DNA from: Odiellus spinosus
Lineage: Eukaryota; Arthropoda; Arachnida; Opiliones; Phalangiidae
Assembly (NCBI GenBank): GCA_963920705.1
Contig: OY987233.1
Coordinates: 6,934,001 to 6,998,000, forward strand
Direction: 5' to 3'
Length of the DNA stretch: 64,000 bases
Part shown: piece by piece, positions 1-64,000 of the stretch
How the letters are laid out: every line of letters begins with the position of its first letter
Position numbering within the stretch: position 1 is the stretch's first letter
Notes under the pieces: model-generated
The model's database searches: none
What the model saw: the letters and a program-made list of their open reading frames with translations, nothing else
What the model was told of the DNA's origin: nothing
Program-made: the position numbers and the translations under genes

Positions 1-2
1 TC

Positions 3-71
3 CATATCAAGGATGCTATCACAAGGACTTCAATTATTCATGAAGCTGGCACCATGTACCAAATTGAATAA
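3..71 (+). CDS. Possible C-terminal end of an unidentified protein
   Basis: The window opens inside an open frame that ends IIHEAGTMYQIE and then TAA. A canonical AATAAA lies about 90 bases downstream (157-162), as expected for a last coding exon and short 3' UTR. Only 22 codons are visible and a second forward frame is also open here, so coding status rests on residue composition and the downstream poly(A) signal. I do not recognise the family. If real, the gene would lie tail-to-tail with the forkhead gene on the other strand. Confidence 0.25.
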   Translation, partial: HIKDAITRTSIIHEAGTMYQIE

Positions 72-634
72 TCAAGGCTAAAGACATTTCAAACTCTCAT
101 CTTTTATAATTTCATATTTCAGCAAATTAAATCAATTTGCATATTTTTAGATACTAAATAAACACGCAACCTTCAGTCTCAAGGTGGGGTGGAAAGGGGA
201 CAGTGCTACATATTATCCCCGACTCAGAGACGCCGCTACAATCACCCGGACATGTTGGGTTTTTCAACAACATGGAGGGTATGGGAAAAGGATTATCTCT
301 ATAGCTCAGCGCTGTAAGACCCTAACACTGTAATTTGTAATACATATTAACATACAATTTCTTTGAGGCATTGCATTTTTTAAGTTAAGCATAGTGGAAG
401 CCACATCAACCTCTTTATCTAAAAAAATATTCTTAATAATTCTTAAGAAAGCTAACTTTCATTCCCAAAAACAAAATTCCTTGATCTTACCAATGTCTGT
501 TGCATCGTAAAGCCTCTTAGAGAGAAAAGGAAACAGATCTAAATCGTAAAAGGATAAAATAAATCAAATATTAGATAGAATCCCGCTTTTTATTTATTTT
601 TTATTCTAAATTAACTTCTGTGACTTAATCGTTG
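72..634. other. Non-coding stretch, no clear gene
   Basis: After the possible 3' UTR the sequence is AT-rich with a slightly GC-richer patch at 180-330. I see no convincing exon, RNA gene or repeat here. The remaining 3' exons of the forkhead gene could lie here or beyond the left edge. Confidence 0.4.
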
Positions 635-1139
635 AAGTAGACACGCAACCTGGCTTGATTCGTATCTTGTCAAATTGATCTTGTGTCAATTAAAAAAAAA
701 AAGATTTTACTTTTCATTTCTGCGTGCTACCATAGAGTGACCAAAGAAATCGGCTTTCCCTATAAGAAAAAAACTTCTAATGTGGTCAAAATGATTCCAA
801 ATTCGAAAATTCCAACAGAATTCGAACAAATAGACCGAAATGAAATGACTGAACTCAACAAAAGTGGACCAAGGCATTTTCAATTTGGTAAGCTATTGTG
901 GAATTCGGGTTACTTCATTTCATTTGGTTTATTTGGTGGAATTCTGTTGGACCATTTCTGACCAAATTAGAAAATTATCCTGATAGGGAAAGCCAATTTC
1001 TTTCGTTATTCTAAGGGAGCACAATGAAATGTAAAACAGCCTTGTTAATTTTTTCAATTTCTTAACATTAAATTCGCGATATTGGTGTGAGGTAAATTTG
1101 GCAAGGCTCAAATTGAGTCAGGTTTGCATGTTTACTTCA
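635..1139. mobile_element. MITE family A copy 1
   Basis: Short inverted-repeat transposon without coding capacity. The left end AAGTAGACACGCAACC is matched in inverted form near the right end (TCAGGTTTGCATGTTTACTT, diverged), followed inward by a CTTGTCAAATTGATCT block and its complement. The interior is partly palindromic around AAAGTGGACC. Six relatives occur at 22323-23064, 24284-24580, 30576-30983, 46326-46690, 54298-54647 and 56041-56513. Several are bounded by TTAA or TA, which fits insertion into an AT target, but the duplication length cannot be fixed by eye. Confidence 0.7.
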
Positions 1140-1540
1140 ATGCTAAACGTCGACAGGACAATGCAGCCAGTGATTTAAGTGGTTTTTTTTTTTATATATT
1201 GATCTAAATAGGTATAATACCCCAGGAAAAATTTTACAAAGGAATATTGATCTAAAAATAAACTTTTAATATAATTGGAGAACAGGTTTAACAGGGAGCC
1301 ATGGAAAGTTTGAAATTTTTCACCATTAACGAGTCTCCGGCCAATATGCAAAAGCTTGTATCTTAAGCCAAATTTGAAATGTTTTACACTCAGAATGGAG
1401 CTCATACTTTTAACGTTAACAATGCGATTTCAAACTCTTCGTGGATCCCTGTTAAGCCTACTTTCCTAGAAATATTGGCATTTTCTCCAACATCTAGTCT
1501 TACTTCTAATTTTAGCTCTAAAAAATAAGTTTATACTTAC

Positions 1541-4500
1541 CAGTGCGAGTTTTGACTGGTTGATTAGATGACTGTGATAAACTATCACTAATATAGGGTA
1601 AACAAAATGGTCTTACATAACAGAACAGGTTAAAGTTTATACAAACTAACCATTCGCCACCAGAAACTATATCCGCCAATTCCTTGTCATTGCATTCGGA
1701 AAAGGGGCATAGTGGGGCCCTCCTTAGAGCTTGCAGTAAATTAGGACGGAAATCTGCATCTACGCACCACAATGATCCTTTACCCATGTTCTAAATTAAG
1801 TGGAAAACAAAAGTGTAATTCGCATAACTTGTGTTGTAAAGTTATCAAAGTTTATCAAAGGGGGTAAATGATATTCCTCAGTGTTGCCATCCACTAACTC
1901 TTATCGAAAAAAGTTAGTCTGATCTGAAGAGGTCCTCAAATCTTGGGAAAATCTTCAAGACTTCCCCAAGACTTCTTGACATAATGAGAGACCTCTTAAG
2001 ACTACGTAAGACACACAAAAGACTTCCCCAAGATCTCTTCAGACTAACTTTTTTTTGGTAAGAGAAAGCAGAGATAAATGCTAGAACTTCAGTTTTGGAA
2101 CTGATCTGTTATAAACTGAGCTCACAAACTCCTGACAATGAATGGAAAGCTGGGAATGAGGAGTGGAATACACCTAAAAAACAAATAAACTAGCTGTAAA
2201 GCCTCTTGTAAAATGGGAGGGATAGACTCGGGGTCACATTACCAGTTTTGGAAAAATTCAAAGTGCTCACTAGGGCCATCTCGTATTAGAGAATGCATTA
2301 AGCATTTTATATATTATAATTATTATATAATTATATATAATATTATATAATTATTATATATATAAGAATATATTTTTCTTTTCATTTAATTCATATTACA
2401 AAAATTAGTTTTATCTGCCATTTAAGACAAAAATTGACTTTTAATGAACATAAATCGTGGCAGCCGCTTAGATAGTGAGAGATTTCTGTTTGACGTGTTT
2501 GCGCATGTAAAAATCAGCCAATCAAGCATTCCCTTCCTCATCTATTACACGCCAAACTGGACTGAGGCCATTAGAATATTTCAAAGCATTTGCTTTTTAG
2601 GTGTATTATGCCCTTTATCAGAAACTTTGTCATTCTTTGTGTCCTCAGAAATGTATATTAAAAATCTAATGAAGTACGACACCATTTTTTTTTTTTTTTA
2701 TCAATCCCTTGATCCTTATCATATAAAACTAAAAGTAATAAACTCCATATTTTCATGATAAGGTAATATAAATAAGCAGTCTTCGTGTTGTTTTTCCAGG
2801 GCTGGATTTAAAGGAATATTATTAGATGAAATAAAGTATTTTTTCAGATTCCTTATGTTAAAATGTACCCCTTTGAATTTTTTCACAATTTAGGTAGAAG
2901 AAATTCTTAGTTATATATCCTAAACTTGCGTTTGAATTTCATTATAGTGACCAATAGACCAATCAGCAGTCGTATCAAAAGGGGATAGAAAGTAATTGAA
3001 AGAACACTTAGTGTTTATTTTGTATTTCGTATAAAAATATTCCCTTTTTCAATTTCAATTTTTAAAATTTCTAAATTAGGCTTAGAGTTAATATTGGACA
3101 TTTAATTTTCCAATTCATAAGCTTTTCGTCGGTTTTCTTTTACTAAATTGACTGAAAATGCCATGTTAATATACACTAGTTGATCTCTAAAAGTTCCCCC
3201 ATCTCTAACATTCTCTATTCTAGAACATCACAGGATAGACCCTGGCCTCCGATTGGTCAGTCACTTCTTTAAGATAGACACCTGTTGTTAAGCCTTAAAA
3301 GGTTTTAAAAATTTCACATTTAAAAAAATTTATGAAAAATTCTTATAAAGTTTCAGAGTGTATATCTAATTTAAAAAACCAAGAAATTATTAAAAATTAT
3401 AAATTTTTCAGTCAATAGGGAGTCAGCAGAGATCTGGTAGTGACGTCACGTTATTTGAAACTTACTTTCGCGGGGCAATTCAAAGCGCCACCTAGTAGAC
3501 AAAAATATACATTTTTTCCCTTACTCCCCCCACCGCCCAGCTTTACGCCATCTTGGACCCTTGATAAAGAAAAGAATAACTCGGCAGTGCATGACCAGAG
3601 GTTAAGGAATGGTTAGGGCGTGTTGTTTAAAAAGCTGTAAAAGCATTAGCACGAAAGAGAAGCTAAGTTTCTTTAGAATACCGTGTGTGATAAACAATCA
3701 AGGTACGAAATGCCAAGAGTTATCTCGGAAACGACGTCATCTGTGGCTCAGAAAGCTAAGCCTTGGACCCGATTTAATAACACAGTATACCAGAGTTTGT
3801 TCTAAACATTTTATCTCAGGTAAATTAATAAATATATGTTATATAAACATTGTTATTAAATCCGCAGACAAACTGATCATAAGCCTCAAGGGCTTTGTAA
3901 TTTTTTAATAATTTATGAGTAAATGGGGATTCACCCGAAATTAGATACATATATAGGCATATATCTGGGAAAGCGAGTGGCGGTAATAGGTGAAAAAATG
4001 TACAATTTAGTCCATTTTCCTGCCCGTCCAAATATTTAAAATCAATTTTCTTGAGAAGGTAAGGATCGGTATCATTTATAAAACTTATTTTTTCTCTGTA
4101 CCTTTTTTTAATGTCTTCATTTAAGGTTTCAAAATAACTAAAGTTTGCACTGCTTAACATCTAAATTAGCAGCCTCAGTCATCACGACGCTCCACCAAAA
4201 TGGCGGCCTAAAAAAATTCAAAATTTAGCAGACTGGCGCCGTTGTCTTAAGTAAATCTAACTAGATGGCGCTACTATACTCTCAGCTTATGACGTATGAT
4301 TTTTTTTTTGTGTCCTTAAGTGCTGACTCCCTATAGTCTTTTTTTTACACTATCGAGGCTCTGAGCTATGAGATTTATTTTAGGTTGCCTAGATTCTATT
4401 GATAAAATTAAAGGAATTGATATTATTAGACTTCATTATACCTTTAATATTTTATCTGAATTTCATATCAAATGTTAGGTTAAAGTGTCGTAATTCACTT

Positions 4501-5187
4501 GGAATAACTAAAATTTACCTGACTCTTGTTCTTATCCACTTTGCAAAAACATTTGTTCAAGGATAAGTTATGTCGAACAGAGTTTTTCCAACCAATGGGT
4601 GCGTTACGGAAATAAGGAAAATGTAAAATAATCCAAGAATATATTTCTTTGACTGGAAGAGCTTTGTTTGGAGATTCCTCGATGGCCATAAAGATCAGGC
4701 AACTAAACGAGTACGGAGGTTTCATGTTGACTTGGATTAAAGGATTATACGGAACCCTTCCATCCGTTTTTTTTTCCTCCAATGTATGAGAATTAGGATC
4801 GTCTAATGAACTTTCTTCGTTATCAAAGTCTGTAGGTTTCGATGCGTTACCTCTCTCGGAAAGGCGATTCTCTTTAATATTTTGGGTTTGGCAGAGATTT
4901 TGTAACAAGTTTCCATCGTGAAGCCAAGTCAGATTAGTCAAATCATCATCGATACTATTCGCTTCACCGTCACTGCTGATACTACGAGCGCCGCTTGAAG
5001 AGGGACTCGAATTAGCGACGTTCTTCAGAAAGCGTGAGCCAAATGGGTTATTATTGTTAGCTTTCGCTTCGTCGCCAAGAGAGGATTCATTAATATTGCC
5101 TTTGATTTTCAGAATCGATTTAGATTTGGGAAAGGCATCAATACCATTTTCCATCAAAAGGATTTTGCTCGAAATCCTTAAATCCAT
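1541..5187 (-). CDS. FOXN3: Forkhead transcription factor, FOXN2/FOXN3 (CHES-1-like) type, 5' part
   Basis: Sequence-specific DNA-binding transcription factor of the FOXN2/3 group. Exon 1 (4519-5187) starts at ATG 5187 and encodes about 223 residues: a Ser/Asn-rich acidic N-terminus, then [10 protein letters not shown], matching the conserved DEELTNLNWLH motif before the forkhead in FOXN3, then the forkhead from about residue 156 ([31 protein letters not shown]). The donor is CAG|GTAAAT. Exon 2 (1651-1790, phase 0, TTAG acceptor) completes the wing with MGKGSLW...[14 protein letters not shown] probable exon 3 (1541-1587) follows a 63 nt intron and ends at ACTG|GTAAGT. Later exons were not found and may lie left of the window. 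The intron between exons 1 and 2 carries a transposon with a THAP exon. FOXN2 versus FOXN3 cannot be decided from this part. Confidence 0.9.
1908..2064. mobile_element. Palindromic MITE family C copy 1
   Basis: Near-complete palindrome with ends CTCTTATCG and GGTAAGAG and an interior of repeated AGTCTT/AAGACT words (AAGACTTCCCCAAGA). It is flanked by AA on both sides, fitting the 2 bp target duplication inferred from other copies. It lies between forkhead exon 2 and MITE A1 relatives, in the forkhead intron. Confidence 0.7.
2300..2376. repeat. AT-only low-complexity tract
   Basis: About 75 bases almost entirely of A and T with TATATAAT/ATTATATA words, able to fold on itself. It is in the forkhead intron. 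No gene feature is visible. Confidence 0.6.
3609..3819 (+). CDS. THAP-type zinc finger exon
   Basis: An ATG-started frame of 70 codons with a THAP (C2CH) DNA-binding domain. [10 protein letters not shown] gives the first cysteine pair, FFRIP matches the conserved F..P, HLWLRKL supplies the invariant Trp, and [10 protein letters not shown] provides the C-x2-H pair plus the following F. It ends at a good donor (TCAG|GTAAAT, phase 1), as THAP first exons often do. No continuation is visible on this strand before the element's right end, so this is a 5' fragment of a longer protein or a domesticated or decaying transposon exon. THAP domains occur in P and Kolobok transposases as well as in host proteins. 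Nested antisense to the forkhead gene. Confidence 0.6.
3825..4160 (-). CDS. Fragment of a repeat-associated protein (SWIM/YqaJ-type N-terminal region)
   Basis: A frame of 111 codons starting at ATG 4160, with features resembling a very abundant invertebrate protein family: [10 protein letters not shown], then [20 protein letters not shown] and [18 protein letters not shown]. In full-length relatives this region precedes a SWIM zinc finger or YqaJ-like nuclease domain, neither of which is present here, so it is an N-terminal exon or fragment. The family assignment is from memory and is an inference. It converges on the THAP exon, the two frames ending within about 6 bases of each other, inside the same inverted-repeat element. 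Confidence 0.4.
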   Translation of the reverse strand: MLSSANFSYFETLNEDIKKRYREKISFINDTDPYLLKKIDFKYLDGQENGLNCTFFHLLPPLAFPDICLYMYLISGESPFTHKLLKNYKALEAYDQFVCGFNNNVYITYIY

Positions 5188-5882
5188 TGCGAGGTTTGGA
5201 TACTTTCTGTCACACCATTAAGAGATTGAATCGAGGCAAGGGGCTTTGTTTCAGAAACCTAGGTATATAAATTTAGCCTTATGAGCTTTAGCAGAGAAAA
5301 ATAGGAGTACATGTTGGTCTAATTCGCTGGCTGCAATCTTCTAGCCACCATTGACATTGGTATCAAAGAACCAGCGGTTTAACGATCTAACAATACGATC
5401 TTCCATTCTATACATGGATGTTTTTACGTCTCCTCCCCATCCGTAAATACTTGCGATACATTTTTTAATAATCATTTAATATTGTGGAAAAGAGAGACTC
5501 ACACATTTTTGAAGTTCTTGGATTTTAATCTCATTTTTGACTAAGCCTCTACCAGGGTTTCAATATAATATTTGGCAGACCTGTAAAAAAGACAAATATA
5601 TCACAAATTAATTAGATTTCTATGATTATTAATAAAACTACCAATTTCACTTATTTCATTACATTTGATAAGTTAGTAGTTTTAGTAACTTAGTACATGA
5701 ACAGTAAGCCTTTTATTTCGAAGTCGAATCACGTGTGATTTGAGATTGACTGAATTATAATTTTCCTCACCTTTAATGAGGTCTTCAATGATGATTTACC
5801 ACAGAAAAAGTTTACATTAATATATTTAAGCATTAATTTAATTCTTATTAATGATTTTTGCACACATTCTTTACTTTCCAAG
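5188..5882. promoter_or_regulatory. Upstream region of the forkhead gene
   Basis: About 700 bases between the forkhead start codon and the left end of the fold-back element. It should hold the 5' UTR and promoter, but I can point to no certain TATA box or initiator. AT-rich, no ORF of note. Confidence 0.35.
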
Positions 5883-6228
5883 GGGTGGGCCTAATTGTCG
5901 CATATTTTATTGGCAAACCATTTTGGCAAACTTGTCGCAAGTTTGCCCTGGACCCTATTTGACGCAAATTTTTTTTCCCTGCAAACTTGTCGCAAGTTTG
6001 CCATAACCCTAATTGACGCAAATTTTTTTTCCCTGCAAACCTGGCGCAAATTTTAGCCATGCCAAAACCAATATAAATACTAAAGAAATGGCGTTTATTG
6101 ATAAGTCTAAACAAGTTTCTTCTACAATGATTTATTTAATTATGTATTTATTTCAAGAATATTATTAATAGTTATGGTGCAGGTTACAACAGGAAACATT
6201 TTAGGCCATTTTTTATGGTACCAAAATT
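5883..6228. repeat. Outer unique segment of the left arm
   Basis: Single-copy terminal part of the inverted repeat, matched base for base over most of its length by 18290-18634. It contains an internal direct repeat of about 56 bp (GCAAACTTGTCGCAAGTTTG... starting near 5926 and 5982), itself partly palindromic. Long frames across it are identical on opposite strands at the two ends and are by-products of the inverted repeat, not genes. Confidence 0.85.
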
Positions 6229-9200
6229 TGTTTTTACCACGAAATTCGTTGGCGCATGTTTTTTGAATAAGGGCAAACCACTTTCAAAAACCGGTTTTTC
6301 TGCAAGAAATTGGTAAGTTACCACCTGGATAATTTTTCTTAGGTACATACTAATATATTCTTACCCATTCCAGCAGTTTTTAGCACGAAATTCGTTGGCG
6401 CATGTTTTTTGAATAAGGGCAAACCACTTTCAAAAACCGGTTTTTTTGCAAGAAATTGGTAAGTTACCACCTGGATAATTTTTCTTAGGTACATACTAAT
6501 ATATTCTTACCCATTCCAGCAGTTTTTAGCACGAAATTCGTTGGCGCATGTTTTTTGAATAAGGGCAAACCACTTTCAAAAACCGGTTTTTTTGCAAGAA
6601 ATTGGTAAGTTACCACCTGGATAATTTTTCTTAGGTACATACTAATATATTCTTACCCATTCCAGCAGTTTTTAGCACGAAATTCGTTGGCGCATGTTTT
6701 TTGAATAAGGGCAAACCACTTTCAAAAACCGGTTTTTCTGCAAGAAATTGGTAAGTTACCACCTGGATAATTTTTCTTAGGTACATACTAATATATTCTT
6801 ACCCATTCCAGCAGTTTTTAGCACGAAATTCGTTGGCGCATGTTTTTTGAATAAGGGCAAACCACTTTCAAAAACCGGTTTTTTTGCAAGAAATTGGTAA
6901 GTTACCACCTGGATAATTTTTCTTAGGTACATACTAATATATTCTTACCCATTCCAGCAGTTTTTAGCACGAAATTCGTTGGCGCATGTTTTTTGAATAA
7001 GGGCAAACCACTTTCAAAAACCGGTTTTTTTGCAAGAAATTGGTAAGTTACCACCTGGATAATTTTTCTTAGGTACATACTAATATATTCTTACCCATTC
7101 CAGCAGTTTTTAGCACGAAATTCGTTGGCGCATGTTTTTTGAATAAGGGCAAACCACTTTCAAAAACCGGTTTTTCTGCAAGAAATTGGTAAGTTACCAC
7201 CTGGATAATTTTTCTTAGGTACATACTAATATATTCTTACCCATTCCAGCAGTTTTTAGCACGAAATTCGTTGGCGCATGTTTTTTGAATAAGGGCAAAC
7301 CACTTTCAAAAACCGGTTTTTTTGCAAGAAATTGGTAAGTTACCACCTGGATAATTTTTCTTAGGTACATACTAATATATTCTTACCCATTCCAGCAGTT
7401 TTTAGCACGAAATTCGTTGGCGCATGTTTTTTGAATAAGGGCAAACCACTTTCAAAAACCGGTTTTTTTGCAAGAAATTGGTAAGTTACCACCTGGATAA
7501 TTTTTCTTAGGTACATACTAATATATTCTTACCCATTCCAGCAGTTTTTAGCACGAAATTCGTTGGCGCATGTTTTTTGAATAAGGGCAAACCACTTTCA
7601 AAAACCGGTTTTTCTGCAAGAAATTGGTAAGTTACCACCTGGAACATTTTTCTTAGGTACATACTAATATATTCTTACCTATTCCAGCAGTTTTTAGCAC
7701 GAAATTCGTTGGCGCATGTTTTTTGAATAAGGGCAAACCACTTTCAAAAACCGGTTTTTTTGCAAGAAATTGGTAAGTTACCACCTGGATAATTTTTCTT
7801 AGGTACATACTAATATATTCTTACCCATTCCAGCAGTTTTTAGCACGAAATTCGTTGGCGCATGTTTTTTGAATAAGGGCAAACCACTTTCAAAAACCGG
7901 TTTTTCTGCAAGAAATTGGTAAGTTACCACCTGGATAATTTTTCTTAGGTACATACTAATATATTCTTACCCATTCCAGCAGTTTTTAGCACGAAATTCG
8001 TTGGCGCATGTTTTTTGAATAAGGGCAAACCACTTTCAAAAACCGGTTTTTCTGCAAGAAATTGGTAAGTTACCACCTGGATAATTTTTCTTAGGTACAT
8101 ACTAATATATTCTTACCTATTCCAGCAGTTTTTAGCACGAAATTCGTTGGCGCATGTTTTTTGAATAAGGGCAAACCACTTTCAAAAACCGGTTTTTTTG
8201 CAAGAAATTGGTAAGTTACCACCTGGATAATTTTTCTTAGGTACATACTAATATATTCTTACCCATTCCAGCAGTTTTTAGCACGAAATTCGTTGGCGCA
8301 TGTTTTTTGAATAAGGGCAAACCACTTTCAAAAACCGGTTTTTCTGCAAGAAATTGGTAAGTTACCACCTGGATAATTTTTCTTAGGTACATACTAATAT
8401 ATTCTTACCCATTCCAGCAGTTTTTAGCACGAAATTCGTTGGCGCATGTTTTTTGAATAAGGGCAAACCACTTTCAAAAACCGGTTTTTCTGCAAGAAAT
8501 TGGTAAGTTACCACCTGGATAATTTTTCTTAGGTACATACTAATATATTCTTACCCATTCCAGCAGTTTTTAGCACGAAATTCGTTGGCGCATGTTTTTT
8601 GAATAAGGGCAAACCACTTTCAAAAACCGGTTTTTCTGCAAGAAATTGGTAAGTTACCACCTGGATAATTTTTCTTAGGTACATACTAATATATTCTTAC
8701 CTATTCCAGCAGTTTTTAGCACGAAATTCGTTGGCGCATGTTTTTTGAATAAGGGCAAACCACTTTCAAAAACCGGTTTTTTTGCAAGAAATTGGTAAGT
8801 TACCACCTGGATAATTTTTCTTAGGTACATACTAATATATTCTTACCCATTCCAGCAGTTTTTAGCACGAAATTCGTTGGCGCATGTTTTTTGAATAAGG
8901 GCAAACCACTTTCAAAAACCGGTTTTTCTGCAAGAAATTGGTAAGTTACCACCTGGATAATTTTTCTTAGGTACATACTAATATATTCTTACCCATTCCA
9001 GCAGTTTTTAGCACGAAATTCGTTGGCGCATGTTTTTTGAATAAGGGCAAACCACTTTCAAAAACCGGTTTTTTTTGCAAGAAATTGGTAAGTTACCACC
9101 TGGATAATTTTTCTTAGGTACATACTAATATATTCTTACCCATTCCAGCAGTTTTTAGCACGAAATTCGTTGGCGCATGTTTTTTGAATAAGGGCAAACC

Positions 9201-12060
9201 ACTTTCAAAAACCGGTTTTTTTGCAAGAAATTGGTAAGTTACCACCTGGATAATTTTTCTTAGGTACATACTAATATATTCTTACCCATTCCAGCAGTTT
9301 TTAGCACGAAATTCGTTGGCGCATGTTTTTTGAATAAGGGCAAACCACTTTCAAAAACCGGTTTTTCTGCAAGAAATTGGTAAGTTACCACCTGGATAAT
9401 TTTTCTTAGGTACATACTAATATATTCTTACCCATTCCAGCAGTTTTTAGCACGAAATTCGTTGGCGCATGTTTTTTGAATAAGGGCAAACCACTTTCAA
9501 AAACCGGTTTTTTTGCAAGAAATTGGTAAGTTACCACCTGGATAATTTTTCTTAGGTACATACTAATATATTCTTACCCATTCCAGCAGTTTTTAGCACG
9601 AAATTCGTTGGCGCATGTTTTTTGAATAAGGGCAAACCACTTTCAAAAACCGGTTTTTCTGCAAGAAATTGGTAAGTTACCACCTGGATAATTTTTCTTA
9701 GGTACATACTAATATATCCTTACCCATTCCAGCCGTTTTTAACACTAAATTCGTTGGCGCAAGTTTTTTGAATAAGGGCAAACCACTTTCAAAAACCGGT
9801 TTTTCTGCAAGAAATTGGTAAGTTACCACCTGGATAATTTTTCTTAGGTACATACTAATATATCCTTACCCATTCCAGCCGTTTTTAACACTAAATTCGT
9901 TGGCGCAAGTTTTTTGAATAAGGGCAAACCACTTTCAAAAACCGGTTTTTCTGCAAGAAATTGGTAAGTTACCACCTGGATAATTTTTCTTAGGTACATA
10001 CTAATATATTCTTACCCATTCCAGCAGTTTTTAGCACGAAATTCGTTGGCGCATGTTTTTTGAATAAGGGCAAACCACTTTCAAAAACCGGTTTTTCTGC
10101 AAGAAATTGGTAAGTTACCACCTGGATAATTTTTCTTAGGTACATACTAATATATTCTTACCCATTCCAGCAGTTTTTAGCACGAAATTCGTTGGCGCAT
10201 GTTTTTTGAATAAGGGCAAACCACTTTCAAAAACCGGTTTTTTTGCAAGAAATTGGTAAGTTACCACCTGGATAATTTTTCTTAGGTACATACTAATATA
10301 TTCTTACCCATTCCAGCAGTTTTTAGCACGAAATTCGTTGGCGCATGTTTTTTGAATAAGGGCAAACCACTTTCAAAAACCGGTTTTTCTGCAAGAAATT
10401 GGTAAGTTACCACCTGGATAATTTTTCTTAGGTACATACTAATATATTCTTACCCATTCCAGCAGTTTTTAGCACGAAATTCGTTGGCGCATGTTTTTTG
10501 AATAAGGGCAAACCACTTTCAAAAACCGGTTTTTTTTGCGAGAAATTGGTAAGTTACCACCTGGATAATTTTTCTTAGGTACATACTAATATATTCTTAC
10601 CCATTCCAGCAGTTTTTAGCACGAAATTCGTTGGCGCATGTTTTTTGAATAAGGGCAAACCACTTTCAAAAACCGGTTTTTTTGCAAGAAATTGGTAAGT
10701 TACCACCTGGATAATTTTTCTTAGGTACATACTAATATATTCTTACCCATTCCAGCAGTTTTTAGCACGAAATTCGTTGGCGCATGTTTTTTGAATAAGG
10801 GCAAACCACTTTCAAAAACCGGTTTTTTTGCAAGAAATTGGTAAGTTACCACCTGGATAATTTTTCTTAGGTACATACTAATATATTCTTACCCATTCCA
10901 GCAGTTTTTAGCACGAAATTCGTTGGCGCATGTTTTTTGAATAAGGGCAAACCACTTTCAAAAACCGGTTTTTCTGCAAGAAATTGGTAAGTTACCACCT
11001 GGATAATTTTTCTTAGGTACATACTAATATATTCTTACCCATTCCAGCAGTTTTTAGCACGAAATTCGTTGGCGCATGTTTTTTGAATAAGGGCAAACCA
11101 CTTTCAAAAACCGTTTTTTTTTGCGAGAAATTGGTAAGTTACCACCTGGATAATTTTTCTTAGGTACATACTAATATATTCTTACCCATTCCAGCAGTTT
11201 TTAGCACGAAATTCGTTGGCGCATGTTTTTTGAATAAGGGCAAACCACTTTCAAAAACCGGTTTTTTTGCAAGAAATTGGTAAGTTACCACCTGGATAAT
11301 TTTTCTTAGGTACATACTAATATACTCTTACCCATTCCAGCAGTTTTTAGCACGAAATTCGTTGGCGCATGTTTTTTGAATAAGGGCAAACCACTTTCAA
11401 AAACCGGTTTTTCTGCAAGAAATTGGTAAGTTACCACCTGGATAATTTTTCTTAGGTACATACTAATATATTCTTACCCATTCCAGCAGTTTTTAGCACG
11501 AAATTCGTTGGCGCATGTTTTTTGAATAAGGGCAAACCACTTTCAAAAACCGGTTTTTCTGCAAGAAATTGGTAAGTTACCACCTGGATAATTTTTCTTA
11601 GGTACATACTAATATATTCTTACCCATTCCAGCAGTTTTTAGCACGAAATTCGTTGGCGCATGTTTTTTGAATAAGGGCAAACCACTTTCAAAAACCGGT
11701 TTTTTTGCAAGAAATTGGTAAGTTACCACCTGGATAATTTTTCTTAGGTACATACTAATATATTCTTACCCATTCCAGCAGTTTTTAGCACGAAATTCGT
11801 TGGCGCATGTTTTTTGAATAAGGGCAAACCACTTTCAAAAACCGGTTTTTTTGCAAGAAATTGGTAAGTTACCACCTGGATAATTTTTCTTAGGTACATA
11901 CTAATATATCCTTACCCATTCCAGCCGTTTTTAACACTAAATTCGTTGGCGCAAGTTTTTTGAATAAGGGCAAACCACTTTCAAAAACCGGTTTTTCTGC
12001 AAGAAATTGGTAAGTTACCACCTGGATAATTTTTCTTAGGTACATACTAATATATTCTTA
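6229..12060 (+). repeat. Tandem array of about 40 monomers of 146 bp (left arm)
   Basis: Near-identical head-to-tail monomers. Successive acceptor-like CCAG sites fall at 6373, 6519 and 6665, fixing the period at 146 bp, with 1-2 bp shifts only in a T run. Each monomer is an 85 nt segment (from CAGTTTTTAGCACGAAATTC to GCAAGAAATTG) followed by a 61 nt segment running GTAAGTTACC...CATTCCAG. A sub-variant (TATCCTT, AACACTAAATT, GCGCAAG) recurs near 9716, 9862 and 11916 and once in the right arm near 17095, showing that monomers have moved between positions and arms. Confidence 0.95.
6313..6373 (+). other. Intron-like 61 nt segment, first of about 46 in the left arm
   Basis: The segment has every signal of a minimal spliceosomal intron: donor ATTG|GTAAGT, a CATACTAATA branch-like site about 23 nt from the end, a pyrimidine-rich CTTACCCATTC and acceptor CAG|CAG. 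The same 61 nt length recurs in each following monomer (6459-6519 and so on). Host introns next door are 53-69 nt (for example SNX6: 53, 57, 62, 63, 65, 68, 69), so this is a native-sized intron. Whether it is transcribed or spliced cannot be read from DNA. Confidence 0.6.
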
Positions 12061-13145
12061 CCCTTTCCAGCAGTTTTTAGCCCGAAAATATTTTGCGCGA
12101 GTTTTTTAAATGAGGGCAAACCATTTTTACGCGAGTTTTTTAAAAGAGGGCAAACCACTTTCAAAAATCGGTTTTTCTGCAAGAAATTGGTAAGTTACTA
12201 CTCTGATAATTTTTACTAGTTGTCTACTAATTTATTCTTACCATTTCCAGCAGTTTTTAGGCCGAAATTATTTTGCGCAAATTTTTTGAATAAGGGCAAA
12301 CCATTTTTACGCGAGTTTTTTAAAAGAGGGCAAACCACTTTCAAAAATCGGTTTTTCTGCAAGAAATTGGTAAGTTACCACCCTGATAATTTTTATTAGT
12401 TACAAACTAATTTATTCTTACCATTTCCAGCAGTTTTTAGCCCGAAAATATTTTGCGCGAGTTTTTTAAATGAGGGCAAACCATTTTTACGCGAGTTTTT
12501 TAAAACAGGGCAAACCACTTTCAAAATTCGGTTTTTCTGCAAGAAATTGGTAAGTTACCACTCTGATAATTTTTACTAGTTGTCTACTAATTTATTCTTA
12601 CCATTTCCAGCAGTTTTTAGGCCGAAATTATTTTGCGCAAATTTTTTGAATAAGGGCAAACCATTTTTACGCGAGTTTTTTAAAAGAGGGCAAACCACTT
12701 TCAAAAATCGGTTTTTCTGCAAGAAATTGGTAAGTTACCACCCTGATAATTTTTATTAGTTACAAACTAATTCATTCTTACCATTTCCAGCAGTTTTTAG
12801 CCCGAAAATATTTTGCGCGAGTTTTTTAAATGAGGGCAAACCATTTTTACGCGAGTTTTTTAAAAGAGGGCAAACCACTTTCAAAAATCGGTTTTTCTGC
12901 AAGAAATTGGTAAGTTACCACCCTGATAATTTTTACTAGTTGTCTACTAATATATTCTTACCATTTCCAGCAGTTTTTAGGCCGAAATTATTTTGCGCAA
13001 ATTTTTTGAATAAGGGCAAACAATTTTTACGCGAGTTTTTTAAAAGAGGGCAAACCACTTTCAAAAATCGGTTTTTCTGCAAGAAATTGGTAAGTTACCA
13101 CCCTGATAATTTTTACTAGTTGTCTACTAATTTATTCTTACCATT
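12061..13145 (+). repeat. 180 bp monomers with 360 bp higher-order period (left arm, inner)
   Basis: Six monomers with acceptor sites exactly 180 bp apart. The extra 34 bp relative to the 146 bp type is an internal duplication of the GGGCAAACCA...TTTTTTAAA part. Monomers alternate between two kinds (CCCGAAAATA...TTACAAACTAAT and GCCGAAATTA...TGTCTACTAAT), giving a 360 bp higher-order unit. The 61 nt intron-like part keeps its length, GTAAGT, ACTAAT and TTTCCAG despite many other substitutions. Confidence 0.9.
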
Positions 13146-13502
13146 ACAATAGATGGTTATATAAAATGGGAAAATGGGAATATCTGTCCCAACCATGAAA
13201 AAGCCCCACTTATGTGGAAAAGTTAAAAATTAACTTTTTTTTTGGTTGAACTTGGTTCCAAGGTTGAGAAAAAGTATAGGATTTTCCATTTTATAATATC
13301 ATCTATTCTATATTTATTCTAAAATAACATTTTACACAATTTCATTATTCAATCAGTTTCAATTAATTTCGAAAAGTAGTTATTTACCGATAGCCTCTTC
13401 AACATTGACCAGAAACTGTAGCAGACTATGCAACTGTTTTCCACGAGGGGTCGGGCATTCAAGGAAATCCCGTACGCTACCCGCTAAATTCAATTTTAGA
13501 AC
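13146..13502. repeat. Inner unique segment of the left arm
   Basis: Non-tandem sequence mirrored by 13955-14309 in the right arm with few differences (for example an indel near the ACCGATAGCC / GGCTATCGGT pair). It is the part of the palindrome closest to the loop. No gene recognised. Confidence 0.85.
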
Positions 13503-13954
13503 TTTTTTTGAAATCTGTTAAGAAATGGCCGGTAGTCTCTTTAAGTTATTCCTATTTTACGCTTTACGAGAATCAATGACCTTTCAACTACATCACTTCA
13601 CGACTAAGCCTCAGTAACCAGTGCCACACTAATGAAACAAATAGTATAAACTTATGACCATAGTCAAATTTTTACTCTATTTGCCTTCTACAGGGGAGCG
13701 GATCACAAGGACTCTGTGGAAAATTTCGAGCTGATTGTTCCCAATAAATTCTCACGATACAGCTTGCCCTTCTCGTATGACACTAGTGGGTTTGAACATG
13801 GGTTTTCTCGAGGTTCTCTTAACGGTACCCCTTTCTAACTCCGTTGATTTCGTGATTTCATTAGTGATTTAATGATTTCGGATTTTTTTATCAGATTTCA
13901 AAATCAGCAAAATTTACTTTGATTTCGTGCGGGATTATTGATTTTGATTTTAGA
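13503..13954. other. Central loop of the fold-back element
   Basis: 452 bases not matched by an inverted copy. It contains short GATTTC/GATTTT iterations at 13848-13950 and no ORF of meaningful size. This is where a fold-back element would carry a transposase if it had one; none is present. Confidence 0.8.
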
Positions 13955-14309
13955 GTTCTAAAATTGAATTTAGCGGGTAGCGTACGGGATTTCCTTGAAT
14001 GCCCGACCCCTCGTGGAAAACAGTTGCATAGTCTGCTACAGTTTCTGGTCAATGTTGAAGAGGCTATCGGTATATACTTTTCGAAATTAATTGAAACTGA
14101 TTGAATAATGAAATTGTGTAAAATGTTATTTTAGAATAAATATAGAATAGATGATATTATAAAATGGAAAATCCTATACTTTTTCTCAACCTTGGAACCA
14201 AGTTCAACCAAAAAAAAAGTTAATTTTTAACTTTTCCACATAAGTGGGGCTTTTTCATGGTTGGGACAGATATTCCCATTTTCCCATTTTATATAACTAT
14301 CTATTGTAA

Positions 14310-16550
14310 TGGTAAGAATAAATTAGTAGACAACTAGTAAAAATTATCAGGGTGGTAACTTACCAATTTCTTGCAGAAAAACCGATTTTTGAAAGTGGTT
14401 TGCCCTCTTTTAAAAAACTCGCGTAAAAATGGTTTGCCCTTATTCAAAAAATTTGGGCAAAATAATTTCGGCCTAAAAACTGCTGGAAATGGTAAGAATA
14501 AATTAGTAGACAACTAGTAAAAATTATCAGGGTGGTAACTTACCAATTTCTTGCAGAAAAACCGATTTTTGAAAGTGGTTTGCCCTGTTTTAAAAAACTC
14601 ACGTAAAAATGGTTTGCCCTCATTTAAAAAACTCGCGCAAAATATTTTCGGGCTAAAAACTGCTGGAAATGGTAAGAATAAATTAGTTTGTAACTAATAA
14701 AAATTATCAGGGTGGTAACTTACCAATTTCTTGCAGAAAAACCGATTTTTGAAAGTGGTTTGCCCTCTTTTAAAATCTCGCGTAAAAATGGTTTGCCCTC
14801 ATTCAAAAAAGTTTCGCAAAACAATTTCGGCCTAAAAACTGCTGGAAATGGTAAGAATAAATTAGTTTGTAACTAATAAAAATTATGAGGGTGGTAACTT
14901 ACCAATTTCTTGCAGAAAAACGGATTTTTGAAAGTGGTTTGCCCTCATTTAAAAAACTCGCGCAAAATATTTTCGGGCTAAAAACTGCTGGAAATGGTAA
15001 GAATAAATTAGTAGACAACTAATAAAAATTATCAGGGTGTTAACTTACCAATTTCTTGCAGAAAAACCGATTTTTGAAAGTGGTTTGCCCTCTTTTAAAA
15101 AACTCGCGTAAAAATGGTTTGCCCTTATTCAAAAAATTTGGGCAAAATAATTTCGGCCTAAAAACTGCTGGAAATGGTAAGAATAAATTAGTAGACAACT
15201 AGTAAAAATTATCAGAGTGGTAACTTACCAATTTCTTGCAGAAAAACCGATTTTTGAAAGTGGTTTGCCCTGTTTTAAAAAACTCACGTAAAAATGGTTT
15301 GCCCTCATTTAAAAAACTCGCGCAAAATATTTTCGGGCTAAAAACTGCTGGAAATGGTAAGAATAAATTAGTTTGTAACTAATAAAAATTATCAGGGTGG
15401 TAACTTACCAATTTCTTGCAGAAAAACCGATTTTTGAAAGTGGTTTGCCCTCTTTTAAAATCTCGCGTAAAAATGGTTTGCCCTCATTCAAAAAAGTTTC
15501 GCAAAACAATTTCGGCCTAAAAACTGCTGGAAATGGTAAGAATAAATTAGTTTGTAACTAATAAAAATTATGAGGGTGGTAACTTACCAATTTCTTGCAG
15601 AAAAACGGATTTTTGAAAGTGGTTTGCCCTCATTTAAAAAACTCGCGCAAAATATTTTCGGGCTAAAAACTGCTGGAAATGGTAAGAATAAATTAGTAGA
15701 CAACTAATAAAAATTATCAGGGTGTTAACTTACCAATTTCTTGCAGAAAAACCGATTTTTGAAAGTGGTTTGCCCTCTTTTAAAAAACTCGCGTAAAAAT
15801 GGTTTGCCCTTATTCAAAAAATTTGGGCAAAATAATTTCGGCCTAAAAACTGCTGGAAATGGTAAGAATAAATTAGTAGACAACTAGTAAAAATTATCAG
15901 AGTGGTAACTTACCAATTTCTTGCAGAAAAACCGATTTTTGAAAGTGGTTTGCCCTGTTTTAAAAAACTCACGTAAAAATGGTTTGCCCTCATTTAAAAA
16001 ACTCGCGCAAAATATTTTCGGGCTAAAAACTGCTGGAAATGGTAAGAATAAATTAGTTTGTAACTAATAAAAATTATCAGGGTGGTAACTTACCAATTTC
16101 TTGCAGAAAAACCGATTTTTGAAAGTGGTTTGCCCTCTTTTAAAATCTCGCGTAAAAATGGTTTGCCCTCATTCAAAAAAGTTTCGCAAAACAATTTCGG
16201 CCTAAAAACTGCTGGAAATGGTAAGAATAAATTAGTTTGTAACTAATAAAAATTATGAGGGTGGAAACTTACCAATTTCTTGCAGAAAAACGGATTTTTG
16301 AAAGTGGTTTGCCCTCATTTAAAAAACTCGCGCAAAATATTTTCGGGCTAAAAACTGCTGGAAATGGTAAGAATAAATTAGTAGACAACTAATAAAAATT
16401 ATCAGGGTGTTAACTTACCAATTTCTTGCAGAAAAACCGATTTTTGAAAGTGGTTTGCCCTCTTTTAAAAAACTCGCGTAAAAATGGTTTGCCCTCATTC
16501 AAAAAATTTGCGCAAAATAATTTCGGGCTAAAAACTGCTGGAAATGGTAA
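14310..16550 (-). repeat. Right-arm inner array with 685 bp higher-order repeat
   Basis: Complement-oriented 180-type monomers and shorter derivatives. A marker (AATTTGGGCAAAATAATTTCG) recurs with exactly 685 bp spacing (14455, 15140, 15825), showing a multi-monomer unit amplified about three times. The left arm uses a 360 bp unit instead, so the arms have been amplified independently. Confidence 0.88.
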
Positions 16551-18289
16551 GAATAAATTAGTATGTACCTAAGAAAAATTATCCAGGTGGTAACTTACCA
16601 ATTTCTTGCAAAAAAACCGGTTTTTGAAAGTGGTTTGCCCTTATTCAAAAAACATGCGCCAACGAATTTCGTGCTAAAAACTGCTGGAATGGGTAAGAAT
16701 ATATTAGTATGTACCTAAGAAAAATTATCCAGGTGGTAACTTACCAATTTCTTGCAAAAAAACCGGTTTTTGAAAGTGGTTTGCCCTTATTCAAAAAACA
16801 TGCGCCAACGAATTTCGTGCTAAAAACTGCTGGAATGGGTAAGAATATATTAGTATGTACCTAAGAAAAATTATCCAGGTGGTAACTTACCAATTTCTTG
16901 CAGAAAAACCGGTTTTTGAAAGTGGTTTGCCCTTATTCAAAAAACATGCGCCAACGAATTTCGTGCTAAAAACTGCTGGAATGGGTAAGAATATATTAGT
17001 ATGTACCTAAGAAAAATTATCCAGGTGGTAACTTACCAATTTCTTGCAGAAAAACCGGTTTTTGAAAGTGGTTTGCCCTTATTCAAAAAACTTGCGCCAA
17101 CGAATTTAGTGTTAAAAACGGCTGGAATGGGTAAGGATATATTAGTATGTACCTAAGAAAAATTATCCAGGTGGTAACTTACCAATTTCTTGCAGAAAAA
17201 CCGGTTTTTGAAAGTGGTTTGCCCTTATTCAAAAAACATGCGCCAACGAATTTCGTGCTAAAAACTGCTGGAATGGGTAAGAATATATTAGTATGTACCT
17301 AAGAAAAATTATCCAGGTGGTAACTTACCAATTTCTTGCAAAAAAACCGGTTTTTGAAAGTGGTTTGCCCTTATTCAAAAAACATGCGCCAACGAATTTC
17401 GTGCTAAAAACTGCTGGAATGGGTAAGAATATATTAGTATGTACCTAAGAAAAATTATCCAGGTGGTAACTTACCAATTTCTTGCAAAAAAACCGGTTTT
17501 TGAAAGTGGTTTGCCCTTATTCAAAAAACATGCGCCAACGAATTTCGTGCTAAAAACTGCTGGAATGGGTAAGAATATATTAGTATGTACCTAAGAAAAA
17601 TTATCCAGGTGGTAACTTACCAATTTCTTGCAGAAAAACCGGTTTTTGAAAGTGGTTTGCCCTTATTCAAAAAACATGCGCCAACGAATTTCGTGCTAAA
17701 AACTGCTGGAATGGGTAAGAATATATTAGTATGTACCTAAGAAAAATTATCCAGGTGGTAACTTACCAATTTCTTGCAAAAAAACCGGTTTTTGAAAGTG
17801 GTTTGCCCTTATTCAAAAAACATGCGCCAACGAATTTCGTGCTAAAAACTGCTGGAATGGGTAAGAATATATTAGTATGTACCTAAGAAAAATTATCCAG
17901 GTGGTAACTTACCAATTTCTTGCAGAAAAACCGGTTTTTGAAAGTGGTTTGCCCTTATTCAAAAAACATGCGCCAACGAATTTCGTGCTAAAAACTGCTG
18001 GAATGGGTAAGAATATATTAGTATGTACCTAAGAAAAATTATCCAGGTGGTAACTTACCAATTTCTTGCAAAAAAACCGGTTTTTGAAAGTGGTTTGCCC
18101 TTATTCAAAAAACATGCGCCAACGAATTTCGTGCTAAAAACTGCTGGTATGGGTAAGAATATATTAGTATGTACCTAAGAAAAATTATCCAGGTGGTAAC
18201 TTACCAATTTCTTGCAGAAAAACCGGTTTTTGAAAGTGGTTTGCCCTTATTCAAAAAACATGCGCCAACGAATTTCGTGGTAAAAACAA
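16551..18289 (-). repeat. Right-arm array of about 12 monomers of 146 bp
   Basis: Same monomer as 6229-12060 in reverse complement. Read on the plus strand each unit offers ATGG|GTAAGA ... TTTCTTGCAG|, the reverse intron-like segment. Units alternate irregularly between CTTGCAG and CTTGCAA, so only some keep the AG. Confidence 0.93.
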
Positions 18290-18634
18290 ATTTTGGTACC
18301 ATAAAAAATGGCCTAAAATGTTTCCTGTTGTAACCTGCACCATAACTATTAATAATATTCTTGAAATAAATACATAATTAAATAAATCATTGTAGAAGAA
18401 ACTTGTTTAGACTTATCAATAAACGCCATTTCTTTAGTATTTATATTGGTTTTGGCATGGCTAAAATTTGCGCCAGGTTTGCAGGGAAAAAAAATTTGCG
18501 TCAATTAGGGTTATGGCAAACTTGCGACAAGTTTGCAGGGAAAAAAAATTTGCGTCAAATAGGGTCCAGGGCAAACTTGCGACAAGTTTGCCAAAATGGT
18601 TTGCCAATAAAATATGCGACAATTAGGCCCACCC
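18290..18634. repeat. Outer unique segment of the right arm
   Basis: Inverted copy of 5883-6228, ending GGCCCACCC and followed by the TTTCCAAG duplication. It ends 475 bases before the LSM3 start codon. Confidence 0.85.
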
Positions 18635-18642
18635 TTTCCAAG

Positions 18643-19108
18643 GCTGAAAAGTTCACGGAGGTTCACCGTTCACTATTCAATATTCACGCGCGTTCAGACC
18701 CTACACCACAGTAACCGAACTATCATTAAGTTGAATGCTTGGATTCCGCAAAAATATTGTCATGGTCCATGCAGGGAAGAATCTAGTGGCGTTTTTTTTT
18801 TTTCTTTTCAATCTGCTCACGCAGTACTCCATTAATATTTTAAATTAAATTATTTACTCTTAATTAGATCTAGACTATGAAGTTATATTTCCAAAATACC
18901 GATCTTTTCATTTAGTGTCCAACTTTCTGTTGATGTCTTGCTCCTTTTCTGAAAACGTTTATTGTCGAATGTAGACTCGTAGAGACCTCGAGCTGTCTGC
19001 TTAGGAAACTGAATTATTCCATAATGTTTCTTGGAAGAAGGCATGCAATTGAATTATAAATTTAATTTTGAGAAGAAAATATTTGCATTATTAATTTGAT
19101 TCCTAAAA
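18643..19108. promoter_or_regulatory. LSM3 upstream region
   Basis: About 465 bases between the fold-back element and the LSM3 start codon; promoter and 5' UTR are expected here. No TATA box can be assigned with confidence. The element's insertion has separated this region from the divergently oriented forkhead promoter by nearly 13 kb. Confidence 0.35.
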
Positions 19109-19560
19109 ATGGCAGATGAAATTGTAATTTACGAATATTACTATTTTATTTCAACATTTTGACTCTATCTTAAACCTTAAAAACAGTAACATTTTCTCGA
19201 AAAAAATAAGTCCTTCATAATTCTGTTTTTAAGATTTGTTTCTGTTATAGTTAATTTGTTTTTTTCTTACAGGTAACCACAAACACTGTTGAAGAACCAC
19301 TGGACTTGATTCGTTTAAGTTTGGATGAAAGAATATACGTTAAAATGAAGAACGAGAGAGAACTTAGAGGTCGACTTCACGCTTATGATCAGCATTTGAA
19401 TATGATCTTGAGTGATGTCGAAGAAACTGTGACAACCGTAGAGATTGATGAAGAAACCTATGAAGAAGTGTATAAATCTACGCAACGAATGATACCAATG
19501 ATATTTGTAAGAGGAGATGGTGTAATTCTTGTCTCTCCTCCTATAAGAGCAGGGTTGTAA
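19109..19560 (+). CDS. LSM3: U6 snRNA-associated Sm-like protein LSm3
   Basis: Subunit of the LSm2-8 ring on the U6 snRNA 3' end and of the cytoplasmic LSm1-7 decapping-associated ring. Two exons, 19109-19123 (MADEI) and 19273-19560, joined in phase 0 across a 149 nt intron ending TTTCTTACAG, give 100 residues (human about 102). It starts [20 protein letters not shown]. The Sm1 motif includes [17 protein letters not shown] with the conserved Asp and Asn, and Sm2 is [13 protein letters not shown]. Nearly every residue matches the animal LSm3 pattern. Start choice follows the conserved short N-terminus. The stop codon overlaps an AATAAA (19559-19564); another lies at 19787. Tail-to-tail with BTBD7. 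Confidence 0.97.
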
Positions 19561-20445
19561 ATAAAGTATTTCACTTAATGCTTGGCTTCTCCATTTATAC
19601 ATAACCTTAAAATTATGTTTTAAAGCCTATCAATCGAATGGAACTAAGTTCATGGCCAACTTAGATCAGCTTCTACATTGCCTGTTTAAAAGCTGGACTA
19701 AATTGGCTGTGCAGAGTGCCATTTTCTGGCATAAATGAGCCGGCCAATTTTATTTCTCACTGAATTTGAGATAATCATCTAGTACAAATAAAGGATGGAC
19801 ATAACATTGGGCATTCTTATGTACTCAAATTATAATGATGTCCCATTATAGGATGCTTTTAGAAAATGGGGCCCCTTACTTTTGTATCAAGCTTTATTTG
19901 TTTGTAATTATTTTTCGTTAAGCCTTGGCCATTACGAGCTGTTGTAATTCGTCTCTCGGGGAAGGAAAAACGTCGAAACTCGAACATAATGACGTTTCAA
20001 AACGTTAAAAAGCCTTTCCCATTATTCAAAGTTGAATGGAGCCACCCATGATGGGCATGTTTCACGAAGAGTAGTACAGTGGAAGACTAGCAAAGAACTT
20101 TGCAAGCCTTCCACTGTACTAAACTCAGTGAAGCTTGCGCACAACCCTTAAGAATTCCCAGTGTAACTACCATCCGTTCTTGGTGTCCAGAGGGCTAATC
20201 TGACAATATGAAATTTTTTATAGGATATATTGTTATCTTTTGTTGTATGAGAGGCTTAGATGTTCTTTAGAGACACCTATCGAATAACTTACTTTTACAC
20301 TATTAAGAAACTTCTTAGAGGAACGTTGATGGCATCATATTCCTCGCGATTTTATCGATTGAAAGAGTAATTCAATAATATCCATTTTACAACTTTATGG
20401 AAATAATTTGGATACAGTTATAATACACTAAAATTATAGACATCT
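19561..20445. other. Intergenic region between LSM3 and BTBD7 3' ends
   Basis: Tail-to-tail spacer. It contains AATAAA at 19787-19792 (possible second LSM3 poly(A) signal) and a hairpin at 20073-20120 (AGTACAGTGGAAG ... CTTCCACTGTACT). Otherwise no feature. Confidence 0.5.
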
Positions 20446-23400
20446 TCATCTGCAGGAATCTCTATTTTGCTTCATGGCACTTCTGGGCATAGCTAAGCGA
20501 CTGCTTTTGCTTTCGCGTTTTTCACCTGAAGTTTTTGAGAGAAAAGTTTATATAATCATTTAATATAATTTTTTAAATAAAATATTAACGAACCAGCAGT
20601 ACTCGATTCAGCTGCCGCTTCTCCATCTAGTAACTGCATGCGTCCCATTAAGGATGTTGCCATTGCAATATCTGGAATGATTCCACTAAGTTGATGTTCG
20701 CTGCAAAACCTTCGATGAATCTGCTGAAATATATTTGTTTTAATTAAAACCAAGAATTATTACAAGGTAATACAGCCTTAGCCTCTTGTATGACCCCCGC
20801 ATACTTTGTATCCAAATTCATCTGCTATTCCCTTTCTCAGACCTCTAAAAAAAAAAACTAGGGCCCACTCTGGTGTTTCATTTTTCTCCTGAGGTCGATT
20901 CCCTAAGCGTTGAAGTATCACACATTTTTAAAAGTTTCATGAATCTTTATCAAGTATGCGAGGATGGCCCCCATGTTCTTATGTTCATAACTAAATTAGT
21001 TCTTGTTAAAGCAAGTAATTTGTGTAGTGTTAAATATAAACACTCACCCAAGCGTAAAATAGTTTAAATTTTATGAGTTTTAGGCAATACTCCTTAAAAG
21101 GAGAATACAATCTAACAACAAATGATTTTTTTATAGATTCCTTATCGTTTATATATTTACAAACAAATATTAAACTAGAAATAAAATTAAATCTTACCCT
21201 TAAAATAGGCTTATCTGAATTCATGGAGATCATGAATTCTACGCATATAAGGGTCAGTGACCAACGAGCAAAGGCCCATTGTTGAGACTAAATCTCCTTA
21301 AGACTTTGAATAACATTCAATTCAATGAAGAACTCAGGATCAGCATGAATACAGCTAAACCTATTTTCTGGGTAAGATTTGACTTTATGGTTTAATATTT
21401 GTTTGTAATTTTTTAGGCCTATTTTAACGATAAGGAACTGATAAAAAAAAAAATCACTTGTCGTTAGGTTGCATTCTCCCTTCAAGACTTAATTTATAAA
21501 CACACAGCCAAGAGTATAATATAGACCTGGTGGGGAAGAGATGCCACGTGATGTTAAGTCACACTAGCTAGAATGTTTCTTGAAATTAACAACAAAAAAG
21601 GTTTACACAATGTGTCTCAACCTGAGATAAATATTCAATCCATTTGGGAGTAAACTGTAGTAGCACAGACTATCACGTGGTTCTTTTCCTCACTATGGCA
21701 ACATAATTATCCAGCCACACCAACAATTTTATATATCAATGCTCACAATAACCAATTGAAATTACCCAATACCACACAAACTCAATCAAATTTTACCCTA
21801 GCCACACTGACTCACTCAAAGATTTAGGGATGTTTTAAAAATGTCCCACAAAATAAAAAGTAAAAAAAAAAAAAAATTAGAAAGTTTTTGACATATAACG
21901 TACTTGTGAAGAGCTAGAAGAATTTGGTCGTCGACTTTCCCCAGAAGCTTTATTGTAATTAGTTATAACGACGCTACCACCAATAGCCCCGGCTAAACCG
22001 CTATTTCCGCCGGCACAAATGCCCGATCTACAACCCGATTTTGGCTCAGCTGCTAAATGTATTTCAGGCACTTCTTCAGTAACTCCCGACGCGTAGGATG
22101 AGGGCCGCTGTTGAAGAATGTCCGCCGTAATATCCGGTAAACCAAAATCTCGCGCAACACGAAGTAACAAGAGTCTCGTAACTTCGTACGGATTACGAAC
22201 TATTGAATAGGCTTTTTGAACTACAACCATCTTTCGAAGTTCATCTTCCCTATTTCGAAGTAGCTTCATCGTGTGATCATCTAATAGTTAGGATTTCATT
22301 AAAAATAATTAGAACATTGTTCTTAAAGTAGACTTGCAGCCTGACTCGATTCAGGCCTTGTCAAATTGATCTCCCACTAAGCTCACAAATTTAATCTGAA
22401 GAATTGCCAGGCTATTTTTACATACGCATGACGTCGGTTTTACTTTTCATTTCAATATGTTCCCGTAGAATATCTTAAAATTTTGGTCAAAAATTGTGCA
22501 AATTTAAAAATTACAACAATAAAAGTGGACTGAAGGCATTTTAAATTTTTATTGACTTTTGTTGAGTTCAGGTTATTTCATTTGGACCATTTTTGTCCAA
22601 ATTAGAAGCTTTTCTTATTGGGCAAGCCAATTTCATTAGTTTCTCTATTGCAGCACATAGTAAAAACCGACGTAACATGTATTTAGGGCTGGGCGAGTAC
22701 TCGATTGATTCGAGTAACTCGATCGAGTACCGAGTCGAGTACTCGACTCGGTACTCGATCGACCTCATTTTACTACTCGTGACGAGTATCGAGTATTGGT
22801 TTTACTACTCGACAAACTACTCGATAAGCATTCGCGATAAAAATTCGCGGAACCCATTAGAAACTCGGCAAGGCTAGTAAATAGAAATTAATATCGAATT
22901 CGTACACAAATGAAAGTTAAGACTCGGTACCCTAAAAGTACTACTCGCCCAGCCCTACATGTATTGAAAAAAAGCAGCCCGTGAATTTTAGATTAAATTT
23001 GAAAGCTTGGCACGAGATCAATTTGACAAAGCCCAAATTGCGTCCTGTTGTGTGTCTACTTTAATAAAAATCTGCATTAATGATAAAGTTTTATACCTAA
23101 AACCATTCCTTTAACAATATCCAAATTTGAAGGTGCTTGCCAATGCTCATCATCCAAAAAAGGTTTATCGACCATATACAGAGTATCCGGTATGTGTGAT
23201 ATTTGCCACACATGTCTGTGTGTAACTTCGGCTTCTTGCCCAAATTCTTCTTCTAGCCAAGACTATTTCATACAAATTAAAGGGAATTATAAACTTCAAG
23301 CTTCGTTTCAAAATACTTTTTGGTAAGGGTAAGTACTACTGCTTTAAGTAAATTATAGTATTAAAGAATGACACGCAGCAAATTTCCCCCAAACCTATAG

Positions 23401-26400
23401 ATATGGGTATAGCAAAAACCAAATATACCAAATTTAACTCAAAAATAAGAAACTCTAGTTTTAACCCCTTTTTTCCCCCTAAGAGGGAAATTGAAATTAT
23501 CAGGAAATTCTCGCCCAATTTGTACATCTCGGCAGGATTGTAGATATAAATTTCCTCGCACACAAATATCCTGGCGAGTGTGAATTTTTCATACCTCGGG
23601 GCAATTTTCTTTCCCCCACGTGAAAGTAGAAGGATTATAATTACGGTACAGTAGTACTCACCCATTTCTTTGTTTTAATCTATAACGAAATGACACACAT
23701 ATTTGAAACCCACCTTGGCTTCCTCTATGTAGGGTGTGAATAATCTGGGTCTAACAAAAGGCCCTCCTTTGGCGCTCCCACGTACCCAGTAGGCTATTTT
23801 GCCCCTGGGACCAACGCCTACTTCGTCACTCAGCATGTGAGGAGGGGGAGAAGGAATAAGACCCCTTTTGATTGATCCAACCAAAATTTCAGAGTCCTGA
23901 GGCAGTATGTGATTAATTCTAATGTGGCAGATGACGTCAGCTAGAATCTCTCTCAGTTCCAGATCACAAAGGTCCCGCCTTTTCAAACCTCGACGACTCA
24001 CGCTATGGGCAGTCTGACTCACTAAATTTGGTTCTAAGAATAACAATTTCAAGAAATTAGCCAATGTTTCTTTCTTCAATTGGTAAAATTGAAAATATCA
24101 CTAATTACCTCTTTCCTCTATTCTTCTCATAAGTTGATGTTCACCCCATTTCAACACCGCTTGCAACACTTCCAATTCACTCGCCTAAAAATTGAAGCGG
24201 TTGTGAATTTTCTTATATATTACTGCGTTTCTGTCTTACACAAAATTTCGCAGTATTATAGTCAATTCGAGCACAAATTCCTTTAAAGAATACACGCAAC
24301 TTGACTCAATTCGGTTTTCCCAAAGAGGGAAAATCTAATTAGGTCAAAAATAGTCAAAATTTAAAATTTCCAGCAGAATTTGACTACATAGACCAAATAA
24401 AATTACCTGAATTCAACAAAAGTCGACCACTTTTGCTGAATTCAGGGTTTTTTCATTCGATCTATTTGCTGAAACTCTGTTGGAATTTGATTTTCTATTT
24501 CTCTACTGAAATTTCATATTGAAATTAGCGAGATCAATTTTACAAGGCCCCAACTGAGTAAGGTGGGGTGTCTACTTTAACAGTACTCAACTTGATATAA
24601 AAGACAACTCTGTAGAAATAAATTATTTCAATTTAGTATTTGATACTTGAACTCAATACCCTAAAAGTGTAGACGCTTAGTGAGAATTGATAATGGACTA
24701 ACCTGAACGAAATCTGATTGTACTATTTCTACGAGGTCACTTTTCTCGAGCTGAAGTAGCGTAATGGACGATGAGACAGACATGAACTCCTCTCTGATGA
24801 AGGCCAGTGCTTGACGCCTGACCCATTGAGATCCGTGAGGTTGACTACTCCACTTTAAGATTGGGATCACAGTTTCTAAAGTGAGCGACTCCACAATAGT
24901 GTCTTCACAACCTTTAAAACATAAAATCTTTGCATTATGGGAAAATAAAGGTGATTTACATCGACTATAATAGTATCCTTTGATGGGGAATAAAGGTCAC
25001 ACAAATTCTAGCCAAAGCTCATACCGCCTCCCACAAGCATTTCCAGCAAAATCGGAAAAATTAAAAGGGGAAATAGAGGCTTTTGTAGCAAAGAAATGTT
25101 TGCTTTTTTTATCTAGTAGCACAGACACCCTGGTTATATTTTTTTCCTCTCTTTCTCTTCGAACTCCCCAGGAATGCATTAACTAGAGAATAGATCTCCT
25201 CCAAGTCACTCAAGCCCCAACACTTGAAAAATAGTGTGATTTAGGGACCAAATACTGATTTTACGGTGGTTTAGGGGCCAACTAACAAATAGGAACTTAT
25301 GGTAATTCCAGGGACCAGATGGAAACCCTGCTTCAGACTTCTAGGGTCATGTTAAATTCCACCTTTAAAAAGGGGGCTTAGTTTTGTCCCCCCACCCGCA
25401 TGATTGATATATAACACTTACTTTGAGCAAGTGAATCCATTTCTAAAAATTTAGCTATTTCGTAAAGCTGCATGGTCTCTTCCGTGGGATCTTTTTGAAT
25501 CATGCCTGATGAGGAGAGAGGCAGGTCATTGACGCTGCTGACTCTGTTGAGATGATGCAGAAGAGAACTAAAATCAGGCACGTCTTGGTAGAGGGCTTGG
25601 ACAACTATTTTCGCGAATCTCCTAGGGATGATACTTTCGTCCAACACGATTCTCGCTGGAACAAAATCATGGACGCGCAAATCCGCCTGCCGCTCAAAAT
25701 GACGCCGAATAACGTTACGGAAAAAGGGAGAACGAGCCGATAGCACGGCTATATGACACGGAATTTCAAAATCGCCACCGGAATAACAACCGATATACAA
25801 ATCCGTCGAGTTAGGCCTAAGAGCATTGGCGGGGAAGTGATGTCTCTTGACACCCGAGGAAAAAACCAAGCGAGCGTCGCAATACATCCCCATTTCTAGG
25901 AGAAACTTAAGATCTTGCTCCAAAGGATTAGGAATTCCAAACTGTTCGCTTAACTGATATAAAATGTTTAAACTTCCTTCCGATTTCTCCGTCACCGAGA
26001 GTTCACCAGTATATAAGTACTTGAGTAAATCATTAAACATTTGTACGCTCATGCCGGCTATGTCGATATCTACCATCACTTCGTTACAGGACAAAGAAAT
26101 ATCATTAAGAAGCTCGCGAAAAAAAGGACAACGAGCGGCCAAAAGAGCCCTGTGAACTGGGAAAGTCACCCCTTGATATATTAGGTTGATGTCCGAAAAA
26201 TATTTGCACTCAAAAAGTTCTCCCAAATCTTGCCGACAAGTATTCGATTCCAACCGTGCAATATCGGCTTGTATAGCCAAGTCCTTAAGAGCCGAGGTAG
26301 AGTCGTACTCTTCCACCAAAGACACTACATCTTTCTTATTCCAAAAAGACAAAAACGCTCTAAACACTTGAGCGTGGTCGAAAGACTTGCTTGTACGTCG

Positions 26401-26589
26401 CTTTCTGATCAAACGACGTCGTAGCGTAGAAAGCGTGGTGCTTTTTCTCTTCTTCTCCTTACTGAGCTGTTCGGAATTTGCGGGCGATACGAAACCAGAT
26501 GGCAAGATATTTTGGCCAAAGACAGATGGATGAAGCGATGTTTCTGATGACTGCTGACCCTGTGAGGGAGCTGATAAACTGGCTCCCAT
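20446..26589 (-). CDS. BTBD7: BTB/POZ domain-containing protein 7
   Basis: Cytoplasmic double-BTB protein; the vertebrate protein controls epithelial cell adhesion during branching. Eight coding exons (25422-26589, 24703-24911, 24109-24184, 23714-24033, 23097-23262, 21904-22280, 20594-20723, 20446-20525) sum to 2526 nt, 841 residues in frame (human about 1130). The N-terminus MGAS is a myristoylation-type start as in vertebrates. It continues SFDHAQVFRAF, VVSLVEEYDSTSALK, BTB-1 (FPVHRALLAARCPFFRELL), BTB-2 (HIAVLSARSPFFRNVIRR, ILDESIIP) and a BACK-like region (ILKWSSQPHGSQWVRRQAL, LKWGEHQLM, TAHSVSRRG, RPRLFTPYIEEAK). Then come IPDTLYMVD and a Ser-rich tail shorter than in vertebrates. The exon 7 donor (GCTG|GTTCGT) is weak, so the extreme C-terminus is the least certain part. 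Introns hold MITEs A2, A3, B1. Confidence 0.95.
21094..21485. mobile_element. MITE family B copy 1
   Basis: About 390 bp element in a BTBD7 intron with ends AAAAGGAGAATACAATC and GGTTGCATTCTCCCTT, and a subterminal inverted pair AAAATAGGCTTATCTGAATTC / CAGCTAAACCTATTTTC. Related copies: 31295-31672, 44087-44504, 54902-55292. All share an inner block around ATGGAGATC...AATTCAGGATCTCC. Frames crossing it are by-products of the inverted repeats. Confidence 0.75.
22323..23064. mobile_element. MITE family A copy 2, interrupted by a hAT-like MITE
   Basis: Outer ends TTAAAGTAGACTTGCAGCC and GTGTGTCTACTTTAA, with CTTGTCAAATTGATCT and its complement GAGATCAATTTGACAAAG as inner blocks. The centre is occupied by a younger element at 22684-22957. 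Lies in the BTBD7 intron between coding exons 5 and 6. Confidence 0.75.
22684..22957. mobile_element. hAT-like MITE rich in ACTCG words
   Basis: 274 bp with ends TAGGGCTGGGCGAGTAC and TACTCGCCCAGCCCTA, flanked by the exact 8 bp duplication CATGTATT (22676-22683 and 22958-22965). The interior is a run of overlapping CGAGTACTCG / GTACTCGA palindromes. An 8 bp duplication and this terminus are typical of hAT non-autonomous elements. Confidence 0.88.
24284..24580. mobile_element. MITE family A copy 3
   Basis: About 300 bp, ends TTAAAGAATACACGCAAC and GGGGTGTCTACTTTAA, with the AAAAGTCGACCACTTTTG palindrome in the middle. It sits in the BTBD7 intron between coding exons 2 and 3. Confidence 0.7.
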
Positions 26590-26719
26590 TTTTTGCTCAT
26601 TAAAGAGAGCAAATGCCAGGGGTCAAACTCCTAATCCTTTCCTTCAAGAAATTTAAAATATATTTGCTTAATTTACACGGTACATTTTAGAGAGTTGGGC
26701 TAAGTTTTTCAGAGCATAC

Positions 26720-26807
26720 CTGCAATAAATACCTCTATACAAATTTTGATTCAAATGTTCAGATGTGTGAGGCCCATTGACCATGACCCATCGTCAAATA
26801 CTTCCAC
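26720..26807 (-). other. Possible 5' UTR exon of BTBD7
   Basis: On the minus strand an 88 nt segment is bounded by a good acceptor (TTGTTTTTCAG|GTGG) and a good donor (TTGCAG|GTATGC). All frames contain stops, so it would be untranslated. It lies 131 bases upstream of the BTBD7 start codon. It could instead be chance splice-like sites. Confidence 0.35.
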
Positions 26808-29364
26808 CTGAAAAACAATTTTTCGAAATTTGACAGAAGCCCAGTTTACAATCTAATAATGCAAAATCAAAACTGAAATTAATGAGATAAAATTGAGGTT
26901 ATTAGAGTAAAAGACAGTGAGAGTAAAATACACATAATAGATACATTGGGAATATCTCTTCTCTCAGGATTTCATTACATTTCCTAGAATGGAATAATAT
27001 CAGTAGAGAGAGAAGGTATCATCTATTTTCATGTAAGCGTGCTTTTGTATGAGGTGAAGCATATGCGACTAGTAATGGTGGATCACTCTGTTATAAGACA
27101 AAGTTTAAAATGATTTGAAATTTAATAGGAAGCCTCAACCTCGAGATATATTGAAATAAAGCTGGTGGCCTGATTTCAAGATATGGGTATCTTCAATGTT
27201 ATTCTATAAAACTCCGCGCTAATTACTTCTAGTTAACTACGAAAATAATTCACTCTCCTCTCCCCTTCAACCGCATGCTGGTGACTTATAGAGTCCCTAT
27301 GTTAATATTGCCAGCAAAATAGAATTAACATAGTAAAACTATTCATACAATACTAGTCAACTCCTCTTCTGAATCAAAGCGAATGGTGAATTTTTTACAG
27401 GAATATCAAAGCTTTATGTAACAAAAAGCAAGATAAACTTTAGGGTAGCTCATATGTTTGCAAAAACAATTACTACTTTAGGCTTATCTTCATCGCCTCA
27501 TCTCACACATATGTAGTTATTTAAGTATTTACTTTTGAGTCTTTAAAACTCACTGTAAATGAGTCTGAGATTGAGAGGTCAAAGCCAAGGCTAGGAAAAC
27601 ATTACATAGATAACATAGAATCATAATTAAAATAAAATAGTTTTACATGTATTTTACCTTTAATTACGGTATTAAACCACGGTTTTATATGCACTCTTCG
27701 CATTTCAAGGAAAATAGAATCCAGAGAAACATTGGACTGTTCTTTAATTCCTTTTGTTTTTATAAAACAAGGTAACCCTACGATATTTTCTTGGTCATTT
27801 CCAACTCTTTCCAACACAATTTAGGTCCTACTGTAGTTTAATATACATCGCGCAGGCCCGAACAGATGCTCCAGTTTTCAATCTGTCATAGACTGCCATA
27901 TACTTCAGTTTTGACCAGGAACGGAAATAACTTTTTTTTTCTGAACCTCGACATTAAGAGGTCTTATCTCAAGGCAGTAAGAGATGAGGAATTTAACATG
28001 GCACATGCAGTTTCTTTTAAGTTTCATATTCCAGTGACTACACGATCGTTTGACAACATATTGAGGTTGTATATGTAAATGCTAGTAATAAATATTTAAT
28101 CGGACAAAGCAACTATTGTACTTATTGAACAATTGCCCAGTGACTCAATAGAAAATTGAGTCACTGGGCAATTTATTACCTAAGGGTTGACGCCCTTAAA
28201 ATAGTCTATCAGAGCTGCAGCTGCTCTCCCCTTAACTAACTTAATTTAGAGTACTTAGCATTGAAGAGGGATTGGGGTGGCAATATATCCCTAGTATGCT
28301 TAGTTGAAGTTTACGCAGTTTGTGTATATCGGCCACGTTCAGTAACTACTACCGGAAATACTTCCGGTTCGTCTTGCATGGTGTTGTGGCGGTCACTGAA
28401 TATGAACTTACTATAGAAAGTGTATCCTTCTCCACCTCTTTTGGTGTGGCAATACTCCATGGGCAAATGTTCTTGGTGGCTGTAGTTGTCAAGGGTTTTT
28501 TTTTCTGTAAAAACTAGTTTCGGGAAGGCAACGGTCCAATAAAGTTGATCTGAGTCGACGTAAAATAGATTTCCTTCGATACCGCCATTGAATTAGTTTA
28601 TAAAAAATAGATGTAAATTATATATAATGCTGGTTTTAAATAAGTTTTATCATTTAGATTTGGTAAGTTTTTCTACATTTTGCGACTAAATTGTAAAATT
28701 CTCGGAAACAAAAGTATTAGTCACTAAACGCGTTCTTGTTTGCGTCATACTCCTAGGGAGGAAAGAGCCTCCCTTTTACGGCGTCATGAAGGAGAACTTC
28801 GCTTGATGTTCGCTTCTTTGAATAATCACCGAGCCTTGGTCACATTTGAAATTATTAGAAAACGGAGAAAAGACTGCGAATTTTTCAACCGAGCCTTTTC
28901 GTTCAAATTATTTTCAAGAGTTCAGCTTATGGGTTTTTTATATCACCTGAAAAATGGGGGTAGAGTTATGCCCAGTTCAAGTACTGCACTATGAATCAAA
29001 GGTTAGTGATGTATTTTCAAATATTTGGCCCTCTAGGGGGGGGGGGGGGGGGGCTGTCACAACAGTTTGAAATTCTAGGTAACACATAGAACCTGAGAGA
29101 ATTTACTACATTTTAGAAAGGAACCAACTTCTTTTAAACCAGAAATTAGTTAAAATTGCCCTTTTTAAATCAGTATCTTAACATAATTTTCTATACATTT
29201 TAAATTAATGAGATACTTAAGATTTATTGGGGTTTCTAGCCTACCCGTTACTACCTGGTTTAACAAGCCCAGTTACACTTAACAAAAACCCTGCACTGAA
29301 ATATTAACACTACACATTACCAAAAACTTTGCAGTGTCAACAACTGGATCTTGATGAAGAAAAA
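26808..29364. promoter_or_regulatory. Divergent spacer between BTBD7 and the SERTA gene
   Basis: Head-to-head region that must hold both promoters. A minus-strand open segment at 27660-27817 ends ATTAAAG|GTAAAA and could be an upstream exon of BTBD7, but I recognise no domain. A near-perfect hairpin lies at 28131-28173 and an 18-base G run at 29036-29053. Frames at 27866-28994 show no family signature. The exon carrying the SERTA start follows an acceptor-like TTTGCAG at 29325-29331, so the SERTA gene probably has a non-coding first exon in this spacer. Confidence 0.4.
28131..28173. repeat. 19 bp stem hairpin
   Basis: AATTGCCCAGTGACTCAAT, a 5-base loop AGAAA, then the exact complement ATTGAGTCACTGGGCAATT. 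Too short and too perfect to be a miRNA precursor; more likely a tiny palindromic transposon remnant or regulatory cruciform. Confidence 0.7.
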
Positions 29365-30336
29365 ATGCTTGGTGAGCCACATATGCGCGGAGTAAAGCGA
29401 AAATTTGACCTGGAGAGCGAAATGTTCCCTCAGCGACAAACTATATTCAATATTACCATGTGTAAGCTCACCAGGTTTAGAGAAAAGCAAGAACAGAGTC
29501 TCCTCCGGTCAGTTTTGATGTTCAATACGTTAAGAAACATGGAGAGAGACATGAACAGAGATACTCAGAGACTGAATGGGAACTCTGTTCAATCGGCTCA
29601 AAATGACTATCATAATTACAATCACCAAAACGTCCCATCAGTGTCGCAAAGTCACGAAACTAACATCAATTATCATTACGAAGCTACCTTTTCTTCTTCA
29701 TCTGAAATGATGACTTCCGATGATAATTTTTACAGCAATTGCATTTCAAATCCGAGCGATGAACCGCAAAAATGTCGAACCCTTCTAGAGTTAGATACGT
29801 TGTCTTCTGGTCGAATTACTCCATTTACTCGATCAGTATACGATAGAGTAGACGCAGGTGCCTTATGGAACGATGACACTGACAGTTTGACCAGTTTAAA
29901 CTGGAGTTCAGTCCTTAATTTTAACAATTCGAGCAATTCTCAAATCCCCAATAACGTTGATTCTAATAAGAATAATGTACCTGAAAGTTCCGAAACATGT
30001 TTACACACACTCATGCCTCCGACGCAAGGAAGTTTGTCATTAACAACACTGTCTAACTCTACGAACCCTTTACTAAATAATGGCAACGTCATAGGCTCTA
30101 TCGCGTCTTACAACAGTAACGGAACTGAAGAAATCTTTGGCGATATAGACTTATCTTTATACGATTTTGACGTATTATCGCCTTTATCACCACCTAATGT
30201 TAAATTAGCTCCCGTTACGGCGGAGGAATTAATGAAATCTTTAGCGGGATCAAGTGAAGGTAACCCCGCAATTAAATCCAATTCTACAATAGAGGACAAA
30301 CATTTTGATAAAGAACATCCTCTCGTTAAAACGTGA
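29365..30336 (+). CDS. SERTAD2: SERTA domain-containing protein (SERTAD2/CDCA4/taranis type)
   Basis: Nuclear transcriptional co-regulator; family members bind PHD-bromodomain proteins and E2F/DP complexes and influence the cell cycle. The ATG at 29365 gives 323 residues in one exon and begins MLGEPHMRGVKRKFD, aligning with the MLGKGGKRKFD start of vertebrate SERTAD2. The SERTA domain occupies residues 24-63 (QRQTIFNITMCKLTRF, LLRSVLMFNTLRNME). The middle is Asn/Ser-rich and low in structure. The C-terminal IFGDIDLSLYDFD matches the acidic transactivation motif (FGDID.S.YD) of the family. An acceptor-like TTTGCAG 34 bases upstream implies a spliced 5' UTR. Orthology within the family (SERTAD2, CDCA4, Drosophila taranis) is not settled. 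Confidence 0.92.
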   Translation: MLGEPHMRGVKRKFDLESEMFPQRQTIFNITMCKLTRFREKQEQSLLRSVLMFNTLRNMERDMNRDTQRLNGNSVQSAQNDYHNYNHQNVPSVSQSHETNINYHYEATFSSSSEMMTSDDNFYSNCISNPSDEPQKCRTLLELDTLSSGRITPFTRSVYDRVDAGALWNDDTDSLTSLNWSSVLNFNNSSNSQIPNNVDSNKNNVPESSETCLHTLMPPTQGSLSLTTLSNSTNPLLNNGNVIGSIASYNSNGTEEIFGDIDLSLYDFDVLSPLSPPNVKLAPVTAEELMKSLAGSSEGNPAIKSNSTIEDKHFDKEHPLVKT

Positions 30337-30575
30337 CAAGGCCACATCAAAAACTTTCCATTTTACTTATAAATTTGGGTTCAAACCATCGCCTTTTACG
30401 ATCAACCTTTCTTTGCGAAAAAATTGATCCCCGTTTGCTCAAATTAAATATGTGCTGGCGAATATATTATGTCTCTAATAATTAAAAGTACTCTGGAAAA
30501 ATGATTTAACCGATAGTTAGGTTTCGGAAAAATATAATAAAATCGTGTATTTTTTAAATAGAGACTATGTAATGC

Positions 30576-30983
30576 TAAAATAGACACGCAACCCGACTCA
30601 ATTCGAACATTGCCAAATTGATCTTAAGAAATTGTTTTACTTGTCATTTCAATGTGCTGCCATTGAATAATGACTGAAATTGGCTTTCCCAATCAAAAAT
30701 GATTCAAATTGTAAAATCCCAACAGAAGTATAAAAACCTGAATTGAACAAATGTAAACCAAAACTTTTGTTCTGTTGAAATTTTCCAATTTTGCCCATTT
30801 TTAACCAAATTCGATTTTTCACATAAGCTAATCCCTTCCGTTATTCTATGGGATCACATTGAATGAAAAGTAAAAACTGATATCACAACTAAATAAAAAC
30901 AAACCTCGTGAAATTTTGTAAAATTAGATTTGCGAGCCAATTTGACGAGATACGAATTGATGCAGGTTGCGTGTCAACTTTAG
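30576..30983. mobile_element. MITE family A copy 4
   Basis: About 410 bp with ends AAAATAGACACGCAACCCG and CAGGTTGCGTGTCAACTTT. Inner blocks CCAAATTGATCTTAAG and GAGCCAATTTGACGAG are degenerate complements. Lies just downstream of the SERTA gene. Confidence 0.72.
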
Positions 30984-31294
30984 TTACTTAACGATTCATT
31001 TGTGATATTTGCGCAATAGACATAATAGTGGAAATGATGTAATTGTTTACAAAAAAGAAAACACAATTTTGAGAGAAATCTTACAACTCTACGTGCCAAA
31101 TCAGATGGTAACTTAACATTGTTTTGATCTATCAATTTAAAATTTAACCCAATTTAATATTAAACTAAAGATAAGAGTTTCAATTGTGATTTTATATAGG
31201 TTTCTTAAAAATTAATAGCGATTATCATATTCTGCCTTATTTGAGAGAAAATAAACTATAAAAGCTTGTTAACATAGTCGAAATTCGTTAATTC

Positions 31295-31672
31295 TTAAAG
31301 GGAGAATGCAACCTAACAAGTGATTTTTATCAATTCTTTATTATTTAAATACACATAATCCAATATTTACAAACAAATATTAAACTAGAAATAAATTTAA
31401 AACTTACACGGAAAATAGGCACACGATTGTAAGTCTCATGGAGATACCGTGTGAGTGACGGGCCTTTGCTCATTGGTCGCTAAACCTTACACGGAAGCAA
31501 TTCAGGATCTCCATTAATCCCGCTAAGCCTATTTTCCGGGTAAGTTTCAAATTTATATCTAGTTTAATATTTGTACTGTAAACTTTTTATTGGAGGATTA
31601 GGCCTATTTAAACGATAAGGAATCGATAAAAAAAAAAAATCACTTGTTACTAGGTTGCACTCTCCCTTTAAA
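31295..31672. mobile_element. MITE family B copy 2
   Basis: Ends TTAAAGGGAGAATGCAACC and GGTTGCACTCTCCCTTTAA. Subterminal CGGAAAATAGGC and GCCTATTTTCCG are inverted, and the core GGAGATAC / GGATCTCC is shared with the other copies. Confidence 0.78.
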
Positions 31673-34600
31673 GAGAGATAAAGTCTAATTATTTATCCTT
31701 TAAAAAAGGCCCAATTTACAACTTAATTATAACCTTTTGGTACGATTTTACTTTTGGTAGAAAACATTTTGGCCCAAAACCAAATATGCAAAGGGCTTAG
31801 AGAAAATTCCCCCCCTCATTCTCTGAACTTGATTCAAGTTCTGTTCAGATCAATTCCAGTCAAAGCTAATGCCTTTCTCTCTGCTTTTTGCATGACTCGC
31901 AAAGATAATGGTCACCCTGCAAGAATATTAATATCCCCATAGAGGAAGGTATGGAGAAAAAAACTCTGCCTTTGAGAGATTAAAGTGATTTTGGAATAGT
32001 GACTGCAATGACCCTGGCAAAAAACAGACTGCGGCCTTTTTTTTCTGTTTAAAAAGTAGATACTGGCTGTATTTACTTTTTTCACAATGAAAAAAGGGAG
32101 CTGCGAATTGTTTCCAGGATTGCTGCTGCCAGCAGGGCTAAAATTTTTAACTTGCTTTTCATACTTTCTTCCATGATATCCCCTTTTAATAAAAACTATG
32201 TTTAGCCCCAAGTACCCTCTTTATCAATCGGTGTACTTGATTTTGCTCTTAAATCAACTAAAATCCTACCACAATTTATTTTTTGAGTTAAAGAATTGAT
32301 GAAACCAAATTTGTACAATTCTCCCATAAAAAAAAAGGTGTAATATTAATCTCTCTAAATTCATCATCAATTAAAAGCAGTAGTGGCTCATAAAACTGCG
32401 ATAGTGGAATTATTCCAAGTTATTCCCCGAGAATGGCAAAGAAGCCATACAAATTATCCTCCCCATAATTAACCCTATACTTAATCTTTGAATGCGCGCA
32501 CACTTCATGGAATAAACTAGAACAGCTTCCTCCTATCAAGAAACTTAGTACCAGCTGAAAACGCCAGATAGTGATTGTCTAAACTACAATAATACCTAGT
32601 GAAACTTACAATGTTTAACACCTTCACGATGGTTTGGTATTATTTGATTTACACATAAATGGAAAAAGTTGAATATCAGGGATCAAACAAATCTACCTTG
32701 TTTTAAAATTTATCTGGTACTTACTCTAAAAACCAAGGATCACACTGGATTAGGTGATATTTTGGCATTTAACTTATGCGCAACAAACATTTGTAACATT
32801 ATCTAAGATTGAACTTGACTATAAGAAAATCTTGGTATCCAATCAATTTTACGAGTGTTGCAAAGTTCTTCTAACTTGTGGAATATGAAATCCTATTGTT
32901 ATTGGTCCCCGAGATTTGTACCATCAGTTAAAACTTACATTTGATAAGTCCCATATGTTGTTGTTGAATTCGATAGTTTTACTACTGATTGATTTGTCAA
33001 ATTCACTTCAGTACTACGAGTTCCCCTCTAAGCTCTAAATTTTAACCTAGAACAAAACATTTTGTATTAGAATACATCTTGAAATTAACTTTTAAGACTA
33101 AGCTTATAGATCATTGAGTTAATTTCACTCACTAACACTGCAGGAAATTTTTGGTGTAATCAGGACAAGTTACGAAAAATGAACGTTATACATTCGCAAA
33201 TGAGCTTAAGATCCTCGAAAGAAAACATTGTCAAACCTAAACTAGGACTAAAATGAATAAGTCCTATCTTAATTTTTTACAATCAGATATAAGGCTGATA
33301 CAATCGTGAAATCTTAATTTAAACAAAGATAATACAGGTAGCCTAGATTCGAATTGCGAAAGTTTTTATCGTACTTAGGGCGGCAATCATCTAAGAGGGT
33401 TTAAAAATAGAGCAATCTCTGACTATTTAATTAACAAGAGATAGAGCGACTGAAACCCTCAGAACCCACCATAAAAGCTTAATTTTATAACCAGGTGGAT
33501 CTCTGCTAAAAATCTCTTTTCCTGAGTTCTCATCATAATAGTGCTGGACAGATCCAATTACTTTTAAAAGTAATGGACAATATTTGGTCCACAAAGTCAA
33601 TTGACGATTACTAGTGTACGCAGCTACTTGTCGTACATTTTCCGCCTTTATCTGCCGCATTAAACTCTAAAGTTTACTTTACTTTACACAGTAATTGTAA
33701 TCAGATTCGCCCAGCACTACACCTTAAATTGACGACCCAAGAGACTGACACTTTGAATCTACGGCTTTATTTGTTATCTTTGATTTGAACCATCTGAACT
33801 TGGTTCTAAGCTTTTTTTTTGGGGGGTTTTAGTTCAAAACACAGTGTGTTAAAAATAAAAGAACTCAGAATTTCTATAACCATGGACATAAAAAAGGACG
33901 GTATAACTTATAGAGAAAGCTAATATATATTAATTTGAAATTAATATAAATCAATGATATAGAAATCTTGGCCATACCACAATTGTTGACTTTAGAATGA
34001 GCTTGCATAAGCGTTAAAAATGTATTTTTAAGAATAACTGGCTTAATTTGTACTTTTCTGAAATGACGTAATGTAAGATTTAATTTTTTTGGATTTTAAA
34101 TAAGAATTGTGTGATTTGAGTTTGGTTAGGCTTAGCGCAATTTTATAATTTATTTAAAAACAGGACTTGTTTAGACTGGGTGGTTTTTTCCCCCCATTGT
34201 AGATTTAAACTACTTTGGAAAAAAGATATTTTTAATAGATTTTTAGTGTTAAAATATGTCTACAACAATGGTTTTATGATATTCGCAGGAGTGAATTATC
34301 CAAAATATTGTAGATTTATTTCCAAAGGACTTAATTGGCCCAAAGGCCAATGAGAGTTCATCTTTGAAATGGCGTGTGAACTGAAAGCGATGTGTGTTGG
34401 AAATAGTTCGCACTTTATTTATTTGGTTCCCGCGCCATTTTGCAACTAGATTTAAGTGGCATCAGCAACTCCGTCTAATTAACAATCCTTAGTCTTAAAT
34501 TTCTTTGAAACAGATTTAGGCTCGGCGCGTCTAGTGACTTTTTACGCATATTTTAACAATAAAAATGGATTTAAAATAACTTTTGAGTCTAGCATCCTCT

Positions 34601-35596
34601 TAAAGCTTAAGTTTAACCATACTCAAGTTATTTCATGTAATTTTAAAGACAAATCTGGTCTTTTATTTTACCAAAAACAAATTGATGAAACCCTAGAACA
34701 TAGGAATTGTTTCCATGAAGACGATACTTTTTACAAGCTTTATCTCTGATGAGATAAAATATGGCAACAACCTGACATCTCTGAACTATTCTCTCTATGT
34801 TCTAAGGTTTCATTAATGGGATTCTAAATTTATTTGTAGAATTTACCTTTGAATTATCCGCTCTTCCTTGGTCCAGAAAAAAATTAAAGATATGATTTTC
34901 AGTTAATTAAAAGCTAACAAAAAAAGGTGCTTTAACGCAGTATCACTGCGTTTTTCTGAATATATTTATCATAATTGAAGAAATATTTACAATTTGATGA
35001 TTGAGATTATGTTCAAATTATCGCGTTTGTTAAAAAAATGACTTCATCTGATTTGAGTGTTATCTAACTTTCAATATTTTGTTTAAAGTAGCATTCCTTG
35101 TAAATTATTATAAAGAAAAAAATTATGGAACGGAAAATATTCAGTATGGCAATTATATATGAAAGCATTAGTCTTTCAAATTGATTTTTAGGTCAACAAT
35201 ATTTTTTGAAATGAAAGAGAAATTTTTATGAATTTTAAGAAAAGACAAATTGTATAGTCAGAATGTTAAAGTATTTTTGTATGCCGAATGATACTTTTTT
35301 AATAAAAAAAAATATTTTTTAAAGGTTCAGCTTGTAATTTCAACGCAGTATGTTCAGTTCCTAGTAATTAAATATTTCCCCCAACAGTGATTGAAGATCC
35401 AAAGATTTTCTTAGTCATATAAACCAAGGTTAGTAAAACAAGCAGACTGCCTTGTGACTGTTTGTAATCCGGACTGGATTTCCAGAGTGCCGCCATTTTA
35501 ATGTCTACTGATAACTGAATAATAGGCGCCAGGAAAGTATGACGTGCCGTATTGAACGCGACTGCCACCTATTCTGGAAATCAAACCCAGATTCCT

Positions 35597-35786
35597 CCCT
35601 TACCGAAAAAAGTCTGATCTGAAGAGGTCCTCAAGAACACTACAAAAGTCTTGGGGAAGTCTTTAAGACTTTCCCAAGACTTGACATAGTGAAAGACTGC
35701 CTCAAGTGCCCAAGACTCTTAAGACTACATCAGACACCCGAAAGACTTCCCCAAGACCACTTAAGGCTAACTGTTTTTGGTAAGGG
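35597..35786. mobile_element. Palindromic MITE family C copy 2
   Basis: 190 bp, CCCTTACCG ... TAAGGG, flanked by CT on both sides (2 bp duplication). The interior alternates AAGTCTT and AAGACTT around TCTTGGGGAAGTC and GACTTCCCCAAGA. Confidence 0.8.
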
Positions 35787-36339
35787 CTAACAGGAAAGAG
35801 CTTGGTAGAGCTCTGCCTCACTTGTTTCTTTACTAACCTTGGTCTTCAGTGATTCCATTTCACAATAAACTTTAAAAAGGAAACAATTTTAAAATTCTCA
35901 CCTCAAGAATCTTTCAAGGCGCTTTAAAACGGTAGACTGGATTTTGTGGAGGAAATTAAGTACATTTGGCTGTATATAGTCCATTCTGAATGGCATCTAC
36001 CAGAGTGAAGAAAAATGGCCAATACGGAATGCTTAAAAGATGACTCAAACTTCATGCTGTCAATTGAAGAAATCGTTGAAAATTAAGTTGGGGAATAACG
36101 CTTTCAGTCTTGAATATTATTTCACTGACTATATGACTAATAAATAAAGGGCTAAAGTAATTGTGTTCTCAGGAAATGAACTACAAAAATTGTGACACCC
36201 CAGCACTAATTGATGGTCTGTAACCCAACATTTGTTTTAGTTCCATTTGGGTTAGTAAGCATTAAATGGGGCAATGGATTCATAATTCCTTGTTAAATTT
36301 ATTGATAAATACTCAAAACTATTTACAAAGACGGATCTT

Positions 36340-39300
36340 TCAAAATCGTTCCGAAACCCTGCTTGCAATTTGTCTCATATTTCCGTAAACTTTAGATGGT
36401 GGACTCCCTATAAACAAATACATTGTGGAAAGTTTAAAATCATTTACGTCCCTCAGAGACATCAATTATCCAAGTAGAGCCAGTAATTGAATTAAATGAA
36501 AAATTCAATTATCTAAAGACTTACCTAATATTAAATTACAAATTGCTGTCCTGGCTGCTCTAATATTTTGATAAGATCCCATGATGTGAATTTTCCTGCA
36601 ATATTTTAAGTTTCTTTAGGAAAATAACTAACCACAAATGGCTATCACATTGTTCTTTGGTTATCGAGTTTCAAAATAATTACTATGTTCAGCTAATATC
36701 TGCTTCTGTGGTTGTTAATTGAAAATAAGTCTTGAAATATAACAACGCTGTGTTACATACCACATGGTTCAGTGGTTATTAAGTAAAATTATTAATAGCC
36801 ACGCTCTACTACCATATGGTTCAGTGGTTATTAAGAGAAAAAGTATTAATATTGACATTCTACTACCATATGGTTTTGTGGTTAGTAATTGAAGATATAA
36901 ATTGGATAACCTACACACTGATACCAAGAATCCATTCAGGTTCCATAAGAATATGGGAGGGCCGCGATTCAATAACCATCCTCCCAAACTTTGTAGCAAA
37001 AGTTCGTCTGCTTCGAATAGATTTTTCAAGTAAATCGCTCCTGACATTATATTTTTAACCCGCGCCATTAACGACCTTGACATAATATTTTGGGTAATAA
37101 AAATGGAGCCGACTGAAAAAAGATCTAAGCGTACAAATGTTGCGAAAATTGCAGACGAAATTTGTTACAAAGTTTGATGGTACCAGAGGCTAAAGCTATG
37201 CTCCTATATTCTTATGGAACCTGAATGGATTCTTGCTGATACTATCTGGTTCTGTGGTTATTGAGTCACAAATTAATAGCCAAACAATGCTACAATCTTG
37301 TTTTGTGGTTATTTATTGAATCCAACAAATTAATAAATAACCATGCTGCGCTATCATTATGATAGCAAAAAGGAGAGGTTGCTAAAGAAGGGGGTAGTCC
37401 TTTTTCAAGAAGGGGGGTTCTGCTTGACTACTACCTAACTTCTTTTTGAAGATGGAGAAAATAATGATTTTATTACCCTTCTTTTTCGATAGTGAGAATA
37501 GCCGTTAATTGAATTAAATTTAAATATTTGGCTCAGAAAATATTTGGATAACTTCTAACAAGATCAAAATTATACAAATTAATAGATTTACGAAAAATAT
37601 TTAAATATAACATTATTATAGTTTCAGTGTTTGTTATCAAGTGGCCAGATCGTTTAATATTTAGTAAAAATGTTATTTGAATTAAATTTAATTAAATATT
37701 TAGGATAGATAATATTAGTTTTAGTTAAGTTAATACGCTAATTATGATTATTTTTTAGTTAGGTTAATTACGATTATTTTTAGTTAGGTTAATTACGATT
37801 CTTCTTTAGTTAGGTTAATTACGATTCTTCTTTAGTTAGGTTAATTACGATTCTTCTTTAGTTAGGTTAATTACGATTCTTCTTTAGTTAGGTTAATTAC
37901 GATTCTTCTTTAGTTAGGTTAATTACGTTAATTACGATTCTTTTTGTAGTTAGGTTAATTACGTTAATTACGATTCTTTTTGTAGTTAGGTTATTCACGA
38001 ATATTTTTAGTTAGGTTAATACTAAGCCTAAACTAATACTCGTTTCTATTTACTATCGAGAGATAAAGAAGGTGCACTATGTTACTTCTTTCCATTCTCT
38101 AGAAACCACCCTGCCTTCTGGGGCAGTGCTCTTTCACCCACCCCCCAAAATATTTCTCTCCTTGGCTCTCTCCAATCAGGAGAAAAGAAGGAAATCTTCC
38201 TTCTTTGGCAAGTCTCCTTCTTTTTTTGGGAAGGAGAATTTTCTTCACCAAAAAAGAAGCTCGAACTCCCTTCAATAATATTACCTTCAGTTTCTAGACT
38301 TTGAAACCCCTCTAGAAAAAATTTCACTTCAAGGGGAGTTTTTCATAGGGGAAGGAAGAAAAATTGAGAGAAGGGAGTAGCTATCTTCCCGTTTTGGCGC
38401 TTCCCTTCATTGAAACCTCTAAATCTCTCCCCAAGTCTCTCTTTCTCTTCTGCAGAAAAGAAGGTAAAGAAGTGTATAGTCGCGCCCTCCTGTGGAAATT
38501 TCTTCTGAAGATTCCCACCACTGCTATCATATGGCTCTGAAGTTACTAATAGAAAGCCTCAAATTGATAACCATATTGAAATTAATATCCAAGCTTTGCT
38601 ACAATATGTTTCTGAAGTTATTAATTAAATTACAAATTAATAACCATATGGCACTGAAGTTACTAATTTAAAACAGAAAATTATTTTTTATGTTTCAAGG
38701 TGGCGCATCTCTAGCCAATGTTTATTAAATCTCCTAGGTGGCCTATCGCCAGCCAGTTAATTATGTTTCCTATAGGTGGCCCATCAACAACCAATGATAA
38801 TTAATAATTATGTTTCCTAGGTGAGTGGTTATTAATTACAAATCTCAAGTTAGTAGTCACGCCGTGCTACACTATGGCTCTGAAGTTGCTAATTCAAAGT
38901 CTCAAACTGAAAACCGCATGGTTCTGTCTGAACTTAAAAACCACACTACTACCATAAGGTTCTGTACTTGGTAATTAACTGAAAATCAAATTAATAACTA
39001 CACTGTAAATCATATGGTTAAGTGTTTATTAAGAGAAAACTAATAACCACACGACTACAATATGGTTCTGTGTTTATTAAAGACATATGCACACAGACCT
39101 ATTTTCACGCGCTTCACCCTCATGCACTCATAGAAATGCCATTAGCACGCGAGCGTGAAAAACGCGTGAAAATAGGTCTGTGAATCAGGCTTAATTGAAA
39201 ATCTGAAATTGATAACCACACACTGCTACTATCTATTTGGATCTGTGGTTATCGACTCAAACTAAAAACAATGCTGCGCTACCATCTATTTCTGAAGCAA

Positions 39301-42300
39301 ATGACCACGCACTACTACAATTTGGTTCTTTAAGTATCAAAATTCAAGTGATTAATAACCAAACTTTGCTACCATATGGCTCACAATATTATTTCTTATT
39401 AATTAAAAGACGGATACTTCATGGCGGTTATTAGAACTTTTTATATGATATGGCTCACAAGTAAGTAATTGAACCCTCCAATAACCACACTGTGCTACCA
39501 TATGATTCTGTGATAAGAGAAAAACTATTAACCACGCTCTACTACCATACAGAGTGGTTCAATATCTTATACGGGGGGATAAAATTAACATTGGAGGCAG
39601 CTAATCAAATTAATTTTTCAAAAATCTCGCACATGAGTTTAAAGAAAATTAATTAGCTTTACACACACTCAATAGATATTTTATCCCTCCATAAAAGCTA
39701 CAGTATTGAGTTTTTTTATAAGAATCACACTGCATAGTTTCGTGGTTATTAATTTAAAATGTCAAATTCATAAGTATGCAACTAGTATCTGTGGTTATTG
39801 AGAGTCAAATTAGTAGCCACGCTCTGCGACCATCTAATTTTGTTTTTTAGTTATTTTTCACACCGTTTTCTATTTCTCTATCAAGGGAAAACCTAACATT
39901 TCCCCGCTTAAAGTTTTGTAAGAGCTCTCAGAAGATTTTTACGTACATAATGCTTTAAAATAAGGTAAGCTACAACAATTATACATACTTATCTGCCAAA
40001 ACAATCCTCGTTTTCGTAACATTTTCGATGGTAAATTTGGTTTTTCCGTCTTTTCCAGCTATTCTTCCAATGGCTCTGGCTAAATGTTCACCCTTCAAGG
40101 GTTTTACTGGTAACAAAAAAGATTATATATCAGATGGGGATAGAAGAAGATGGACATTTTCTGAATTTAGGATATTTTAAGAATTAAAATAGGAACTTTT
40201 CAGTATCTTAAGTAGCTGGTGGGAGCCCCTTTTCTGCTGTCTATCTTTCAGGGCTCCCAGAGCATAGCCCAAAAAAATTATAGGTATTATAGGTTTTAAA
40301 TGCCAAAAATATAGGTCCAAAAATATCCATTTATAGGACTTTTTATAGGTTTTTAGAGTAAAAAAAATAGGGGTTTTATAGGTAGGTTAGGCTGACATGT
40401 AATGCAACATAGGTTCTTTAGCCTCTAGACCTGTCCTTCTGCCTTTCTTTGGCACTACTAGCTACTCACGCCCTCTCTTGAAAGTCTAATAAAATAGAGT
40501 AATAATTTCCAGTGACCTAGGAGAGGAAACGTTTCTGCCACAGCTTTGGTTTTTGCGAACATTTGCACATTTTCAAGCAAAATTTTTATAGTTATATGGA
40601 TCATTCATTTCGAATTTTATCAGCGAAATTTAACAAATAACCCAAAATATAGGTATTGTACGTTTTTATAGGATCACTTCAGAATTATAGGTAATTATAG
40701 GTGGTTTGGGAGCCCTGAGTGCCTAAAATTGTGAAGGCATGCATCGAATCTTCTTTACATGGGTTTCAATGAGAAATATCCTAAAAATTGAAGATTCCCC
40801 ATTTTTGATGTAACTACTTCTGGTTGAAACTAATCATATGACGTCATTCCTCACTATTTACAGTACGCGTGTTAAAAGCTATCCATAAATCAGTCTATCC
40901 AGAACTATGTTCTGTCCAAAATTGTGAAGGCATGCATCGAATCTTCTTTACATGGGTTTCAATGACAAATATCCTTATAATTGAAGCTTCCTAATTTTTG
41001 ATGTAACTACTTCTGGTTAAAACTAATCATATGACGTCATTCCTCACTATTTACAGTACGCGTGTTAAAAGCTATCCATAAATCAGTCAATCCAGAATTA
41101 CGTTCTGTCCAAAATTGTGAGGGAATGCATCGAATCTTCTTTACGTGGGTTTCAATTACAAATATCCTAATAATTGAAGATTCCTAATTTTTGACGTAAC
41201 TACTTCTGGTTAAAACTAATCATATGACGTCATTCCTCACTATTTACAGTACGCGTATTAAAAGCTATCCATAAATCAGTCTATCCAGAGCTATGTTCTG
41301 TCCAAAATTGTGAAGGCATACATCGAATCTTCTTTACATGGGTTTCAATGAAAAATATCCTAATAATTGAAGCTTCCTAATTCTTGATGTAACTTCTTCT
41401 GGTTAAAACTAATCATATGACGTCATTCCTCACTATTTACAGTACGCGTGTTAAAAGCTATCCATAAATCAGTCTATCCAGAACTATGTTCTGTCCAAAA
41501 TTGTGAAGGCATGCATCGAATCTTCTTTACATGGGTTTCAATGACAAATATCCTAATAATTGAAGCTTCCTAATTTTTGATGTAACTACTTCTGGTTAAA
41601 ACAAATCATATGACGTCATTCCTCACTATTTACAGTACGCGTGTTAAAAGCTATCCATAAATCAGTCTATCCAGAACTATGTTCTGTCCAAAATTGTGAA
41701 GGCATGCATCGAATCTTCTTTACATCCCTTACCGAAAAAAGTTAGTCTTAAAAGGTCCTGGGGAAGTCTTTCGGGTGTCTTATATAGTCTTAAGAGGTCT
41801 TGGAGAAGCCTTTCATTGTGTCAAGAAGCCTTGGAGAAGTCGTAAAGACTTCCCCAAGAGTATTATAGTGTTCTTGAGGACCTCTTCAAATCAGACAAAC
41901 TTTTTTCGGTAAGGGATGGGTTTCAATGACAAATATCCTAATAATTGAAGCTTTCTAATTTTTGATGTAACTACTTCTGGTTAAAACTAATCATATGACG
42001 TCATTCCTCTCTATTTACAGTATGCGTGTTAAAAGTAATCCATAAATCAGTCTATCCAGAACTATGTTCTGTCCAAAATTGTAATGGCATGCATTGAATC
42101 TTTTTTACATGGGTTTCAATGAGAAATATCCTAAAAATTGAAGATTCCCAATTTTTGATGTAATTACTTCTGGTTAAAACTAATCATATGACGTCATTCC
42201 TCACTATTTACAGTACGCGTGTTAAAAGCTATCCATAAATCTGTCTATCCAGAATTATGTTCTGTCCAAAATTGTGAAGGAATGCATCGAATCTTCTTAC

Positions 42301-45300
42301 TTTGGTTTCAATGACAAATATCCTCATAATTGAAGCTGCCTAATTTTTGATGTAACAACTTCTGGTTAAAACTAATCATATGACGTCATTCTTCACTATT
42401 TACAGTACGCGTGTTAAAAGTTATCCATAAATCCGCCTATCCAGAACTATGTTCTGTCCAAAAATGTAATGGCATGCATAGAATCTTCTTTCCATGGGTT
42501 TCAATGAGAAATATCCTAATAATTGAAGATTCCTAATTTTTGATGTAACTTCTTCTGGTTAAAACTAATCATATGACGTCATTCCTCACTATTTACAGTA
42601 CGCGTGTTAAAAGTTATCCATAAATCAGTCTATCCAGAATTATGTTCTGTCCAAAAAATGTAATGGCATGCATCGAATCATGGAACTAATCAACTAAGGG
42701 ACGGTTCACAGGCAAGGAAATTGGAAGAATGTTCGATGGCAACCCACCCTAGCGGAATCTAGGTTTATTACCGGAATAGCGAATTGAAAAGTGATTCAAT
42801 TTTTTAGGAGGGGGGAGGAAATTTTTTTTTTTTTTATTTCATGTGTAGTCTGCTCATGGTCTGCTTTTGATTTAGAAAGAGTTAGTATAAACGCATATCT
42901 TCGGTCTCACCATACTTCTAATCAAAATATAAAGTTAAAATAATACCAAGTAACTTATAATTATATTGCTTAACTCACTTACCTTTATTTATATTACCCA
43001 ACGGGCCAACGGCTGCATCAATTTTTAAAAAACTTAAGCCTAGCCTAGCAGACGATTTTTAAAAGAAGATTACGTATATTAGAAAATAAAACTGCTTGCA
43101 GGTGGCGTTATAAGCCTCTCGAATATCCGGCCTGAAGCACCAAATTCAGTGGGGGGGAGGGGGTTTTTAAAAGGAGGGAGGGTTTGGTTTGCCACTGAAC
43201 TTTCTTCAAGGAGACTAAGGCAAAGTCTATGGGTGCGAACCGTCCCTTAGTTGATTAGTTCCATGATCGAATCTTCTTTACATGGGTTTCAATGAGAAAT
43301 ATCCTAATAACTGAAGATTCCTAATTTTTGATGTAACTACTTTTGGTTAAAACTAATCACATGACGTCATTCCTCACTATTTACAGTACCCGCGTCAAAA
43401 GTTATCTATAAATCCGTCTATCCAGAATTATGTTCCAGGGCTCCCAGTGCATAGCCAAAAAACATTGTATTATAGGTTTTAAAAGCCAAAATCTAGGTTA
43501 TTTGTAGGTCCAAAAATATCAATTTAGGACTTTTTATAGTTTTTTAGTGCCAAAAAATATGGGTTTGGCTGAAATGTAATGCAATATAGGTTCTATAGCC
43601 TCTAGACCCGTCGTCCCTCTGCCTTTCTTTGGCACTACTTGCTACTCACGCCCCTTCTCGAAAGTCTACCTAACCTCTAATAAAATAGAGCAATAATTAC
43701 CAGTGACCTAGGAGAGGAAACCTTTCTGCCACAGCTTTGGTTTTTGCGAACATTTGCACTTTTTCAAGCAAAATTTTAATAGTTATATGGATCATTCATT
43801 TCGAATTTTATCAGCGAAATTTAACAAATCACCCAAGAAATAGGTATTATAGGATAAAAAGTGAAATTATAGGTTTTCATAGGATCACTTCAGAATTATA
43901 GTTAATTATAGGTAATAAAGGTGGTCTGGGAGCCCTGATATTTTAGGAAAGCTGTTTATTAATATATGAATTGATCAAGCTTACCATCCGTGACCTCAAA
44001 AGATTCAAGGAACAACTCATCTAATCGTAGAAGAGCCAAAGCATCCTGAAAGCAGTGAAATTAAACATTACACATGTAAACCAGTATTAAAGAAAAAAAG
44101 GCAACCCAACAAAGTGATTTTTTTATGGTTTAAACATGCCTAATGAACCATTAAAAAAATTACAAACAATTATTAAACTAGAAATAAATTTATAGCTTAC
44201 CCGAAAAATTGGCTTAGCTGGATTCATGGAGATCCTAAATTTCTTCACAGCGACCAATGAGCAAAGACCCATTGTTAAGGCAAGATCTCCATGAGACTTC
44301 CAATACCATTCGATTGGTCACTGACCCTTCAATGCGAAGAAATTCAGGATCTCCATGAGTCCAGCTAAGCCAAATTTCCGGGTAAGTTTTAAATTGATTT
44401 CTAGGTTAATATTTCTTTTGTATATCTTTTAACTAGTAGATTTGGCTTATTTATACGGTAAAGAATCTATAAAAAAAACGTTGTTGGGTTGCATTCTCCC
44501 TTAAAAGGCGGTTTTAGTTCCTTAGAGACTCCCAATGATCAAACTCTCGATACTTTGCGGGTCTATACAAAACTATGTCTTTGGTCCATTGAAGAACATT
44601 ACTTACATCTACATCAAAGCCTAACGTGAATGCTTTAACAAAATCAGCAGCTTTTTGCAAGTTTCCAATATCTTCCGTCGCTTTACTCGTCTAAGAGTTT
44701 TTAAAATATAAGTTTGTACAGATTTGAAAAGAAGATTAATCATTCTTGATATGAAAGGGCTTACTCGAATTTCAATCATTCTGGTTTTCAAATTGAAACG
44801 AATTTGCAAATGCAAATGTTCAACAACAGGTGTAAAGATTTTCATCCAGTTTTCTTTAAGGGGCGTATATCTGTGGGCTGGCACTGGAATCTTCCTCATT
44901 TCAACTGACCCTTCCTATTAAACAACACCTTTAAACTAACCAGTTTTAAAAAAATTTTAAAATATTTTTTTAAATTAATTTACGAGACTGCTACTTCGTG
45001 GTTGTGAAAAACCATTTTTCAAATAAACGTTTCTGTAGAGCTTTTGGATGTATTAGTCCCCTTACAAAAAAAGTTAGTCTTAAGAGGTCTTGGGGAAGTC
45101 TTTCATTGCGTCACTAACAATTTTGCAGTGTTCTTGAGGACCTCTTCAGATCAGACCAACTTTTTTTGGTACGGGGTATATGCATTTTATCTGGAGGGAA
45201 TTTGGAGGGTAAGCTCAAGACGCTCGATCCTTCTTCGGCAATATCAAAGGTATATACAATGCCTCTCGGCTAGACAAAACTCTGACTACAAGTGTAATCT

Positions 45301-46273
45301 GAGTGTGGCATCTTTTCAGGGCAAATTAAGGGGGATCCTTGGGAACACTGGCCAGTAGCCACGCTAAAGCTTTTTTGTGGGTAGGGTAAGTGCTTTGTAA
45401 CCTTTCTTATATGGTAAAAAGTGTCCCTTTAAAAATATTTATGTGGTCCCTGTCAAAATTGCACTTCAGCCTACCATTAGAGCCGCTATTGTTATCAAGG
45501 GCCAGAAAAATTTTGAGTCTTTCACATGGGCTATAACCAAACACTTCAGTTATGAGCCAAGATTAGACAGAAATCCAGACACCCAAATTTGGGACATCCA
45601 CCAATGCTGCCCCCCCCCCCCCTTTCAGCAAAACTGGTCTTAATCAGGAGGGATCATAAACTTGGCAAGGTTTACATTAAAATCTCTTTAAGAGTATAGA
45701 TTTCAGCAATTCACCTGAACTGGCATCGTGACATTTCCTTTAAGAGGGGAAAAAGCGTGGTCAGACAGAAGTAAATTATTTATAATGCTTTGGGCGAGCA
45801 TCAGCGCCCTCTTAGGGTGAAATGAATAAGCTGGGCTTGGTATTAGCCAGCTCACTGGCGACCAGGGTCCCTTATTCCAATTCCAGTGATATTTGGTCCT
45901 GTCAACTCCTATTTGCTTAACATTTCAGATCATATACTCTAGCAAATATAAAAAACTTAAAAAATGATAGTGCTTATTGACTGTGAGGAATTTGCAAACT
46001 CCAGGCTCAAGGATCATTCTATAGTTTTTTCTCGATACCACATGATATTTTCTTATATGGCCCAATAAAGCCAATATTATTCTAATCCCTTCAATGAAAA
46101 CTAATTTTTATTGTTTTACCATACATAACTGCAGAAATAATACATACCAACTGTCTATCTTTCTTCTCGGCAATATGGTTTTTGTCTGTATCTCTCCTCT
46201 TTCTCTTTGTGGCCTTCTTACGTTCCACCTTCGTAAAAGTAGCCCCTTCTTGAGTTTGGGCATTTGTGTCCAT
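36340..46273 (-). CDS. PNO1: Partner of NOB1, KH-domain ribosome assembly factor PNO1
   Basis: Nuclear/cytoplasmic factor that binds pre-18S rRNA at its 3' end and controls NOB1 cleavage in 40S maturation. Seven coding exons (46148-46273, 44765-44914, 44607-44690, 43985-44045, 39989-40106, 36525-36595, 36340-36407) total 678 nt, 225 residues in frame. Exon 1 is the variable Lys-rich N-terminus. Exon 2 has [20 protein letters not shown] and [12 protein letters not shown]. Exon 3 is [15 protein letters not shown] and exon 4 [16 protein letters not shown]. Exon 5 has the KH core [18 protein letters not shown] with the GxxG loop GKDG (usually GKGG). Exon 6 is [20 protein letters not shown]. Exon 7 ends [14 protein letters not shown]...ERF. 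The protein is ordinary, but introns 4 and 5 are 3.9 and 3.4 kb of satellites and transposons. Head-to-head with SNX6. Confidence 0.96.
36925..37235. mobile_element. 311 bp CA...TG inverted-repeat element, 7 bp duplication
   Basis: Begins CAAGAATCCATTCAGGTTCC and ends with the complement GGAACCTGAATGGATTCTTG. Flanked by CTGATAC at 36918-36924 and 37236-37242, an exact 7 bp duplication. No coding capacity. Terminal CA/TG plus 7 bp recalls Galileo/P-superfamily elements. Confidence 0.85.
37740..38020. repeat. 26 bp minisatellite
   Basis: Head-to-tail copies of AGTTAGGTTAATTACGATTC plus CTTCTTT-type filler at a 26 bp period (37808, 37834 and so on), followed by a longer variant with TTAATTACG doubled. 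About ten copies, inside PNO1 intron 5. Confidence 0.85.
39092..39182. mobile_element. 91 bp miniature inverted-repeat element
   Basis: CACAGACCTATTTTCACGCG at the left is matched by CGCGTGAAAATAGGTCTGTG at the right, a 20 bp perfect inverted repeat around a 51 bp centre. No clear duplication. Confidence 0.6.
39572..39691. repeat. Small inverted repeat
   Basis: GGGGGATAAAAT faces ATTTTATCCCTCC, and GCTAATCAAATTAATTTT faces AAAATTAATTAGC inside it. Probably a worn palindromic element in PNO1 intron 5. Confidence 0.5.
40249..40717. mobile_element. TATAGG-rich inverted-repeat element, copy 1
   Basis: 469 bp, ends CAGGGCTCCCAGAGCATAGCC and TGGGAGCCCTG. The interior repeats TATAGG / CCTATA words. 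A second copy (43436-43937) shares even the middle (GCCTCTAGACC, GCCACAGCTTTGG). The two bracket the 193 bp satellite. The terminus is hAT-like, but no matching flanking duplication is visible. Confidence 0.75.
41726..41915. mobile_element. Palindromic MITE family C copy 3, in the satellite
   Basis: 190 bp CCCTTACCG ... CGGTAAGGG. The uninterrupted monomers read TTTACATGGGTTTC at this spot. Here TTTACAT precedes and ATGGGTTTC follows the element, proving a 2 bp (AT) duplication. Confidence 0.92.
42679..43265. mobile_element. 587 bp CA...TG element, 7 bp duplication, in the satellite
   Basis: Ends CATGGAACTAATCAACTAAG and CTTAGTTGATTAGTTCCATG, continuing inward as GGGACGGTTC / GAACCGTCCC. The intact monomer reads GCATCGAATCTTC. 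Here ATCGAAT lies on both sides (42672-42678, 43266-43272). No transposase frame inside. Confidence 0.9.
43436..43937. mobile_element. TATAGG-rich inverted-repeat element, copy 2
   Basis: 502 bp, CAGGGCTCCCAG ... CTGGGAGCCCTG, same family as 40249-40717. It interrupts the last satellite monomer after TATGTTC. Confidence 0.75.
44087..44504. mobile_element. MITE family B copy 3
   Basis: In PNO1 intron 3. Ends TTAAAGAAAAAAAGGCAACC and GGTTGCATTCTCCCTTAA, with the left end altered. Inner GGAGATCCTAAATTTCTTC and GAAGAAATTCAGGATCTCC are inverted. Confidence 0.75.
45058..45176. mobile_element. Palindromic MITE family C copy 4 (short)
   Basis: 119 bp internally shortened copy in PNO1 intron 1: CCCCTTAC ... 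GTACGGGG, with AGTCTTAAGAGGTCTTGG and AGGACCTCTTCAGATC typical of the family. The flanking dinucleotides do not match. Confidence 0.7.
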
Positions 46274-46325
46274 CTTGGTATTTTTCAAGGCTATTAAAAT
46301 AAAAATAATACCAATTGAAAATTTC

Positions 46326-46690
46326 TTAAAGTAGGTGCATGCAACCTGACTCGATTTGGGCCTTGTCAAATTGATCTTATGCCAAGCTCCAGAATTTAAT
46401 CTTTAGAAATTTAAAATATTCCGGGAGGTTTTATTTTACATAAAAATAAGAACAATAATAATTCTCAACATCTTGTTGAAGGCAATCACAAAGTGCAGGG
46501 CTGCCATTACTTGGTGCGTTTTGTAATTAACGGTCTAATGAGAAGCCAATAATAAAGTTAAGAGGCATAGCCTTTTCTGCGTGGTTGACAGTGATGACAG
46601 TTTTACTTTTCATAGAATAAGGAAAGAAATCGGCTTCTCCATGGGGAAAAATTGTCTAATTTGGTCCAAAATGGTACAAACACATGTTAT
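46326..46690. mobile_element. MITE family A copy 5, right end missing
   Basis: Left end TTAAAGTAGGTGCATGCAACC and the CTTGTCAAATTGATCTTATG block are clear. The element can be followed to the AATTTGGTCCAAAATGG palindrome, but no complementary right end is present, so it is truncated. Just upstream of PNO1. Confidence 0.6.
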
Positions 46691-46940
46691 ATCAAATGAT
46701 CAATTATAACGTAGTTTTTTGAATTTCCCGCTGTATCAGCTGCAAAGCCAAAGCTTAGCAGCTATAACAAAAATAGCGATATTGCAAAAAAAAAAATTCT
46801 ATTGTTCCTCAGAATATGTGAAAAATAAAGTTTATTGCAATTAAAAGATCAACCTATCATAAACATTTCCCTGACCTGAAACAAAATGCTTTCCCTTGAC
46901 TTTAAGGGGCATTTTTAATTCCCTGACTTTTTGGGCCCAT

Positions 46941-47130
46941 CCCTTACCGAAAAAAGATAGTTGGATGCGAAGAGGTCCTCAAGAACACTAAAAAGGTCTT
47001 GGGGAAGTCTTTAAGATCTCCCCAAGAATTCTTGACATAATGGAAGACCTCGCCAAGACCTCTTAAGACTACGTAAGACACCTGAAAGACTTCATCAAGA
47101 CCTCTGAAGACTAACTTTTTTTGGTAAGGG
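46941..47130. mobile_element. Palindromic MITE family C copy 5
   Basis: 190 bp, CCCTTACCG ... GGTAAGGG, flanked by AT on both sides. Same AAGTCTT/AAGACTT interior as copies 2 and 3. Confidence 0.85.
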
Positions 47131-47444
47131 ATTTTCCAGGTTTTTCAGGTCATCTACGAAAACAGTTCAATTTACAGAGGGGAAAGAAGTTGTTACAGCT
47201 TGTAACAATTGTACGTGTCGTTACTAAATAAAACATTTAGGAGCTGACAGTAAGGTAAGATATAGAAGGTGATAGACATTGCCTAAAATTTACGTCTAGT
47301 GAGAGGGCAAATAGCCAAGGAGAAAGAACATCTGACGTCTGGTAACCCCTTAACGCAGGAGTCTTAGAAAGGATAAATAATGGGACTAATTACCTAAAGT
47401 TCCATAGATGAATACAGTGTTTCCCCCTCTAAATGGGTTGACAT

Positions 47445-47535
47445 CAGTGGTGGGCAAATTCTCGAATATCCTAGCGAATAAATGAGAATGATCAGGCTTG
47501 GCTGTACAAAAGTCACTCGTGATTGCCCACCACTG
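47445..47535. mobile_element. 91 bp hAT-like miniature element
   Basis: CAGTGGTGGGCAA ... TTGCCCACCACTG, with the exact 8 bp duplication GTTGACAT at 47437-47444 and 47536-47543. One of the shortest intact copies imaginable: two 13 bp ends and about 65 bp between. Confidence 0.9.
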
Positions 47536-47960
47536 GTTGACATGAAGGTGGGAGAGAATTCCCACAATCGCCTACACCCCTATACTTCCATGTAAAATGA
47601 ACTTAAAAGATGGGAAAACATGAGGTAGATTGACATTTGACACACAATCTCAAATATCATTGGGAAAAGTAGTCATTCATAACTCTACTGGACATCATAA
47701 ACAAACCTAAATAAAAAAGCGCACTAAGCCAAGGCATGATCTATAATAATTTAAGTATTTAAGGTAAAATTATCGTTGTTGATTATTTATAACAATAATT
47801 AATTTTAATAAATAATGAAACTTTAACTACATAAATAAAATTGGTAGCTTAATACTCACATATTACGGAAATGTATTGGGGATAACTAGCACGTGGGCAA
47901 CTTCAGGGGTCTGCTAGTTAAAAGGATTTTTTTTTTTTTTTTTTTTTTTTTTAAACATTG

Positions 47961-48537
47961 CTAGCTAGCAGGCTGGGAAATAAGGATAATTTTTAAACTG
48001 GACTTATGGCCAGTAGAGCCCAAGCGGTTTAATTAAAAAACTGGACATTGGCCAGTTACAATTTTCACGAGCTTGACAATCTGAAATTATGACGTAGGAC
48101 TATGAAGTAGGCTAAGAAACAGAACTAAATTTTGGAATTAATTAACTGGCCATGTGGCCAGTAGACCCCCAAGCATTTAATTTTTAAACTGGCCCAGCTA
48201 ATTTTTAAACTGGACTTTTGTCCAGTAAACCCGCCTTATTTCCCAGCCTGCTGGGAAATATGGATAATTTTTAAACTGGACTTGTGGCCAGTAGAGCCCA
48301 AGCGGTTTAATTAAAAAACTGGACATTGGCCAGTTACAATTTTCACGAGCTTGACAATCTGAAATTATGACGTAGGACTATGAAGTAGGCTAAGAAACAG
48401 AACTAAATTTTGGAATTAATTAACTGGCCATGTGGCCAGTAGACCCCCATGCATTTAATTTTTAAACTGGCCCAGCTAATTTTTAAACTGGACTTTTGTC
48501 CAGTAAAACCGCCTTATTTCCCAGCCTGCTAGCTAGG
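47961..48537. mobile_element. Tandemly doubled inverted-repeat element
   Basis: Two copies of a 278 bp unit head to tail. The first begins CTAGCTAGCAGGCTGGGAAA. At the junction (about 48237-48255) the right end TTTCCCAGCCTGC of copy 1 merges directly into GCTGGGAAATA of copy 2. Copy 2 ends CCCAGCCTGCTAGCTAG. Units differ at only a few positions. Internal GGCCAGTAG/CTGGCCA words are also palindromic. Confidence 0.85.
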
Positions 48538-49365
48538 CTTAGAAAAAAGTATTCCCCCCCCCCCCGGTGTCCTTTGTATATTGAATAACTAAACTTATCC
48601 CATTCATAGTTCCTTTAATCTATTTATCACATTGTAGAGTTAATAAAATAGTTTTTTAAATTAAAAGAACTGATCGAAGCAAAAACAATAAACTGGTTTT
48701 TGACATGTCTTATTTCTAAGACTGCTTAACTCCAAGTACATATATTGTGTTAATCTATTTTTGGTATATTTTACTCCAAAGTGTCTCGTATTCATGTATT
48801 CCTTTGCTTTGTCAGGGCACAATAAGTGTGTAGCTTTTTCTACCTGACTAATAAAAATTATTATTATAAATTTGGAGAGAACTGGAAGTGGAAATTTTCG
48901 TTCAGCGATGAGCCGATGCTTTTGGTAGCCTTTAGGTTGCTATGATTCGGGTCATTGAACGCAGGATTATAAAAAATGGGTATTCTTTTCAGCAGAAGAA
49001 TTCTAAGTAACCTGACAAATCCCATGATTAGCTGCAGTCTGCACTCTGCAGCTGCTCTTTCAGTATAGGAGTTCATTGCAAAGCCTGCATATAGGTGGGG
49101 GGCGTGATAAGTTTTATGTCAATATTTCAAAGGATGAATTATGCTGAAATTGATGAAAGTTAACTAATCATTAAATATAATTTAACACCGGTAAGTTGCA
49201 AACTGAATTATCATTCATCATCTAAGGATATTGGAGGCTTGAAACACCAATTTTAAATCTAAGTTATCCCATTAAACCATAGCATAGAAGCCTTGGCAAA
49301 AATTGAAAAGCTCAAGAGAAGAGAGTCAAAATAAGGAAACTTCTAAGTAACCGTAAAAATTGAAA

Positions 49366-52300
49366 ATGTTAACTCTTCAAGACGGAAATGATGATGCCCA
49401 GGTGACTAACATGACAACTGGAAGCAATAAGGTATCTTTGTGATTTCTGCAATAGCAAAAGACCATGAAATAACTGTTACATGGCTTCAACTAGCATAGT
49501 TAATACTTAGAATTCAACTATCTTATTCCTGTTCTCAGTCTAGAGCTGATACGGTTGACTTAACTGATCAATCACTACTAGTAGATATATCTGACGCTCT
49601 AAGCGAAAGGGACAAAGTGAAATTTACTGTCCATACCAAGGTAGGTCTTTCAACGTTATTATTATCCAAATTGTTTAAGAGCTTGCTTCAATCCTAAAAT
49701 CATTCCAGACAACCTTGCCCGAATTCAACAAACCAGATTTTTCAGTTGTCCGTCAACATGAAGAGTTTATCTGGCTCCATGATTCTATCGAAGAAGATGA
49801 GAGATATGCGGGTTATATCGTAAGTTGTCCAAATTTTGATACCAAATCTATGTTCAATAACTCGTTTTCTAGATCCCACCTGCTCCACCAAGACCCGATT
49901 TTGACGCCTCTCGCGAGAAATTACAAAAGTTAGGTGAAGGAGAGGGAACTATCCCTAAAGAAGAGTTTCTAAAGATGAAACAAGAACTTGAGGCGTAAGA
50001 ATTTTTGGCTATATACTGAAACAAATACACAACTCAAATGATTTGTGTTTTTTTTTTAGGGAGTACTTAGCGACATTTAAAAAGACAGTAGCTATGCATG
50101 AGATGTTTTTACAGAGGCTCGCTATTCATCCAATATTTAAAACTGATAATAACTTCAGAGTATTCTTAGAATATGAACAAGAAGTAAGTTTCTTTCGACC
50201 TTCATATACGTGTAGATTATAATGCCAAAAATTATTCTAGTTATCCGTCAGAGGTAAAAACCGTAAAGAAAAACTAGCTGGTCTTTTCAGTAATATCAGC
50301 AAATCAGCCGATGACCTGTTGTTGTCCACGACACAAAAGGTCTTTCAATTTTTCTTCTCATTTACATAGATTTTCGAAGAAAACTTTTTTTTGTTTTTAT
50401 AGGATGTGGATGACTTTTTTGAACATGAGAAAACATTCTTAGTTGAATATCATACTCAAATTAAAGACGCTTCGGCCAAATCTGATAGAATGACCAGGGC
50501 TCATAAAAGTAAGTTCAATAATTGATTATTCTAGTTGTTCTAACAGCCTTCTACTAGCGAATTCAAACTAATAGTATTGGGTAGTGGTATTGATAATGAG
50601 AAGCCATAGATGGCGCTTGCAACTTAATTTTTCAAAACTATCAAAATTATATAGAAAAGTTGCGCTAGAACCAAAAATATCAATGTCGGAAATGCGAGCT
50701 AGCTTAGGGAAAGTTATGAGAGAGCATTTGATCTATGAAAGAGAGGTAAATTCTGGGTGGGTTTATAATTAGACCCTCTGTATTAACGGAGTAAGAACAC
50801 TGCCTCTACCTTGTGGAAGTTAAGAAACTTCATAACCTCGCAGTTTTACACATAATTTACGCGGTTTTCCTCTTGTAGATGTTGCCGATTGCTACATTAA
50901 GATATCTTCTTCGTTAGTCCAACTAGCTACGATAGACGGTTCAGAACTGGAAAAGTAAACTAAAAATTGCATATCTTACCCTTTACCCCTGCAATATTCT
51001 GCTAATCTTATTCGTTTGTTTAGATTCTTTAGCAAGGTGTCAGAAACTCTGGAAAAGATCAGGGTATATATAAATTAAAATGCAGTAAAACCTCGTTACA
51101 CCAAAAAAAATTCTTATGACAAAATTTTTTAAATTCCCATTATGTTAGATATAGGCCTAGTTTAAGCAGACGAAGTTTTAGCGGACGAATTCTTGTTCTA
51201 ATGAACCAGTGATCTTGATCAAAGCCAAGGCCTAGCAACTACAACTTTGGTTATAACAAAATTTGCATCAATTCTTTACTTTTTAAAACCAGTGAAGCAG
51301 ACTAACTTTTAGGCCCAATTTTAGTGAACAAACTCTTGTTATAACGAAAAAGTTAACTTTTTCATTATAACCAGTGATATTAACCAAACACTTTTCGTTG
51401 TTTACAATGCAAGGGCCTAGGAACTATACCAAAATGGGTTCTTTAACTTCTTTCCTCCCCCCAGAATTAATATAACGAGGTTTTAATCAAGAAAGTATCC
51501 ACAGGCTCTTAAGATTAATTTCATTTTTAACGTTTGTTAAGAAAATTGAAGGTAGAGTGGCATCTGACGAAGACTTAAAATTATCAGACATATTACGATA
51601 TTATACGAGAGATACGGCTGCGGCGAAAGGCTTGTTATATAGGAGACTAAGGTGCCTTGCTAACTATGAAAACGCTAATAGAAATTTAGAGAAAGCCAGA
51701 ACCAAAAATAAAGATGTCCAATTGGTAATTGATCCGTAGTGTTTAAAATTAGCTTAGAAATTTTATTTTAAACTGCGTAATTGCAGGCGGAAACTTCGCA
51801 ACAAGAAGCTTGCGAAAAGTTTGAAGCCATATCAAAGCAGGCTAAGCAAGGTTGGTTTGGTTAAGAACATTTATTAATAGATTTGATATTTTTAATCTTT
51901 TGATGTTTTTACTTTTAAGAACTCTCCGATTTCAAGATGAGACGCGTTGCGGCATTCCGAAAAAATCTTGTAGAAATAGTGGAATTAGAAATTAAACATG
52001 CCAAAGTGAGTATATAACCATAAAAGGGGAAGTACTTAAGTAATTTTGGAAAACAAATCAATATAATACGTTAAGAAAATCTTAAGCTATGAGTGACTTG
52101 CAAACTTGGTCAAAACCCATGAATCTAGAGTGGTTCAGGGACACATTTGAGAAAACATAGTGTGGTTTTAGGACCAAATTTGAGAATGTATAGTGGCTTT
52201 GGATCAATTTTGAGGTAGCAGGGACCAAATTTGAGGATATTTTATGGGTTATACCCTCTTCAGACGAGGCATAATTAACCGAAGTTTAATTCTATTTAAC

Positions 52301-52825
52301 TGAGGTTTATTGAACTAAGAAGGCTATGTAAACCTTGGTTAAATCTGATTAAACCGGCTAATTACACCTCGTCTGAAGAGAGTAGTAGGATCAAATTTAA
52401 GAATGTAGCGCAGTTTAGGACCAAGTGGAGAATGTTTTGTGGGCTAGGATCAAATTAGAGATCTTGGGACCAAATTTCAGAATGTTTTATGGGTTATACC
52501 CTCTTCAGATGAGGCATAATTAACCAAGGTTTATTAAACTAAGATTAAATCAGCTAATCTAGAGGGTATTAGGATCAAATTTGATTATGTAGTGGGTCTT
52601 GGGACCTAAATTTGAGAATGCAGTGTGGTTGAGACCCAATTTGAAAATCTATATTGCTACTAACGGGCTAATTTGAAATTCTAGGGTGCCTTTTAGGATT
52701 AAATTCAAGAATCTATTGTATAGTTTGATACATTGAGGTGTAACTGTTCTTGTAAATTTCAGGCCCAAACCCAACTTTTAAAGAGCTGTTTAAGCACTTT
52801 ACAAGATGATAATAACACGATATAA
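49366..52825 (+). CDS. SNX6: Sorting nexin-6 (SNX5/6/32 group)
   Basis: PX-BAR protein of the retromer-associated ESCPE-1/SNX-BAR coat that tubulates endosomes for retrograde and recycling traffic. Thirteen exons (49366-49431, 49539-49640, 49709-49819, 49873-49994, 50060-50183, 50241-50339, 50403-50508, 50879-50954, 51024-51063, 51542-51724, 51787-51850, 51920-52005, 52763-52825) total 1242 nt, 413 residues (human about 406). [126 protein letters not shown]. Start ATG 49366 gives a short variable N-terminus like the family's. Most introns are 53-69 nt; introns 7, 9 and 12 are enlarged by repeats. Confidence 0.97.
50595..50753 (+). other. Unexplained open segment in SNX6 intron 7
   Basis: An open frame with protein-like composition ([32 protein letters not shown]) ending at GAGAG|GTAAAT lies between SNX6 exons 7 and 8. 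Exons 7 and 8 join in phase without it and no SNX6 relative has such an insert. Possibly a fragment of another gene or chance. Not recognised. Confidence 0.2.
51083..51486. mobile_element. pogo/Tigger-like MITE in SNX6 intron 9
   Basis: Ends CAGTAAAACCTCGTTA and TAACGAGGTTTT are the pattern of pogo-group (Tc1/mariner) termini. The interior carries AGCGGACGAATTCTTGTT / AACAAACTCTTG-type repeats and no transposase. It accounts for the size of this intron. Confidence 0.6.
52110..52720. repeat. Degenerate GGACCAAATTTGAGAATG repeats with two small MITEs (family E)
   Basis: In SNX6 intron 12, about a dozen diverged copies of a 35-45 bp unit (TGTGGTTTTAGGACCAAATT TGAGAATG). Inserted are MITE E1 at 52250-52386 (ATACCCTCTTCAGACGAGGC ... 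CTCGTCTGAAGAGAGTAG) and a shortened E2 at 52494-52570. Similar REGGACCAAAT words occur near 25240-25320. Confidence 0.6.
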
Positions 52826-54005
52826 AAAAAAAAGAAACAATGTCAAACCTTTCAAAAAGTATTTTGCGATTCAGCGGTGCTGGCCTGTTTATTGGGACCA
52901 TCAGTGCCTATAATATATATAGAAAAAAATGAACAATAACTATTTGGTGAGGATGAAAAGTCATTGAAAACAACTTTTCGCTGGCTTATAAGATTAAAAA
53001 AAATTGAGAAACTGGGACTTTTATCAGTAAAAATGGATTTAAAATAAACTATACCGCAAAATTTTGATATAACATAAAAAACCTTAAGTTTCGGATTAAA
53101 AATAACGCTAAACTCGCTGCGAGCTCACTGATTAAATAGATACTGTTTATCAAATTAAAATTGGCTTTGTAATTTTATAATTTAATCACCTTTTTGTCCT
53201 TAATCTTTAAAATTAAATTTTGCGCTTCAATTATTTGTTTAGTTTATATTATAAGTGTTAACTAATTTTGCGCAAGTATAGCGAAACATTTATTTTGTAA
53301 TGTGTTTGATACTACTAAGTCATGTTGGCTATGGAAAATTCACCTCTATATTATACAAAAGATAAAAGTTATTGTTACGAGGAAAAATAAATAAATATCA
53401 TTTATTTATATTACGAGTATTCATTTTTTAACTATAATTAATGTTGGGCGCTATTATGATCTATTAGAAAAAAAAAACTTTACGCGTTTTACTAGAAAAA
53501 TACGTAAACAGTTTCATGATTCATAATCGGTAATCGTTACTTTCCAAGTAATGGAATTCGCCCAGAATTAGCTAAAATCATTGAGAGAAAATTAATATGC
53601 CACAAATACGGTCCCAATTAGAAATATGTTTAGATTAAACACCAAAAATATCACATTAAAGAACTATCCATAATGGAAAAAAATATAGCAACGCTCTACT
53701 ACCAAGTAAACATCTGAAGAGAGAATATACTATTTAGCAGTGGTGTACCTTAAGTAGGGGGGGAAGGTTTTGTTAAATTTTGTCCTTAAATGGCAAAAGC
53801 TCAACAATCGAATTTTAACCAGAACTTTTCTAAATGTAGTAAAACAGGACCTAAGACTATCGATACTCTTACCTAATATAAGTCAAATGGTTACAACCTT
53901 TACCTTTTTTAAGTTTCTTAACATAATTAAATTATAGCTACTTATGACTAAAACATTTTATTTTTAATATTTCAAATATAATGTGATAGACAAACATAAT
54001 TTCAC
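52826..54005. other. Tail-to-tail spacer between SNX6 and RDH13
   Basis: AT-rich 3' UTR/spacer. Several AATAAA-like hexamers occur (for example near 53387). No gene or recognised repeat. Confidence 0.5.
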
Positions 54006-57000
54006 TTATAATCTAACCCATTTTTCACTTATTTTCCATAAAAGTTTGGCTTGAGCCTCGTCCGAAGCTTGACCAGTAGGATCAACTTCTTTACAATTAC
54101 TGTAAAAATACAGCGCATTACAATTTTAAAGACGTACAAAATCTGTAGTTCAAAACCTATTACTATCAGACCCTTAATGGTTGCCTCTCCCTAAGATAGA
54201 TAGTGCCACTTAACCAATGAGGCAGGGTTGCTAGAAGAGTTTGCCAGCAAGAACGACTCCTTGGTTAAGTGACGCCATCTAAGGTAGAGTCAACTATTAA
54301 AGTGGACACGCAACCAGGCCTTGTCAAATTGATCTCATGCCAAGCTCGCAAATTTAATCTTTAGAAATTTAAAATAATTCCCGAGGCTGTTTTTACATAA
54401 TAGTGACATTGGTTTCTATAACAAAAGGAATTGGCTTACCCGATGAGGCAAGTCAAAAAAAAAAAAAGGTCCAAATTGGAAAGTTCCAACAGAGTTCGAC
54501 CAAATGAAATAACCCGAAATTCCACAGTGGACCAAAAAGATTTAAATTTTGGTACACTTTTGTTGAATTACGGTTATTTCTTAAGGTCTTTTTGGTCAAA
54601 TTCTGTATGTATTTTCCAAAGCGGGTCAAGTTGCGTGTCTACTTTAATGGTCGGATAATAAACCCAAGCCTACCTATAATATTTTCCATTTTGTATATCT
54701 TTAGACAATGCACAATGAATGGTAACTTGGGCACCTTGTCTGGGAGTTTTCAGTATAAGCCATAAAAATGGCCCAACAATAAAGGATGATATGTACGAAT
54801 TTTTATACGACATATCGTTGAATATGTCGGTATTAACTATGCCAGGATGTAAGGCGCAAGTAATGACACCAGTCCCTAAGAAAATGTAATACTATAGAAC
54901 ATAAAGGGAGAATGCAACCTAACAACAATTTTTTTTATTGATTCCTTATTGTTTAAAACTGACCCGTAAAATAGGCTTAGCGGGATTCATGGAGATCCTG
55001 ATTTCCTCGCGTGTAAGTTCTAGCAACCAATCGAACGCGATTGTAATTCTCGTGGAGATCTCACGTGATCTCTTTGCTCATTGATCGCTAGACCTTACAC
55101 GAAGGAAATTCAGGATCTCCATGAACCCCGCTAAGCCTATTTTCCAGGTAAGTTTTAAACTTATTTTTATATTAGTATTTGTTTTGTAAACTTTTTATTG
55201 GTGGATTAGCCCTATTTAAACGATAAGGTATCGGTAAAAAAAAAAAATAAAAAAAAAAAATCACTTGTTATTAGGTTGCATTCTCCCTTTAACACTTCTA
55301 AATTGCTACACCTATATAATGGTCAGGGTTTGTGGCAAAACATTTTACCTTTTAATCTCTCGCTTAGTTCTTTTGTAAATAAGATATTAGCCATCTTGCT
55401 CTTGCTATAAGCGTCTCTGCCTTTGTAATTTTTATCACAGTTAAAATCTTTAAAGTCAATTTCACTTCTAGTATGAGCGACGCTAGAAACGTTGATTATC
55501 CTACTAGGTTGGCTAGATTTAATTTTCTCCAACAATAGGTTGGTTAGTAAAAAATGCCCTGAAAAATTAAATTTTCAGCAGATTCTCTAGCCTTTATGGG
55601 CTAGTAATGGTAAATAATTAAAGGAAAGGTTCAGGCAAAAATAATTCTCATTATCATACAAGAAACGACAGGTTCAAAGATATTAGATCTATTTCAAGAT
55701 AATTCAGGGTTGCCACATTTTTTTCAGATTCGAATTCCCTGACTTTTCCAGGTTTTTTCCCGACCTTTTACTTTTCCCTGTTTTCCCTGACCTGTGGCAA
55801 CCCTGAGATTGGTCACTATCTGACGAGTTTATAAGAACCGTGAACTCAAATAAATTTCTTTTTTAAATTATCCCTTACCCAAAAAAGTTAGTCTTAAGAG
55901 GTCTTGGGGAAGTCTTTCATTATATCAAGAAGTCTTGGTGAAGTCTCAAAGACTTCCCCAAGGCTTTTGTAGTGTTTTTGAGGACCTCTTCAGATCAGAC
56001 TAACTCTTTTCAGTAAGGGAATATTGCTAGCGTTAAAGACTAAAGTAGACTCGCAATCTGACTCGATTCAAGCGTTATCAATGTGTTCCCTTAGAATAAC
56101 GAAAGAAATCAGCTTTCCTAAAGAGGAAAAATCTTCCAATATAATCAAAAATGGTTCTACTTCAAAGGAATTCGGCTAAATGGACCAAATAAAATAATTA
56201 GAATTCAACAAGAATAGCAGCTTTGGTCCACTTTTGATGAATTCAGGTTATTTCATTTGATCTACTTGACCGAATTCTGTTGTTATTTTACAACTTGGAC
56301 CATTTTTGACTAAATTAGATTATTCCTTATTGGGCAAGCTGATTTCTTGGTTATAATAAGAGTGCACATCGAAATGAATAGTGATACCGATGTCACGCAC
56401 ATGTGAAAACAGCTTAGGAAATTTTTTCGATTTCTTGTTATTAAATTCTCAAGCTTAGCACGAGATCAATTTGACAAGGCCTCGAATCGAGTCAGGTCAC
56501 ATGTCTACTTTAAAAGTTATTAAGCATAGCTAATGAGAAATAAGGTTTTTCTATTTAAAAACGTGGCCTTCTTGAAATGTCATTATTTTTACCCGATACT
56601 TTCCTTTATCTAAAATAGCTAAGACTAGTTGTCTTTTCTACATGGTTGCAATCTAGACTACAAAGCCTACCTAAATGATTAACACCCATTTGTATTTCAA
56701 AACCGTCTTCCGTCAGTTTTTTCTTAGACGAATCCATCATGACACCAGCATTATTAATTAAAAAATTAACTTCTTTTTCATCTGAAAAACCCATTAGTAA
56801 GCAATCCAACCTAATTAAAGACTTGTCTAATAAAGCTTACATTCCCTTACTATTATTGATGTTCGATGCGAATTTTCTGACTGACGCCAATGAGGCTAAA
56901 TCCAAATGTTTACAATAAAGGAATTTGTTTTGGGTTTCTAAGGCTATTTCCCGTCTGGTTTCTTCGCAACTTGTCATATTTCGACATGCCATGATGACCC

Positions 57001-57895
57001 TAGCACCTTAATAATCACAATCGATAAGATTCATAAACTTAATTAGCGAGAACTTATTTATAAACAATAACCTCTCTTAGAAAAATCTCGGACAACTTCT
57101 TTTCCAATCCCGCGATTAGCTCCAGTAATAATTACGGTTTTTCCTTCTAGTCTTTCAGTACCCGTATAACGACAACCACCGGCATATTCCCTTAAAAAAG
57201 ACTGCGATTCACATACCATGAAACTAACTATCATTTACGGACGGTTTTACAAGCATAAAGTTAAGGTTATACCCTCTTCAGAGGAGGCATAATTAACCGA
57301 GGTTAAATCTGATTAAACCAGCTAATTATGCCTTGTCTGAAGAGAGTATTAGCCTCTCCGAAGAATGTTTGTTGACTAATTTTCCCTTTTTTTTGATGAG
57401 CCAAAATGGAAACCCATTATGCTAACTACTACTACAATACATAGTTTTCAGTAAAGGGGCAAAAGATAATTCCACCCCTCTTACCCAGCTTTGCTTTCAT
57501 TCCCAGGTTGCCAGGAGCTTGTGAGTGCAGTTCAGAACAGATCAGTTTCAAAACTGAACTCTAGCCTTTCCCTCTGCACTCACAAGTGGTTGGCAACATG
57601 GGGGGAACGGCACTTACCCCCTTTAGTGAAAACTATGTATATTGACTCTAGGGCAGCTGCAAAATCCTGCTAGGGTAGTTGTTAACTTATCTTTTTCAGG
57701 TTTTCTTGTCTGCCAACCATCTCATATGCCTAATATCAGTTACATGCGTTATTTTGTCCATGCATGCACATAGCAGCCCCATGGAATTGATCAAATATAA
57801 ACCACAAAAAAAGATTACTTGAAAAGCAACACAAGACCCACTGAAGTACCTATAGCACTCATAATAACCATCGGTTTTGTTGGTTTGTAAACCAT
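54006..57895 (-). CDS. RDH13: RDH13-like retinol dehydrogenase (short-chain dehydrogenase)
   Basis: NADP-dependent short-chain dehydrogenase reducing retinaldehyde; RDH13 is associated with the inner mitochondrial membrane. Seven exons (57819-57895, 57072-57190, 56851-57006, 56671-56781, 55349-55558, 54674-54875, 54006-54099) total 969 nt, 322 residues in frame. Exon 1 encodes a hydrophobic N-terminal anchor ([16 protein letters not shown]) aligning with the SALGTVAGAAVLLK start of RDH13. Then come [13 protein letters not shown] (cofactor TGxxxGIG), [10 protein letters not shown] (NNAG), [28 protein letters not shown] (catalytic Ser), [16 protein letters not shown] (catalytic YxxxK) and [11 protein letters not shown]. 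The acceptor of exon 4 (TACTAATGGGTTTTTCAG) was chosen over two nearer AGs because it gives a 69 nt intron and the family-length loop. Introns hold MITEs A6, A7, B4, C6. Confidence 0.95.
54298..54647. mobile_element. MITE family A copy 6
   Basis: Ends TTAAAGTGGACACGCAACC and GGTCAAGTTGCGTGTCTACTTTAA (overlapping the last bases of RDH13 intron 6). The centre has TCCACAGTGGACC. About 350 bp. Confidence 0.72.
54902..55292. mobile_element. MITE family B copy 4
   Basis: The best preserved copy: TAAAGGGAGAATGCAACC ... GGTTGCATTCTCCCTTTA, inner AAAATAGGCTTAGCGGG / CCCGCTAAGCCTATTTT and GGAGATCCTGAATTTCC-type core. In RDH13 intron 5. Confidence 0.82.
55705..55805. mobile_element. 101 bp hAT-like miniature element
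   Basis: CAGGGTTGCCACA ... TGTGGCAACCCTG with TTTTCCCTGACC words inside. Flanks AGATAATT / AGATTGGT match only partly, so the duplication is worn. Similar TTCCCTGAC words occur near 46870-46925. Confidence 0.6.
55872..56019. mobile_element. Palindromic MITE family C copy 6 (short)
   Basis: 148 bp, CCCTTACCC ... AGTAAGGG, with AGTCTTAAGAGGTCTTGG and AGGACCTCTTCAGATCAGAC. The flanking dinucleotides (AT / AA) differ by one base. Confidence 0.75.
56041..56513. mobile_element. MITE family A copy 7
   Basis: Ends TAAAGTAGACTCGCAATC and CAGGTCACATGTCTACTTTA, preceded by CTCGAATCGAGT. The centre is the inverted pair AGCTTTGGTCCACTTTTG and its neighbours. In RDH13 intron 4. Confidence 0.75.
57268..57351. 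mobile_element. MITE family E copy 3 (minimal)
   Basis: 84 bp: TTATACCCTCTTCAGAGGAG ... CTTGTCTGAAGAGAGTATTA, with GGCATAATTAACC / GCTAATTATGCC inside. Same family as 52250-52386. In RDH13 intron 1. Confidence 0.75.
57507..57597. repeat. Imperfect hairpin, RDH13 intron 1
   Basis: GTTGCCAGGAGCTTGTGAGTGCAG faces CTGCACTCACAAGTGGTTGGCAAC, and inside them GATCAGTTT faces AAACTGA. A small transposon remnant is the simplest reading. Confidence 0.6.
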
Positions 57896-58359
57896 TATCT
57901 AAAAAAAAAAGCAATACCTCAACTGTTAATTGAACAAAATGAGCAATTCCAAAACACATTAAGCTTTGATCAATACTCTTCTGACCCACCAATAACAAAT
58001 TAACAATAGTATTTTGAAGATTAATTTATAAAAGGTAGTTAAAATTAAAAACATTTATGGCTTACTATACCTTTTTTAAGCTTAGGCGACGTTTAATTTC
58101 AAGAACTAGTATTTTTATTTTAACTTTATGCTTCAAAAGAAATAATATGCCTTTCAAACTGACGTACCGATAATGATAATCAGACGACTGTTGAATGATA
58201 TAAGCAGACAGCCTTTAGGAACCATAAACTACCATGGAGTAGTAATTAATATAGGAGTGGAAGAGGTAAAATTTATAGTGCGAATTTAATCACTTTTCTT
58301 GCGCCAAGTTACTTTTCCTTCTAAATTTATAGACAACTTCAAAGTCGCGGGTATTATAT

Positions 58360-59115
58360 TAAAGGTCCGATCTGCTCTGAAATATGCCCTATAAAGTGCT
58401 CTTCCCTTATGCACACAGTCTAGCTTTAACTGTACCAAGAAGGATCAGACAAGGAGAGGAAAAGTGGGAACGGCGTGGTTCATACTGCGTCGGCCTAAAC
58501 TCCCACTCTGGGAGAACGGGGGACAGACGGGGTAGAGATGCTTCGTGGTAAATTGTTGTCACGTGGGTAAAACGGATCCTTTATGAGACCCGTAGTAGCC
58601 AACGACGCTGGCGACCACGTGACAACAGTTTACCTCGAGAATTTCCTATCCCCCTTTCCACCCGAGTGGGAGGTTGACTCTTCTCTCTCTAACTCAACGC
58701 AGCCCCACTTTTCCTCTCCTTGTCTGATCCTTCTTGACTGTACAATTTGTTATGGTCAACGTCGTCTGCTAAGCTAGAAAAGAAAACGACTTTAAAGGAG
58801 ATTTAAAAATCGCAGATAGCCCCTTTAAAGGCCCTATCTGCTCTGAAATATGCCCCTTTAAAATGCTCTTTCCTTATGCACACGTCCTAGATTTGACTGT
58901 ACAAATTGTTATGATCAACGTCGTCTGCTAAGCAAGAAAAAAGGCGACTTTAAATGGTATTTAAAAACGCAGATATCCTAGTTCCTTTAAAGGCCTTACT
59001 TGCTCTAAAATTTTACCCTTGAAAATCACCTTCCCTTATCCACACAGTCTAGCTCTGATTGTACAAAACTGTTATGGCCAACGTCGTCTGCTAAGGAAAA
59101 AAATAAGGAGACTTA
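58360..59115. repeat. Family F tandem array of about 160 bp units
   Basis: Three head-to-tail units, each opening AAAGGNCCNATCTGCTCTGA and closing with CAACGTCGTCTGCTAAG (near 58360, 58827, 58989). The first is split by the element at 58436-58736. A further copy, folded back on itself, lies at 61640-61890. Confidence 0.75.
58436..58736. mobile_element. 301 bp CA...TG element, 7 bp duplication
   Basis: CAAGAAGGATCAGACAAGGA ... TCCTTGTCTGATCCTTCTTG, with long internal complementarity (AGAGGAAAAGTGGG / CCCACTTTTCCTCT). ACTGTAC lies on both sides (58429-58435, 58737-58743). The other family F units read CTGTACAA without interruption, confirming the insertion. Confidence 0.9.
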
Positions 59116-61639
59116 TAAGGGGCTAAGACGCATAGTCCCTTTAAAGTGTTTAATTTTCTTTTAAAGGAGCTAATTCCACTTTACAGAGACTAATCAATGG
59201 CAGACTACTTTAAGTTGAAAGCTATGAAAGATGATTTTAATGGGGCAGATAAGGCCTTTAAATTTTGGTTGACAAGCACAGTTTATTATGTTATTATGAA
59301 AGACCCTGGAGGCAAAAAGGGTTAAACGAAAAATCATTTTTTCTCGTGGTATTATCAACACATTATTTTGAGATAGTTTATGAATTCCCAAAACAGGTCT
59401 CGGCGCTCTTTCCTCAACTTTTTAAATGGTTCAAAAACTTTAAGAGAAAAACCCGGATTGGTTATATAATGGTAATTCTGTTTAGAATTTTGAACCTAAA
59501 ATGATTTAAATTAGCCTATAGCTGATGATGAGGAAAAATCGTGATGGTATGCGCTCGCTCGTAGGCCCTATGCCATAAGAAAAAAATAACTTTCGTAATG
59601 TATTAACTTCTGCGCACGGAATTTGGGATTTTTTTTTTTCAGAGGAAACTTCAGTCCATCCAATCCATACGTAGTATTTTTCTCGATTACTGGGCCGTAC
59701 CCGAGCCCCATTCGAAGAAGATAGGAGATTCTTTTAAAAAGCGAAACAATTACCAGGCCATCTCGAATTCGGGAGACGGGTGGGTTAAAATTGTTCGTTT
59801 TATTTCCAGCCGCCCATCTTTTTCCCAATGGTCTGAACACCTGCGATTTTTCTCCAGCGGCCATCGATAGCCCGGAGGGAGACGAGAACGTATACGCGAA
59901 AACCCGGGCGACAAGCAGTCTGGCAAGCCAGAGTTCTTGAGCTGAAATATTTGAAGATTGTTCCTTATCGGGGTTGAATGATGGGCCATCACGAGAGGCC
60001 TCGCGCTGCGATTTATATATAAAACTATATATATTTATATTCCACGACGAGCACCCCCAGGCGGTTCCTAGTCGGGCCCAAACAAGAGGATAAGGTGCCG
60101 TGGGGTTCCATATTAAAGCCGAGGAGAGAGTCTTCTCGCGGCTTACTTTAGGGGGAGGGTGGGCGACAATCAAAATTTTCGTGGTAGGAACGATTGGAGA
60201 GAACGAAGGTGGGAGACAATACATTGGGAATCAAAGTCTCTCCGGGGCTGTTATAAAAATTGGTGAAGCTCTCTCCCGTGTCTTTAGTAGTCCTAGGTAA
60301 TAGTGATCGCATTTCCCTTCGACCAGTAAGCCAAATTAGAGTAAGAGCAACTGCCACTGAAGTGACCGGATCTCAACTAGTATTTACGGGAGCAGTGTAA
60401 TTAAATACGTTCTACGCAGACACTAATTGTAATAGACGTATTAAAAGGAGGGGTCGAAGCGGGTCACGAGAGAATGAGAGAGAGAGCATCCGGTCTGAGT
60501 TCCCTGGAAGTTAATAATAAAATATTTGCCTCGAGCCAGGATGTTCTCGATTGCGCTTCTGTTCGCGTAAATTTCGAAAAAAAAAAAAGGATGGTTAGGA
60601 AATGGATACTCCTTCGAGGCTTTTTTACCTTCTTTCGCACGATTTAAATGATCATAAAATGAACTATAAAACCCCTTAATCGTCTTAGAGTTAACAGAAG
60701 GCCAATAATAATAACTAAAATTGTTTAAAATACCATAAAATAGCAAGAACTAAACATACCTAAGGTCTAAAGGGGGGTTCTTATTCAGTAGTGTTATAAT
60801 CTTTAGCTTCATTAGCTTGGCGGACGCTGCCAGAATTTTCCATAATTTCAGAGAAATTTCCTATTTAATAATCAAAGGTGGTTAATTTATGGCGTATTTG
60901 AAAATGCACGATGATAATTTGAATGGACATACTTTCAATTAAAACTCTAGACTTATGAACGTAAAAGCCTTCAACATCCTTAAGCAAGCGTGAGGAATGC
61001 GCTATCCTTTGCTAACCCTAAAGGTCCTGTATGGCCTGCCCTCCCACCGAGTCATATCCTCGTGGCTTTTTTTCCCCACGAAAACAAGTATATGTATGGT
61101 TTATCTAGCTTTTCCAGGCGCTCAGCGACCCCCTCTATTAGGAAATTGTTGGGCGGACGTTCACGTTAATTCGTTTTTAATACAGGTGCGAGTCTGAGGA
61201 ATGAAATTCTAGCTATATCAGCTATCTTCATTCCGGAGCTTACTCGATAATCGTGGTACGCGCGCCTGGCCATCATACGATTAAATCACAGGGTCATGAT
61301 CGACCAAGTCAGAAGCTCGGGCCGCGCGAGGGAAACGCGGCCAAAATACCCTATTATTTGCTGGAGTTTTAGAACGTTTAGTGGGCAGACTTCTTTGAAT
61401 AAAAGGAAAAACGTTCGACCTTCAACAGAAATATTTATATACGTTAGAGGTCGCGAATTATATACTCGGAATTTGCATTCCGTTAAAATATTTTAGATTC
61501 AAACATTTACTTTTTTTAGCTCCACTATTAAAAAAATATATATAATTCGAAAATTCTACGAGACGAAGATTATCAATCTCGAATGAGACCAGGTTGTAAT
61601 AAAAGGAACTATATGCGATTTTAAAGTCGACTTCTTTTC

Positions 61640-61890
61640 AAGCTTAGCAGACGACGTCAACCACAACAAATGCAAAGTTATGTGCATAAGAGAAAATGCT
61701 TTTAAAGGGGCAAAATTTCAGTGCAGATAGGGCTTTTAAAAAGCCATATTTGCTTTAGTATCTGCCCCTTGAAAATCATTTTCCTATTCACACAATCTAG
61801 TCTTGGACTGAGCAATTTGTCATGGCCAACATCGTCTGCTAAGAAAAAAAGATGACGACTTTAAAGGGGCTTCCTTAATCACAGATAGTC
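61640..61890. repeat. Fold-back copy of family F
   Basis: CTTAGCAGACGACGTCAACC at the left is answered by GGCCAACATCGTCTGCTAAG at the right; the two arms of about 110 bp meet near 61740. It shares TGCTTTTAAAGGGGCA and CAGATAGGGC words with the array at 58360-59115. Confidence 0.75.
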
Positions 61891-62295
61891 CCTTTAATCA
61901 ACCGAGCCAGAATAGAGGACCATCCTTATTGAGACAGAGTGGAAAAGGGGAAGAGAGCAGTAAGGTGACCAGGCCGAAATATATGGTTCAGCTTTAAGAT
62001 GATCCCTTAAAGACTGAGACAATCAGTCGAGGATCCATCGTTATCGACTTGATGAGAGGGCGGAAAACAGGTTTGGGGATGTTGGAAGTAAGAAAAATAC
62101 TAGGTTAAACCCCAATCAAATTTATTCACCAATAAAATTATATGAAAGAATCAGAAATTATTGAGGCCTATAAAAAACAAAAACGGTTTTTAGACGAAGA
62201 GACCGAACAATTTTTCTATAAATAGTCTCTCAACTATTCGTCGTTGGTCAGTGGTTGGCCCCATCCTACTCCTAGCTCACCCAATGAAGTGTAAT

Positions 62296-62330
62296 CACGG
62301 ACCTTCAATCTAATAGATTGAAGGTCCGTG
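62296..62330. repeat. 16 bp perfect stem hairpin
   Basis: CACGGACCTTCAATCT, loop AAT, AGATTGAAGGTCCGTG. In a GC-richer context with no gene next to it. Confidence 0.75.
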
Positions 62331-63678
62331 GTGTAATGTAGAAGGCTTTAAAAATGAAAATGTAAAAAAGTCTTTATGATGTCGGAGTTTCGAAGAAAAC
62401 CTCAGAGCCCTCTCTTTATCTTTGTTAAAACGTTAGAGGCCTGTTGGGTACCAGGGAACATATACGCTTCGTTCGTATTACTCGATGTAATGATTTATCG
62501 AGTGTATACGAAGAAAAAAGACGGTTGGGGCCCACAATTAGAATTCGCGTCTATACTCGGCTTCGTACGCGTTGGTGCAAGAAAGTCGAACACGCCGCGT
62601 GTAGAGTGACTGGTGATAGCTCCCGTAATTGGTTGTTTGTTCTTCTTCAAAGCTTCGCCGCTGCTTAGAGTTTTAGAACGCGAATTCCGGGAAGGGACAC
62701 GCGGCTCGAAAGACGCGGGAGGTAGCGGGTGGCGTTTTTCGAGAAGTATTTTAGTAGAAAGCGGGCGGACGGGTCGTTTTCTTTCGCGGGGTTTTTGGCG
62801 CTGTATTCTTTTATTACCCCACCATATTTTTTGCTTTGAAGGCTGCCGCTCCGTAATAGTAGTTTAAATAGCCCCGGGCCCCGATGCCCCGAGTCAGCCG
62901 CCTTTAAACGCGCTCCCTTTCCTCCAGGTAAAAAAGAAAAAAAAATAGAAGTCATAATGAACGCGCAAAAGGAAATGCCAGAGTTCGCTCGCCGCTAATG
63001 GGGGGACCCCAAGATAGAAAATACATTTCTATTCGTTGTATATATATCTACGCGATTTAGATTTGTTGAAAAGTCTCTTCTGCTAAGGTAAAATTCAGTT
63101 TGAGAGTTCTCAAAACGAAACTAATATGGACTCCATTCAGACCCTTCTAAAACTATTTGGCTTTGGTTTCCCTGAGATAGCGTTGAACTCGCGGAATGAA
63201 ACGAACTAAGGTAAAATTTCCCTTCGAAATGGCTAAATGGCAATCATTTCTGCCTCCGAATGAAGATCTTAGAAAACTCACATATACCTATTATCAGGAC
63301 ACGATTTTTTTCTCCTGAGGTCCAAAGTATTCTATATAAATACAAAGACACTAAATCATGTATGGAAAATTTATTACACAAATATTGGAAACCATAATTT
63401 TAAAAAATATGTATAAATATATTTGACAAAATTTTAAAACCCACCAAATTTCCATTAATTGAAGTTGAAAGTCAAAACTTATATAAGGAATAAAATTTCA
63501 AGTTTATTTCGGATATTTTGGAGAAGCTAGAGGGCGAATCTTGAGCTCTCTGAAAAACTGCAAGTTTGGATTCCTTGGAAAATAAATCGACGTTGGCCCC
63601 GGCCAAATAAATTACTTAAAAAAAATCTATAATTTCAAACGTTAACTATATAGACATTCGTAGGCAAAGGGGCCCCTG

Positions 63679-63684
<6 letters not shown>

Positions 63685-63712
<28 letters not shown>

Positions 63713-63731
63713 CGTTCTCTCTCTCTCTCTT
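63685..63731. repeat. T run and CT microsatellite
   Basis: About 27 T followed by TTCG and (TC)n. Low-complexity, no orientation or element can be assigned. Confidence 0.85.
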
Positions 63732-64000
63732 TTCAGTTTAGAGATAAGAAAGCTTCTCAAATTGACAAGAAGAACCAGAAAATTCGCTGTCAAACTCAAT
63801 ATTAAAGTTCGCGGATATTCGAGATTCGAAAGGGGATTTGGAAGTTTTGAGGCTAAAGCTCTTTTAAACCTTATCGCTACCAGATCTTAAAAGATTTGGG
63901 CCTTTTTAAATTACCAAAGACTTCGTTCGGAGCTGGACGTTTTTATCCCCGCCAAGCTACACCAGTTACCGGCCACTGCATGGTAGTTATCAAATCGGAA

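Follow-up and report, generated by a model that had tools for sequence, protein, structure and literature searches.

Organization of the locus

The window, a stretch of 64,000 nucleotides of Odiellus spinosus DNA (C11:6934001-6998000 in the 443-Mb assembly), contains the host genes SNX6, BTBD7, PNO1, RDH13 and LSm3 and, at 6230-13145, a long tandem array. This array is one arm of a single foldback-type DNA transposon spanning 5883-18634, which sits outside any recognised gene of the unannotated genome. The nearest named proteins to SNX6 of the window are those of ticks and spiders (Ixodes, 83%), and unnamed transcripts reach up to 90%. The features of the element are listed below.

5875-5882, left target-site duplication (TSD) TTTCCAAG; the 8-bp rule is also seen in two other insertions
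5883-6229, + strand, left terminal domain, start GGGTGGGCCTAATTGTCGCA, with short GGCAAAC and GTCGCAA motifs
6230-13145, + strand, left arm of tandem monomers of 146 (147) and 180 nt with 46 inward GTAAGT donors
6313-6373, + strand, first 61-nt intron-shaped cassette (GTAAGT...ACTAAT...CCAG), recurring every 146, 147 or 180 nt
13146-13503, + strand, left half (358 nt) of an inner inverted domain, 98.3% identical to 13954-14307 inverted
13504-13953, no strand, unpaired centre of about 450 nt
13954-14307, - strand, right half of the inner inverted domain
14308-18287, - strand, right arm, mirrored, with 25 donors on the - strand
18288-18634, - strand, right terminal domain
18635-18642, right target-site duplication TTTCCAAG

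Left and right terminal domains are 100% identical over 347 nt, and the left half of the inner inverted domain is 100% identical in the C5 copy described below. The inverted arms are long and composed of internal tandem repeats, the structure by which foldback elements are recognized. The same cassette occurs on the - strand of the right arm (25 donors), a point that the sequence-only reading of this DNA had not stressed, and the intron-shaped units point inward from both element ends.

The inner part of the right arm (14426-16600) consists of a 685-nt higher-order unit (146+179+180+180) repeated three times, which is absent from the left arm, so that the arms evolve partly independently. The inward-facing string TATAAATA at 6072-6079 of the terminal domain is a possible promoter, although at this base composition strings of the kind are frequent; scanning the domain for sigma-70 promoters has no meaning for animal DNA.

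Arm monomers and the intron-shaped cassette

The period of the left arm is 146 nt and switches to 180 nt from about 11950-12000. Its 45 complete units comprise 36 of 146, three of 147 and six of 180 nt, and these lengths are unchanged when the units are cut at an anchor that lies outside the cassette; units with a broken donor were thus not hidden by fusion with a neighbour. What distinguishes the 180-nt from the 146-nt units is an extra copy of a 34-nt motif, located outside the cassette.

An intron-like 61-nt segment had been claimed for every monomer, in about 46 consecutive copies, and both statements stand: 46 GTAAGT donors lie on the + strand of the left arm, and the cassette (GTAAGT, ACTAAT, an AG-free pyrimidine tract and CAG) is present in 69/69 complete units of both arms, the innermost unit, which ends ..CTTACCATTACAATAG, being without CCAG. 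ACTAAT begins 25 nt before the cassette end and CAG lies at position 61, with no AG between them; 12 of 15 bases of the tract are pyrimidines in 141 of 146 rows. All 145 anchor-aligned cassettes from the window and three other insertions are 61 nt long with GTAAGT and a YAG end (144 CAG, one TAG), and none has an AG between branch and acceptor. These 145 were taken from 246 loose matches to an exon anchor; the 101 dropped were mostly an exon look-alike motif, and four innermost units together with a handful of unrelated sites made up the rest. The units of an arm are amplified copies, and the 46 therefore count as one or two cases.

Two other arrays of the window, used as controls, contain no GTAAGT cassette and one GTRAG cassette. 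The latter lies on the - strand in one copy of a 193-bp tandem repeat (about 10 copies, 40725-42679), which also has an acceptor-like ACTAAT...TTTACAG stretch.

Other copies in the genome

The same ends and arms were found at C6:18394666-18401968 and C5:15591661-15599632. In all three copies read at both ends, the element ends GGGTGGGCC...GGCCCACCC are flanked by 8-bp target duplications (TTTCCAAG, CTCTCACG and CCGCCGAT), and the family is mobile and young. The fold-back structure proposed from sequence alone is thus borne out by the inverted arms, with mobility via 8-bp TSDs in 3/3 copies in addition. Further arrays are located on C2 (21.53 and 30.35 Mb), C4 (2.49, 3.44 and 5.71 Mb), C8 (5.85-5.86 Mb) and C183. 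The genome search for the monomer that had been suggested thereby returned arrays at at least 10 places of the 443-Mb assembly among the matches listed. A random genome sample of 202 kb contained no match to monomer or terminal domain and resembled the core at a single place, over 34 nt at 85% identity.

Some places carry terminal sequence in other arrangements. Within C4:3464802-4208849 the first 171 nt of the terminal inverted repeat (TIR; 98% identical) occur, with 40 of 117 candidates scored, at no fewer than 32 places, many of them spaced by about 17.5 kb; 22 lie on the - strand above 3.68 Mb, nine on the + strand at 3.49-3.66 Mb and one on the - strand at 3.46 Mb. The exact 33-nt monomer pattern is absent between these ends among the matches listed, and the region looks like a large tandem array with one TIR end per unit. 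Two inward TIR ends 52 kb apart on C8 (5903636 and 5955897) may belong to one very large relative or to two distinct copies. On C183 (903.8-932.7 kb) two arms about 25 kb apart, with no domain of a Mutator-like element (MULE) inside, are possibly a larger relative or two copies.

Coding content and classification

No open reading frame (ORF) of at least 100 aa is present in the arms or centre, and an ORF of 110 aa lies partly in the right terminal domain and partly in its flank. A Pfam search with this ORF and five of the 24 ORFs of at least 30 aa in and around the core gave no match above the cut-off; below it, these six ORFs gave two weak matches, TILa (E 0.006) and PP_M1 (E 0.06). Given the lack of ORFs of this size in arms and centre and of Pfam matches over the cut-off, the copy in the window is very probably nonautonomous. 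The spliced exon chain was considered as a protein-coding sequence and ruled out, since it has stops in each frame. An Rfam scan of the window gave nothing at gathering scores, and a 21-mer had no exact match in viral contigs. In RNA folding the 146-nt monomer (z -0.5) and its cassette (z -0.4) were no stabler than shuffled sequences; the 180-type cassette was stabler (z -2.2).

Elements of the hAT superfamily have 8-bp target duplications resembling nTnnnnAn and TIRs beginning with CA. By these terminal features the element does not fit hAT, as its TIR starts with GGG and one of its three target duplications agrees. MULEs are defined by long TIRs and TSDs of 8-10 bp (PMC5225508, as far as accessible), and the long TIRs and 8-bp TSD of the element agree with this definition of the ends. 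Of 72 genomic PF10551 matches, none coincides with any of the ten array places, and no full-length or autonomous relative with the same ends was found there. The element was therefore not assigned to MULE: its ends fit, yet the array places have no MULE domain.

Splice-like signals compared with host introns

Fifteen host introns were mapped in the window, 12 of SNX6 and one each of BTBD7, PNO1 and RDH13, those of SNX6 and BTBD7 by tblastn to relatives and those of PNO1 and RDH13 by reading frames; the LSm3 intron was excluded. As had been claimed from SNX6 and RDH13, the cassette has the size of real introns of the window, of which 11/15 measure 53-75 nt (the others 107, 370, 478 and 757 nt). 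It shows the features of a U2-type intron (GT-AG ends, branch-like site, AG-free tract and host-like length). Scored with a matrix made from the host introns, it reaches 11.9 (146 type) and 13.0 (180 type), compared with a leave-one-out median of 12.0 for the host introns themselves, and thus resembles an ordinary host intron.

Composition alone often produces such scores, and here a competing explanation enters: an intron-like string in an A+T-rich monomer may have arisen by chance and been amplified with the arm, without being meaningfully spliced. We regard this as a serious possibility, of somewhat less than even probability. Host introns are so degenerate that on one strand 466/2000 dinucleotide shuffles of the monomer (23%) and 359/2000 window pieces (18%) reach the cassette score; on either strand 603/2000 shuffles and 680/2000 window pieces do so. 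Against chance speaks the rarity of the strict consensus (GTAAGT, branch-like motif, pyrimidine tract and YAG), found in 0.53% (one strand) or 1.35% (either strand) of 6000 window pieces of 146 nt and likewise in about 0.5% of shuffles per strand; with the donor relaxed to GTRAG the window pieces rise to 3.95% (one strand) and 9.55% (either strand). The host matrix is small (15 introns) and has no branch term, and the strict rule is post hoc, so that these composition controls do not settle the intron question. The sequence-only reading had wanted the segments to outscore shuffled monomers under a host splice model; the typical host score agrees with it, but with 466/2000 shuffles equal the comparison by this small matrix comes close to refuting it.

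The reverse strand of the monomer also carries an intron-like string, a weaker one of 65 nt that starts with GTAAGA and ends with TTGCAG, and its presence favours a chance origin. One of its acceptor bases varies (C in 43 units, T in 26), which leaves it intact in only 43/69, versus 69/69 for the sense cassette. By its sequence variation the 65-nt string behaves like a neutral look-alike and provides a contrast for the sense cassette.

No intron-less junction was found in the window with up to 3 mismatches allowed. A joined-exon query gave 579 matches in the genome (23 of 26 candidate stretches scored); about 150, listed best first, are each a single exon, and none is an intron-less copy. A DNA transposon has no RNA stage, and the lack of intron-less copies therefore neither proves nor disproves splicing.

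Conservation of the signals

Changes at 16 signal columns (GTAAGT, ACTAAT and CCAG) and at all others were inferred by parsimony, using a tree of the distinct monomers. Taken over four insertions, with 144 monomers in all (69 from the window, 12 from C183, 34 from C6 and 29 from C5), there were 118 changes in 146 columns, two of them in the 16 signal columns versus 12.9 expected, the lowest of the 146 circular placements. As few changes occur in 0.17% of random 16-column sets and 0.42% of random 6+6+4 blocks. The rest of the cassette had 45 changes in 45 columns (1.00 per column) and the exon part 71 in 85 (0.84); taken whole, the cassette is thus not frozen. One signal change turns ACTAAT into ACTAAA and the other CCAG into CTAG; they preserve CTAA and the YAG end and, judged by sequence, leave usable-looking signals. 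Joint conservation of the three signals and the nature of both changes argue against chance. Taken singly, two of the three are unremarkable, which favours chance: blocks of equal length with as few changes number 6/146 for GTAAGT, which alone stands out, 19/146 for ACTAAT and 40/146 for CCAG.

Within the window, with units cut outside the cassette, the signals show 0 changes versus 6.7 expected, with 4/146 placements as low; with the exon G before the donor added, the figures are 0 versus 7.5 and 1/146. Placements as low number 5 (left arm), 8 (right arm), 28 (146-type) and 16 (180-type) of 146, the test having little power within either length group alone. Counting invariant columns with flanking bases, 17/19 are constant (6/146 placements). 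Gaps occur in no alignment column inside the cassette, and indels outside it give unit lengths of 145, 147, 149, 178, 179 and 181 nt.

Across the genome, old copies included, the donor hexamer is changed in 20/497 flanked matches and a neighbouring exon hexamer in 46/523 (the exact 33-mer has 477 matches), with a Fisher p of 0.002 that assumes independent units, which these are not. Three of the 20 changed donors lie in two short arrays, two at C2:30.35 Mb and one at C4:5.709 Mb, among 100 matches listed; such copies with broken donors again favour chance, under which the low signal change would be sampling noise combined with a choice, by the reader, of motifs that do not vary. Since that reader could see the constancy of the signal columns when naming them, the test is not fully blind, and tandem monomers are homogenised and hence not independent in these counts.

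Palindromes and shared motifs

The constant strings might instead be putative protein-binding sites of a transposase or host factor, as in Galileo, a foldback-like element of the P superfamily in Drosophila whose arm tandem repeats carry transposase-binding sites (PMC3688188, accessible part). For the splice-like strings we hold this to be improbable. In its favour, the donor sits within the palindrome TGGTAAGTTACCA, an inverted partner exists for the branch motif, and the 146-nt monomer is enriched in palindromes (7/500 shuffles have as many), unlike the 180-nt monomer (130/500). GGCAAAC is likewise common to terminal domains and arms, occurring, with both strands counted, four times per terminal domain, 87 times in the arms and twice elsewhere in the window. 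On the other side, donor half and branch never change in the 69 window units, while their symmetric partners vary (3/5 columns of the donor's palindromic half and 3/6 of the branch's inverted partner, the partners being self-chosen), a pattern that splicing would fit better than symmetric binding. The exon-like part is another matter: by the sharing of GGCAAAC and the parallels with Galileo and Tetris, it may well consist of putative binding sites. Local alignment of terminal domain and monomer indicates weak sharing (at best 8/300 shuffles equal).

Interpretation

We put at about even the reading that the element is a nonautonomous foldback transposon with a splice-competent arm monomer, the signals of which were partly constrained. 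The intron claim of the sequence-only reading is plausible by its consensus signals, host-like size and less frequently changed signals; what weakens it are the 23% of shuffles that score equally and the lack of any intron-less copy among those listed. The cassette could be spliced, and weak selection may have maintained its signals during formation of the young copies. The spliced product would join ..AAGAAATTG to CAGTTTTTAG.

As the element is palindromic, the first arm is in intron-sense orientation for any transcript that enters from either flank or is initiated within a terminal domain. The spliceosome might then excise introns one by one, or join an early donor to a late acceptor and so delete most of the arm. 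Many equivalent donors and acceptors allow such skipping, and arm length would thus matter little in RNA. After splicing, read-through transcripts would carry a shorter arm, as would the 5' leader of the transposase mRNA of a full-length relative, and the long RNA hairpin would become imperfect. The further proposal, that serial functional introns splice any entering transcript along the first arm as a selected splicing-based tolerance device, is a rather unlikely one.

A different origin would be that of an introner source, with the cassette also existing as real introns of host genes, seeded from or into the element. Some known introners have TIRs, TSDs and both splice sites (PMC9860276, accessible part), and host introns are short. 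Exact cassette-flank matches, however, lie in arrays of the family (among about 100 listed of up to 769), and no isolated genic copy was seen among the matches listed; we judge this origin very improbable.

If the cassettes are spliced, the element would join two fields, foldback transposon arms and transposon-borne introns. It would offer work on exon skipping and intron gain a natural series of near-identical introns whose copy number is known, and would suggest how arms of several kilobases are tolerated in transcripts. If they are not, the family nevertheless stands as a young and mobile foldback whose arms resemble a satellite.

Comparison with known systems

The limited open-access literature covered, accessible in part, contains foldbacks with tandem arms as well as introners. 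Galileo, like the element described here, has long inverted arms with internal tandem repeats; the accessible text mentions no intron-shaped monomer, and the present element differs in its 8-bp TSDs and in having no known transposase (PMC3688188). Tetris with TIR-220 of Drosophila virilis is likewise an apparently nonautonomous foldback with a tandem monomer in each arm. Its monomer of about 220 bp can expand into satellite arrays, and its repeats have been suggested to derive from its terminal domain; unlike here, no intron signals are described in the accessible part of that source (PMC4079207). Tm1, a Mutator/Foldback element of root-knot nematodes, and animal MULEs such as Muta1 share composite or long TIRs and TSDs of 8-10 bp, whereas the repeats of Tm1 measure about 14 bp and no MULE domain was found in the copies of the present element (PMC3169594 and PMC5225508, each in part).

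Introners were reported from 175 of 3,325 genomes and, like the present element, combine DNA-transposon features with splice signals. An introner creates an intron at its genic insertion site, whereas here dozens of intron-shaped units stand in tandem within one transposon (PMC9860276, accessible part). The sequence-only reading knew of no foldback with intron-shaped arm repeats, and none appears in this literature either. Within that scope, the architecture is already known from Galileo and Tetris, and the intron-shaped monomer is the new part.
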